Origin: Chloroflexota bacterium | GTDB taxonomy: Bacteria; Chloroflexota; Limnocylindria; Limnocylindrales; CSP1-4 | Assembly: GCA_003141455.1 (NCBI GenBank) | Contig: PLMA01000041.1 | Coordinates: 1 to 47,211, forward strand | Direction of reading: 5' to 3' | Length of the DNA: 47,211 nt | In this document: piece after piece, positions 1 to 47,211 of the stretch | Position numbering within the stretch: the first letter of the stretch is position 1 | Layout: each line of letters opens with the position of its first letter | Translations under genes and position numbers: made by a program | Notes under the pieces: model-generated | The model's database searches: none | What the model was told of the DNA's origin: nothing | What the model saw: the letters and a program-made list of their open reading frames with translations, nothing else

Positions 1-85
1 CGCTACGCGAGCGGCGGCAGCTCCCGGCGCCGCACGGACGTCCGAGCCGCGGACAGCGAGAAGGCGCCTCTCCCGCGGGGGCGGA

Positions 86-775
86 TCAGCGCTTGGCGTA
101 GTTGCGCAGGATCTTCGCGATGGCGCCGTAGCCGCCCTCGTCGGCCATGTCGATCGCGGTGCGGCCGTCGTCGCTCTTGCGCGTCGGATCGGCTCCGCGC
201 AGCAGCAGCATGTCAACGACGGCCTCGTCGCCGGCCCCGGCGGCGGCATGAAGTGGCGTCCAGCCGCCGTGCTGGACGGCGTTGGGTGACGCACCGTGGG
301 CGAGGAGCAGGCCGGTCATGTCACGATGCCGAGCCGAGACCGCGCTGTGGAGCGGCGTCACGCGCATCTCGTTGAGCGCGACGGCGTTGCGATCGGCGCC
401 GCGCTCGAGCAGCAACCGGGCCACCTCCAGCCGGTCGAAGTAGGCCGCCAGGTGCAGCGGCGTGAAGCCATCGCTGCCGCCCTCGTCGATGGAGGCGCGC
501 TCGCCCGCCAGGAGCTGCCGCACCGCGGTCGCGTTCCCGACGGCCGCCGCGTCGAAGATGCTCAGACCGTCGGGCACCTTCGCCAGTCTCTCGGCAAGAT
601 CCTCCGCCAGACCAGAGTGACCGGCGTACGCAGCCGCCAGTACCGGCGAGAGCCCGGCCTCGTCGCGAGCCCGGAGCAGACCCTCGTCGGCGGCCAGCGC
701 CTCGTCGACTGCCTGCTTGTCGCCACGGCGCACGATCTCGAAGAAGGCTGCGGCGGGTCGGCCCCGATCGATCAT
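86..775 (-). CDS. Ankyrin-repeat protein
   Basis: 229 aa, built almost entirely of ankyrin repeats. Repeat cores of the form TPLHxAA, followed by LLLxxGAD or LLLAHGAS turns, can be seen at about residues 103-135, 139-170 and 172-203, with weaker repeats on both sides. There is no signal peptide or membrane segment, so it is probably cytosolic. Ankyrin repeats bind proteins; no partner can be named from the sequence. The start is supported by a GGGAGGAG ribosome site just upstream. Only 13 nt separate it from the preceding aminotransferase gene on the same strand, so the two are probably co-transcribed. Such repeat proteins are common and functionally diverse. Confidence 0.9.
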   Translation of the reverse strand: MIDRGRPAAAFFEIVRRGDKQAVDEALAADEGLLRARDEAGLSPVLAAAYAGHSGLAEDLAERLAKVPDGLSIFDAAAVGNATAVRQLLAGERASIDEGGSDGFTPLHLAAYFDRLEVARLLLERGADRNAVALNEMRVTPLHSAVSARHRDMTGLLLAHGASPNAVQHGGWTPLHAAAGAGDEAVVDMLLLRGADPTRKSDDGRTAIDMADEGGYGAIAKILRNYAKR

Positions 776-788
776 GTCTCCTCCCTCA

Positions 789-2078
789 TTACCGAGTCGG
801 CGCGGGCACCGCGGTCGGCCTGGCTATCTCCCGGAGCGCCTGGGCCAGGCGCTCGATCTCGGCGGGCTCGTTGTAGTGGACGAGTCCGACCCGGACCATT
901 CCGCCGGACTCGTCCAGGCCGAGGGCCCGGATCAGCTCGTAGGCATAGTAGTCGCCATCCCAGACGGCGATGCCGCGCCGGCCGAGCTCCGTCGCGACCT
1001 CGCGCGGCGTGCGACCGGCCAGCGTGAAGGCGAACGTTGGGACTCGATCGTCGATCCGGGCCGGGTCAACGATGCCACGCAGGGTCAATCCCGGCACTTC
1101 CCCGAGTGCCGTGAGAGCCTGGAGAGCCAGCCCGCGTTCCGTCGCGCGGATTGCGAGCATCGCCGCGACCAGTGCCGCCCGCCGGTCGGTGGCGTCGATC
1201 TGGGCGCCGCCGAACTCCCGGCCGAGCCACTCCAGGTAGTCGAATGTCCCGAGCAGCCCGGCGATCGACTCCCCCGGGAGCGTGCCCGTCTCCCACTTGC
1301 CGGGCGGCTCGTCGGCCGCCGGCCGGACCTTGTACGCGGCCAGACGGTGGAGCAGCTCGCGCCTCCCGTAGAGGAGGCCGAGGTGCGGGCCGAAGAACTT
1401 GTACGGCGAGCAGACCAGGAAGTCGGTCCCGAGGGCGGCCGCGTCGATGGCGAGATGAGGCGCGGCGTGAACCGCGTCCACGTAGGTCCAGGCCCCCACG
1501 TGATGGGCCATGGCCACGATCCGAGACACCGGGTTGATGGTCCCGACCGCGTTCGAGGCCATCCCGACCGCCACCACACGGGTACGCGGGCCCAGGGCCC
1601 GTTCCAGGCCGGCCATGTCGAGCGTGCAGTCGTCGGGCCGGATCTCGACCCAGCGAACGACCGCGCCGCGCTCCTCCTGCAGGGCCAGCCACGGGGCCAC
1701 GTTGGCGTCGTGGTCCAGGCGTGTGACGACGATCTCGTCGCCTTGTCGCAGCGTCCGTCCTATGGCGCGGCTCAGGGCGAAGGTGATGGTTGTCATGTTC
1801 TGACCGAACACGACCTCGCCCGCACTGTCGGCGCCAAGGAAGTCGGCCGCGGCGGCGTGGGCCTCGGCCAGCACGGCGTCGCTCTCCTCGCTGGTGGGGA
1901 AGGCGCCCTCGTGGTTGGCATTGTTGCGCTCGAGGTAGGCGGCCATCGCCTCGATTGTCCGCCGCGGTACCTGCGTGCCTCCGGGACCGTCCAGGTAGAG
2001 ATACGGCCGGCCATCCTGGCGGCGCGACAGGGCAGGGAACTGGGATCTGATATGCGGCAGGCGGTCGCTGGGGATCAT
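789..2078 (-). CDS. Cysteine desulfurase-like class V aminotransferase
   Basis: 429 aa PLP enzyme of fold type I. The internal aldimine lysine is K227 in SPYKFFGPH, and D201 and H204 in DAVHAAPH are the usual cofactor contacts. The N-terminal LYLDGPGGTQ and the NHEGAF segment near residue 55 resemble the VC1184-type branch of the NifS/SufS superfamily (known from family memory) more than IscS or SufS proper. No Suf or Isc genes are nearby, so a role in iron-sulfur assembly is not supported; a cysteine or selenocysteine lyase or another PLP reaction is equally possible. It is the first gene of a two-gene unit with the ankyrin protein. No strong ribosome site precedes the ATG. Confidence 0.85.
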   Translation of the reverse strand: MIPSDRLPHIRSQFPALSRRQDGRPYLYLDGPGGTQVPRRTIEAMAAYLERNNANHEGAFPTSEESDAVLAEAHAAAADFLGADSAGEVVFGQNMTTITFALSRAIGRTLRQGDEIVVTRLDHDANVAPWLALQEERGAVVRWVEIRPDDCTLDMAGLERALGPRTRVVAVGMASNAVGTINPVSRIVAMAHHVGAWTYVDAVHAAPHLAIDAAALGTDFLVCSPYKFFGPHLGLLYGRRELLHRLAAYKVRPAADEPPGKWETGTLPGESIAGLLGTFDYLEWLGREFGGAQIDATDRRAALVAAMLAIRATERGLALQALTALGEVPGLTLRGIVDPARIDDRVPTFAFTLAGRTPREVATELGRRGIAVWDGDYYAYELIRALGLDESGGMVRVGLVHYNEPAEIERLAQALREIARPTAVPAPTR

Positions 2079-2499
2079 GTTCGCTCGGGCTGCGGACGGC
2101 TGACGCAGACGATGTTACGACTCGCCCGAACGGCCTACCGAGCCCCGAAGTCTCGCCCACCTGTGATGAGACTGCAGCGTCTGGGACGCCAGCTTGATCC
2201 CGTAGCGACAACTCCGGGGCGAGACTTGGGTGTCACCAACACGACACCCGCGAGGGCTTGACTAATGCTTAGTAACTATGTCAACATTCAACCAGACGTT
2301 GCGCCTCCTGGGACGGAAAGTGGCAAACCCACCGGAACTCCGACCCAGGCAGGTAGGCGAAGAGGCCTACCGGCGTTCGGTGGCCCGTGGGCCGCAACAG
2401 ACTTGACATGGTCACGCCGGTTTGGGCACGGAGTGACTTGCAGCGCCGAGGCTGCGAGGAAGCCGCCTGGCTTCGAGTCTAGGAGCCCTCTAGGAGAGA
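2079..2499 (+). promoter_or_regulatory. Intergenic region with hairpin-rich leader before the IclR gene
   Basis: 421 bp without a convincing gene, between divergent genes. An inverted repeat ACTAA-TGC-TTAGT lies at about 2261-2273, directly after a TTGACT (2258-2263). Further on there are hairpins GTGG/CCAC (2320-2332), GGTAGGC/GCCTACC (2352-2371), GGCCC/GGGCC (2382-2393) and GAAGCC/GGCTTC (2459-2474), and a TGAC-ATG-GTCA palindrome at about 2405-2415. The palindromes are candidate regulator sites and the hairpin series could be a structured 5' leader. I cannot match it to a known riboswitch class. Confidence 0.4.
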
Positions 2500-3270
2500 A
2501 TGATGCTCGACGGAAATGCGGTTCGGTCAGTCGACCGCGCTGCGTCACTCCTGATTGCTCTTGGGGAGACGCAAGGAGAGGCAGGGGTTACCGAGCTGGC
2601 GCGCCGCCTCGGACTCCACAAGTCAACCGCGTCGCGGTTGCTCGCCACTCTCCAGAAGCGCGGTCTGGTGGAGCAAGACGACGACTCAGGGAAGTACCGG
2701 CTCGGACTGGCAGTCGTCCGGCTCGGAGGCCATGCGGAGAAGTCGCTGGACCTGCGGTCGATTGCGATGTCGGAGCTCGAGGCTCTCGCCAGGTCGATCC
2801 ACGAAACCACGACCCTCGAGGTCCTCGAGGGCGACAGCGTCCTCACGATCGCCTATTCGGATGCCTCCGGAATGGGCCGCGACCGGACCGGCCGCAACTC
2901 GCCGCTCCACGCGACGGCTCCGGGCAAGGTGCTTCTCGCCAGCCAGCCCGAGCGTGAGGCCATCCGCCTCTCGAAGATCGGCTTCACGCCGTATACGTCC
3001 CACACCATCGTGCGGGTGGATCTCCTTCTCGAAGAGCTCGCTCGGGTCCGCAAGCGTGGCTTCGCCACCGCTTTCGGCGAGCACGAGCCCTCCGTGAACG
3101 CCGTGGCGGTGCCGGTCTTCGACCAGCGAGCGTCGGTCGTGGCCACACTTGAAGTTCGCGCCTCGGGCAACCGGATCACGCCCAGCCGCGTGCCCGAGAT
3201 CGTGGATTGCGCTCGCGAGGTGGCGGCGGTGATCACCGACCGCATCGGCGGAGTGGTGGCCTCACTCTGA
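2500..3270 (+). CDS. IclR-family transcriptional regulator
   Basis: 256 aa, the usual length for the family. The N-terminal winged helix-turn-helix covers about residues 8-65, with the recognition region GVTELARRLGLHKSTASRLL, and the C-terminal IclR ligand-binding domain about 75-250, including the characteristic PLHATAPGKVLLA stretch. IclR proteins are dimeric regulators of catabolic genes that bind small organic acids. No obvious metabolic target lies next to it, so its effector is unknown. A ribosome site (AGGAG) sits 4 nt before the first ATG and 7 nt before a second in-frame ATG at 2503; the second has the better spacing. A clear terminator follows the gene. Confidence 0.92.
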   Translation: MMLDGNAVRSVDRAASLLIALGETQGEAGVTELARRLGLHKSTASRLLATLQKRGLVEQDDDSGKYRLGLAVVRLGGHAEKSLDLRSIAMSELEALARSIHETTTLEVLEGDSVLTIAYSDASGMGRDRTGRNSPLHATAPGKVLLASQPEREAIRLSKIGFTPYTSHTIVRVDLLLEELARVRKRGFATAFGEHEPSVNAVAVPVFDQRASVVATLEVRASGNRITPSRVPEIVDCAREVAAVITDRIGGVVASL

Positions 3271-3315
3271 GCCCAGGCCCGCCCGACGGGCCGGCAACTA
3301 AATAGTCGACCTTTG

Positions 3316-3354
3316 CGGCCCCTCGGTCCCCCCTCCCGAGGGGCCGCCTCTTTG
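3316..3354 (+). terminator. Intrinsic terminator after the IclR gene
   Basis: A perfect 12-bp stem (GCGGCCCCTCGG at 3316-3327 pairing with 3337-3348) with a 9-nt loop, followed by CTCTTTGT. It lies 45 bp after the IclR stop codon and separates that gene from the MscS channel gene. Confidence 0.85.
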
Positions 3355-3391
3355 TGCGGCGGCGTTGGGTTCGCAAAGCGGCGGGTCGCGC

Positions 3392-3403
3392 TACGCTATC
3401 CGC
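3392..3403 (+). promoter_or_regulatory. Leaderless -10 element of the MscS gene
   Basis: TACGCT at 3392-3397 is followed by exactly 6 nt and then the ATG at 3404. No ribosome site precedes the ATG, so the transcript probably starts at or next to the start codon. The -35 is weak (TTCGCA at 3370-3375, 16 bp spacer). Confidence 0.5.
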
Positions 3404-4366
3404 ATGGCGCAATTCGACCCCACCCTCACGCCGCCCTGGGGCGGGGAGGCCCTGCATTTCGGCGACAATCTGAGAGCCGGAGCCGCGGTTCTGGCGATCG
3501 TGATCGTGGCCCTGATCGTGATCCGCCTCGCCCACGTCTTCGTCCGCGGCATCGCCCGGGCGCTTCTGAACAGGGAGAACCTGGAAGGGACGGCCCAGGA
3601 CCTATCCAGCCTTGAGCTGAAGAAGCGACAGGACACGATCGAAGCGCTGGGAGTCAACGTCATCCGCTTCTTCGTCGTCGTCATCGCCGGCCTGATGATC
3701 CTCGAAGCGGGGTTCAAGCTGGACATCGGCCCCGCCATCGCCGGCCTCGGGATCGCCGGAATTGCCATAGGCCTCGGGACCCAGAGTCTCGTCCGTGACT
3801 ACCTGAACGGCGCGCTGATCCTGATCGAGAACCAGTTCGCCAGGGGGGACGTCGTCCGCATCGCCGGGGTCTCGGGCAAGGTCGAGGACTTCACCCTGAG
3901 GCGCACTACGCTGCGCGACCAGGACGGAACCGTCCACACCGTTCCGAACGGGGAGATCACGGTAGCGTCGAACCTGACGCGCGTCTGGGCCAGGGTCAAC
4001 CAGGACGTGCAGGTCGTCTACGGGACGGACATCGAAAAAGCCACGGCCGTCGTCGATGGCGTGGGTCAGCGTCTGGCCGAGGATTCGGACTGGGGCCCGC
4101 GCATCCTGGAGGCACCCAGGGTGGAACGGGTCTCGGCTCTCGGCGAGCTGGGCGTGACGCTCAAGGTCGTCGGCACCGTCCGGGCCCCGGAGCAATGGGC
4201 TGTGGATGGAGAGCTTCGGAAGCGGCTGCTGGCCGCTTTCGCCGAAAGCGGAATCGAGATCCCGCAGCCTCAGAGTGTGGTGCTGACTCAGACGGGACGT
4301 GGCGGCGCGGCGCCGCGTGTCGACCAGGAGCCGGCGCCGGATCGGGCCGACATCAAAGAAGGCTGA
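3404..4366 (+). CDS. MscS-family small-conductance mechanosensitive channel
   Basis: 320 aa inner-membrane protein. Three hydrophobic segments lie at about residues 20-42, 80-100 and 107-130; the third is the Gly/Ala-rich pore helix (AGLGIAGIAIGLGTQSLV) typical of MscS. It is followed by the beta domain (GDVVRIAGVSGKVEDF, HTVPNGEI) and an alpha/beta C-terminal cage ending in a short polar tail. It should release solutes during hypo-osmotic shock. I chose ATG 3404 over an upstream TTG at 3365 because the residues in between (GSQSGGSRYAIR) are unlike the family and the -10-like box would lie inside that longer frame. Confidence 0.9.
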   Translation: MAQFDPTLTPPWGGEALHFGDNLRAGAAVLAIVIVALIVIRLAHVFVRGIARALLNRENLEGTAQDLSSLELKKRQDTIEALGVNVIRFFVVVIAGLMILEAGFKLDIGPAIAGLGIAGIAIGLGTQSLVRDYLNGALILIENQFARGDVVRIAGVSGKVEDFTLRRTTLRDQDGTVHTVPNGEITVASNLTRVWARVNQDVQVVYGTDIEKATAVVDGVGQRLAEDSDWGPRILEAPRVERVSALGELGVTLKVVGTVRAPEQWAVDGELRKRLLAAFAESGIEIPQPQSVVLTQTGRGGAAPRVDQEPAPDRADIKEG

Positions 4367-4402
4367 GGGTTGAGCCGGTAGGTGGGGTTGGGGCCGTAAC
4401 GC

Positions 4403-5656
4403 CTAGGAGGCGCGGACGGAGGGGTTCGTGTTCCGGCCCCCGCCGAAGATGCCCAAGAACCCGCTGCCGGACTTGGCCGCGCCGGACTCGCGCGTCGCCA
4501 TCATCCGGTCGCACAAGGTCTCGATGTCCTCGATGACCTTCTCTTTGGGGAAGCGCTCCACGGCCGAGCGACCCTCGTTGGCTGCCCGAACGAAGAGCAT
4601 CCCGGCCGACCGCACCTCTGCCAGCGCCGGCATCCCGACCGTCCGCTCCATGTCCGCGACGGAGACGCCGCTGTTGGCGCGATTCACGACCATGGCCAGG
4701 CGCTCGCGGATCTCCAGCTCGACGGCCACTTCGCGGAATTGGACCGCGGCACGGATGGCGGGCACGTCCGGGGTGACCGGAACGATGATCTTGTCCGCTC
4801 GTTCGAAGATGACCTGGTTGAGCGGTCCGTAGTCCGGGTGCATATCGACGATGACCCAGTCGTAGACGCGGCAGGCCGTGGTTATGGCCTCCGCAACGCG
4901 CTTGGGGTCGAGGATCTCGGTGTGGAGAGGGGACTCCGCCATCACCAGTACGGCGACGCCGTTCTGATGAGTGGAGGCGATCTCACTGAACGACTCCGCG
5001 ACGCCGCTGTCGAAGTCCTCGGTCCAGGCGTCCGCTACGGTCCGAACGTTCTCCATGCCCAGCGACGAGGCCACATGGCCGGTCACGGTGTCGCAGTCCA
5101 CGAGAAGCACACGCTGGTGCTTGCGGACCTGCAGCAGCGCGGCCGCGTTGACGGCGATCGTCGTCTTGCCAACGCCGCCCTTAGGATTGAAGACGATAAC
5201 GATCTGACCGCGGCGGGTCTCCGAAGCGGTCTCGATCTGCGAGTTCGACTCGATGATGGCGCCCCTGGTGTCGTCGATCGAGATCTCGGCCCGGATGAGC
5301 ATCGCCTCGACACGCCACCGGAGTGACTCGGCGGAATAGGGTCGGGTGAAGTACTCGTCATTGACGCGCGCTCGGCCGGCGAGACTCATGCGATCCAGGG
5401 CACGGGCCGCAACGACCATGAGGGCCGGAATGTTGCGGTCCTCATCGTGGAGCAGCGCGTACATCTCGAGCGTGCGATCGAAGTCGTTTTCGCCGTCGAG
5501 GATGGCCACCCCGATGTCGTGCCGCCTGTTGAGGAGCTCCTCGAGCTCGTCGGCGGTCTCGACCGCGATCGGCTCATAGCCAGCCTCAGCGAGCTGCGCG
5601 CTCACTGCGACTAGCTCAGATTGCGGTAGAGCAATGGCGACAGCTGGCCGAGGCAC
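4403..5656 (-). CDS. CpaE/TadZ-like ATPase: pseudo-receiver plus MinD/ParA domain
   Basis: 417 aa, two domains. Residues 1-120 look like a response-regulator receiver: D54 sits at the phospho-acceptor position, but the acidic pair after the first strand is missing and the conserved lysine is an arginine (TRPYS), so phosphorylation is doubtful. Residues 150-400 form a deviant-Walker-A ATPase (FNPKGGVGKTT, 157-167; VDCDT near 187-191; VIVDMHPDYG as Walker B region). This is the architecture of CpaE/TadZ, which positions pilus machinery at a cell pole. No Tad pilus gene is nearby; instead two coiled-coil proteins lie directly upstream on the same strand. GTG start, with CAGGAG ribosome site. It probably oscillates or localises on the membrane or nucleoid as a positioning ATPase. 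Confidence 0.85.
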   Translation of the reverse strand: MPRPAVAIALPQSELVAVSAQLAEAGYEPIAVETADELEELLNRRHDIGVAILDGENDFDRTLEMYALLHDEDRNIPALMVVAARALDRMSLAGRARVNDEYFTRPYSAESLRWRVEAMLIRAEISIDDTRGAIIESNSQIETASETRRGQIVIVFNPKGGVGKTTIAVNAAALLQVRKHQRVLLVDCDTVTGHVASSLGMENVRTVADAWTEDFDSGVAESFSEIASTHQNGVAVLVMAESPLHTEILDPKRVAEAITTACRVYDWVIVDMHPDYGPLNQVIFERADKIIVPVTPDVPAIRAAVQFREVAVELEIRERLAMVVNRANSGVSVADMERTVGMPALAEVRSAGMLFVRAANEGRSAVERFPKEKVIEDIETLCDRMMATRESGAAKSGSGFLGIFGGGRNTNPSVRAS

Positions 5657-5698
5657 GTGTGACAGGTCTCCTGCGGCGCGAGAGCCGGTCGGTGAAAT

Positions 5699-6619
5699 CT
5701 AGCCTTCCGCCTCCGGGTCGTGCGCGGAGACGTTCAGCACGCCTTCGCGCTCGCTCACGACGCGAGCCTGGAATGCGGGCAGGGTTGGGATGAGCTGATT
5801 CAGCGAGGTGTCCGCGCTGTGACCGACGGTGAAGATGAATTCGCCGTCCGGGCCGGACGAGACGCCAACGTTCTTCACGCCCGGCAAGCGGCCGACCTGG
5901 CGCTTGAACGTGGCAATGCTGGCGACGCTGACGAGTCCAACCACCACTACCTGCGTCGACTCGACCGAAGCCGGCTTGCCGGCGGCTCCGCGACCGCCTG
6001 CCAGACGGGCGTCGGTGGCCTCTTCGGTGAGATCCGGCGTTGGCTCTGCCTCGGCCGGCTGCGCTCCGTCTGCACCGGCTCCAGTCTCGGCGACCGCGGG
6101 CCTGACGATTTGCTCGCGGCGGGCGCGCAAGTCCTCAGCGATGCTGGTGCGATCGGAATCGGCGAACTCCGGCGGATCCGGCATCTGAGCTGCCATGCTC
6201 GCGAAGACGGTCGGATCGCTTTCCTGGCCGAGCTGCTCGAAGAACTGGGCAACCTCCTGCTCGAAGCTCGCGACGTGCTTCTGAACGCGCTCGATCTCGA
6301 GCTCGATAGCCGAGTTGTATTCCTGGAGTTCCTGTTCGAGGAGTTCGCGGCGGCGCGAGATGCGCTGCTCGGTCTCGACGCGAATGCGCTCCATCTCGGC
6401 CTTGGACCAATCCCGGATGGCGCTTACGTCGGCCTCAGCGGCCTTTCTCAGCGATGCGGCCTCGTCGTCCGTCCGCGCATGGAGTCGCTCTGTGTACGCC
6501 TTGGCATCCGCCTGGCACTGCTCGATCGTCCCCTGCCGCGCCGTTTCGGCGGTCGAACGCATCGTCAAGATGAGGTCGGCCATGAAGCGGTTCGGGTGAC
6601 GCGCGGCCGTCTCGTTCAC
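5699..6619 (-). CDS. Coiled-coil protein with C-terminal ferredoxin-like domain
   Basis: 306 aa, not matched to a named family. Residues 15-130 are strongly charged heptad-rich coiled coil (for example RRELLEQELQEYNSAIELEIE), then a linker rich in Pro/Ala/Glu (145-220), then a compact domain at about 222-300 (TQVVVVGLVSVASIATFKRQ, LPGVKNVGVSSGPDGEF) whose beta-alpha-beta-beta pattern suggests a ferredoxin-like fold. It lies 42 nt upstream of the CpaE-like gene in the same direction, so the two are probably one operon. GTG 6619 is preferred over ATG 6625: GGGGAG lies 6 nt before the GTG but directly abuts the ATG, and the paralogous gene uses the same GTG. The N-terminal 150 residues are paralogous to the next gene. 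Function unknown; a scaffold or adaptor for the ATPase is an inference. Confidence 0.75.
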   Translation of the reverse strand: MNETAARHPNRFMADLILTMRSTAETARQGTIEQCQADAKAYTERLHARTDDEAASLRKAAEADVSAIRDWSKAEMERIRVETEQRISRRRELLEQELQEYNSAIELEIERVQKHVASFEQEVAQFFEQLGQESDPTVFASMAAQMPDPPEFADSDRTSIAEDLRARREQIVRPAVAETGAGADGAQPAEAEPTPDLTEEATDARLAGGRGAAGKPASVESTQVVVVGLVSVASIATFKRQVGRLPGVKNVGVSSGPDGEFIFTVGHSADTSLNQLIPTLPAFQARVVSEREGVLNVSAHDPEAEG

Positions 6620-7027
6620 GCTCATCTCCCCGTAGTTGGATTCTCCGGGCCCCGGCCGGGCGCCGGAGAGGTCCCGATTAGGTAACGACCCGATATGGAC
6701 ATACTAGGCTACTGCGCGGCGCCTGAGAGTGCGCACCATTATCGCCGGTCTCAGGCCAGCCTCAAGAGCCCATTTTGTCGGTCCGATCATGGGCCGCGCG
6801 TTGCGGCCGGGCACCCCGCTGGAGGTACCAGGACTAACGGCCCTTCCGTACCGCCCCGCGATTGGGTCGCGGTGTCGCAGCCGCGTGCGGTCTTGTGTAG
6901 AGCGAAGGGTCTGAAGATCCGATTTGAACTGGTCTCGGGGCCGCTGCGCCCCGATCGGCCCAGCTCGCCGGAGGTCCTTGCGGTTGGGTCGCCGGAGGAT
7001 CCGGTACCACTGGTCCGGTAAGGCCGT
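6620..7027. other. 408-bp gap between the two coiled-coil genes
   Basis: No open frame in this gap resembles a protein. A 7-bp hairpin TCGGGGC/GCCCCGA (6935-6954) lies 74 bp past the end of the upstream gene but lacks a T-run. The AT-richer stretch 6675-6712 probably holds the promoter of the downstream coiled-coil/CpaE pair, but I cannot assign exact boxes. Confidence 0.4.
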
Positions 7028-7582
7028 CTACCCCTCGGGCCTGGATCCGGCTTCAGCCTCCGAGGGCACGGCCTGCTCGCGATGGAGGCGATACTCCTGG
7101 ACGAGAGCGGCCGAGTCCGGTTCTGCGAACGGCGGGGGTTCCGGCATGTGCTCGGCCAGGTAGGTGAACTCGCTGGGGTCGCTTGTCTCTATGAGCTGCT
7201 CGAAGGAACGAGCTAGGGCTGCCTCGAAAGCCCGGATTTGGTCCTGAACGCGCTCGATCTCGCTGTCGATGGCGGCGGCGTACTCCTGCAACTCCTGCTC
7301 GAGGAGCTCATAGCGTCGCGAGATTCGTTCCTCGGTCTCCTGGCGGGTCTTGTCCATCCTCGCCTTGGACCGACTGCGAAGGGTGCTGATGTCCGCCACC
7401 GCAGCTTGCTGCAGGGAGGTCGATTCGCCGTTGGTCTGAGACTGCAGATGCTCGACGTACGCCTTCGCGTTGACCTGACACTGGTCGATCGTCGCCCGCC
7501 GTTCCGCCTCGGCGGTGATACGCATCGCCTGCGCGAGGTCCACGAGAAACTGCTTGGGGCGACCTGTGGCCGTATTGTTCAC
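7028..7582 (-). CDS. Short coiled-coil paralogue of the 5699-6619 protein
   Basis: 184 aa. It aligns closely with the first 155 residues of the neighbouring coiled-coil protein: both share a TIxQCQ...AKAY motif near residue 32, the block RISRRxELLEQELQEY near residue 87, and a distal MPxPPxFA motif. It lacks the C-terminal ferredoxin-like domain and ends in a short acidic/basic tail. GTG 7582 is chosen because GGAG lies 7 nt upstream and because the same SVN start context occurs in the paralogue; longer frames upstream are low-complexity and unlikely. The 258 bp between this gene and thyX hold no gene I can support. Likely able to form heteromeric coiled coils with its paralogue; function unknown. 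Confidence 0.72.
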   Translation of the reverse strand: MNNTATGRPKQFLVDLAQAMRITAEAERRATIDQCQVNAKAYVEHLQSQTNGESTSLQQAAVADISTLRSRSKARMDKTRQETEERISRRYELLEQELQEYAAAIDSEIERVQDQIRAFEAALARSFEQLIETSDPSEFTYLAEHMPEPPPFAEPDSAALVQEYRLHREQAVPSEAEAGSRPEG

Positions 7583-7840
7583 GCTCGTCTCCGTGCGCCC
7601 GAGCCCGGACGCCAATAGGCGCCCCAAACCGTTGTTGCCGCGCGCTCGTCTATTGTGAGCGTGCCTGCGAGGACCCGTACCACCTCGGTGACATGATCGC
7701 GGATCCCCGAGCCGAGCGGCGCGGGACTCAGGTCTTTGGATCATGGCTTGCGGATCGCCGTCGGCCACTGCGCCGAACGTACTATGGCCCGTCGTCTTCG
7801 GTACCCCACCCGATGCTCGGCGGGTGATCCGAGGGCGTTC

Positions 7841-8719
7841 CTACTCGGGCGCGTCGGCTCGCGGCGGTTGGGCCGATTGTCGTTTGGCCTGCTCGGCCCA
7901 CGCCTCCAGCACTCTGTCCTTGTGCGGCCTTATGGGGCAATGCTCGTCCCGGTTGCCAGCTTCGTCGCAGTAGCCGAGGGGCACGCATTTGGGAGCCAGG
8001 AAGCTCCCGAGGAACGGGCTGACGGCGAAGACCTCGTGGCGGATCAGCTGGAAGAGCCGGCGGATCTCCCATTGAGCCATGGTGCAAAGGCGGAGCCCGG
8101 ACATGTGGATCAGCGCCCGCAGGTTGGCCGTCATCACCAGGTTCGTGCGCGTGGCGTTGGGGAAGACGAAGCGCGCGTCTTCGCCCGGGATGCCGGAATC
8201 CACGAGCTCGGAGTACAACTCGAGCGCACCTTCGACCTGGTCTTCGTACCGAGCCAAAAGCTCCGGATCCGCCTCGGCGATCGTGCCGGGCAGCATCGTC
8301 GAGGCGCCCTTCTTGTATGAGACGTAGCGCTGGCTCTGTTGGTCGAATGCCACGCCGGCTCGATGGCGTACCAATTGGTGGCTGAGCGTACGACTGACGC
8401 CGGTGATGGCGAAGGTGAAGACGACGTGCTCGATGGTCGAGCCGTGCCCAGATTCGATCACCCGGCCGATCAGTTCGCGCTGCTTGGCCGGTGGGATCCG
8501 ACCGTCGATCGCGCGCTCGAAGATGTCGTCCGGCGCCAGCTCCGAGTAGCACGTGCGGCAGGCCGTGTAGATGAGAGGGACGTAATAGCGCTCGACGATC
8601 TCCCGGGTAGGGAACACGAGCGTGGCCCGCATCCCCAGATCGCGGCGTCCGGGGTTGAGCGGTATCGAGGGGTTTGGAGAAGCGCCGGGCTGGCCCGGAG
8701 CGGGGGTTTCGGCCGTCAC
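7841..8719 (-). CDS. thyX: FAD-dependent thymidylate synthase ThyX
   Basis: 292 aa. ThyX makes dTMP from dUMP using methylenetetrahydrofolate, NADPH and FAD, and releases tetrahydrofolate, so cells with it can manage without classical dihydrofolate reductase. The signature region is RHRAGVAFDQQSQRY (118-132), preceded by the conserved SGHGSTIEH (90-98) and followed by YVSY. The usual spacing is RHRxxSxxxxSxRY; here there is one extra residue and no serine at the first serine position. The C-terminal region (about 175-260) carries the dUMP-site helices. GTG 8719 is preferred because TATCCT lies 6 nt upstream in a leaderless arrangement; residues upstream of it in the open frame look non-coding. 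The protein still has about 28 non-conserved N-terminal residues. Confidence 0.92.
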   Translation of the reverse strand: MTAETPAPGQPGASPNPSIPLNPGRRDLGMRATLVFPTREIVERYYVPLIYTACRTCYSELAPDDIFERAIDGRIPPAKQRELIGRVIESGHGSTIEHVVFTFAITGVSRTLSHQLVRHRAGVAFDQQSQRYVSYKKGASTMLPGTIAEADPELLARYEDQVEGALELYSELVDSGIPGEDARFVFPNATRTNLVMTANLRALIHMSGLRLCTMAQWEIRRLFQLIRHEVFAVSPFLGSFLAPKCVPLGYCDEAGNRDEHCPIRPHKDRVLEAWAEQAKRQSAQPPRADAPE

Positions 8720-8731
8720 CGGTTCAGGATA
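8720..8731 (-). promoter_or_regulatory. Leaderless -10 element of thyX
   Basis: On the minus strand TATCCT (8731-8726) is followed by GAACCG and the GTG start at 8719. The 6-nt spacing matches the leaderless arrangement seen at other genes here. No clear -35 hexamer. Confidence 0.45.
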
Positions 8732-8871
8732 GCCGCTCGCCGGACCGGTGGGCCTGTGACATTCGCCTCGCCATGCACCGCGCGACGATTCGGCATTCGA
8801 TGGCCCGGCCGAAGGGCTCACCCAGGGCAGGAGCGGGTGCAATCACTCGTCTGGGGGCGACCGCCAGCTCG

Positions 8872-8889
8872 ATAGCCGTATATGGCTAT
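8872..8889. promoter_or_regulatory. Palindromic operator 1 upstream of the SatD-like gene
   Basis: TAGCCGT-AT-ATGGCTA core (8873-8888), flanked by A and T: an 18-bp near-perfect palindrome with one mismatch per half. Its centre is 29 bp from the centre of operator 2, close to three helical turns. Confidence 0.7.
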
Positions 8890-8900
8890 AGGGGTCGGTG

Positions 8901-8918
8901 ATAGCCGTTGACGGCTAC
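8901..8918. promoter_or_regulatory. Palindromic operator 2 overlapping the -35 box
   Basis: TAGCCGT-TG-ACGGCTA (8902-8917) is a perfect 7+2+7 inverted repeat. It covers the TTGACG -35 hexamer at 8908-8913, so a bound dimer would block RNA polymerase. Same half-site as operator 1. Confidence 0.75.
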
Positions 8919-8943
8919 CATCCCCGCTGCTAGCGTGACGGGA
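8908..8943 (+). promoter_or_regulatory. Sigma-70-type leaderless promoter of the SatD-like gene
   Basis: TTGACG (8908-8913), 17-bp spacer, TAGCGT (8931-8936), then 7 nt to the ATG at 8944. This is the best promoter in the window, and the spacing implies transcription starting at the start codon. Confidence 0.75.
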
Positions 8944-9603
8944 ATGGACGAGCTTGAAGCTTGGGTGCTGCTCGGCGGCTTGGTCGAGGCGAGGAGAGAT
9001 CGCGGCGAGGCCACGGCCTGGCTGCGCTCCCTGGTGACTGAGCTGGACGACGCTTACGGCGGGCTGAAGCTGGCGCCATTCGGCATCACTCAGGGTGACG
9101 AAGTGCAGGGCCTGCTCGTGGCAACAGCCGATCCTCTGCTGGCCGTCCTTCACGCGGCTCTGCGGGCCAAGCCACGGCCGATCCGCTGGGTCTGTATCCG
9201 CGGTGCCGTCGATCCGGGCGAGGGTTCGGCCACGCAGCGCACAGGATCGGCTTTCCTGGCCGCGCGGGCGGCGATCGAGGCGGCGCGGGCCGGGCACGAG
9301 CGGCTCGTCATCAGGACCGGCCGAGCCGATGCCGACGAGCTGCTGGACGGGATGACCCCTGCCATGGCGGACCTGCTCTACGCTCTCACGCCCCGCCAGC
9401 AGGCGGTGGCCCGCCTGGCCCTTATCGAGGGTCTGCGCCAGTCCGAGGTGGCCGAGCGATTGAATGTGCGGCGGGCGACGATCTCCGTCTCCTTCGCGCG
9501 AGCGAGGGTGACTCCCCTGGCGCGACTGGCCGCGGCCATCCGCATGGCCTACGCGGGCGGATTCAGCGACGCGATTCCGCCGGCAGCGACCCTCAGGGAA
9601 TGA
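8944..9603 (+). CDS. SatD-like protein with C-terminal helix-turn-helix
   Basis: 219 aa. The N-terminal part (about 10-115) has the SatD-family look: an early short Arg-rich loop, then FGITQGDEVQGLL near residues 47-59. The C-terminal part (about 140-200) is a sigma-region-4-like helix-turn-helix (TPRQQAVARL...SEVAERLNVRRATISV), so it can probably bind DNA. Two palindromic operators in its own promoter suggest autoregulation by this protein or a close partner. SatD-family proteins are known from genomic islands and are often next to membrane proteins; here a convergent membrane protein gene overlaps its 3' end by 11 bp. ATG 8944 is fixed by the promoter spacing. Molecular function of the N-terminal domain is not established. 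Confidence 0.75.
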   Translation: MDELEAWVLLGGLVEARRDRGEATAWLRSLVTELDDAYGGLKLAPFGITQGDEVQGLLVATADPLLAVLHAALRAKPRPIRWVCIRGAVDPGEGSATQRTGSAFLAARAAIEAARAGHERLVIRTGRADADELLDGMTPAMADLLYALTPRQQAVARLALIEGLRQSEVAERLNVRRATISVSFARARVTPLARLAAAIRMAYAGGFSDAIPPAATLRE

Positions 9604-10252
9604 TGTGCGAGGCCTTCAGGTAGAGGGCGCCGACGCCGGCGACAACCCAGGAGATCCACAGCAACGCGATCAGCGCGGGAACGCGGTTCTCGATGAGGCG
9701 GCGGGTCGCGCTCGCGCTGAAGGGCTCGATCAGGCGGTCCAGACCGGCCTCGTCCAGACCCTCCTTGGACAGAGCCAGGGTGGCGAGCTCGTCTGTGTCG
9801 GTGTGGTTGCGGGACCTCTGCAGCAACTTGAAGCGAGTGAAGACGCGACGCTCAGCCGGTAGCTCACGTTCGGCCCTGACGATCTCGCGGTGCCAGAAGC
9901 GCACGTCGTCGCCGAGGCCCAACGCGGCACGCCGCATTCGGGCAAGCAGGATGAGGCTGATGGTGGCATCGACCACGAGCAGCGCTACCGGTACCCAGGC
10001 TCGGGCCACGTCCAGGTTCAAGATGGACACCAGCAGGCCTCCGGCGACGCCCAGGAGGATCACCTCCATCACCAGGTAGAGGCTGCGGAACCCGTGCAGC
10101 CACGAGTCGCGCCACTGGGCGCCGGCCAGCATGAAGCTCAGCTGCGGCGCTGCGGCATGGTGGCCGCCCAGGCCTTCGAGACGATGCTCGAGTGGGGTTC
10201 GTTCGGATGAAGGGGGATCCGGCGTGGGGCCTGGGTGGTTGATTCTGGCCAT
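9593..10252 (-). CDS. Predicted three-helix membrane protein
   Basis: 219 aa, no family recognised. Two hydrophobic segments lie close together at about residues 55-77 (YLVMEVILLGVAGGLLVSIL) and 84-103, followed by a charged, helix-rich cytosolic region (about 105-185, many Arg/Glu/Leu) and a third membrane segment near the C-terminus (VPALIALLWISWVVAGVG). The start at 10252 is chosen because residues upstream in the same frame are low-complexity and composition-shifted. The 3' end overlaps the convergent SatD-like gene by 11 bp. Resembles bacterial two-plus-one-TM accessory membrane proteins in general shape only. Confidence 0.65.
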   Translation of the reverse strand: MARINHPGPTPDPPSSERTPLEHRLEGLGGHHAAAPQLSFMLAGAQWRDSWLHGFRSLYLVMEVILLGVAGGLLVSILNLDVARAWVPVALLVVDATISLILLARMRRAALGLGDDVRFWHREIVRAERELPAERRVFTRFKLLQRSRNHTDTDELATLALSKEGLDEAGLDRLIEPFSASATRRLIENRVPALIALLWISWVVAGVGALYLKASHIIP

Positions 10253-10533
10253 GTCTCGCCGAGATGGGGCGGATGATTGAGCGCGCAATCCGATCTCGGC
10301 GTCCGCGTGGCGAGTCGGGCGGTTGCAGGAAGTATCGGTTGTCCGAGAGCATCGGCCGAGGGCCGGCGGGCATCCCGTCGCGGTGCCGAAGGGGGTCGGA
10401 GCGGCGCCAAAGGGCCTTGTCCGACCGGGAACGGCCCGAAGCGTGTAGGCTGGCCGGACCGCCGGCAAGCCACCTCGGAGCGGCGAAAGGCGGTTGGTGC
10501 CCGGCCTGGTGGGGCCGCTATGAGGAGCAAGAG

Positions 10534-10902
10534 ATGGCCGACGCCCGCAAGCCCGTGACGGTCCAGTACTTCTACAAAATCCGCTGGGGCTTCCAGGACG
10601 AGTTCGTGGGGCTTTTCGAGCGAAACCACTGGCCCCTGTTGCGGGCCCAGATGGAATCGGGCCGGATGCTCGACGTGCGGGCCTACGAGCCTCGCTTCCA
10701 CGGCGACGGCCGCCAGGACTGGACCTTCGAGGTGACGATCACCTACCGCGACTGGTCCGTGATGGAGGAGCACACCGATCCGGCGATCCTCGCTCGACTG
10801 TACCCCGATGCCGAGAAGCTCAAGCGCGAGGAGCAGCGCCGCTTCGAGCTGATCGAGGCCCATTGGGACACGCCCCTGGAAGAGCACTCACTGCCGCGGT
10901 AG
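10534..10902 (+). CDS. Conserved small cytosolic protein
   Basis: 122 aa, no signal or membrane segment, rich in aromatic and charged residues. The opening VTVQYFYKIRWGFQDEF and central TFEVTITYRDW look like strands of a dimeric alpha-beta-barrel type fold, as in EthD or monooxygenase-like proteins, but I see no catalytic motif. Start supported by GAGGAG 7 nt before the ATG. A TAGGCT -10-like box lies at 10446-10451, giving an untranslated leader of about 75 nt. Function unknown. Confidence 0.7.
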   Translation: MADARKPVTVQYFYKIRWGFQDEFVGLFERNHWPLLRAQMESGRMLDVRAYEPRFHGDGRQDWTFEVTITYRDWSVMEEHTDPAILARLYPDAEKLKREEQRRFELIEAHWDTPLEEHSLPR

Positions 10903-10931
10903 AGAGGCGAGCCCGCCAGCGCCTTTTGTTC

Positions 10932-11999
10932 CTAACCGCCGATCTTCCCGAGTGACTCGATCGTCTGGTGCAGGACGTCGGCCGATTTGCGGACGCCTCG
11001 AGCCTCGTGCGGGCTGAGCTCCAGCCGGAGGACACGCTCGATGCCGCGCCGGCTGACCACTGTGGGCAAGCTCAAGCAGACGTCGTCGATGCCGTAGTAG
11101 TCCGTGATCAGGCTCGAGATCGACAGGACCGTGTTCTGGTCGCGCAGGATCGCCTCGGCGATGCGCATCAGGCCGGCGGCGACCGCGTAATACGTGGCGC
11201 CCTTGCGAGTGATGATCTCCTGGGCTGCGTCGCGCGTCTGGCGGAAGATCCGCTCCATCGTGTCCGCCTCGAGCGGGATCCCGTTCTCGGCGCAGAAGGT
11301 CGGCAGACGCATCCCGGCCACGTTCGCGAGCGACCAGACGGGGACCTCGCTGTCGCCGTGCTCGCCGATGATGTAGGCATGGACGCTGCGGGGATCAACG
11401 CCAAGGTGCTCGCTCAGCATGTAGCGGAAGCGCGCCGTGTCCAGGATCGTGCCCGACCCGAAGACCCGACGGGCGGGCAGCTCGGCCAGCTCGATGGTCA
11501 CGTAGGTCAGCACGTCTACCGGGTTGGTCGCGACGACGATGATCCCCTCCGGGTTGGCCTTCGCGACGCGCGGCACGATCTGGCCGAAGATGGCGGCGTT
11601 TCGCTTGACCAGATCCAGGCGTGATTCGCCCGGCTTCTGACCGGTGCCGGCGGCGATGACGGTGATCGCGGCGCCCTCGCAGTCGGAGTAGTCGCCGGCG
11701 CAGATCTTGGTGGGATGGGCGAACGGAACGGCGTGGTTGAGGTCCATCGCCTCACCCTCGGCCCGCTCGTGGTTGACGTCGATCAGCACGATCTCCGACG
11801 CGATGCCGGAGAGCAGCAGCGTGTAGGCGAAGGTCGAACCGACGAGTCCCACGCCCACGATAGCGACCTTCGTGGGGCGGGCGGTCTGGTAGTTCGGCTC
11901 GCGGGCCATCGAGGGCTCACCGGTGGGGCGACGGTGGTGGGCGGCGCTCTTCTTGGGTTCGCCGGTGGGGGCTGCGGCCGGGGAGTCGGTCTCGCTCAT
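10932..11999 (-). CDS. ldh: L-lactate dehydrogenase
   Basis: 355 aa as called. NAD-dependent interconversion of pyruvate and L-lactate in the cytosol. Rossmann motif GVGLVG (49-54), catalytic H214 in IGEHGDSEVP, D187/R190 in ILDTARFR, substrate-loop Q121 in GQKPGESR (Gln marks lactate rather than malate specificity), and EGEAMDLNHA typical of the lactate branch. About 30 N-terminal residues exceed the usual 310-325 aa; a second ATG at residue 31 (11909) is a reasonable alternative. I keep the longer call because CACGAT lies 6 nt before the ATG, like other leaderless starts here. Stands alone between convergent and divergent neighbours. Confidence 0.93.
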   Translation of the reverse strand: MSETDSPAAAPTGEPKKSAAHHRRPTGEPSMAREPNYQTARPTKVAIVGVGLVGSTFAYTLLLSGIASEIVLIDVNHERAEGEAMDLNHAVPFAHPTKICAGDYSDCEGAAITVIAAGTGQKPGESRLDLVKRNAAIFGQIVPRVAKANPEGIIVVATNPVDVLTYVTIELAELPARRVFGSGTILDTARFRYMLSEHLGVDPRSVHAYIIGEHGDSEVPVWSLANVAGMRLPTFCAENGIPLEADTMERIFRQTRDAAQEIITRKGATYYAVAAGLMRIAEAILRDQNTVLSISSLITDYYGIDDVCLSLPTVVSRRGIERVLRLELSPHEARGVRKSADVLHQTIESLGKIGG

Positions 12000-12319
12000 G
12001 GGCCCATCGTGACACGACGAGATGCCTTGTGCCAGCCGGGGCGCCGGCGCGAGCGCGGCTCCTGACGAGCGCGCCCCGCCGGCCGCTCGTCCGCCTCGCG
12101 TCGACCCAAGTTCGGCTGGCGACCGACGTCGGCTCGGGCGTCGGGTCGAATCACGGGACAGGGTTCGGCTCCTGCCGAAGCCACTCTCGCAAGGGGCTAC
12201 AATCCGGCCACGCCGTCGCCCGTGGCAGGCAACGGGCCAAACGAGGTCCGGTACTCCTTCCGCGACGGCCGGCCGGTGGCCGCGCCCTTTGCCCGGCCTG
12301 GCACCGAGGTAGATCGCAC
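12000..12319. other. 320-bp divergent intergenic region
   Basis: No gene seen. It must hold the promoters of ldh (minus) and the metallo-hydrolase run (plus). TACAAT at 12198-12203 is a good -10 for the plus strand but has no matching -35 and would give a leader of about 110 nt. CACGAT (12011-12006, minus) is the candidate leaderless box for ldh. Confidence 0.4.
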
Positions 12320-13120
12320 ATGCCGGCTACCAATCCCACCGACCGGCCGGTTGGCAACCATCTGGTCTTTCTGGGCCACTCGACCGTCCTTGTCGAGATG
12401 GCTGGGACGCGGCTCCTCACGGACCCGGTCCTGGGACATGTTCTGGGGTCTCTTCGGCGGCGCGCGGAGGCTGTGCCGGCCGGCTACCTCGCGGACGTGA
12501 ATGCGATCTTCATAAGCCACGGCCATTTCGATCACCTGGACCTGCCGTCCCTGCGTGCCATCCCGGGTCGACCGCAGGTGATCGTGCCGGCAGGGCTCGG
12601 CCACGTCCTGCGACGGGCGGATCTCGGAACGGTGCTTGAGGTGCGGGTCGGCGATCGACTTCACGTGGGAGGCGTGGAACTCGAGATCGTACCGGCGGCG
12701 CATGGTGGCCGGAGATCGCCCTGGGCGGCGGCGGACGCCATTGGCTGCCTGGTATCCGCGGGCTCTACCGTTTACTTCGCCGGCGATACCGATCTCTTCC
12801 CGGCCATGGAGACGATGGCGGGACGCGTCGACGTGGCCCTGCTGCCGGTCGGCGGATGGGGGCCTCGCCTGGGTCGCGGCCACCTCGACCCTCGCCGCGC
12901 GGCGGAGGCGGCCGCCTTGATCCAGCCGACGATCGCGGTCCCCATCCATTGGGGAACGCTGTCGCCAGTCTGGCTGCACCGCCTCTTCGGCAAGCGCTTC
13001 GCCGCGCCGGGACCGGCGTTCGCTGAGGCTGTAGCCCGGTACGCGCCGGCCGTCCGCGTTTGCGTGCTGGCTCCGGGAGCCTCGATCAACCTGCCTGACC
13101 GCCGTGTCGCGGCCGCGTAG
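12320..13120 (+). CDS. Metallo-beta-lactamase-fold hydrolase (UlaG/NAPE-PLD-like)
   Basis: 266 aa. The metal-binding motif is HGHFDH (67-72: H67, H69, D71, H72), with a later GDTD and a C-terminal PIHWGT supplying further ligands. The order and the opening LGHSTVLVEMAGTRLLTDPV place it in the UlaG/NAPE-PLD-like branch, whose members cleave phosphoester or lactone bonds. Substrate unknown. First gene of a plus-strand run with an NRAMP-like transporter and a membrane phosphodiesterase, so a role in phospholipid or phosphoester turnover is possible but not shown. No strong ribosome site upstream of the ATG. Confidence 0.85.
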   Translation: MPATNPTDRPVGNHLVFLGHSTVLVEMAGTRLLTDPVLGHVLGSLRRRAEAVPAGYLADVNAIFISHGHFDHLDLPSLRAIPGRPQVIVPAGLGHVLRRADLGTVLEVRVGDRLHVGGVELEIVPAAHGGRRSPWAAADAIGCLVSAGSTVYFAGDTDLFPAMETMAGRVDVALLPVGGWGPRLGRGHLDPRRAAEAAALIQPTIAVPIHWGTLSPVWLHRLFGKRFAAPGPAFAEAVARYAPAVRVCVLAPGASINLPDRRVAAA

Positions 13121-14504
13121 GGGGAGCGGCGCAGGGCGGGCAAACCCTGCGACTCGCTTACTGGCCGCAACCGCCGCCCAGGACGGTCCACGCGTCGATC
13201 CGGCTCGGCCACCGGATCCGACGATCGCAGGGGTGCGGCGCGAGCGCAATCCACTCAAGCGCGCGCTTCTGGTCATGGGCCCCGGCGTGATAACGGGCGC
13301 ATCCGACGACGACCCCTCCGGGATAGGAACGTATGCGCAAGCTGGAGCCAGCTACGGCTTCGCCACGCTGTGGACCATCGTCCTCATGCTGCCCATGGTT
13401 ACCACGGTTCAGTACATCTCGGCCAAGGTCGGGCTCGTAAGCGGTCGCGGCCTGGCCGGAGTGCTGCGCCAAAACTACCCGCGCTGGGTGCTCTACCCGG
13501 CCATATTGGCACTCGTGGTCGCCAATACCCTGAACGCAGGGGCCGACATCGGGGCCATCGCAGCCGCCCTGAACCTGCTCCTGCCGGTGCCCGCATGGGT
13601 GTTCGTCGTGCCAATCGGCGTGGCCATCGTGGCCGTCCAGGTGCTGGGTTCCTACCATCTCATTGCCCGCGTCTTCAAATGGCTGGCGTTGGCGTTGCTG
13701 GCCTACCTGGCCACCGCGCTGTTCACCCGCCCCAACGTTGGCTCAGTGCTCGCCGGCAGTCTCGTCCCGACCATTCGGCTGGATCCTCAGTACATCGGCA
13801 TCCTGGTGGCGCTGCTCGGCACGACGATCTCGCCGTACCTCTTCTTCTGGCAGGCGAGCCAGGAGGTGGACGAAGAGAGGCAGATAGGTCGTAAGTGGCT
13901 CTGGCAACGGCAGGGCGCGAGCCGCACGGAACTCCGCTACGCCCTGTGGGACACGATGGCCGGCATGGTCTTCTGTGAGGTCGTGGCCTACTCAATCATC
14001 CTCACTGCCGGAGCGACCCTGTTCGCGGCGAACAACCACGACATCACGTCGGCGGCCGAGGCAGCCCAGGCATTGCGACCGCTCGCGGGCGAGTGGTGCA
14101 CGGTGCTGCTGGCGGTTGGGCTGATCGGTACGGGCGTGCTGGCGGTACCGATTCTCACCGGCTCCGCGGCATACGGAGTGGCGGAAACGTTCGGCTGGTC
14201 GTCGGGTCTCGACTCCCGTCCGTCGAAGGCGCCGCAGTTCTACGTGGTCATCGCGGCAGCCACCGCGATCGGGATGGTCATCAACTTCGTAGGCCTGAAC
14301 CCGATCGAGGCCCTGGTGATCACGGCAGTAATCAACGGCCTGCTCGCGGCTCCGCTCCTGGTCGTGTTGATGCTCGTGTCGAACGACCGCAAGGTGATGG
14401 GCGAGCGCACCAACGGTCGCCTGGTCAACGTGATTGGCTGCGTGACCGCGGTCGTCATGTCCGTGGCGGCGGCCGCGCTCATCGCCACCACCGTGCTGGG
14501 CTGA
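13104..14504 (+). CDS. NRAMP-related divalent metal transporter
   Basis: 466 aa as the longest frame; the true start is uncertain and GTG 13233 (giving 423 aa) is more like the family, because the first 43 residues are low-complexity. Eleven or so membrane segments. The helix-1 metal site is GASDDDPSGIGTY (65-77), where classical manganese/iron NRAMPs have DPGN. The helix-6 region (TTISPYLFFWQ, 240-250) lacks the methionine and histidine of the classical MPH motif. These changes resemble the NRAMP-related clade that includes magnesium transporters, so the substrate may be Mg2+ rather than Mn2+. The frame overlaps the upstream hydrolase gene by 17 bp and is followed 3 nt later by the phosphodiesterase gene, indicating one operon. 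Confidence 0.82.
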   Translation: MSRPRRGSGAGRANPATRLLAATAAQDGPRVDPARPPDPTIAGVRRERNPLKRALLVMGPGVITGASDDDPSGIGTYAQAGASYGFATLWTIVLMLPMVTTVQYISAKVGLVSGRGLAGVLRQNYPRWVLYPAILALVVANTLNAGADIGAIAAALNLLLPVPAWVFVVPIGVAIVAVQVLGSYHLIARVFKWLALALLAYLATALFTRPNVGSVLAGSLVPTIRLDPQYIGILVALLGTTISPYLFFWQASQEVDEERQIGRKWLWQRQGASRTELRYALWDTMAGMVFCEVVAYSIILTAGATLFAANNHDITSAAEAAQALRPLAGEWCTVLLAVGLIGTGVLAVPILTGSAAYGVAETFGWSSGLDSRPSKAPQFYVVIAAATAIGMVINFVGLNPIEALVITAVINGLLAAPLLVVLMLVSNDRKVMGERTNGRLVNVIGCVTAVVMSVAAAALIATTVLG

Positions 14505-14507
14505 CCG

Positions 14508-16559
14508 ATGTTCCCCGCCGGCGTCATCGCCGAGTACCGCCTGCAGGCACGCCTGATCTGGGAGTGGCGGCCCACACGGCTGGCAATCATCCGGCGCACG
14601 ATCCTGCAGTTCCTCGTTGCGTGTCTGTCGCTGGCCGTGACGGACCTGGTGCTGCCGGGTTTCTACGTGCACGGGCTCCCCGCCATCGCCCTGGGTGGCG
14701 CACTGCTCGCTGCGGTGAACGCAGTCTCGCGTCTGCTCGGGCACTGGCTCCTGGTCGGGCTGCCGCTTCTCCTGGTCGATGGAGTTGCGCTCGTCGCACA
14801 GTACGGGGCCATCGTCATCCTGGGCCGCTTTGTACCTGGCGTGGACGTGGATGGCCCCAACACGGCGGTCTGGGCGACGCTTTGGCTGACCGCGCTCAAC
14901 GGAATCCTCGCCGAAGTCGTTGCCGCGAGCGACGACGATTCCTACTACAGCATCCTCGTCCGCCGTCTCGTCGCCCGTCGCGGACGAAATGCCGTATCGA
15001 AAGGGCGTGGGCTCCTCGTGGTCCAGATGGACGGGGTTGGACGACCGGTCCTCGAGAATGCCATGCGGGCTGGCCACGTCCCGGTCATCGGGCGGCTGAT
15101 TCGTACGGGCCGGTCAGCCCTCCATTCGTGGCAGCCGCTGCTGCCGCCAACCACGCCCGCGAGCCAGGCAGGCATCCTGCATGGTCGGGCCGATGCCGTG
15201 CCCGGCTTCCGCTGGTACGAAAAGGAGACGGGCCGGCTGATGGTCGCCAACCATCCGGACGATGCGGCCGAGATCCTGCGGCGCATCAGCGACGGCCACG
15301 GTCTGCTTGCCGACGACGGAGCCAGCATCGGCAACCTGGTCAGCGGCGATGCGCCACGGAGCTACCTCACCATGGCGACCGTCGGCCGGAAGGAAGCATC
15401 CGATGACGGACGCAAGCTGCGCGGCTTCTTCGTCGGAACGGTCAACTACGTGCGCCTATTCATGTTGACCCTCGGCGAGATGGCCAAGGAGTTGTATCAG
15501 GCCGAGCGCCAGCGAAGCCGTGGCATCAGCCCGCGCATGCATCGCGGTCTGTACTACGCGCTCGAGAGGGCCGTCACGAACGTGGCCCTGCGGACCGTGT
15601 CCACGTCTCTGGTCATCGAAGAGATGTATCGCGGCGCGCCGGTCATCTACGTCGACTACACGGGATACGACGCCGTGGCGCATCACTGCGGTCCGCAACG
15701 CCAGGAGGCCGTCGACGCGCTGGGGGGGATCGACCGATCCATCGGATCGCTTCTGAAGGCCGCTCGGCACGCCGCTCGCAACTACGACCTGGTCGCTCTC
15801 TCGGATCATGGGCAGAGCCTCGGTGCAACCTTTCGGCAGCTCTATGGAGAGTCTCTGGAGGCGGTTGTTGCCGCCCTCATCGCGGAAGAGGCAACTGTGA
15901 TCGGCGCGGGCGAGTCGCACGAGCACGCGGGAGGCGGCCGACGCATCGCGGGCGAGTTCGGCAGAGGATCGGGGCTGGCGCCCTTTGTGGCCCGCCGCCT
16001 CTCCTCCCGACCCAATCCAATTCGGTCCGGCTCTGCCGAGGCCCCGGCCGGATCAGTGACGCCTGACGTCGTGGTGTGCTCGTCGGGCAGCCTGGCTCAC
16101 GTCTATTTCGCGCAACTGGCCGGCCGGGTGACGCGCGATGCGATCGAGCAACGCTATCCGGGGCTGATCGCCGGCCTGGTGCGCCACCCCGGCATCGGGG
16201 CTGTCCTGGCATACACCGGGGATGGGCGGACGCTCGTCATCGGAGAGAGCGGCGAGCGCACCATTCACGGGACGTCCGGCGCCGCCCCGGATCCTCTGGC
16301 CCAGTTTGGGGACGGCGCGAGTGACGCGCTGGCGAGCCTGGATGAATTGGCGCACCTGGGTGACCTCATCCTCCTGGGAAGGGTCAGCCCGGAATCCGGT
16401 GAGGTGGTCGGATTCGAGGAGCTCGTCGGCTCCCACGGAGGGCTCGGAGGGTGGCAGACACAGCCCTTCCTCATGTGCCCTGCCTCGTGGTCGCTGGCGG
16501 CCGATCCGCTGGTCGGCGCCTCGGCGGTGCACCGCCAGCTACGCGACTGGCTGGTGTGA
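14508..16559 (+). CDS. Membrane-anchored type I phosphodiesterase/phosphatase
   Basis: 683 aa, two parts. Residues 25-140 contain about four membrane helices (a holin-like membrane module). Residues 165-683 are an alkaline-phosphatase-superfamily domain: VVQMDGVGRP (172-180) starts the metal site, T215/T216 in PPTTPASQAG is the likely nucleophile, DYTGYDAVAHH carries metal ligands, and LSDHGQ gives the DHG motif. Such enzymes cleave phosphodiesters or transfer phospho-alcohol groups from lipids. The active domain follows the last helix, but which side it faces cannot be told from sequence. It starts 3 nt after the NRAMP-like gene, so the two are translationally close. Ends 18 bp from the convergent hydrogenase small-subunit gene. 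Confidence 0.82.
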   Translation: MFPAGVIAEYRLQARLIWEWRPTRLAIIRRTILQFLVACLSLAVTDLVLPGFYVHGLPAIALGGALLAAVNAVSRLLGHWLLVGLPLLLVDGVALVAQYGAIVILGRFVPGVDVDGPNTAVWATLWLTALNGILAEVVAASDDDSYYSILVRRLVARRGRNAVSKGRGLLVVQMDGVGRPVLENAMRAGHVPVIGRLIRTGRSALHSWQPLLPPTTPASQAGILHGRADAVPGFRWYEKETGRLMVANHPDDAAEILRRISDGHGLLADDGASIGNLVSGDAPRSYLTMATVGRKEASDDGRKLRGFFVGTVNYVRLFMLTLGEMAKELYQAERQRSRGISPRMHRGLYYALERAVTNVALRTVSTSLVIEEMYRGAPVIYVDYTGYDAVAHHCGPQRQEAVDALGGIDRSIGSLLKAARHAARNYDLVALSDHGQSLGATFRQLYGESLEAVVAALIAEEATVIGAGESHEHAGGGRRIAGEFGRGSGLAPFVARRLSSRPNPIRSGSAEAPAGSVTPDVVVCSSGSLAHVYFAQLAGRVTRDAIEQRYPGLIAGLVRHPGIGAVLAYTGDGRTLVIGESGERTIHGTSGAAPDPLAQFGDGASDALASLDELAHLGDLILLGRVSPESGEVVGFEELVGSHGGLGGWQTQPFLMCPASWSLAADPLVGASAVHRQLRDWLV

Positions 16560-16577
16560 GGCACGGCGCCGGAGGGG

Positions 16578-17375
16578 CTATCCCTTGGCCTTGCCGAGCT
16601 CCGTGATCACCGAACGGAACGGTTCGGCGTAGCCGGTGAAACCGGCGAAGATGCGCCGAACCTCCTCCGGCGGGCGGCCCGACTTCAGCAGCCCTGCGCT
16701 CCAGCTCTTGGCGTTGGCGTTGGCGCGCGGCCCGAAGCAGCCGTAGCAGCCGCGATCGTAGGTAGGGCAAAGGGCGTTGCAGCCGGAGGTGGTCACCGGG
16801 CCCATGCACGCTTCGCCGGAGGCGACGACGAGGCAAACGATGCCCTTGCGCTTGCACTCGCGACACACGGCCTCGTCGCGGATCTGAGGCCTGCGGCCGA
16901 CGAGCACCGCGGTCAGCAGCTCGGTCAGCTGGCCCGGGTCGATGGGGCACCCACGCAGCTCCGCGTCCACTTTGACGTGCTCCGCAACGGGCGTAGCCGT
17001 GGCCAGCGACTCGATCCACTCCGGATGGGCGTAGACCGCCGCCCGGTAGGCGTCGTGGTCCGCCCAGTTGCGCAGGGCCTGGATTCCGCCGGCAGTGGCG
17101 CAGGCTCCGATGGTGACCAGGACGCGAGCCTGCTTGCGCAGCTCCTTGATCTGGTCGATGTGCTCCGGCGCGCTGATCGACCCTTCCACGAAGACGATGT
17201 CGTAGGGGCCGGGCGACCGGCGCGAGGTCGCCTCGGGGAATTCGACGATGTCGAAGCGAGAGACGATCTCGAGGAGCTCGTCCTCCAGATCGAGGATCGT
17301 GAGCTGGCAACCGTCGCAGGAGGCGAACTTTGCGACGGCGACGCGTGGCCGGGCGGTCCTGCCGGTGGTGGCCAT
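16578..17375 (-). CDS. [NiFe]-hydrogenase small subunit, group 3b (sulfhydrogenase delta) type
   Basis: 265 aa. Electron-transfer subunit that passes electrons between the NiFe centre and the flavin subunit. Proximal cluster ligands are C20 and C23 (CDGC), C92 (GAC) and C143 (GCP). Eight more cysteines (171, 174, 181, 190, 199, 203, 210, 213) in a C-terminal region fit two further 4Fe-4S clusters. No twin-arginine signal, so cytoplasmic, as in groups 3b/3c. Its ATG overlaps the stop of the beta-gamma gene (TGATG), giving translational coupling. In known operons the large catalytic subunit follows; here the next gene is convergent and unrelated, so the large subunit is missing from the locus. 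Confidence 0.88.
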   Translation of the reverse strand: MATTGRTARPRVAVAKFASCDGCQLTILDLEDELLEIVSRFDIVEFPEATSRRSPGPYDIVFVEGSISAPEHIDQIKELRKQARVLVTIGACATAGGIQALRNWADHDAYRAAVYAHPEWIESLATATPVAEHVKVDAELRGCPIDPGQLTELLTAVLVGRRPQIRDEAVCRECKRKGIVCLVVASGEACMGPVTTSGCNALCPTYDRGCYGCFGPRANANAKSWSAGLLKSGRPPEEVRRIFAGFTGYAEPFRSVITELGKAKG

Positions 17376-19354
17376 CAGATCCCCTCCCGGTTGAACAGAT
17401 CCCCGAGCTCATTGAGCCGGAACACCGGGCCGTCCTTGCAGACGAAGCGACCGCCCATCTGACAGTGGCCGCACAGGCCGATGCCGCATTCCATGTGGCG
17501 CTCCATAGAGACGCAGATGCGGTCGGCCGGAACGCCCTTGGAGATCAGGCCCTGGACTGAAGCCTGCATCATTCGCTCCGGCCCCACGACGAAGGCCGTG
17601 ACCTTGGTGCAGTCCCACGAGATCATGTCGAACAGAGTCGTGACGACACCGACGCGGCCCTTCCACTCCGGTCCGGCCCGGTCTACCGTGATCGCGACGT
17701 CGATGGCCTTGCCGGTGGACCAGGCCGCGAGATCGTCGCGGAAGAGCTGGTCCTCAGGCGTTCGAGAGCCGTAGAAGAGCGAGACCGACTCGAATCGATC
17801 GTGGTTCGCCACGAGCGCGTCCACCAAGCCGTGGAGCGGCGACAGACCGACGCCACCGGCCACCACGACGGCGTGGCGGCCGTATGCCTCCTCGACCGGC
17901 CAGAAGGTGCCGAGAGGGCCGCGCAGACCGACTTTGGCGCCAGGATGGAGATTGGTGAGCGCCGTCGAAGTGGGCCCGACCGCCCGTATCGTGAGATCGA
18001 TCCCGTTCGCCCGGAAGCGGGAGATCGAGATCGGCACGGCCGGGAATGCAGGCAGGGCGATCATCACGAACTGGCCCGGCCGGCCGGCCAGGAATGCCGG
18101 GTCCACGTCCGTGAGCGTGAGCGTGGACGTATCTTCGGTCTCCGGCCGGATCGTGGCGACGCGGGCGATCGAGTATGAGCCGGGGCTGGCGGCGACCGGT
18201 TCCACCGCCACCGGCCGGATCACCGGGGCGATGGGCGGTGCAATGGCCGCGAGCTCCTCGCGGACGTCGATCGCGACCGGGCACCAGGTGATGCAGCGGC
18301 CGCAGCCGACGCAGCCGCTGCTCCCGAACTGGTCGAACCATGTCGAGAACTTGTGGGTTAGCCACTGGCGATAGCGATCGCGCGGGCGAGAGCGGAAGTC
18401 ACCCCCGGCGACCTTCGCGAACGCGACGTCGAAGCACGAGTCCCACTGCCTCTCCGTAGTACTGCGCCGGCCCTCCATGTCCGACCTCTCGACCACCGAA
18501 GTGCAGAAGCACGTCGGGCAGGACATCGTGCAGTTACCGCATTCGACGCACCGATCCGCGACCATGGCCCAGCGGGGGTGGTCCAGCTGGAGCTTGAGAC
18601 GCTCGTTTATGCCGGCCATCGGAAGCGGCTCGCCCATTTGGGTCCGCACCGACTCCACGTTGTCCACCGCGGCGCCCGCCTCCGCATGGCTCGGGCGGCG
18701 CGTCGGCAGCTTGGCCACGATGGCCGCGCCTTCGGGCGAACCGGCGTGCACGACGAAGCCTTCGTCGATCTCGGTCATCAGGATGTCGTAGCCGCCGTGG
18801 ACCTCCGGCCCCGTGCCCATCGAGGTGCAGAAGCACGTGCTCGATGAGGTGGTGCACTGGACCGCAACGATGAACGCGGCGGCTCGGCGCGCACGGAAAT
18901 CCTCGTCCGTGAACTGGCCGCCCAAGAAGACGCGGTCCTGGATCTCCAACGCTGCGATCTCGCAGGCGCGGACACCCAGGAAGGCCACCGGCGGAGCATC
19001 CGGCGTTGGCTGCTCGAAGCCGAAGGACCCGGTTCTGTGGGCACTGGCGATGGGCAGGTTGGGAGGGAACGTAAACCTCTTCCACGAGGTGGGGCCCACG
19101 GTGTAGCCGAAGACCCGCTCGTCCGCCCTGCGCTCGAGGCGGTAGCGTCCGGCCGCCTGCTCGTCGCGCCAGCCTGCCGGGAGGTCGGCCGCGGACTGGA
19201 TCTCGTCGTAGACGATCGCATTCTCTCGGATGGTGGGGCCGATGACGCGCCGACCGGAGTCGCGCAGGCCATCGATCAGCGCGCCGAGGTCCGCACGGGC
19301 CAGGAACCACTGCCTGGCCGCGGCCGCGTGGCTGGGGGCAGGTGTAGTGATCAC
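17375..19354 (-). CDS. Fused hydrogenase beta-gamma subunit: Fe-S plus FAD/NAD(P)H diaphorase
   Basis: 659 aa. Residues 1-375 match the beta subunit of sulfhydrogenases and anaerobic sulfite reductase subunit A: two 4Fe-4S motifs (C269-x2-C-x2-C-x3-C279 and C348-x2-C-x2-C-x3-C358) plus a CxC at 174-176. Residues 392-659 match the gamma/sulfite reductase B diaphorase: FAD site RPGQFVMI and PISISR (425-446), NAD(P) site VVVAGGVGLSPL (497-507), and a C-terminal 2Fe-2S motif (C623, C628, C631, C639). In Pyrococcus-type enzymes beta and gamma are separate genes; here they are one polypeptide. It exchanges electrons with NAD(P)H. Starts 54 nt after the cNMP-binding gene. Confidence 0.87.
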   Translation of the reverse strand: MITTPAPSHAAAARQWFLARADLGALIDGLRDSGRRVIGPTIRENAIVYDEIQSAADLPAGWRDEQAAGRYRLERRADERVFGYTVGPTSWKRFTFPPNLPIASAHRTGSFGFEQPTPDAPPVAFLGVRACEIAALEIQDRVFLGGQFTDEDFRARRAAAFIVAVQCTTSSSTCFCTSMGTGPEVHGGYDILMTEIDEGFVVHAGSPEGAAIVAKLPTRRPSHAEAGAAVDNVESVRTQMGEPLPMAGINERLKLQLDHPRWAMVADRCVECGNCTMSCPTCFCTSVVERSDMEGRRSTTERQWDSCFDVAFAKVAGGDFRSRPRDRYRQWLTHKFSTWFDQFGSSGCVGCGRCITWCPVAIDVREELAAIAPPIAPVIRPVAVEPVAASPGSYSIARVATIRPETEDTSTLTLTDVDPAFLAGRPGQFVMIALPAFPAVPISISRFRANGIDLTIRAVGPTSTALTNLHPGAKVGLRGPLGTFWPVEEAYGRHAVVVAGGVGLSPLHGLVDALVANHDRFESVSLFYGSRTPEDQLFRDDLAAWSTGKAIDVAITVDRAGPEWKGRVGVVTTLFDMISWDCTKVTAFVVGPERMMQASVQGLISKGVPADRICVSMERHMECGIGLCGHCQMGGRFVCKDGPVFRLNELGDLFNREGI

Positions 19355-19408
19355 GGAACGGGCGACCTCCTGGGGGGACTGCCGGCGGGACGAGCTTGCG
19401 AACGACCC

Positions 19409-19873
19409 TCAGCGGGCGAATAGATCGAGAAGCTGGAGCCGCGTCGCGCGAAGGCGTCGGGCGACGGCCTGGAGAACTCGCGGGTACAGGCTGGCTGCCA
19501 GGGCGTGGTCCTCCTTGAGGGCCGCCCTGAGCTTGGTTCCTTCTATGACAAGTGCCCGGCTCTTCTCGGTAGCCACGACCGTGGATTGGACCTGCATGGC
19601 CGCCAGGACGGCGGACCAGCCGAAAATGTCCCCCGGCTCGACGCTCAGGATGGTGACCGGTCCACGTTCGGGGACGAGGGTTCGCAACGCGAGTTGCCCC
19701 GAGATCAGGATGCCCATCTCGTTGGCTTCGTCACCCTCGTGGAGGATGACTTCATCCGCTTCGAAGTCCTGTATCACGCCCAGCTTGGCGAGGCGCTCCT
19801 GCGTCTCGGGCGCAAGATCGGAGCCGAACCAGGTGTGGTTGAGCATGGAGATGACCGTAGCGTGATCGTCCAT
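19409..19873 (-). CDS. Stand-alone cyclic-nucleotide-binding domain protein
   Basis: 154 aa, a single CRP-like cNMP-binding jelly roll (about 15-135; LHEGDEANEMGILISGQLAL near 44-63, then VEPGDIFGWSAVL) with a C-terminal helix but no DNA-binding domain. It heads the hydrogenase-type operon, 54 nt before the beta-gamma gene. Small CRP-like proteins are often seen next to group 3b hydrogenases, where a sensing or assembly role is suspected. The phosphate-binding cassette lacks the classical RAALV motif, so cAMP binding is uncertain. On the minus strand CATGCT lies 6 nt before the ATG, suggesting a leaderless start. Confidence 0.8.
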   Translation of the reverse strand: MDDHATVISMLNHTWFGSDLAPETQERLAKLGVIQDFEADEVILHEGDEANEMGILISGQLALRTLVPERGPVTILSVEPGDIFGWSAVLAAMQVQSTVVATEKSRALVIEGTKLRAALKEDHALAASLYPRVLQAVARRLRATRLQLLDLFAR

Positions 19874-20024
19874 GGAAGGAGCATGCCCGCGCGGCTCCCG
19901 ACAGGGCGAGTGCCATCAGGTCGGCGAGGGTGGGCCATTCGGCCCCGTTGCTCGGCTGGAATGCCGTCCTGATGCGGGCCCCGCTAGACTGCACCGGGAC
20001 CCTGGAACGCGGAGTTGCGAATCG

Positions 20025-21071
20025 ATGGAACCCAGGCGACGCTTGGCGGCGGGACTGGCCGTCGCTGCGTTCGTGCTCATCGCGATCGGCGTTGCCGCGC
20101 TCGTCTTCGATGCGGGCTTCTCGAACAACGGCGCCGCGGCGTCGATTAGTGCGCCGACGACGTCGGCACATCCGGGCACCCCGGCTCCCAGCTCGTCACC
20201 TTCGCCCACTCCATCCGCGCCGAGAGGCAGCGGCATCCCGGCGACGCCCTCCCCGGTGCTGTCGCCCACGCCGGCCGTCTCTGCCAGCCCGAGCGGGCGT
20301 TCGGCGAGGTTCGTCAAGGTGGGCGACGGCTTCGTCTACAACGCCGACGATGGAACACAGGTGCCCGTTCCGGTCGTGCCGGGGCTCGGTGTGGCGGTGA
20401 ATTCAGGCCGGGCCACCTACTTCGCCCTGGCCTCCAACAGGTACGGGCTCAAGACCGATTCCTACGCCGGCGAGTTCATGCCCCTCGTAACGATGGGTCA
20501 GACGGACGGCTCCAGCGCGCAAACGGGAGGGGTCGTTCTGGTGGGTCCGGTCATCAACCGCCTGGTCCTAGACAGGCTGGCCGCCGCCCCGTCCGATGCG
20601 GATCGGTGGGTAGTCGCACTGCCGATCGACATCCGGAAGAGTCCATCTCCGGTTTCGGTCTCGTTCGACACGTTCGGCCTGGCCGGCTGGTCGAACACGC
20701 CGCGCGTCTTGGTGAAGTTCGACGGCTCGCTGCCGATCGTCGAGGCCGTGCCGGCCAACGGCGGCTTCCACGTCCTGGTGGAGCAGCTGGGGGTCACGCG
20801 CTGGCAGGTCATCGATCCGGTTCGCCTGGGCCTGCCACCGGACAGCATCGATCCCGGCCATGTCATGAATGAGTTGCTCGTTTACGGCAGTGGCACGCCG
20901 AGTGTGACTCGCGACAAGTTCTTCGATGTCAGGGCTGCCATCGGGTCGCTCATGCTCACCGCATCCGACGACGTGAGCGTCTCCCTCGTGGTGAACGGGA
21001 GCCGGGCGGATCTTGGCGCGGATAAGGTGCTCACCGTGGGTGACGTCCCGGTCTTCGTCGCCTCCCTCTAG
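20025..21071 (+). CDS. Membrane-anchored extracytoplasmic protein with Ser/Pro-rich linker
   Basis: 348 aa. Basic N-terminus then a single hydrophobic helix (about 8-29) acting as signal anchor or signal peptide, a Thr/Ser/Pro linker (about 42-92), and a beta-rich domain (about 95-348). No lipobox cysteine. No family recognised; the globular part has no catalytic motif I can see. TAGACT at 19985-19990 is a good -10 box, and a CGGAG ribosome site precedes the ATG. Probably an envelope protein; function unknown. Confidence 0.7.
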   Translation: MEPRRRLAAGLAVAAFVLIAIGVAALVFDAGFSNNGAAASISAPTTSAHPGTPAPSSSPSPTPSAPRGSGIPATPSPVLSPTPAVSASPSGRSARFVKVGDGFVYNADDGTQVPVPVVPGLGVAVNSGRATYFALASNRYGLKTDSYAGEFMPLVTMGQTDGSSAQTGGVVLVGPVINRLVLDRLAAAPSDADRWVVALPIDIRKSPSPVSVSFDTFGLAGWSNTPRVLVKFDGSLPIVEAVPANGGFHVLVEQLGVTRWQVIDPVRLGLPPDSIDPGHVMNELLVYGSGTPSVTRDKFFDVRAAIGSLMLTASDDVSVSLVVNGSRADLGADKVLTVGDVPVFVASL

Positions 21072-21166
21072 AGAACAGTCCCGTCAGCTCAACAGTCAGA
21101 CTTGGGGATGATCTCGACTCCGACGCGCATCGCTAGACTGGCCCGGACAGCGCTGCAGCGAGGTGG

Positions 21167-21844
21167 ATGATGGACGGCGGTTGGCTCGAACGAGATAGCG
21201 GACCGAGGCGCGAAAGCCGGCAGGGGACGATCGTCGCGGGAGTGCTCTTGATTGCCCTGGGCGCGGCGTTCCTCGTGAACAACCAGCTCAACCTGGACTG
21301 GGACCGCTACGGCTGGCCGGTCTTCGTCATCGCGCCGGGCCTCTTCCTGCTACTGGTCGGCCTCGCGATCCGGAACGAGGCCGGGCTTGGCATGGCCATT
21401 CCCGGAGGCATCATCACCACGGTGGGCCTGCTCCTGGCCTTTCAGAATGCCACCGGTGCCTGGGCCAGTTGGGCCTACGCGTGGGCCCTCGTTGCGCCCG
21501 GGTCGGTGGGCGTGACGCTCGCGGCGTACGGGCTGCTCCACCGGCGCTTGGATCTGCTGGACGCCGGCCTGCGGACGGCGGCCACGGGCCTCGGGCTCTT
21601 CGTCGGGTTCGGGCTCTTCTTCGAGAACATAGTCGGCATCGACAGCGGCCACGAGAGCACGGCGCTCCAGAACGCTCTGCCGGTTATGGCGATCGTTCTG
21701 GGTGTGCTGATCGTGCTGTTGAACCTCCTGCCGCGGCCCGCGTCGCGGTCCGGGACGGCAGCACCGGACGAATGGAGCGCGGGTGGGCCAGCTTCCTCCG
21801 CCACGCCGGCTCCGCCCGATTCTCCGGCCGGGCCGCAGGGCTAG
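21167..21844 (+). CDS. LiaF-like multi-pass membrane protein
   Basis: 225 aa with about six membrane helices in three pairs: 20-38, 45-67, 68-90, 95-120, 130-152 and 163-182. The pattern LIALGAAFLVNNQLNLDW then YGWPVFVIAPGLFLLLVGL resembles the membrane part of LiaF/DUF5668 proteins, which take part in envelope-stress sensing in Gram-positives, but the soluble LiaF domain is absent. The tail is Ala/Pro/Ser-rich. -10 box TAGACT at 21134-21139 and a GAGGTGG ribosome site. A second ATG lies 3 nt later. Confidence 0.7.
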   Translation: MMDGGWLERDSGPRRESRQGTIVAGVLLIALGAAFLVNNQLNLDWDRYGWPVFVIAPGLFLLLVGLAIRNEAGLGMAIPGGIITTVGLLLAFQNATGAWASWAYAWALVAPGSVGVTLAAYGLLHRRLDLLDAGLRTAATGLGLFVGFGLFFENIVGIDSGHESTALQNALPVMAIVLGVLIVLLNLLPRPASRSGTAAPDEWSAGGPASSATPAPPDSPAGPQG

Positions 21845-21851
21845 GCCCGAC

Positions 21852-23138
21852 CTAGCGAACCTTGGTCACCGTATAGTCGAGCGTGCCGGCCGGCACCTGG
21901 ACACGAACCGTCTCGCCGGCTCGCCGGCCCATCAGTGCGCGGCCGATCGGCGACGTGTAGCTGATCTTGCCGGCCCTGGCATCGGCCTCGGCCGAGCCCA
22001 CGATCGTGAACGTCTCCTCGCCGTGGCGGTCCGTCTCGATCGCGACGGTAGAACCGAGGACGACCACCGTGCCCGTTCCCTCGGTCTCGATGATCACCGC
22101 GCTCTTGATCATCTGCTCGAGCTGCTGGACGCGGCCCTCGAGGAACGACTGCTCCTTGCGGGCGGCATCGTAGTCGGCGTTCTCGCTGAGATCGCCCAGT
22201 TCGCGAGCGGCCTTGATGCGGGAGATGACCTCCGGTCGCCGCCGATTCGCCAGCTCGTCGAGCTCGGTCTGGAGAGCGGCGAGACCCTCGGCGGTGACGT
22301 GGGTCGGGACGGCGGACGACCCGCGCGAAGCGGCCGCCCTCTTCGAGGAGCGGCGCACTACCACGGTCTCGATCGCCGACGGACCGACGGTGGCCATGGG
22401 CTTGGGGACCGTCTTGCGAGGCGTTGACTTGGGCGTTCGGAGACTCGCCGGCCTCGTGGGCCTGGGGGCTCCACCGCGAGCCCGAAGACGACTGGCCGCC
22501 ATCTCTTCTGCGTTCGCATCCGGCAGGACGGTAACCTTGGTGACCTTGACCGGCCGGTTCGCTTCCGAGTCGTGGAGGGGCGCTGTGATGCCGTGCTCGT
22601 GGCGCTGGCCGCTGGGCGTCGCGAGAACCGCAAACGGGAGTGCGCCGACGCCCTTCTGGAACTGCTCGATCAGCGTGTCCTCGTACAGCTCCGGATCGGC
22701 GGTGGGTGCCCACCATATCCGGGCCTTGTTCAGATCGTGGAGCGTCTTGAGCCAGTAGCCGGCCGATTGCGGCCGGCGCTCACCGAGCTGGGTTTTGAAC
22801 ATCGCCGCCAGTCGCGCGGTCACGGACTTCTGGCTCGAGCCGATGTAGAGGATGGACTGACCGGGCAGCCAGAACGACGCAAGGCGCGATTGCAGCTCGG
22901 CAACCGACGGTCGTTTGCCGTCGAGGCGCAGCTCAGGGGCGCGCTCGAGCCACTGGCGGATGGAATTCGCGTCTATCGAGACTTTAGGCTGTGGAGCCGG
23001 AAGTTCGACCACGAAGACGCCCGGGCTGCCGCCCGTGACGGGCCGACCCCACAGAATCGGGCCTTCGACGGCCAGGCCGTTGGATCGCAGCAGCTCTCGG
23101 CCGTTGAGCGGCGCGGCGGAGGGGGATGAGGTGGTCAC
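21852..23138 (-). CDS. GIY-YIG-like domain fused to transcription elongation factor GreA
   Basis: 428 aa. Residues 279-428 are a complete GreA: the N-terminal coiled coil with tip acids D316 and E319 (GDLSENADY, 315-323) needed for transcript cleavage, then the FKBP-like C-terminal domain (TYTSPIGRALMG-type segment near 394-405). Residues 38-165 look like a GIY-YIG nuclease: GVF (40-42, Phe in place of Tyr), YIG (98-100), R109 nine residues later, and E153 in EDTLI. A basic, Ser/Pro-rich linker (210-278) joins them. GreA rescues stalled RNA polymerase; GIY-YIG occurs in UvrC and Holliday-type nucleases. GTG start with CACTTT 6 nt upstream, apparently leaderless. Convergent with the LiaF-like gene, 7 bp apart. 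Confidence 0.78.
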   Translation of the reverse strand: MTTSSPSAAPLNGRELLRSNGLAVEGPILWGRPVTGGSPGVFVVELPAPQPKVSIDANSIRQWLERAPELRLDGKRPSVAELQSRLASFWLPGQSILYIGSSQKSVTARLAAMFKTQLGERRPQSAGYWLKTLHDLNKARIWWAPTADPELYEDTLIEQFQKGVGALPFAVLATPSGQRHEHGITAPLHDSEANRPVKVTKVTVLPDANAEEMAASRLRARGGAPRPTRPASLRTPKSTPRKTVPKPMATVGPSAIETVVVRRSSKRAAASRGSSAVPTHVTAEGLAALQTELDELANRRRPEVISRIKAARELGDLSENADYDAARKEQSFLEGRVQQLEQMIKSAVIIETEGTGTVVVLGSTVAIETDRHGEETFTIVGSAEADARAGKISYTSPIGRALMGRRAGETVRVQVPAGTLDYTVTKVR

Positions 23139-23202
23139 GTGTGAAAAGTGCCTTGCCGGAGCCTGGGTGTCAAACGAGGGCCGTCCGCTCCGGGTTTATG
23201 GG

Positions 23203-23232
23203 GGAAGGAAGGCCCCGGCGAAAGCCGGAGCC
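23203..23232 (-). terminator. Probable terminator after the phosphofructokinase gene
   Basis: On the minus strand GGCTCCGGC-TTTC-GCCGGGGCC (23232-23211) forms a 9-bp stem with one G-T pair and a 4-nt loop, followed by TTCCTTCC. It starts 24 bp after the gene end. Confidence 0.65.
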
Positions 23233-23255
23233 TCCGATTCCCTGGAGGGGGACCA

Positions 23256-24464
23256 CTACCTTGCCTTGCCGAGGCTTGGGTCCTCAGGCACCGGGATGCC
23301 GAGTAGGAGCGGCAGTCCGATTCGGTTGGTGTAGATCGGGCGATAGCGATCCGTGTTGTACATCGAGGCGACGTCGATCGAGCGCGGCTTCTGGTCCGGG
23401 TTCGGCAGTGGCGAGTGGCTGTATTTGCCACCGCGGATTGCCACCATTCGGCCGCTGACGCCCTCCGCGACCAGGTTCATGGCCACGTTCGCGAAGGTGA
23501 TGCCGACGATGGAGTCGACCGCGTCCGGATCGCCGGAGCGCAGGTCGTAGGTGAGTTCGCTGGCCAAGGTCTCCTCGCCGGAGACGGACTGGATCTGGGA
23601 GGCCAGGATCTCCGCGATATTGGCCTTGTGCTTGTGGCCGAAGGAGTCGGGCGGGCCCCACTCGTCGATCTTGCCGCCTTCCCACATCGCGCCCTCGGCG
23701 GCGATGACGAAGGAGTAGTGGCTGGGGTTGTTGAGCTTGTCCTCCACGAGCAGTTCAACGAGATGGTCCAGGTTGAACTTGTACTCGGGGATAAGACAGC
23801 GGGCGCTGGTGACGTAGGCGGTGTACAGGGCGGTGAAGCCGGCGTCGCGGCCAAAGATCCGGAAGACGCCGATCCGTTCGTGAGAGCCCAGCGTGGTCCG
23901 CTGGCGGTTGATCGCGTCCTTCGCCCGGCTGATCGCGGTCGAGAAGCCGATGCAGTACTCGGTCCCCTGGACGTCGTTGTCCATCGTCTTGGGGACGGCG
24001 ATCAGCTTCACGCCGTTGTCGGCGAGGACCTGGCTGAAGCTCAGGGTGTCGTCGCCGCCGATCGGGATGAGGTAATCGAGGCCAAGGCGCTCGATGTTCT
24101 CCAAAACGATGGGCGTGAGGTTGTAAACGCCATCCTTCGTTTCGAGCTGCTTGAGGCGATCTGGCCCGATGTGGGCCGGGAGCTTGGCCGCCTTCATCTT
24201 GCGGGCGTTCGTGCGGGAGGTGTGCAGCCACGTGCCGCCGGTCCGGTCGATCGCGCGGGTGTTGTTGCGATCGAGCGGGACGATGTAGTCCTCATCCAGG
24301 CCGGGGCCCGGCTTCATGTTCGTGAGGCCTTCCCAGCCGCGCCGGATCCCGTAGACCTCGTACCCAATTTCGGTGGCGCGATACACGACACTCTTGATGA
24401 CGGAATTCAGACCGGGGACGTCGCCGCCGCCGGTGAGGATGCCGATACGCGGGGTTCGAGCCAT
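23256..24464 (-). CDS. pfp: 6-phosphofructokinase, pyrophosphate-dependent type
   Basis: 402 aa. Phosphorylates fructose 6-phosphate, or runs in reverse. N-terminal GILTGGGDVPGLN (8-20) binds the phosphoryl donor. Two residues indicate PPi rather than ATP: D139 in GGDDT, where ATP enzymes have Gly, and K159 in PKTMDND, where ATP enzymes have Gly (PGT). The substrate region IGVFRIFGRDAGF and the late IAAEGAMWEGG are conserved. The length suits the single-domain PPi family rather than the 320-aa bacterial ATP enzymes. Ribosome site GGAAGG precedes the ATG; TAAGAT (24530-24525, minus) is a candidate -10. A PPi enzyme makes glycolysis reversible at this step. Confidence 0.88.
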   Translation of the reverse strand: MARTPRIGILTGGGDVPGLNSVIKSVVYRATEIGYEVYGIRRGWEGLTNMKPGPGLDEDYIVPLDRNNTRAIDRTGGTWLHTSRTNARKMKAAKLPAHIGPDRLKQLETKDGVYNLTPIVLENIERLGLDYLIPIGGDDTLSFSQVLADNGVKLIAVPKTMDNDVQGTEYCIGFSTAISRAKDAINRQRTTLGSHERIGVFRIFGRDAGFTALYTAYVTSARCLIPEYKFNLDHLVELLVEDKLNNPSHYSFVIAAEGAMWEGGKIDEWGPPDSFGHKHKANIAEILASQIQSVSGEETLASELTYDLRSGDPDAVDSIVGITFANVAMNLVAEGVSGRMVAIRGGKYSHSPLPNPDQKPRSIDVASMYNTDRYRPIYTNRIGLPLLLGIPVPEDPSLGKAR

Positions 24465-24664
24465 GCCTGCCTTCCGTGGATGTTCTGGCGCAGCCGGCGA
24501 AGCGGCCGCATTGATTACTTCCGTATCTTAAGGCGTGCGGGGCGATCGGCGGCGGTCCGAACAGCACGAAACGCCGTCGTCCGCGTCACGCCCGCCTGGG
24601 CCGCGTGGCCCAGAGCGTCGCGGCGCGTGGCACGCGGGCTACACCTCGTCCCTGCCCGCGCCCC

Positions 24665-25543
24665 CTACGGCTCGAAGCGATAACGGAGGAAGAGGTCGTC
24701 GCCAGCGCGACGAACCCAGGCCAGGCTGGCCCAGCGGCCCCGGCCGCCCCCGATGCTCGTACCCTCGACGAGGGCCAGGCGCCGGGCGGTGGCATCCCGT
24801 CCGACAACCTGCGGCGCCACGGTCAGAAACAGCTCGTCGATCAAGCGGGCTCCCAGCAGATCGCCAAAGAGGTGCGGCCCGCCCTCGCACAGGGCGAGGC
24901 GCGCGCCGGTGCCACGGACTACCTCCAGCACCGCGCTTGCCGCGACCCGCTTGTCGTCGCCCGCCACCTTGACCTGCACATGCGGGGCCAGGGGAAGCTT
25001 CGCGAGGCGCTCCGCGCCCGCCTCGGTGGTGGCCACGACCACCGGCACGTCGGGATCGTTGAGGCCCGCGTGTGTGGCATCCAGGTCGCCGCTTGCGGTG
25101 ACGATGATCGTCGTGGGTTGTGGGGCCAGCCGCATCTCGGAGCGCCACCCCGCGAAGAAGTCGGCCAGCTCCGGCTCAACGAATCGGGCAGTCCACACGT
25201 GCTTGCGGCCGACCCGCACAGTTCCGGCGCCTACGACTACCACGTCCGCGAGGCCGCGCAGCAGGGACATCATGAATCGGTCGGCCTCGGAGAAGCCGCT
25301 GATCTCGCCCCCGCCGGCGCTGGGCTCGCTCGGGCCCAGCGAGACGGCGCCGTCGATGGTCGACACGAAATTGGCGACGATGGTAGGGCGATCCAGCCGA
25401 AGCTCGACCGTCAGCTCGCCGCTGAATCGACTCGCCAGTCCGGGCGGTAGGGGGCCGCCTCGCAGATCGACCAGGCCGGCGCGAGCTTCATCGGGCGCCT
25501 GCCACAGCTTCTGGAGCGTGAGCCCCTCGCTTCGACCGGCCAT
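24665..25543 (-). CDS. RibD C-terminal-domain reductase (DHFR-like)
   Basis: 292 aa. A single RibD_C/dihydrofolate-reductase-like fold: VANFVSTIDGAVSLG near 55-69, LADVVVVGAGTVRVGRK near 97-113, and LALCEGGPHLFGDLL near 214-228, which bind NADPH and the pteridine or pyrimidine. The deaminase half of bifunctional RibD is absent. It lies 8 nt after folE, so both form an operon. With ThyX also in the window, this protein could reduce a pteridine or pyrimidine intermediate, as the actinobacterial RibD-like protein Rv2671 is known to act weakly as a dihydrofolate reductase; that role is an inference here. Confidence 0.82.
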   Translation of the reverse strand: MAGRSEGLTLQKLWQAPDEARAGLVDLRGGPLPPGLASRFSGELTVELRLDRPTIVANFVSTIDGAVSLGPSEPSAGGGEISGFSEADRFMMSLLRGLADVVVVGAGTVRVGRKHVWTARFVEPELADFFAGWRSEMRLAPQPTTIIVTASGDLDATHAGLNDPDVPVVVATTEAGAERLAKLPLAPHVQVKVAGDDKRVAASAVLEVVRGTGARLALCEGGPHLFGDLLGARLIDELFLTVAPQVVGRDATARRLALVEGTSIGGGRGRWASLAWVRRAGDDLFLRYRFEP

Positions 25544-25551
25544 TGACTACC

Positions 25552-26307
25552 TCACTCGTGAACGCCGCGCCCCAACCCGCACAGATCGTAGAACTCCGCC
25601 CGCAGTGCCGGGCTGGTCTCGTACGCACCGCGGAACGCGGTGGTGCGGGTCATGGGATGGACCTCTCGGACACCGCGCATCTGGGTGCAGAGGTGGTGCG
25701 CCTCCATGTACACGGCCACGCCGTGCGGCTCGGTCAGCTCGGCCAGCGTCTCGGCGATCTCGTGGGTCATCCTCTCCTGGACGCCGAAACGGCGAGTGGC
25801 GATGCGAACCAGCCGCGTCAGCTTGCTGATGCCGATGATGTGCTCGTGGGCGATGTAGCCGACGAAGGCGCGGCCGACAAACGGCAGGACATGATGCTCG
25901 CACAGGGCGGTGAATGGGATGGGCCCTTCGACCACCTGGGACAGCTCGCAGCTGGCGCCGCCGTAGCACTCGGTCGGGAAGACGGTCACGAGCTTGGGAT
26001 CGCCGTCGTAGCCTTCGGTCGAGTCGAATAGGGCGCGGACGAATCGCCGCGGCGTGTCGCGAGTGCCGGGCTTGTCCACCTTGAGCCCAAAAGCGGCAAG
26101 CATCTCGGCCACGTTAGCTTCGAATCGGGCCCAGTCGCCAGGGGCGATCGCGGCCCGGCGGAGGCGGACCTCCGGGTCGTCCAATTCGATCGGGATCCTG
26201 GCGTTCGATCGGTGGATCACGCCGTCGAAGTCATCGTCCGGGCCGTCGGTGGCGCCGCGAAGAAGCGGTCCGTGGGTGTGCGGCTCGGTGGAACGGTGCT
26301 GATCCAT
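25552..26307 (-). CDS. folE: GTP cyclohydrolase I
   Basis: 251 aa. Converts GTP to dihydroneopterin triphosphate, the first step of folate synthesis. Zinc ligands C136 and H139 in LCEHHVLPF, and C207 in HHLCTQMRGV; the HEHIIGISKL substrate region follows the first motif. The N-terminal 45 residues are variable, and the catalytic core (about 55-245) is of normal length. Start fixed by GGAGGT 4 nt before the ATG. First gene of an operon with the RibD_C reductase. Confidence 0.95.
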   Translation of the reverse strand: MDQHRSTEPHTHGPLLRGATDGPDDDFDGVIHRSNARIPIELDDPEVRLRRAAIAPGDWARFEANVAEMLAAFGLKVDKPGTRDTPRRFVRALFDSTEGYDGDPKLVTVFPTECYGGASCELSQVVEGPIPFTALCEHHVLPFVGRAFVGYIAHEHIIGISKLTRLVRIATRRFGVQERMTHEIAETLAELTEPHGVAVYMEAHHLCTQMRGVREVHPMTRTTAFRGAYETSPALRAEFYDLCGLGRGVHE

Positions 26308-26409
26308 GAAGACCTCCAGTTTCAAGGAGGCAACTATGAGGCCTGGCCGGGCTGGGCGGGCCGGAGGCCGGCATTCGAGTCGGTGCTGGGAACGATCCGT
26401 GGCCAACGA

Positions 26410-26901
26410 TCAGGACGCGGCAGGGTCCGCCTCTTCCTGGTCCGCCTCTTCCTGGCCCGCCAGCGCGAACGATGAGAGCCCTGCCAGGACCATGGCCGCG
26501 GCCACCACGAGAGCCGCGTTCGACCTGCCCATCGTCGAAGACATCACCTGGGTCAGGAAGTTGGCGATCGGCTCCGGGGCAACCGGCGGCGCTCCGTTGA
26601 CGCTCCAGGCGAGTCTGGCGACCAGGAACCCATCGAACAGGATGAACCCGCCCACGACGAGGTAGACCAGCCCGACTATCTGGTCTCGCATCCACCACGC
26701 AACCGCGGCCACCGCCAGCCCTCCGCCCGCCGCGATCAAGTAGGAGACCGAATAGGCGAGGCTCGCGGGCGCGATGTCGTAGTTGTGCCCGGCCTGCGCC
26801 ACGGCCTCATTTACGACGTTGCCGTCGAACCAGGCGGTGATCCACAGCGCCAGAAAGGGTACGAGCGCCGCAATCGCCAGGCGCTTCGGTCGGCTGGTCA
26901 T
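26410..26901 (-). CDS. Four-helix membrane protein
   Basis: 163 aa with membrane segments at about 10-27, 45-67, 74-97 and 126-147, then an acidic tail with a duplicated QEEAD. No family recognised. ATG 26901 is chosen because GGAG lies 6 nt upstream; a GTG four codons earlier is less well placed. It is 102 bp upstream of folE on the same strand. Confidence 0.6.
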   Translation of the reverse strand: MTSRPKRLAIAALVPFLALWITAWFDGNVVNEAVAQAGHNYDIAPASLAYSVSYLIAAGGGLAVAAVAWWMRDQIVGLVYLVVGGFILFDGFLVARLAWSVNGAPPVAPEPIANFLTQVMSSTMGRSNAALVVAAAMVLAGLSSFALAGQEEADQEEADPAAS

Positions 26902-26986
26902 CTGACTCTCCACATCGTGCGGCTACGTCGTCCGAAGCATCGGACCGTGGGCGGGCGCGGTCAAGGCTGCGGACCGCCGCATCAGG

Positions 26987-27409
26987 CTAGAGCCGGCGCA
27001 GCTCCGTGGCTTCGCCTTCGGCGATGGCACGGGCGCACGTCGGACAGAACCAGCGCGCCTCGAGCGGAGTTCCGCAGCTCTGATGGCGCAGGACGTCGTC
27101 CGACTCGGTCCGCGACCCCCAGTCGGCCAGCAGCCGCAGCGCCCCGGCCAGCTCGCGCCCCTCCGCCGTCAGCTCGTAGCTGAGGCGGAGCGGGCGTTGC
27201 GAGTAGGGTCGTGCGACGAGGACTCGCTCGCGCTCGAGGCGCTTGAGCCGGTCCGACAGGATGTTCGGGGCGATCCCGGGAAGCGCGGCCGCGAGGTCGT
27301 TGAAGCGACGCGCGCCGTCGAGCAGCGATTCCACGAGTAGCAGGCTCCAGCGGTCGCCGACGCGGTCGAGGGCGGCCTGAAGCGGGGAAGGGCTGGGCTG
27401 GTCGGTCAC
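26987..27409 (-). CDS. HxlR-family regulator with C-terminal zinc ribbon
   Basis: 140 aa. The HxlR winged helix-turn-helix covers residues 8-98 (VGDRWSLLLVESLLDGARRF, then APNILSDRLKRLE). The C-terminal 40 residues add H109-x2-C112-x9-C122-x2-C125, a likely zinc ribbon or redox switch that most HxlR proteins lack. HxlR proteins often sense reactive electrophiles or oxidants through cysteines. It is divergent from an HtrA-like protease gene, and an inverted repeat sits between the two, so it probably controls both. The other side of the gene (26902-26986) is a short gap. Confidence 0.87.
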   Translation of the reverse strand: MTDQPSPSPLQAALDRVGDRWSLLLVESLLDGARRFNDLAAALPGIAPNILSDRLKRLERERVLVARPYSQRPLRLSYELTAEGRELAGALRLLADWGSRTESDDVLRHQSCGTPLEARWFCPTCARAIAEGEATELRRL

Positions 27410-27455
27410 GGCTCAATGGTAGCGAGTCCGGGGTTGCGCCGGATGGGGTTGTGTT

Positions 27456-27478
27456 GTAACTTGCAACTCGCTAGTTAC
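27456..27478. promoter_or_regulatory. Inverted repeat between the HxlR and protease genes
   Basis: GTAACTTGC-AACTC-GCTAGTTAC: 9-bp arms matching at 8 positions around a 5-bp centre. It lies 47 bp from the HxlR start and 75 bp from the protease start, with TAAC/GTTA edges like known HxlR operators. Confidence 0.65.
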
Positions 27479-27552
27479 ATGCCCACGGCGGGCCACGAAC
27501 TACCGGCCGCCGCGGGCGGCGCAGCGGACGAGAGACCAGGAGAAGACGGAAC

Positions 27553-28479
27553 ATGGGCGCACTGGAAGAACTACAGCAGGCAATTGCGAAGGTGGCGGAG
27601 CGCACGGCGCCGGCCGTCGTCGGTATCGGCGGGCACTGGCGCCGAGGGTCCGGCGTGATAGTCGCGCAGAATCGGGTTCTGACGAACGCCCACAACGTCC
27701 ACGGCGACGGCGCAACGTGCGTCTTCGCGGACGGCCGGAAGGAACGTGGCCGTCTTCTCGGCGAGGACATGGACGGCGACCTGGCCGTGATCGAAGTAGA
27801 CACGGCCGGCGCGAAACCACTGCCCTGGCCGAGCGGAGCGCTCCCGACCGTCGGGACCGCGGTCTTCGCCGTCGTCAGCGCACCGAGCGGAGGCGTCCGG
27901 ACGACCATCGGGCTTGTCTCCGGCGTGGAGCGGTCCTTTCGCGGACCGGGCGGACGGCTCATCGGCGGCAGCATCGAACACACGGCCCCGCTCGCGTCGG
28001 GTTCGTCGGGCAGTCCCATCGTCGACGCCGAAGGACGGCTCGTGGGGCTGAATACGCAGAGGCTCGGCGAGGGCTTCTACCTGGCGCTCCCGGCCGATGA
28101 GAGCCTGAAAGCCCGAATCGACGCTCTTGGCCGTGGGGAATCCACGGTCCGGCCCAGGCTCGGCATCGCCGTGGCGCCCGGCCACGTGGCCCGACATCTG
28201 CGCCGAGCGGTTGGACTTCCGGACCGTGAGGGCGTCCTCGTTCGCGGCGTCGAGCCGGAGAGCCCTGCCGATGCGGCAGGGATACGCGAGGGCGACCTCA
28301 TCGTCGCCGCTGCCGGCGCACCGATCACGAATCCCGACGAGCTTCACGCGGCGCTGGACGAGGCCGGTGCCGGCAAGAAGGCCGTCGCCGTCAAGCTCGA
28401 GCTGGGCCTGGTGCGTGGCGCCGAGGAGCTGACGGTCAAGGTCGATCTCGCGGCTGGATCCTCGAAACCGGCCGACTGA
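27553..28479 (+). CDS. HtrA-like trypsin-type protease with PDZ domain, apparently cytoplasmic
   Basis: 308 aa. Chymotrypsin-like domain (about 15-185) with catalytic triad H47 (TNAHNV), D76 (GDLAVI) and S152 (GSSGSP), followed by one PDZ domain (about 195-300; GVLVRGVEPESPADAAGI near 225). Unlike DegP/DegS/HtrA there is no signal peptide or membrane anchor, so it should act in the cytoplasm. Ribosome site AGGAGAAG before the ATG. Divergent from an HxlR regulator with a shared operator. Probable role: degradation or refolding of damaged proteins under the stress sensed by the regulator (inference). Confidence 0.88.
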   Translation: MGALEELQQAIAKVAERTAPAVVGIGGHWRRGSGVIVAQNRVLTNAHNVHGDGATCVFADGRKERGRLLGEDMDGDLAVIEVDTAGAKPLPWPSGALPTVGTAVFAVVSAPSGGVRTTIGLVSGVERSFRGPGGRLIGGSIEHTAPLASGSSGSPIVDAEGRLVGLNTQRLGEGFYLALPADESLKARIDALGRGESTVRPRLGIAVAPGHVARHLRRAVGLPDREGVLVRGVEPESPADAAGIREGDLIVAAAGAPITNPDELHAALDEAGAGKKAVAVKLELGLVRGAEELTVKVDLAAGSSKPAD

Positions 28480-28583
28480 GAGGGCCCGCCGGGCACTCCG
28501 GAGCCGACGCGGGCACCCTGGACGGCGCAGCCTCCAACGCACATAGGCCCCACGGTGGCGCCAGCGTGCGCCATGATTGGGGA

Positions 28584-30134
28584 ATGGCAGTCACAAGCGG
28601 CGCCGCCAAACGGAGCGCCGCCCCAACTCTGATCGGGGTCGACATCGGGACGGCTTTCATCAAGGCTGCGCTCGTGGCACCGGGGAGTGGCGTGCTCCAC
28701 GTCGCTCGCCGGCCCACCGAGACCCACGCCGTCCGCGGCGGAGGGGCCTACCACAAGCCCGGCGAGCTGCTCGGCGCGGTGGATTCGGCCATCGCCGAGT
28801 GCGTGGCTGCCGCCACGCACTCCCATCTGGCCCGCCCGAGCGGCATCGGTATCGCCAGCATGGCCGAGTCCGGCGTCCCCGTAGACCGGCGAAACCTGCC
28901 CGTCGGCGACATCCTGGCCTGGCACGACTCTCGGCCGGAGCGCCAGGCGGCATGGCTGGAGCGGCAGATCGGCGCGCCGGCGCTCTTCGCGCGGACGGGC
29001 TTGCGGCCGGATCCCAAGTACTCGTTGACGAAGTTGCTTTGGATCCGCGAGCACCGAGCCGCGGACTTCACGCGTTTGCGCCGGTGGGCCGGCGTGGCGG
29101 AGCTGGCGGCCCTGACCCTCACCGGCAAGCTGGCCACCAACGCGTCCCTGGCCTGCCGCACGCTCACCTTCGACGTCTCCATTCGGGCCTGGGATGCGGA
29201 GCTACTGGCACTGGCAAGTCTCGAACCCGAGAACATGCCGGAGGTGCTGCCGCTCGGGCAGGCGGTTGGCGGGCTGACCGACTCCGCCGCAAAGCGGCTC
29301 GGGTTGCCGGCCGGCACGCCCGTGGCCATAGCCGGCCACGACCACCTGGCGGCCGCTCTGGGTGCCGGCGTCACGAAGCTCGGCGACGCGCTCGACTCCA
29401 TGGGCAGCGCCGAGGCCACCCTGCTCGTGACCGCGGAGCCGGCTCTCACCGAGGAGGTTCGGCGGGGCGGATTCTCAACGGGCTGCCACGCGGTCGACGG
29501 CCTGGCCTACGTGTCCGGCGGATTGCAGTCGTCGGGCGCTCTGGTGGACTGGTTCATCGACACGTTCCTCGCCGAGACGTCCGAGAGCGCGGATCGATAC
29601 GCGCGCTTCATGGAGCTGCTTGCCAGCGCCGCCCCAGGCCCGGTCGAGCCGATCGTTCGCCCGTATCTTCGCGGCCGGACGGCGCCACATCGCGATCCGT
29701 CGGCGAGCCTGGAGTTCGAAGGGCTGCGCGCGACTCACCGCCTGCCAGATCTGGCCGCCGCCGTGGTTGACGGTGCCGCGTACCACGTCCGCTGGATGCT
29801 CGACGAGCTAGCCCGCATCACCGCCACTCCCCTGGATCGGGTGAAGCTGACCGGCGGCGGGGCGCGGAACCGGCGCTGGGTGATCGCGAAGGCGGCCCTG
29901 GGCCCCGGCCGCCTGGAGATCGTGCGGACCGAGGAGGCCGCCGCTCTGGGCGCGGCACTGGTGGCGGGTGTCGCCGCCGGGGCGTACGCGTCGGTGGCGG
30001 AGGCTCTCGCCGACGCCTCTCCCTTCGATCGCGCCACTGCCCCGGCTACGATCCGCGAGCGGTACGACAACGCCTACCTGGATCGCTGGTTGCCGGCGGT
30101 CACGGCGCGGCTGCGCCAGAGCGGATTGGCGTAG
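28584..30134 (+). CDS. FGGY-family carbohydrate kinase
   Basis: 516 aa. N-terminal ATPase motif GVDIGTAFIKAAL, central AIAGHDHLAAALGAG carrying the catalytic Asp, and C-terminal LTGGGARNRRW for nucleotide binding, in the order of xylulokinase/glycerol kinase. The sugar cannot be told from sequence: no transporter or isomerase is adjacent. CATGAT lies 6 nt before the ATG, so the transcript may be leaderless. Downstream is a convergent lipoprotein gene. Confidence 0.87.
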   Translation: MAVTSGAAKRSAAPTLIGVDIGTAFIKAALVAPGSGVLHVARRPTETHAVRGGGAYHKPGELLGAVDSAIAECVAAATHSHLARPSGIGIASMAESGVPVDRRNLPVGDILAWHDSRPERQAAWLERQIGAPALFARTGLRPDPKYSLTKLLWIREHRAADFTRLRRWAGVAELAALTLTGKLATNASLACRTLTFDVSIRAWDAELLALASLEPENMPEVLPLGQAVGGLTDSAAKRLGLPAGTPVAIAGHDHLAAALGAGVTKLGDALDSMGSAEATLLVTAEPALTEEVRRGGFSTGCHAVDGLAYVSGGLQSSGALVDWFIDTFLAETSESADRYARFMELLASAAPGPVEPIVRPYLRGRTAPHRDPSASLEFEGLRATHRLPDLAAAVVDGAAYHVRWMLDELARITATPLDRVKLTGGGARNRRWVIAKAALGPGRLEIVRTEEAAALGAALVAGVAAGAYASVAEALADASPFDRATAPATIRERYDNAYLDRWLPAVTARLRQSGLA

Positions 30135-30182
30135 CCGGCGCCGCGCCTCGGCTCCCCGCACGCTGGTGGTGCCCTGGCACCG

Positions 30183-31433
30183 TCACTTGAAGGCTGCCGA
30201 CTGCGATCCCACCAGGTCCACCAGGTTTCCGAGGGCTATGTTCACGTCGACTACGTGCAGGCCCCAGGCTGGACTCTGGGACCTGGCGACCACGGGTCGA
30301 TGGTCGTTCGCGCCGCCGGTCCGGTCGATCTGGAGCCACGTAGCCCCGCCCGTGCTCTTGCAGTGGGCTGAGTATTCGCCGGGGTACGAGACGAACGGAG
30401 TGGCGGCAAGGGGCGTGGCCGCGGCGCCACCCACCAGGAGAGAGAGCCCCGTCGTCGGGAAGTAGGGACGCAGGATGCCGCTTCCGCCGGCAGGCGCCGC
30501 GGGGTTCACGCACAGGATCTGCAGGGGGATTGTCGAGGCGGCGCCGAAGGGATTCAGAACGGAGCCTGTCCGCCCGAAGACGGCGTCGGCTGGAGGCGTC
30601 GTGTCGAAGCTCGAGTAGGCGACTACGCAGCCGGTCTGCGTCGCCGAGCTGCAAGCCGGAACGTTCGCGAAGTCGCCGCCCACCGACTTGCCCACCGGCA
30701 CCGTCACGTTGCCGCCCATTAGCAGCGCGGACACGAACAGGCGGCGCGTGTCCGGGTTGGCGTCTATCTCGTACTTGATGAGGGCGGTCAGCATGAACGC
30801 CCCCTGCGAGTGGCCGATGAGCACGACGCCACGGCCGTGGTTGTAGTTGGCCAGGTAGTCGCGCCACGCCGAGCCGACACCGCCGTAGGCGATCAGTGCG
30901 GCCGCGAAGTTGATATCGCCCGGTTTCGCGATGGCGGCGAGGGTCAGCTGTGGGTAGATCGGCGCGTAGACACGACAGACCCGCGAGAACAGGGCCGCCT
31001 GCGCGATCGCCACGGCCCGCTCTTCGGGGTCGATGGTCAGGTTGGCATTGATCGTCTTCTGGCGACTGACGGTCGGGTAGACGTAGAAACAGTCGATCGG
31101 TGGGTCGGTGGCCGGGGCGGCCGGCTCCACGGTCTTCGTCCCGGAAGCATCGATCACGGTTGCGTCGAGGTTGCCGGTGCAGGGGTCGTCGGCGAGGCCG
31201 GGCTTGCAGAGCCAGACGGTGTCGTCAGGGACGGCGGATGGGGCGATCGAAGCGGGGACGACCGAAGCGGGGGCGGCCGAAGCGAGCGAAGCCGAAGGCG
31301 ATGGACCGACTGGTAGGGTCGACTGGCCGGCAGCCGTCCCGTTGATCGCGGTCGAACCCGGCGTGGAGACTGCGGAGCCACAGGCCGCCACCAGAATGGC
31401 CGCGATGGCGAGCAGAAGGGTCGTTCGTCGCAT
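30183..31433 (-). CDS. DUF3089 alpha/beta-hydrolase lipoprotein
   Basis: 416 aa. N-terminal lipoprotein signal with lipobox LVAAC at residues 14-18, a Ser/Ala/Pro-rich linker (about 20-75), then a DUF3089-type alpha/beta hydrolase: CFYVYPTVS, RVCRVYAPIYPQ, and nucleophile elbow GHSQGAF. Probably a secreted esterase or lipase tethered to the membrane; substrate unknown. The start is placed at the ATG giving the lipoprotein signal; the longer open frame upstream overlaps the divergent VOC gene and its sequence is not protein-like. Cysteines in the domain may form disulfides. Confidence 0.85.
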   Translation of the reverse strand: MRRTTLLLAIAAILVAACGSAVSTPGSTAINGTAAGQSTLPVGPSPSASLASAAPASVVPASIAPSAVPDDTVWLCKPGLADDPCTGNLDATVIDASGTKTVEPAAPATDPPIDCFYVYPTVSRQKTINANLTIDPEERAVAIAQAALFSRVCRVYAPIYPQLTLAAIAKPGDINFAAALIAYGGVGSAWRDYLANYNHGRGVVLIGHSQGAFMLTALIKYEIDANPDTRRLFVSALLMGGNVTVPVGKSVGGDFANVPACSSATQTGCVVAYSSFDTTPPADAVFGRTGSVLNPFGAASTIPLQILCVNPAAPAGGSGILRPYFPTTGLSLLVGGAAATPLAATPFVSYPGEYSAHCKSTGGATWLQIDRTGGANDHRPVVARSQSPAWGLHVVDVNIALGNLVDLVGSQSAAFK

Positions 31434-31614
31434 TCGAGCATGGTCGCCCCAAATGAGGATTCGCGTCGAGCGGTTGCCGGTCATCCCTCCAGCTGCAGCT
31501 CTGCAGACCGAAACCGCGCTCGAGGCCGATCCGCCAGCCGGATCGTCCCTGGTCCCAGCCGGGAGCCACGCTCTAGGCTTGTCGCCTGCGTTCCATTCCC
31601 CACAGGAGCAAGCC

Positions 31615-31983
31615 ATGGCCCGCGTGATCCACTTCGAGATCTCCGCCGACGACCCCAAGCGAGCGGTCCGGTTCTACGAACAGGCGTTGGGCTGGAAGTT
31701 CCAGGAGTACCCGGGAGGCGGGATGGACTACTGGCTCGCAGGCACCGGGCCCGATAGCTCGCCCGGCATCGACGGCGCGATCCAGGGCCGCTCGGCCCCC
31801 GGCGAGAGCACCGTGAACACCGTCGCCGTGGAGAAGCTCGAGGCGTCGATGGACGCCGTTCGGAAGGCCGGCGGCACGATTGTGGGAGAGATCATGGAGA
31901 TCCCTGACATCGGTCGCGTCGTCTACGCCACCGATACCGAGGGCAACCGCTTCGGGATGCTCGAGGCCCTGCCGCGGGCCTAG
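31615..31983 (+). CDS. VOC-superfamily (glyoxalase-like) protein
   Basis: 122 aa, one VOC module: VIHFEISADDPKRAVRFYEQ at 4-23 is the typical first beta-alpha unit, ending ATDTEGNRFGMLE with a Glu that often binds metal. Such proteins act in glyoxal detoxification, dioxygenation or antibiotic resistance, and the small ones are often uncharacterised. A TAGGCT box lies at 31574-31579, and AGGAG before the ATG supports the start. Stand-alone gene. Confidence 0.85.
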   Translation: MARVIHFEISADDPKRAVRFYEQALGWKFQEYPGGGMDYWLAGTGPDSSPGIDGAIQGRSAPGESTVNTVAVEKLEASMDAVRKAGGTIVGEIMEIPDIGRVVYATDTEGNRFGMLEALPRA

Positions 31984-32078
31984 CGAGGTCGCCTGAGTCT
32001 CGACCCGTCGCTCGCGGCCACCCGATCCGCGGCGCGGCCCACCCCGGTCGTGGAGCGGACCCACTGCGACCTCAAGCG

Positions 32079-32090
32079 TAGGATTGACCC
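32079..32090 (+). promoter_or_regulatory. Leaderless -10 element of msrA
   Basis: TAGGAT (32079-32084) followed by 6 nt and the ATG at 32091; no ribosome site. Confidence 0.5.
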
Positions 32091-32801
32091 ATGAACTGGT
32101 TCGTCGATCCGCGGAAGATGCGCATGCCCGCTCCCAACGAGGCCCTTCCCGGTCGGTCCGAGGCCATACGCGTCCCGGAGCGACACGCCGTCCTAGGCTC
32201 GTCCCTTCGGCCGCCGTATCCCGCCGGCAGCGAGATCGCCGAATTCGGGATGGGCTGCTTCTGGGGTGCCGAGAAGCTCTTCTGGCAGCGGGCCGGCGTC
32301 GTCTCGACCGCGGTGGGTTACTCGGGCGGCTACACACCCAACCCGACCTATGAAGAGGTTTGCACCGGTCGGACCGGCCACATCGAGACCGTCCGCGTCG
32401 TGTTCGACCCCAAGAAGGTCACATACGGCGAGCTGCTCAAGATCTTCTGGGAAGAGCACGACCCCACGCTGGGGATGCGCCAGGGTGGCGATAAGGGCAC
32501 GCAGTATCGTTCCGCGATCCTGACCCGCGACAAAGCACAGCAGCTAGAGGCCGAGGCATCGCGCGACGCCTTCCAGGCCAGCTTGAAGGCTGCCGGTCAC
32601 GGAACGATCACGACCGAGATCCGCCCCGCGCCCGAGTTCTACTTCGCCGAGGATTACCACCAGCAGTATTTGAAGAAGGTCCCGAACGGCTACTGCCCCA
32701 ACCACGCCACAGGCGTGACTCTGCCCGCCGACTTCTTCAAGTCCGAGGCGGCGGCGCAGAGGGCAGCCGATGCGGCGAAGGCCATCGAACAGGCTCGATG
32801 A
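32091..32801 (+). CDS. msrA: Peptide methionine (S)-S-oxide reductase MsrA
   Basis: 236 aa. Reduces the S epimer of methionine sulfoxide in proteins. Catalytic C56 in [25 protein letters not shown] and [21 protein letters not shown] follow in family order. A later YCP near the C-terminus (about residue 201) may supply a resolving cysteine. The 50-residue N-terminal extension is like that of the E. coli enzyme. No signal peptide, so cytoplasmic. Its partner msrB lies about 7.5 kb downstream with another gene. Confidence 0.95.
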
Positions 32802-32850
32802 CGAGCAGGCAGGGACCGGCGTCTCGTGCCCGGTGCTCTAGGATCGGGAG

Positions 32851-32898
32851 CTAGCCCCGCGGAGACCTCCTGGCTACCGCTGGCGTTCCGCGGGCTAG
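32851..32898. repeat. Inverted repeat between msrA and the next gene
   Basis: CTAGCCCCGCGG (32851-32862) pairs with CCGCGGGCTAG (32888-32898) apart from one bulged C, with a 25-nt loop. It has no T-run, so it may be a structured leader or weak terminator of msrA. Confidence 0.45.
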
Positions 32899-32964
32899 GG
32901 TGACCTCTGGCATTCGAGCATTGAAGCGATCCGTCTGAAACTGGACTGCGTACCATCTCAGGCT

Positions 32965-33384
32965 ATGAGTTGGACAGATCTCGGCGGTCGAGCGAAGGCG
33001 TTCCGCGTCGTCCACACCGCGTGGTCCGTTGTCAACCTCGCGTGCCTGGGCTACATCTGGGTCTGCGCCGTGACGGGTCGCCGCGATCGACGTCTGTGGG
33101 CGAGCGTTGCCTTCCTCTCGGTCGAAGGAGCTGGACTTGCCGTGGGTCGCGGCAACTGCCCGATGGGACCGCTTCAGGCTCAGTGGGGTGACCCCGTGCC
33201 TCTCTTCGAGCTGGTCCTTCCGCCTCGCGCCGCCAAGGCCGCGGTCCCTGTCCTGGCCGGGATCACGGTCGCCGGCATCGCGCTGGTTGTCATGCGGCGG
33301 CCAGCGTCAGCGGTAGGTTCCCGAACCCATTCGGGCCTTCACCGCAGCGGGGGTTGGCAGGACGCCAGAGGGGAAGTAGCCTGA
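32965..33384 (+). CDS. Small three-helix membrane protein
   Basis: 139 aa. Membrane segments at about 16-37, 45-62 and 89-108, with the motif GRGNCPMGPLQAQWGDPVP between the second and third. Family not recognised. The C-terminal 30 residues are polar and could be mis-called. TACCAT lies 8 nt before the ATG (candidate leaderless start). Confidence 0.6.
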   Translation: MSWTDLGGRAKAFRVVHTAWSVVNLACLGYIWVCAVTGRRDRRLWASVAFLSVEGAGLAVGRGNCPMGPLQAQWGDPVPLFELVLPPRAAKAAVPVLAGITVAGIALVVMRRPASAVGSRTHSGLHRSGGWQDARGEVA

Positions 33385-33449
33385 GCACTGGCTCGAATAC
33401 AGGCACGAGATCGGGCAACCGGCGGCAGAGTCCAGGGAGGGTCCTGAGC

Positions 33450-33905
33450 ATGGGCGCAGGGGGTTTGGCCAAGAGGTTGGGTGGCTGGCCTGTCTGTCTC
33501 ATCGTCCTGGCCGGGTGTTCGAGCGGGTCGGGCACCGGCCCGATCACCACGTCGACATCCGCTTCGTCCGAGTCCGCTCCGCCCGCGTCGGCTGCGCCAA
33601 TCTCCGCGACCCTCACGCCTGGCGTTCCCATGTGCATCCTGGAACTACCGGCGGAGGTCCCGGGTGACAACACCCCGATAACCTTCGTCTACTTCGGCCG
33701 CGATACCGCGAGATGCGCCCAGGATCTGGCCACGCTCAACGACCCGGTTACGGGTTCGCAAGCGCAGCACCCCGCGAAGATAGTGACTGCCGTCCCATCT
33801 GGAAGCCCCGTGTGCTCCGACACGGCGGCAGACGGCACGCGATACGCGATATACGGAACGCTCGCGGCGGAGCAGGCCTGCGGAACGGCGGCGCAGGGCT
33901 CCTAG
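33450..33905 (+). CDS. Small lipoprotein
   Basis: 151 aa. Signal peptide with lipobox VLAGC (residues 19-23), a Ser/Thr/Ala linker (25-50), and a small domain with four further cysteines that could form two disulfides. No family recognised. ATG 33450 gives the signal peptide and has an upstream GGGAGG; the longer frame upstream lacks protein character. Confidence 0.7.
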   Translation: MGAGGLAKRLGGWPVCLIVLAGCSSGSGTGPITTSTSASSESAPPASAAPISATLTPGVPMCILELPAEVPGDNTPITFVYFGRDTARCAQDLATLNDPVTGSQAQHPAKIVTAVPSGSPVCSDTAADGTRYAIYGTLAAEQACGTAAQGS

Positions 33906-33986
33906 AGGGCGGCCTGCTAGCCCGCCGGAAGGCTCAGTTTTCCGACAGCAAACGGCCCGTTCGAGTCGTTCGGACCGCTCGCCGGG

Positions 33987-34982
33987 CTAGACGATCGCGA
34001 CCGGTCGCTCGATGGCCGCGTCCGATCGGAAGCGGCGGTCGACCAGCGCTCGGATGATGTAGTTGAGCTCCAGCCCAGCTCCGTCGAACGAGGGCGCCGA
34101 TCCGGGCGGAACCAGCAGCCGCGCTTCCGCCGCCCCGCTCGACAGGTCTGCCGGTGAAACGACCGCCGAGGCGATGATCCCCTCCTGTCCGTTCGGGGCA
34201 TTGGTCCGGCGGTGCAGCTCTATGCGCGCATTCTGACCCTGCGGCGCGGAGGGCCAGTAGACCCTGACGTGCATCTCCTGACCGGCCGGCGCGGGCAGCG
34301 GCGTGGCCACGTTGATCGTCGCGTCGCCGGATGACACGCTGTCCAGGAGGCTCATCCCACCCTGCTTGCCGACGCCGGCTCGTATGAGGTCCGGATGTTG
34401 GGCCAGGGGAAGGTAGAGCGCGACCCAGTGGTCGGAGCCCATGGGGATGTCCCAGCGGACCTCCAGGGCCCAGGCGATGATCGACTCGCCCAGGTGGCAC
34501 GTTGGCGGGCCGAGCTGCGGAGCGGGGACGGCAAACGGCGCCTCCCAGGTCTGGCCCGGCTGGAGGGTTGCCGGTACTTGCGGCTCGATGAACGCATCGG
34601 TCACGAAGAGCTTTCCGCTCGTCTCGACCCAATGCTCGGTATAGGAGATGCTGCCATCCGAGTCGCGGTGGTCTTCCGATCGCTGGACCTCGTCCAGGCG
34701 CAGGCCGGTAAGGCGGAGATACGCGTTGCGGGCCGATACCTCCTTGACAGCCTGGATCCTGATCCTGCCGGTGATCCCTTCGCCGACCCTGGCCGGATGA
34801 TCCACGAGGATCTCGCCCATCACCGCGCCGTCGGTCGGCCGGAGCAGTTCCTGGGCGGCGACCGAGTGGAGTGGATGACTGCCCTGCGATCCGGCCAGTC
34901 GCGGCCCGTTCAGCGCGTCGAACGGAGACGGTGCCGATCCGGTGTGACTACCCGTGAGATTGAAACCGAACTTGGGCGCCAT
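33987..34982 (-). CDS. Arrestin-fold-like beta-sandwich protein
   Basis: 331 aa without signal or membrane segment. Residues 50-185 have the pattern of the arrestin/Spo0M N-terminal sandwich: a strand GEILVDHPARVGEGITGRIRI, then AYLRLTGL, and a segment with PGQTWEAPFAVPAP like the arrestin core. Residues 240-331 are a second beta-rich part. In bacteria this fold is best known from Spo0M; its function in other bacteria is unclear. ATG 34982 is preferred over GTG 34991, since GGAGGT is placed 7 nt before it. Divergent from the flavin reductase gene. Confidence 0.62.
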   Translation of the reverse strand: MAPKFGFNLTGSHTGSAPSPFDALNGPRLAGSQGSHPLHSVAAQELLRPTDGAVMGEILVDHPARVGEGITGRIRIQAVKEVSARNAYLRLTGLRLDEVQRSEDHRDSDGSISYTEHWVETSGKLFVTDAFIEPQVPATLQPGQTWEAPFAVPAPQLGPPTCHLGESIIAWALEVRWDIPMGSDHWVALYLPLAQHPDLIRAGVGKQGGMSLLDSVSSGDATINVATPLPAPAGQEMHVRVYWPSAPQGQNARIELHRRTNAPNGQEGIIASAVVSPADLSSGAAEARLLVPPGSAPSFDGAGLELNYIIRALVDRRFRSDAAIERPVAIV

Positions 34983-35193
34983 TGCGGACACCTCCGGTGT
35001 TGGTGCGGGAGCTGCGCTTGACGGCGATCGTGGATCGCATGGTAAGCCCCCCGTGGCGAGCCGGATGGCCTTCTGGGCCGCGCGGGCGACCCGCCCATCG
35101 AGCCGGCCCCATCCGAGAATGCGCGCCTATTGCGCATCGGGCGGATCATCGCCCTATCGCCCTACTCCGGGGCGCAAGCTGGTGTGCGTGACG

Positions 35194-36564
35194 ATGGATC
35201 GTTTCGACTTCGTTGTTATCGGGGCGGGGGCGGCCGGCGAGGCTGCGGCCCATGCCGCGCTCGACCGCGGCAAGAGGGTCGCCGTTGTGGAGCGGGAGCT
35301 CTTCGGCGGCTCATGCTCCTACTGGGCATGCATCCCATCCAAGTCGCTCCTCCACGGCGCGGCCGAGCATCGCTGCGGCACGTATCCGTGGCAGCGGGCG
35401 TCGGACCGCCGCGACTACATGATCAACCGCGAGCGGCGCGACTGGCCCGACGACGCCGGCCACGTGAATACGCTCGAGGAGGCGGGCGCGACCCTCGTCC
35501 GGGGCGAGGCTCGAATCGTGGGCCCGGGGGAAGTGGAGGTGCGGCGACCGGACGGCTCGGCCCAGCATCTGGAGACCGCCGCGATCGTCATCGCCACCGG
35601 CTCTCAGTCGAAGATGCCGCCGATCCCGGGTCTCGCCGAGACGGGCCCCTGGACGAATCGCGAGGCCACCTCGACGCGTGAACTGCCACGCAGCCTGGTC
35701 GTCCTTGGTGGCGGTGCCAGTGGCGTAGAGCTGGCCTCGGTCTTTGCCCGATTCGGCGTCGAGACGGCGTTGGTCCATTCCCACGAGCGGCTCCTCGAGC
35801 GGGACCATGACCGCAATTCGCAGGCGATCGAGCGGATCTTGCGCGATGACGGCGTTGAGCTTCGACTGGGTGCACGGGCGACCCGCGTGAGGCCGCGAGC
35901 CGGAGACGGCGACGCTCACGTCGTCGAGCTAAGCGACGGCGGCGTCGCGGAGGGCCACCAGATCATGGTCGCCCTCGGGCGGTCTTTCGGCCTCGACGGC
36001 CTGGGCCTCGAATCGGTCGGCGTCGACGCGAAGACCCTGCCCAGGGACGGCCGCCTTCGAATCGCGGACGGCGTCTTTCTGATCGGCGACCCGGCCGGCC
36101 CCGAGCTCTTCACCCACGTCTCCAACTACCAGGGCGGCCTGGCGGTCAGGATGGCTCTCGGCGAGGATGTCTCGCCCGACTACCGGGCGATTCCGCGGGC
36201 AGTCTATGTCGAGCCGGAGGTCGCGTCGGTGGGGGTGGATATCGGACAGGCCCGTTCGGCCGGCGCGGACGCCTTCGAGCTGGTGGCCGACCTGGCGACC
36301 ACGGCCCGCGGGTATGCGCTGGAGGCCGCGTTCGGCCACCTGGCGATCGTCGTCGATCGGCCCTCGGAGACGATCCTGGGCGCGTCGGTGGTGGCCCCGG
36401 ACGCCTCGGCCGCGATCCACGAGGTCGTGCTGGCGATCCAGGCGAGGATTCCGATCCCGGTGCTGGCGGGGATGCTCCACGCGTTTCCGTCCACGTCGCG
36501 CGCCTTCGACGGTCTGTACGCCGATGCCCTCAAGCAACTCCGCGGGGCGGCCCAACCGGCGTAG
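35194..36564 (+). CDS. FAD-dependent pyridine nucleotide-disulfide oxidoreductase
   Basis: 456 aa. FAD motif VVIGAGAAGEAAA (8-20), redox cysteines C41 and C46 in GGSCSYWACIPSK, NAD motif VVLGGGASGVE, and second FAD motif GVFLIGDPAGPELF. This is the dihydrolipoamide dehydrogenase/mercuric reductase fold. The C-terminal catalytic HxHPTxxE pair is replaced by HAFPSTSRAF, so the base and its Glu are missing; it is unlikely to be a normal dihydrolipoamide dehydrogenase. No pyruvate dehydrogenase gene nearby. Substrate unknown. Ends 9 bp from the convergent aminotransferase gene. Confidence 0.85.
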   Translation: MDRFDFVVIGAGAAGEAAAHAALDRGKRVAVVERELFGGSCSYWACIPSKSLLHGAAEHRCGTYPWQRASDRRDYMINRERRDWPDDAGHVNTLEEAGATLVRGEARIVGPGEVEVRRPDGSAQHLETAAIVIATGSQSKMPPIPGLAETGPWTNREATSTRELPRSLVVLGGGASGVELASVFARFGVETALVHSHERLLERDHDRNSQAIERILRDDGVELRLGARATRVRPRAGDGDAHVVELSDGGVAEGHQIMVALGRSFGLDGLGLESVGVDAKTLPRDGRLRIADGVFLIGDPAGPELFTHVSNYQGGLAVRMALGEDVSPDYRAIPRAVYVEPEVASVGVDIGQARSAGADAFELVADLATTARGYALEAAFGHLAIVVDRPSETILGASVVAPDASAAIHEVVLAIQARIPIPVLAGMLHAFPSTSRAFDGLYADALKQLRGAAQPA

Positions 36565-36573
36565 GCTCCGCTC

Positions 36574-37701
36574 TCAGAGGGACCCGAACCTCCGACTTGC
36601 GTACGTCTCCAGCCGCTCCAGGGCAGTCGGAAGATTCGTCCGGCCGAATCCGATCCGGAAGCGGTTGCCCGTGTCTCCGAAGACCGTGCCCGGCAGGATG
36701 AGCACCCCTGTCTCGCGGACGAGATCCTCGGCGAAGCGGTCGATCGGCACCTCGGCCGCAAGGCGCGGAAAGCCGATGCTGCCGCCCCGCGGCCGGATCC
36801 ACTCGAACGTGCCGCCCGAGCGCTCGAAGAACGCGTCCAGGCGCGGAAGGTTCGCGTCGATGATGGCGCGGTTGCGGGCAAGCACCCGGTCTCGCGCTCG
36901 GAGGGCAATCAGGGCCAGGATCTCGCTCGGGGCCGAGCTGCATATCGTGGTGTAGTCCTTGAACGCGGCCAGTCGCTCCAGCAGGTCGCGGTCACGCGTC
37001 GCCACCCAGCCGATGCGGAGTCCGGCCAGGGCGAACGACTTGGACATGACGCCGATGCTGACGCCCGTCGCCAGGGCATCGGCGCCGGCCGGCAAACGGT
37101 CCGCCGGGTCGAATTCGAGGAATCGGTAGACCTCGTCGACGATCAGGCGCGCGCCCGAATCGGCCGCCAGCTCGACCAGTCGTTCGAAGGTCGCCCGGTC
37201 GCTCAACGAACCGGTCGGGTTGTGCGGCTCGTTGACCAGGATCAGGCGCGTGTTCGGACGGAGCGCCGCTCGAACCTCCGAGACGTCAAGGCGCCAGCCG
37301 TCCTGGGCGCGTAGCTCCACGCGCGTAACCTCCGCGCCGGCGGCGCGGGCCACTTCGGCCAGGGACTGGTACGCCGGCCGGACCACGATCGCATGGTCGC
37401 CCGGCCCGAGCAGGACGTTGTGCAGGGCGAAGACGGCTTCCTCTGCCCCGGCGAAAACCAGGATGTCGTCTGCCGTCAGGTGCTCGTAGAGCCCGGCTAT
37501 CTCCGCTCGCAGCGCGGGATCGCCGGCCGACTCGGTGTAGCCGAGCCGCAGCTCGTCCCAGCGGCGGTGCCCGTCCTCGTCCGCCAGCTCGAGCAGCTCG
37601 CGCATCGGCCAGCCCTCCACGTCCGAGGCGCACAGGAGCAGCTCGGCACTGAACTCCCAGCGGGCGAAGAAGCGCTCCAGTGCGAAATCTTGCAGGCGCA
37701 T
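36574..37701 (-). CDS. Class I/II pyridoxal-phosphate aminotransferase
   Basis: 375 aa, fold type I. K221 in MSKSFALAGLRIGW binds PLP; N161 in NEPHNPTG and D189/Y192 in VDEVYRF complete the cofactor site; the C-terminal R (RFRIGFGR) binds the substrate carboxylate. The FSAELLLCASDVEGW opening is seen in the capreomycidine-synthase-like branch, but no biosynthetic genes are adjacent. Substrate cannot be assigned. Start supported by GGAGG before the ATG. Confidence 0.87.
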   Translation of the reverse strand: MRLQDFALERFFARWEFSAELLLCASDVEGWPMRELLELADEDGHRRWDELRLGYTESAGDPALRAEIAGLYEHLTADDILVFAGAEEAVFALHNVLLGPGDHAIVVRPAYQSLAEVARAAGAEVTRVELRAQDGWRLDVSEVRAALRPNTRLILVNEPHNPTGSLSDRATFERLVELAADSGARLIVDEVYRFLEFDPADRLPAGADALATGVSIGVMSKSFALAGLRIGWVATRDRDLLERLAAFKDYTTICSSAPSEILALIALRARDRVLARNRAIIDANLPRLDAFFERSGGTFEWIRPRGGSIGFPRLAAEVPIDRFAEDLVRETGVLILPGTVFGDTGNRFRIGFGRTNLPTALERLETYASRRFGSL

Positions 37702-37929
37702 CGAGCCTCCGGGGTGCGACGAGAAGGCGCACGGGCGAGATCGGGCGAGCGGGTCAGTGGCCTCCGCCTCCCGCCGGTCCTAAGGTACCCCGTCTCGCAC
37801 AGCTCGACCGGCCATGTGTCGGAGGCGGAGGGGCCCCATGGCCCTTGAGCGGCCCCGTATCCCCGCCGACGATCGATCTAGTTCCCCGGGGCCATCCCCT
37901 CCTCCCCAATCGCGCACGGAAGGCACGCA

Positions 37930-38397
37930 ATGACGACACTGACCGCCGCCCCTGCCTCGACTTCGATACCGCGCCCGGTCATGAATCGCGCCGGCAAGAC
38001 TGCCGTCAGCCTGCTGATCCTCCTGGGCATCGGGGCTCTGGCCGGCGGCGTCGCTCTCGTGGCCAAGCCGGACGGCAGCGTCATGCAGATGCCGGAGAGG
38101 TTGTTGGCCGGCAGCCCCTTCCCGGACTTCTTCGTTCCCGGCCTGATCCTGGGGGGCTTGTTCGGCGTCGGCTCAGTCGTTGTCACGGTCATTGGGCTGC
38201 GGCGCTGGAGGATCGCGCCGTTCCTTGCCTTCGCCATCGGCTGCGGCCAGATGATCTGGATCGTCGTGGAGCTGGCGATCATGAAGGAGCTCAGCGTGCT
38301 CCACCCGATCTACTTCGGCCTGGGACTCGTGATCGCAGTGGCCGCGGTCCTGTGGGGCTGGCCGACGTTCCGAGGCTGGCGCGCGACGCGGGCATGA
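37930..38397 (+). CDS. Four-helix membrane protein
   Basis: 155 aa with membrane segments at about 24-46, 68-90, 95-117 and 125-145, and Gly-rich helices. No family recognised. The promoter region (37702-37929) contains an inverted repeat CCTCCGCCTCC/GGAGGCGGAGG (37761-37771 and 37821-37831) of unknown role. Confidence 0.6.
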   Translation: MTTLTAAPASTSIPRPVMNRAGKTAVSLLILLGIGALAGGVALVAKPDGSVMQMPERLLAGSPFPDFFVPGLILGGLFGVGSVVVTVIGLRRWRIAPFLAFAIGCGQMIWIVVELAIMKELSVLHPIYFGLGLVIAVAAVLWGWPTFRGWRATRA

Positions 38398-38521
38398 CCC
38401 GCCGGTCGTCCTCAGGAAGACACGGCCGCCGGCCGACTTGGCATTCACGGCGACATGATGCGGGTCCGTGCGCGGCGCCGCTCAGCCTCGGCGCGCACGT
38501 GCCGCGGATCCCGAACGGAGG

Positions 38522-39079
38522 CTATTTGACGGTTAGCGTCCCTTCGGCCCCGATCTTGTCGTTGTGCTTGAAGGTGAACTTGTAGACACCCGCTGACAAC
38601 GGCCCAAGAGGACCCTGCTCGACGTAGCAACCGAAACTGCTGCTTGCTTTCTCGCTCACCGTTTTCAACGACGATCCGTCTTTGAGTATCTCCAGGGTGT
38701 ACTCGTCCTGCGCTTTCACGGTGTCTTTGAAGGCGGCGACTATGTAGACGGGGTCGCTCGTCGAGACGGTCGTGACCGGCGAGTCGAACTGGCAAGTGCC
38801 GCGGCTCATGTCGTAGGCGGACTTCGAGAAGTAGACGTTGCCGCCGGCGGAGCGCAGGGTCACAACGGCGACCAGACTGGCGATGATGACGATCATCGCG
38901 AACACAGCGACGGCCACGTACTTGGCACGCCCGCCCGACTTCGTCGGGGCCGGGGCCGAGGCCGAGGCCGGCATGGCATCCCACTCGGGTGGTTCACTGG
39001 CCGGGGGGGCGTCCGGCGGAAGCGCGTCCCACTGCGGCGCCGGCTGATCCGGCAGCGACGGTTGGGATCTGGGATCCAC
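38522..39079 (-). CDS. Single-pass membrane protein with extracytoplasmic beta domain
   Basis: 185 aa. A Pro/Ala-rich N-terminal cytosolic part (1-50, repeats of the type PQWDALPPDAPP), one membrane helix (about 54-76), and an outer domain of about 100 residues with two cysteines, likely a disulfide. GTG 39079 is chosen because GGAGGG lies 5 nt upstream; the ATG 19 codons before it has no site. Function unknown. Confidence 0.65.
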   Translation of the reverse strand: MDPRSQPSLPDQPAPQWDALPPDAPPASEPPEWDAMPASASAPAPTKSGGRAKYVAVAVFAMIVIIASLVAVVTLRSAGGNVYFSKSAYDMSRGTCQFDSPVTTVSTSDPVYIVAAFKDTVKAQDEYTLEILKDGSSLKTVSEKASSSFGCYVEQGPLGPLSAGVYKFTFKHNDKIGAEGTLTVK

Positions 39080-39325
39080 TCGAGCCCTCCAGTTAAACGG
39101 CCACCCGGCGTGGTCGAGTGGGCGATTGCGGCACACCGAGGATATCCGCCGGCAAGGCCCGGCACCAGCCCGGAGTGCTGGCCCGCGACCGCGCGTCCGG
39201 GAGGCCGGCCCCCGCTACAACGGGCTGCGTCGCGGCCATCCGAACCGGCCGCGTGCTACGTTCCGGCGTGACGGGATCGCGCGCGACCATGGCGCCGCCG
39301 AGATCCCCAACCTGGAGATCTACCG

Positions 39326-40279
39326 ATGCGACCCTTCTTCGGCTATCACATGCCCAACTACACCTTCGATGGAGTGCCCGACGTGCGGCTGTTCGATGCT
39401 GTCGTTGAACGGGCCCAGGCGGCCGAGGCGGCCGGATTCGACCTGGTGACGGTGATGGACCACTTCTACCAGATTGGAGTGGTGGGTCAGGAAGACGAGC
39501 CCATGCTGGAGGCCTGCTCGACGCTCGCGGCCATCGCCACGCGCACAGAGAAAGTGATGCTCGGCACCATGGTCAGCGGCGTCACGTACCGCAATCCGGC
39601 GCTCCTGGCCAAGACCGTCACCACGCTGGACGTCATCTCCAAGGGCCGGGCCGTTCTTGGTATCGGCGCCGCATGGAACGAGTCCGAGCACGCCGGGTAC
39701 GGCTTCGAGTATCCGCCCATCGCCCGGCGCGAGGATCGGCTCGAGGAAGCGCTGGCGATCTGCAAGGCCATGTTCACTGAGGAACGGCCCAGCTTCGAAG
39801 GCGCCTACTATCGCATCGATCGCGCCCTCAACCGACCCAGGCCGATCCGACCGGGCGGGCCCAAGATCCTGGTCGGCGGCGGCGGTGAGAAGCGGACCCT
39901 CAAGGTCGCTGCCCGATACGCGGACATCACCAACTGGTTCGGCAGTTTCGAAGAGGCGACGCACAAGCTCGGCGTACTGGACCGCCACTGCGAGTCCATC
40001 GGGCGCGACCCGGCCGAGATCCTGCGAACCGTCGCCCTCTCCATCGTGCTGGCTGAAAGCGAAAGCGACAAGGCCAGAGTTCTCGCTCAGATACCGGCGG
40101 CGGTGCGTGGCATGGCGATGCCGGCGACGCTGGACGAGGCTGCCGAACTGGCGCACCGCTACCTGGAGGCCGGCTTCGGCGGCATCATGTTCCGCAACAC
40201 GATGATGCGGACGCCGGAAGCGGTGGCCCGGGCCGGCGAGTTGATCGCGTCGCTGCGCAAGGAAGGGGCCCCGGTATGA
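39326..40279 (+). CDS. LLM-class F420-dependent oxidoreductase
   Basis: 317 aa TIM-barrel luciferase-like protein. Conserved features: VTVMDHFYQIG near 42-52, VLGIGAAWNESEHAGYG, and PKILVGGGGEKRTLKVAARYADITN. This subfamily usually uses coenzyme F420 rather than FMN, which implies the cell makes F420 (inference; no F420 genes here). Overlaps the msrB start by 4 nt (ATGA), so the two are translationally coupled. GGAGAT precedes the ATG. Confidence 0.9.
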   Translation: MRPFFGYHMPNYTFDGVPDVRLFDAVVERAQAAEAAGFDLVTVMDHFYQIGVVGQEDEPMLEACSTLAAIATRTEKVMLGTMVSGVTYRNPALLAKTVTTLDVISKGRAVLGIGAAWNESEHAGYGFEYPPIARREDRLEEALAICKAMFTEERPSFEGAYYRIDRALNRPRPIRPGGPKILVGGGGEKRTLKVAARYADITNWFGSFEEATHKLGVLDRHCESIGRDPAEILRTVALSIVLAESESDKARVLAQIPAAVRGMAMPATLDEAAELAHRYLEAGFGGIMFRNTMMRTPEAVARAGELIASLRKEGAPV

Positions 40280-40671
40280 CGGTCCCGATCGACAGGGCGG
40301 AGCTGCGGCGACGGCTGACGCCACTCCAGTACTCGGTCACTCAGGAAGCCGACACGGAGCGGCCGTTTACGGGCGCCGATTGGGACAACCACGACGCCGG
40401 AGCGTACCGCTGCGTCGTCTGCGGCGAGGTGTTGTTCGACGCGGCCGACAAGTTCGACTCGCACTCCGGCTGGCCGAGCTTCTTCGACGTCCTGGACAAG
40501 GCCAGGGTCACCGTCCGGCGCGACACCAGTCACGGCATGTCCCGGACCGAGGTGGTCTGCTCGAATTGCGGCGCTCACCTGGGCCACCTGTTCGACGACG
40601 GTCCCAAGCCGACGGGTCTGCGCTACTGCATCAACTCCGCATCGCTGGACTTCAAGAAGGCGGCGAAGTAG
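40276..40671 (+). CDS. msrB: Peptide methionine (R)-S-oxide reductase MsrB
   Basis: 131 aa. Reduces the R epimer of methionine sulfoxide, complementing MsrA. Structural zinc ligands C46, C49, C95 and C98; catalytic C118 in RYCINSASL; the conserved HSGWPSFF and HLGHLFDDGP are present. Translationally coupled to the LLM oxidoreductase, a pairing that suggests linked redox stress functions. Confidence 0.95.
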   Translation: MTVPIDRAELRRRLTPLQYSVTQEADTERPFTGADWDNHDAGAYRCVVCGEVLFDAADKFDSHSGWPSFFDVLDKARVTVRRDTSHGMSRTEVVCSNCGAHLGHLFDDGPKPTGLRYCINSASLDFKKAAK

Positions 40672-40679
40672 GGGACGGT

Positions 40680-40699
40680 CGGCGCCGGCAGGGGCGCCG
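40680..40699 (+). terminator. Hairpin after msrB
   Basis: CGGCGCC/GGCGCCG stem (40680-40686, 40693-40699) with a 6-nt loop, 8 bp after the stop codon; no T-run, so its terminator role is weakly supported. Confidence 0.4.
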
Positions 40700-40896
40700 G
40701 CGTGCCTCAAGTTCGGGCGCTGTGGCCGTCGCAGAGGCCCTACCTATTCCAGGGGGGACCTGCAACAATGCGTCTACGGTGGGTTGCGTCCACTACCGTC
40801 TGCGGCCGGCGTGGGATCGCTTCGCTCTGATGCTCCGCGGGAGGAGTAGCCGGGGTCTTTCGCCGAGTCGAGCCGGACGCAGTGCACCTCACCAAA

Positions 40897-40912
40897 CGCG
40901 CCTCTTGGCGCG
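40897..40912 (+). promoter_or_regulatory. Leader hairpin before the secreted protein gene
   Basis: CGCGCC-TCTT-GGCGCG, 28 bp before the GTG start and upstream of the AGGAGG ribosome site. May stabilise the transcript or be incidental. Confidence 0.35.
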
Positions 40913-40940
40913 CGTCCTGGACATACAGGAGGACTGCGAC

Positions 40941-42155
40941 GTGAAACGTCCTGCGCTTGCGCTGTCCGCGGGCATCATGCTGCTGGCGCTCCTGCCGGGC
41001 TCGGCAATGGCGGTCCCCATCCCCGGGGTCCTCGATCAGTCGAACACGTCCGTCCCCAATTCACTCGGCGCGACGAACGATCTTGCGCAAACCTTCACGG
41101 CCGGCAAGACCGGGTTGCTGACGACCGTCCAGCTCTACATGAACGGTAACCCCGAGTTCCAAGTCTTTGTCTCCATCGACGCGACGACCGGAGGGCTGCC
41201 AACGGGCCTCCCTCTCGGAGATGGATTCGTCTTTCCTGCCAACGCCAGCGGCTGGGTCACCTTCGCTCTCTCGCCTGTGCCCGTGACCGCCGGCCAGACA
41301 TACGCGATCCACTTCAACACGACGACAACCGCCGCGGCGTGGGGATCGGGCGACACCTACTCGGGCGGCCAAGCTTTGATGTACTCGGGGACGGCCTGGA
41401 GCGCCAACTCAGGGGCAATCAAGGACTTCGCCTTCCAGACCTATGTCGACCCCCAGACCACCACGTTGCAGTGGGACAAGGCGCAGGTGGTCGCGGGCTC
41501 GCCTACCGCGCTCACTTTGACCGAGACGATCGTCTTCCCGGCCTATTCCGGGGTCCAACTCGGAGACATCGGCGCGAAGCCGAACCCGGCAGCTCTGACC
41601 GCGGTCTGGACCGTGAAGTCCGACGCCCTGCCGGCCTGGTTCACCCCGACGGATGTCACATGCGCCGGCCAGATCGCCCTCGCCGACTGCACGCTGGCGA
41701 ATGTCGCGCCCGGCTCCAGCCTTCCCGTGACCCCGGATGGGGAGCCGATCGCGATCGTTCTGACGTTGACGGGGACGGCTTCGCCGGCCCTGGCGGATGT
41801 CGGGACCGGCACCGGCAAGGCTGAAGGGTGCGTCGTCTACCCTGAGTTGGTCCGCTTCACGGTCACGCCGGCCCTGAGCGTGACCTCGTGCGTCGCCGGC
41901 CAGGCGACCCTGGCGGTGGTGGCGCCCGCGGCGGACCCCACACCGACACCCGCGCCGAACGCCACACCGACCCCGACCCCGACCCCGACGCCGACCCCGA
42001 CACCCCGGCCGGCGACACCGCCGCCTACCGCCGCGGGTGGCTCCGGGTCTTCGAACGGCCCGGGATCCTCGATCTGGTTCCTGGCGATGGGATTGATCGC
42101 GGCCATTGGCGGAGCGTTACTGCTCGTCAACCGACAGCAGCGGCGCATCCGCTAG
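40941..42155 (+). CDS. Secreted cell-surface protein with Pro-Thr repeat and C-terminal anchor
   Basis: 404 aa. Signal peptide (about 1-25, ALLPGSAMAV), a beta-rich domain (about 26-165, with Thr/Asn-rich strands like carbohydrate-binding or choice-of-anchor domains), a second beta domain (170-325), a Pro-Thr repeat linker (about 332-360) and a C-terminal membrane helix followed by RQQRRIR. The tail resembles sortase-like sorting signals in layout but lacks LPxTG. GTG start with a strong AGGAGG ribosome site. Function unknown; likely surface display. Confidence 0.75.
   Translation: MKRPALALSAGIMLLALLPGSAMAVPIPGVLDQSNTSVPNSLGATNDLAQTFTAGKTGLLTTVQLYMNGNPEFQVFVSIDATTGGLPTGLPLGDGFVFPANASGWVTFALSPVPVTAGQTYAIHFNTTTTAAAWGSGDTYSGGQALMYSGTAWSANSGAIKDFAFQTYVDPQTTTLQWDKAQVVAGSPTALTLTETIVFPAYSGVQLGDIGAKPNPAALTAVWTVKSDALPAWFTPTDVTCAGQIALADCTLANVAPGSSLPVTPDGEPIAIVLTLTGTASPALADVGTGTGKAEGCVVYPELVRFTVTPALSVTSCVAGQATLAVVAPAADPTPTPAPNATPTPTPTPTPTPTPRPATPPPTAAGGSGSSNGPGSSIWFLAMGLIAAIGGALLLVNRQQRRIR
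41964..42005 (+). repeat. Tandem hexanucleotide repeat encoding Pro-Thr
   Basis: About seven CCGACC-type 6-bp units inside the surface protein gene, encoding Pro-Thr dipeptides. A likely hot spot for length variation. Confidence 0.7.
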
Positions 42156-42324
42156 CCGCCACCTCATCGTGCCGCCGCGGGCGGCAGTGGAAAACGGACG
42201 CGGCGGGGCTGCAGCTTGCTCGCGGCCCCAATGCGGGGAGTAATCACGGCTCGGACCCAATAGACTCGAGCCAGCTGGGGCGGTGGCCGCGCTGCCGGAC
42301 ATGCGATCTGGAGGGACTCGATCG

Positions 42325-42909
42325 ATGACTGCCGAGACAGACATCTCAGGGCAGGTGCCCGCGCCGGACGGCCTGATCTCCGAGTGGCATCCGACCCGGA
42401 CCACCTGGATCCTGTGGATGATCCTGAGCTTGCCGCTCCTCTACGTCGGAGCGGTCGTCTACACGACGGCTGCCTTTCATGGAGAGATCCCGCAGTCCGC
42501 GTCTGGCACCGTCGAGATGGTCCCGCTTATCGTGGTGCTGCTTCTCGGCTTTGGACTCATGTGGGTGCACGAGGGTGTCCACGGCATCTTCATGCTGGCT
42601 TTCGGCGGGAGACCGCAGTTTGGCGTGCTTCGGACCGGCGTTCTTGTGTATGCCTTCTACGCCACTGACCCCGGCCATCGCTTCACCCGGCGGCAATACC
42701 TCGCGGTCATGCTCGCGCCGCTGGCGATCCTGGGGCTGCTGGGCATCCCGCTGTGCATGCTCTCTCCTTATCTGGTCGTGCCGTTCGCGTTCCACCTCGC
42801 CGGCTGCATCGGCGACATCGGGATCTCCCGGCATGTGCTGCAGGGCCCGCCGACCGTGATCTGCGAGGACCTTCGAGACGGGGTCCGCTTCTGGAAAGCG
42901 GCGGCGTAG
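42325..42909 (+). CDS. DUF3267-type membrane metalloprotease
   Basis: 194 aa, about four membrane helices. H82, E83 and H86 in WVHEGVHGIFM form an HExxH-type zinc site within a helix, and a later GCIGDIGI supplies the third ligand, as in DUF3267 putative intramembrane proteases. A GGAGGG lies upstream of the ATG, with TAGACT at 42261-42266 as candidate -10. No substrate is evident. Confidence 0.78.
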   Translation: MTAETDISGQVPAPDGLISEWHPTRTTWILWMILSLPLLYVGAVVYTTAAFHGEIPQSASGTVEMVPLIVVLLLGFGLMWVHEGVHGIFMLAFGGRPQFGVLRTGVLVYAFYATDPGHRFTRRQYLAVMLAPLAILGLLGIPLCMLSPYLVVPFAFHLAGCIGDIGISRHVLQGPPTVICEDLRDGVRFWKAAA

Positions 42910-42930
42910 GCAGTCAGGCTCTGGGGTAGC

Positions 42931-42952
42931 GGGCGCGGTCGTGGTCGCGCCC
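42931..42952. terminator. Hairpin between convergent genes
   Basis: GGGCGCG/CGCGCCC stem (7 bp, 8-nt loop) between the convergent DUF3267 and duplicated-domain protein genes; no T-run on either side. Confidence 0.35.
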
Positions 42953-42992
42953 GCGTTCGTGGTCTCGATGTGGTCGTGGCTGCGGCTGACCG

Positions 42993-44147
42993 CTAGTTCG
43001 TGGCGGGCGGCGCGATTGCCGCGTCCACGATGAGCGGGTCCGAGACGCCGTAGCCGCAGTAGAACGTGAAGCCTGCCGGGCAACCTCGATTCGAAGGCTC
43101 CACCCGCAGGACCACCAGATCGCCCGGCCAGCGGAGCGTCGCGCCGAGCTGCCAGAAGCCGGTCCTGGTCAACAGCGGATAGTTGCTCCAGGAGACCTTC
43201 CAGTGAGGCGCGCCGGGCTCGATGAGGACGTAGGGCGTCCCCTGAGTGGAGCACAACTCCTCGGGTTGGCAGTCGATGTCCAGCATCACTTCCATCACCA
43301 TCCCGACCACCAGGAACGGGCTATTCCCGCCGGCCTTGAGATGGGCGTCGATGGCGCTGCCGTAGTAGACGGGCTCGCCACCGATCGCAGTTGGGATCTG
43401 GGAGGCCAGCGGGTTGGCGGTGATCTGGGGCTCGGGCGTCGGTGTTGGCGGTGGCGGTGCGGTGGGCTTCAGCTGGGCGGGCGGGTCGATCCAGGCCTCG
43501 ACGGTGAGAGCGTCGCGGCACCAGCCGTACGACCAGTCTCCGCAGGCCTTCTGGCCGTGGGCGTGGACTCGCGCCACGACCAGAAACCCTCCGCCGATCC
43601 AAATCTGTGGCTCCCCGTTCGCCCGGCTGTAGAGATAGAACGACGGCGGCGCCATCGTCGCCCACTTGCTGGTGAGGTACCGACCGCTCCCGCATGCATC
43701 GAACGGCGGAGGCGTCGGCGCAGCCGGCACCATGCAGTCGGCATTGATGTACGCCAACCAGCCGGCCACGAGGAACGGACTCGCGTTCTGCACGGCGGCG
43801 ATGCGGTCCGAGATCTGCTGGCCTCGAAGGATCGGCTCGCCGTCGATGCTGGCCGGAATGGCCTCGAGTCCGGAGGCGCCAGGCGCGATCGTCGGCTGGA
43901 CCGAGGAAACTGCCGACGGCGGCTGGACCGAGGAAACTGGCGACGGCGGCTGAGACGTGCTCGGACTCGCCGTCTCTCCAATCGATTGGCCCGTGTCGGC
44001 TCGCGGAGCCAGAGTCAGCGGCCAGATCACGCCGACCGAGAGGGCGACCACCGCCAGCAGGGCCAACGCGCCTAGAGCCACGGACTGCGGCCTGAACAGA
44101 GTCCGCAAGCGTCTCGCCCGAGAGGGGCCGGTTCCGCCCATATCCAC
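42993..44147 (-). CDS. Membrane-anchored exported protein with internal domain duplication
   Basis: 384 aa. Membrane anchor at about 22-45, a Ser/Pro linker (60-92), then two copies of a beta-rich domain: copy A about 97-221 and copy B about 251-378. The copies share IPxxIxGEPxxxG, NxSPFLVxG and an acidic-Cys stretch (INADCM / LDIDCQ), and each holds several cysteines. A Pro-rich linker (229-240) separates them. No family recognised. GTG start with an AGGAG ribosome site 5 nt upstream. Function unknown; likely extracytoplasmic. Confidence 0.68.
   Translation of the reverse strand: MDMGGTGPSRARRLRTLFRPQSVALGALALLAVVALSVGVIWPLTLAPRADTGQSIGETASPSTSQPPSPVSSVQPPSAVSSVQPTIAPGASGLEAIPASIDGEPILRGQQISDRIAAVQNASPFLVAGWLAYINADCMVPAAPTPPPFDACGSGRYLTSKWATMAPPSFYLYSRANGEPQIWIGGGFLVVARVHAHGQKACGDWSYGWCRDALTVEAWIDPPAQLKPTAPPPPTPTPEPQITANPLASQIPTAIGGEPVYYGSAIDAHLKAGGNSPFLVVGMVMEVMLDIDCQPEELCSTQGTPYVLIEPGAPHWKVSWSNYPLLTRTGFWQLGATLRWPGDLVVLRVEPSNRGCPAGFTFYCGYGVSDPLIVDAAIAPPATN
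43893..43946. repeat. Two-copy 27-bp direct repeat in the linker coding region
   Basis: Near-identical 27-bp units beginning CGGCTGGACCGAGG encode the repeated SSVQP segment of the linker. Confidence 0.65.
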
Positions 44148-44164
44148 GGGAACTCCTCCCGGCT

Positions 44165-44779
44165 CTAGGGTAAGGGCCTGCGCAAACGGGGTACGAGCAT
44201 CGGGACGCGGGCCGCATAGGCGATATAGGCGTCGCCGAAATGGCGGGTCAGAATGCCCTCTTCCGCTCGGGCCCGCAGGTAGAAAGCCGGAACCAGCAAC
44301 ACGAAGCCGGCCCCCAGCACGAAGTTCAGCAGGGCGAGGGTGCCCCCGGCCCAGAGCATCAGGACCGAGTCGTAGAGCGGGTGGCGGACGAGCCCGAAGG
44401 CACCTGTGGTCACCAGCTCCGTGTCGGGCCGGACCTCGGCGGGTGACACCAGCTCCCGACCCATCGTCCGAACGCCCCAGATAGCCAGCAGACCGGCAGC
44501 CGCCAGCACCAGGATTCCGGCGACCCGCAGCCCGTCGGCGAGCGGCTGGGTGAGACTGCGGAAGGCCCCGCCGTTCGTGATTGCCAGCGCCAGTCCCAAG
44601 AAGACGAACATGAGTATTCCGACGTAGTTGACGAGAGCCAGTGGGCCGCCGGCTCGCTCGACCGGTGCGGGCCGCGCTTCAGCCCACTCGCGGATCAGGA
44701 CCGCTACGCCGGCAGTCAGCTGCGACAGGCAGGCCGCCACCACAACCACACGCGCCACCAGTTCCATCGTCACGTCCAT
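44165..44779 (-). CDS. Isoprenylcysteine methyltransferase-like membrane protein
   Basis: 204 aa with about five membrane segments. The C-terminal half has the PEMT/ICMT signature: GVRTMGRELVSPAEVRPD, then TTGAFGLVRHPLYDSVLML and EEGILTRHFGDAYIAY, which bind SAM in that family. In bacteria these proteins methylate lipids or small molecules; the substrate is unknown. The ATG start is chosen because upstream residues in the same frame are hydrophilic and low-complexity. Divergent from the Eis-like gene. Confidence 0.82.
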   Translation of the reverse strand: MDVTMELVARVVVVAACLSQLTAGVAVLIREWAEARPAPVERAGGPLALVNYVGILMFVFLGLALAITNGGAFRSLTQPLADGLRVAGILVLAAAGLLAIWGVRTMGRELVSPAEVRPDTELVTTGAFGLVRHPLYDSVLMLWAGGTLALLNFVLGAGFVLLVPAFYLRARAEEGILTRHFGDAYIAYAARVPMLVPRLRRPLP

Positions 44780-44965
44780 TGCGACATCCTCTACCACTCT
44801 CCCCAACCGGCCACGCACCGGCGGACGACGCTGCCCGGCCGAGGCAAGAGTAGCCGCAGGAGCCGGCCGCCGCCTTGGGCTGTGCCACCGGTATGGCCCG
44901 AGCCGCCGGGCCGCCGCGTCGGATGGCATCTTGCGCGCGGGCCAGGGTCTGGCACCATTGACGCC

Positions 44966-46198
44966 ATGAGCGTCGACATTCGAGTCTGCCCGCCCGAGCG
45001 GTTCGCCGAGCTGCTCAAGACCGCGGAGGTGGCGTTTAGCGATGACGTTCCGGACGATCTCATCGAGCGAGTCCGCAAAGTGTCGGAGCCCGAGCGCTTC
45101 GTCTGCGCGCTCGACGGCGACCGTTTCGTCGCGACGGGCGGGGTCTTCTCGGTTGGGCTGAGCGTGCCGGGTGGGGAGTTGCCGGCGGGCGGCATTACCT
45201 GGGTCACGGTCCTGCCCTCGCACCGCCGGCGCGGACTGATGAGCGGGATGATGCGTCTGATGATCGACGACTGTCATCGCCGCGGCGAGCCTCTGGCCAT
45301 GCTGTGGGCGGCCGAAGGAGCCATCTACCAGCGCTTTGGCTTCGGAATGGCGACCGTTTGCGTCAACCTGGAGGCCGAGTCGCGGGCCGTCGGTTTCGCT
45401 CGCGATTGGCCGCGCGAAGGGTCGTGCCGTCTGCTCCGCGCGGGCGAGGGACTGGATCTGGTTACGCCCGTGTACGAGGCTGCCCGGACCCAACGGTCGG
45501 GATTCCTCGGCCGGACGCCGGACTGGTGGGCTGGGATCCTTCCGCTACCCGACAAGGACGCCAAGGGCGGCGAGGCCCGCCGGCTGGTTGTCTACGAGGC
45601 CGAGCGCGGACCGGAGGCATATGCGGTCTACAAGACGAAGAGCGAGTGGAACTCTCGCGGCCCGGCCTGCCAGCTGACCGTGGAGGAGGCCATAGGGTGC
45701 ACGCCGCGCGGAACGCGCGAGATCTGGCGGTACCTACTGGAGGTGGACCTGGTCCACACTCTGAAGACGTGGCGGCTTCCCTACGATCATCCGCTGATCG
45801 CCCTGGCCGCGGAACCGCGCCGGCTTGGGATGACCGTGGGCGATGGGCTGTGGCTGCGGATCGTGGACGTGGCCGCCGCTCTGGAGGGCCGTACCTACGG
45901 GATCGGCGGCAGCGGCAGCGGCCGCCTCACCCTCGACCTGCGCGACGACTACTGCCCGTGGAACGCGGGTCGCTGGACGCTGGATGTGTCGGAGGGGCGA
46001 GGGCGCGTCGCCAGGGCGGAGGAAGCGGCCGATCTAGCCCTGGATGCGAACGATTTGGCCGCGCTCTTCCTGGGGGGTTTCACCGCTGCCGCACTGGCCG
46101 CTGCCGGACGGGTCGTGGAGATGCGGCCCGGTGCACTGGCCGTAGCCGATGGCCTCTTCCCGACGGCCACCAAGCCCTGGTGCCCGCAGGAGTTCTAG
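44966..46198 (+). CDS. Eis-family GNAT N-acetyltransferase
   Basis: 410 aa. N-terminal GNAT domain with acetyl-CoA loop VTVLPSHRRRGLMSGM (80-95) and the general-acid tyrosine Y121 in AIYQRFGFG. A second GNAT-like region and a C-terminal SCP2-type domain follow. The protein ends in a phenylalanine (CPQEF), whose carboxylate is the catalytic base in mycobacterial Eis, so the active site looks intact. Eis acetylates amines, including aminoglycosides; the physiological substrate here is unknown. CACCAT lies 7 nt before the ATG in a leaderless-like arrangement. Confidence 0.87.
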   Translation: MSVDIRVCPPERFAELLKTAEVAFSDDVPDDLIERVRKVSEPERFVCALDGDRFVATGGVFSVGLSVPGGELPAGGITWVTVLPSHRRRGLMSGMMRLMIDDCHRRGEPLAMLWAAEGAIYQRFGFGMATVCVNLEAESRAVGFARDWPREGSCRLLRAGEGLDLVTPVYEAARTQRSGFLGRTPDWWAGILPLPDKDAKGGEARRLVVYEAERGPEAYAVYKTKSEWNSRGPACQLTVEEAIGCTPRGTREIWRYLLEVDLVHTLKTWRLPYDHPLIALAAEPRRLGMTVGDGLWLRIVDVAAALEGRTYGIGGSGSGRLTLDLRDDYCPWNAGRWTLDVSEGRGRVARAEEAADLALDANDLAALFLGGFTAAALAAAGRVVEMRPGALAVADGLFPTATKPWCPQEF

Positions 46199-46280
46199 AC
46201 GACCGCGGGGCAAGAATGCCCGGCGGCTCGCGGTTTGGATGGGGATTCGCGGCGCGGGATGCGGCCGCCCGAAGAATCAA

Positions 46281-46309
46281 CTCGCCGCCGCGGGATCCGC
46301 GGCGGCGAG
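46281..46309. terminator. Strong bidirectional hairpin between convergent genes
   Basis: A perfect 13-bp stem (CTCGCCGCCGCGG / CCGCGGCGGCGAG) with a 3-nt loop; on the minus strand it is followed by TTGATTCTT. It should terminate the DUF4389 gene, and probably the Eis-like gene as well. Confidence 0.75.
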
Positions 46310-46332
46310 TGCCGTTGTGGCTTGCGCCGGTC

Positions 46333-47211
46333 TCAGCTGAGCGAGAAGGGCGGGTACGGAACGGGCAGCAGCAGGATGTAGGCATAGACACGGGCAATGT
46401 ATCGGAGGATGCGACTGTAGAGCGACATCGCCCAACCTGGGTATTTGCCGGTGACCAGGATGGGGATCCAGAGGATGATCTCCGCCAGGTATCCGACCAG
46501 GACCAGGATCGCCAGCACGATGAAATGCGGGATGAGCACGATCGCGCGGACCATGAACCCGAGAAGGGGGATGCCCCACAGCCGGCTCATCGATCGGCCT
46601 TCAAGGTTGATGGTCAGTTCGAGCGGGTTCGGAGCGCCCGGCTCCAGTGGCGGGTATCCACCCGGGAACAGGAAGTAGGCATACGCCGCGACTCGAGTCC
46701 CCCGGTGGATCGTCTCCTTGATCCAGGCCGCCTGGATACCCGGAACGCGACCCATGAGAAGGATCGGGATCCAGCCCAGGAGGATCACCACGTACATGCC
46801 GATCCCGAGCACCATCAACACCACGATGTGCGGGATGGCAATGATGAGTCGAACGAAGATGCCGATGAGCGGAATGCCCCACAGTCGGTTCAGCTCCGGC
46901 TCAGTGACGGTGACGTTCAGCTGGACTGGGTACTCGCCGGAAGTCGCAGCGTACGGGGGCGGGGCGTACTGGGGCTGAGCGTACGGAGGCGGCGGGTACT
47001 GGGGCTGAGCGTACGGAGGCGGCGGGTACGGCGGCTGAGCGTACGGCGGCTGAGCGTACGGCGGGGGAGCGTACGGCGGCTGAGTGTAGGGCGGCTGAGT
47101 GTAGGGCGGGGGAGCGTACGGCGGCGGCGCGACCGGAGCCGGTTCGACGGGAGCCGGTTCGACCGGAGCCGGTTCGCCCGGAGCCGGTTCGCCCGGAGCC
47201 GGATCGCCCGG
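46333..47211 (-). CDS. DUF4389-type membrane protein, 5' end beyond window
   Basis: At least 293 codons, open to the right edge; no start codon is visible. From the N-terminal side: about 25 residues of EPAPV/G-type repeats, 60 residues of AQPPY/APPPY pentapeptides, then two copies of a DUF4389-like unit (ELNRLWGIPLIG... and SMSRLWGIPLLG...), each with membrane helices and a GxxPGI or GKYPGW turn. This suggests a membrane protein with a flexible proline-rich N-terminal tail. Function of DUF4389 is unknown. Confidence 0.8.
   Translation of the reverse strand, partial: PGDPAPGEPAPGEPAPVEPAPVEPAPVAPPPYAPPPYTQPPYTQPPYAPPPYAQPPYAQPPYPPPPYAQPQYPPPPYAQPQYAPPPYAATSGEYPVQLNVTVTEPELNRLWGIPLIGIFVRLIIAIPHIVVLMVLGIGMYVVILLGWIPILLMGRVPGIQAAWIKETIHRGTRVAAYAYFLFPGGYPPLEPGAPNPLELTINLEGRSMSRLWGIPLLGFMVRAIVLIPHFIVLAILVLVGYLAEIILWIPILVTGKYPGWAMSLYSRILRYIARVYAYILLLPVPYPPFSLS
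46951..47205. repeat. 15-bp tandem coding repeats
   Basis: Seventeen contiguous 15-bp units in one register: twelve (46951-47130) encode AQPPY/APPPY-like pentapeptides and five (47131-47205) encode EPAPV/EPAPG. Two consecutive 30-bp blocks (46966-46995 and 46996-47025) are identical, a sign of recent duplication. Confidence 0.9.

Follow-up and report, generated by a model that had tools for sequence, protein, structure and literature searches.

A second, lineage-specific GreA with an N-terminal domain of GIY-YIG descent in a family of Chloroflexota

Introduction

Factors acting through the secondary channel of RNA polymerase are usually regarded as small proteins without attachments, and to our knowledge no GreA carrying a GIY-YIG domain has been described; a literature search, thin on subscription papers, returned no paper containing both GreA and GIY-YIG as whole words. 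GreA fusions as such are already known, as are GreA/B C-terminal domains joined to nuclease domains: NCBIfam lists a fusion of the cleavage factor with an unknown domain, and architectures combining GreA/B-C with nuclease effectors are described in the accessible part of PMC8195603. With regard to GIY-YIG nucleases, the available text of PMC1952068 reports that cleavage by R.Eco29kI is abolished in the Y49A (0%), H108F and E142A variants, their DNA binding being reduced but still present, and that the N154L variant keeps about 10% of cleavage together with DNA binding. Titles of PDB entries likewise label the Y49F and E142Q variants of this enzyme as inactive.

The gene considered here lies in the window, i.e. 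the whole stretch of 47,211 nucleotides of Chloroflexota DNA that was analysed. In a preliminary description it was read as a complete GreA preceded by a GIY-YIG-like nuclease domain, and it was suggested that such a protein could couple polymerase backtracking or stalling to DNA incision.

Results and Discussion

Organization of the fused gene

The features of the gene are as follows.

21852..23138, (-) strand: fused gene, 428 aa plus stop, a single ORF with a GTG start
22560..23105, (-) strand: GIY-YIG-derived N-terminal domain, residues ~12-193 (AlphaFold model, hhalign, structure matches)
23013..23021, (-) strand: GIY half motif G40-V41-F42, with Phe replacing Tyr (sequence and alignment)
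22839..22847, (-) strand: YIG half motif Y98-I99-G100 (sequence and alignment)
22812..22814, (-) strand: conserved Arg, R109 (63/64 fusion-family domains, 14/14 stand-alones)
22680..22682, (-) strand: site Glu, E153, adjoining the fusion-specific D154 (53/64 fusion family, 14/14 stand-alones)
22626..22628, (-) strand: position of the C-terminal Asn, V171 in the window (alignment)
22305..22559, (-) strand: disordered basic linker, residues 194-278 (pLDDT, linker pI)
21855..22301, (-) strand: GreA, residues 280-428 (Pfam, NCBIfam, profile match to 1grj)
22182..22193, (-) strand: GreA coiled-coil tip D316-L-S-E319 (Asp and Glu in 53/53 distinct fused GreAs)

The full-length AlphaFold model, based on 37 aligned sequences, comprises two folded units (residues ~12-193 and 279-428), the pLDDT falling below 50 over residues 194-209 and 218-275. 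The pTM of this model is 0.46, so that no fixed packing of the domain on GreA is predicted. The linker has a pI above 9 in all 53 distinct fusions and a median length of 77 residues (range 54-136). A short recurring motif, T-x-V-x-LPD-A/G, was seen in the linkers of the window protein (22440-22560) and of its relatives within otherwise unconserved sequence, a variant, VVxLPxGDADGAR, occurring in other genera.

The GreA part is complete. Both Pfam domains were detected far above their curated cut-offs, GreA_GreB_N at residues 281-349 (E 2.7e-27, 95.2 bits against 24.5) and the GreA_GreB C-terminal domain at residues 357-427 (E 1.9e-24, 85.9 bits against 26.9), and NCBIfam assigns the protein to GreA (NF001263, E 4.6e-53, its 179.4 bits exceeding the cut-off of 145). 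A profile of seven GreA parts, including that of the window, matched GreA 1grj at E 8e-46. The tip motif GDLSEN supplies D316 and E319, and the aligned Asp and Glu are retained in each of the 53 distinct fused GreAs. The initial observation of a full GreA with both tip acids behind a domain bearing GVF, YIG, Arg and Glu is confirmed.

Fold and descent of the N-terminal domain

Residues 1-200, modelled on their own, gave a mean pLDDT of 89.0 and a pTM of 0.84, with secondary-structure elements following one another in the order of the GIY-YIG fold. All five PDB entries listed for the AlphaFold model of the domain are of the GIY-YIG type, including 2lwf, the N-terminal domain of a plant glutaredoxin, which we take to be of this type. 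The GVF (40-42), YIG (98-100), R109 and E153 elements stand in the order initially described, and in a joint alignment the same four blocks fall on the invariant G/Y, Y/G, R and E columns of 14 stand-alone proteins. The same motif blocks were paired independently in the profile alignment.

Direct searches of Pfam, NCBIfam, PADLOC and the PDB with the window domain returned nothing useful, residues 1-280 having no Pfam match, and the direct profile comparison of the fusion domain with UvrC was not significant. In hhalign, the profile of the stand-alone relatives (A4) matched the fusion profile (A3), which was built without any stand-alone sequence, at 98.4% (E 4.8e-15); A4 in turn matched the GIY-YIG domain of UvrC at 92.2% (E 5.7e-7), and GreA, taken as the negative control, at 0.04% (E 0.87). 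Some of the 14 stand-alones also give weak matches to GIY-YIG-type Pfam models, five of them to PF20815 and two to PF01541, the latter with a best E of 3.6e-4. Membership of the domain in the GIY-YIG superfamily is hence supported by its fold and by profile descent running through the stand-alone family, and the fold proposed from the motifs was borne out.

Two other identities were discarded. Low E-values to designed Pizza proteins in the PDB search arise from the Pro/Ala/Arg-rich linker region and not from the domain fold. The protein is not a UvrC either: the UvrB-binding, EndoV-like and HhH domains are absent and Pfam detects the GreA domains only.

The nearest relatives of the fused domain are small stand-alone proteins that are homologous to it column by column and belong to a family for which neither Pfam nor NCBIfam has a naming model. 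These proteins are found on actinobacterial and other plasmids and also in Chloroflexota; 21 of 27 plasmid matches are annotated merely as hypothetical protein. The family (L139-L149, L033, L059, L060, L062) consists of proteins of about 160 residues and appears widespread, its members being carried by plasmids from several phyla. A match to a stand-alone was also seen in one unannotated phage record, and a scan of viral contigs gave no relative of the fusion domain. Since A1, the profile with which the phylum was surveyed and the domains were located, contains the stand-alone L033, HMM matches to stand-alones are partly built in.

Distribution and copy number

How many genomes carry the fusion, and whether a stand-alone greA accompanies it, were questions raised by the preliminary description. 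Of the 61 genomes searched, 34 contain the domain, all 34 within one Chloroflexota family, which places the fusion beyond chance: 20/21 genomes of the genus, 14/16 of the other genera of the family and 0/24 outside. Of the three genomes missing from the family total (34/37), G028 holds a fusion broken at a contig end (L197), and the remaining two have completeness values of 75% and 66%. A sample of 400 genomes of the phylum gave matches in 32/33 family members and in 4/367 others, the latter comprising two divergent relatives that are not part of the fusion, and a pair of weak matches (G062, G108) that are probably due to chance.

A second collection yielded 48 loci, all from records titled as Chloroflexi or Limnocylindrales MAGs. 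Domain and GreA share one open frame in 41 of these, lie in split frames in two, are cut at a contig end in three, and in two (L068, L086) the domain is followed by another C-terminal domain. The different frames of domain and GreA in L015/L109 and L023/L072 may reflect an assembly error or a real split.

Another small C-terminal domain is attached in L028, L068, L086 and L058 and occurs N-terminally in the stand-alone L060. It either replaces GreA or lies next to the GIY-YIG-like domain (L068:1200-1515, L086:990-1270), is shared by L068, L086, L058 and L060 (blastp E 3e-19 to 2e-6), has only a weak RsmI_C match in Pfam (E 0.7) and is possibly a helix-turn-helix.

The window genome also encodes an ordinary GreA. 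Two GreA_GreB_N matches were counted in 32 of the 37 family genomes, one in three and three in two, and a single match in 16/19 genomes of the sister family; G030, in which the other C-terminal domain replaces GreA, has one GreA. In the GreA tree, which excluded two frame-split rows and includes the outlier L196 and the contig-end fusion L197 labelled as alone, 24 stand-alone GreAs, drawn from the family and its class, group in a supported clade (100/98) that contains no fused row. The fused label needs three changes on this tree, of which the starred branches force one, and a single origin is possible.

Genome context

No neighbour conserved across the family was found among the 48 loci. A phosphofructokinase-like gene (assigned by eye; window 23256-24464, (-) strand) lies directly upstream in 14/15 loci of the genus and 0/33 others. 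In loci L070 (5271-8570) and L071 (5271-6542), a gene resembling Mre11/SbcD-type nucleases by eye starts 4 nt downstream of the fusion, followed in L070 by a Rad50-like ATPase; a DEAD-box-helicase-like gene is located upstream. An Mre11-like neighbour was seen in 4/33 non-genus loci.

In the window genome a PF01541 match was taken by eye for UvrC, and Mfd lies above the cut-off of TIGR00580, a model that also matches other helicases and whose cut-off is reached in 49/61 genomes. Because both are present, the fusion is no substitute for a lost transcription-coupled repair, and loss of Mfd or UvrC was rejected as its reason in this genome. As the ordinary GreA, the UvrC-like gene and Mfd are all kept, the fused gene is an addition and not a replacement.

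Catalytic residues and selection

Residues were counted in 64 distinct fusion-family domains scoring at least 150 bits, including the GreA-less L028, L068 and L086; L033 and L058 fell below this score and were excluded. Sequences more than 60% identical to that of the window (n=20) were taken as genus-like, the others (n=44) as other family.

The preliminary description had held that loss of the Tyr, Arg and Glu residues across the family would speak against its nuclease. Arg (63/64) and Glu (53/64) are largely kept, but 29 of the 64 domains retain the GIY Tyr, 35 the YIG Tyr and 31 the Asn. The GIY Tyr is present in 1/20 genus-like, 28/44 other family and 14/14 stand-alone sequences, 19 of the 20 genus-like ones having Phe, and the Asn in 1/20, 30/44 and 14/14, respectively. 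The complete set of Y, Y, R, E and N is thus found in 0/20 genus-like sequences, 11/44 others and all 14 sampled stand-alones. The window protein itself, with F, Y, R, E and V, lacks the set of active GIY-YIG nucleases (Tyr, Tyr, Arg, Glu and usually Asn). These two substitutions, F42 and V171, were overlooked initially and leave the nuclease guess weak for this protein. A firm verdict of inactivity is countered by the absence of the Asn from Slx1 proteins, according to the accessible part of PMC1564403, and by the Lys that takes the place of the YIG Tyr in R.Hpy188I, according to that of PMC2630997. Judged from the residues, cutting ability has probably been lost, mostly or wholly, in the genus of the window, and the quarter of the other family members that have a complete site may still nick.

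The domain nevertheless experiences purifying selection comparable in strength to that on GreA: its within-genus pairwise median dN/dS is 0.18, against 0.435 in the linker and 0.164 in GreA. These figures are rough because the median dS is about 1 (pairs kept at dS 0-2.5: 153, 141 and 153, respectively, each of 153). At least 10 positions of the domain are invariant in all 64 sequences.

Proposed role of the fusion

We favour, with a probability of about 0.55, the view that the protein is a GreA paralog whose N-terminal module, of GIY-YIG origin and mostly unable to cut, ties it to nucleic acid. The N-terminal domain acquired by this lineage-specific second GreA goes back to a GIY-YIG protein of small size that stood alone. 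As its sequence and tip acids are intact, the GreA part most likely enters the secondary channel of RNA polymerase and, like ordinary GreA, stimulates cleavage of the backtracked transcript. Nucleic acid, be it template DNA, downstream DNA or extruded RNA, is most likely kept close to the polymerase by the domain and the strongly basic, disordered linker, and the factor would therefore be concentrated at particular stalled complexes, sharing the labour with the stand-alone GreA.

The domain could instead have been retooled for protein binding or some other chemistry, the fusion-family invariants marking a new site. E45, W63 and W142 (64/64 each), W129 (63), R140 (62) and D154 (62), none of them a majority residue among the 14 stand-alones, are near-invariant while the old site drifts; the persistence of R109 and mostly of E153 in that old site speaks against such a change, which we consider unlikely.

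That the domain is a working nuclease nicking DNA at a backtracked or stalled polymerase, the transcription-linked incision first proposed, appears rather improbable. GIY-YIG descent (the A3/A4 profiles, UvrC, PDB matches), the kept Arg and Glu, the complete site in 11/44 non-genus members, one of which (L068) has the other domain in place of GreA, and the Mre11/SbcD-type gene 4 nt downstream in L070 and L071 are consistent with it. Against these stand F42 and V171 together with the absence of any complete set among the genus-like sequences, a genome already equipped with a UvrC-like PF01541 match and Mfd, and the restriction of the Mre11-like neighbour to 4/33 non-genus loci. Of the original proposal, GIY-YIG descent and the stable fusion to a GreA with its tip acids are supported; active incision at a stalled polymerase is not, Tyr having become Phe, and the Asn having been lost, each in 19/20 genus-like sequences, and the equivalent R.Eco29kI mutants losing all or most of their cleavage while still binding DNA. 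A mixed history, in which GreA delivers an active GIY-YIG nickase to backtracked polymerase in part of the family and the genus has made a clamp of it, is slightly more doubtful still; if true, stalled transcription would result in nicked DNA independently of Mfd and UvrAB.

A role in defence or conflict, with GreA targeting the polymerase and the domain as toxic effector, is very improbable. The GreA/B-C architectures with PIN effectors offer a precedent, but, as described in the part of PMC8195603 at hand, GreA/B-C is combined there with TPR, PIN and variable N-terminal effectors and the coiled coil is lacking, while here GreA is complete; moreover, nearly all genomes of one family have the gene (34/37), its genus neighbourhood is conserved (14/15), no family of the PADLOC models matches the window protein at E up to 1, and the catalytic site erodes instead of diversifying. 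Equally little credence is given to the idea that the domain is simply carried along since an old fusion and that GreA alone matters: most catalytic residues are lost in the genus, but the dN/dS of the domain is well below that of the linker, the invariant positions persist in 64/64, and no domain loss was seen among fused genes.

Comparison with known systems

In the conflict proteins, as in the fusion, a nuclease-type domain is linked to a Gre-type module; they differ, as far as the accessible part of PMC8195603 goes, in lacking a complete GreA and in their other effectors, no GIY-YIG being mentioned there. The likeness to GreA itself is a complete two-domain GreA with the tip Asp and Glu; the window protein differs by its N-terminal folded domain and basic linker, and its gene adds a second GreA to the normal one. 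The existence of a family-wide GreA paralog whose basic arm bears a domain derived from a nucleic-acid enzyme suggests that targeting to subsets of stalled complexes is possible for transcript-cleavage factors.

With the GIY-YIG superfamily (UvrC, R.Eco29kI, R.Hpy188I) the domain shares the modelled fold, profile descent and the kept Arg and Glu; it differs by Phe for the GIY Tyr and Val for the Asn in the window, by a helical insert between the half motifs and by its GreA partner. The presumably GIY-YIG-type N-terminal domain of plant glutaredoxin (2lwf) has a different partner, glutaredoxin. The stand-alone family differs from the fusion in having no partner and in its full residue set in all 14 members, so that the graded loss from complete stand-alones through a partial family to a genus with none complete may serve as a natural series from nuclease to binder.
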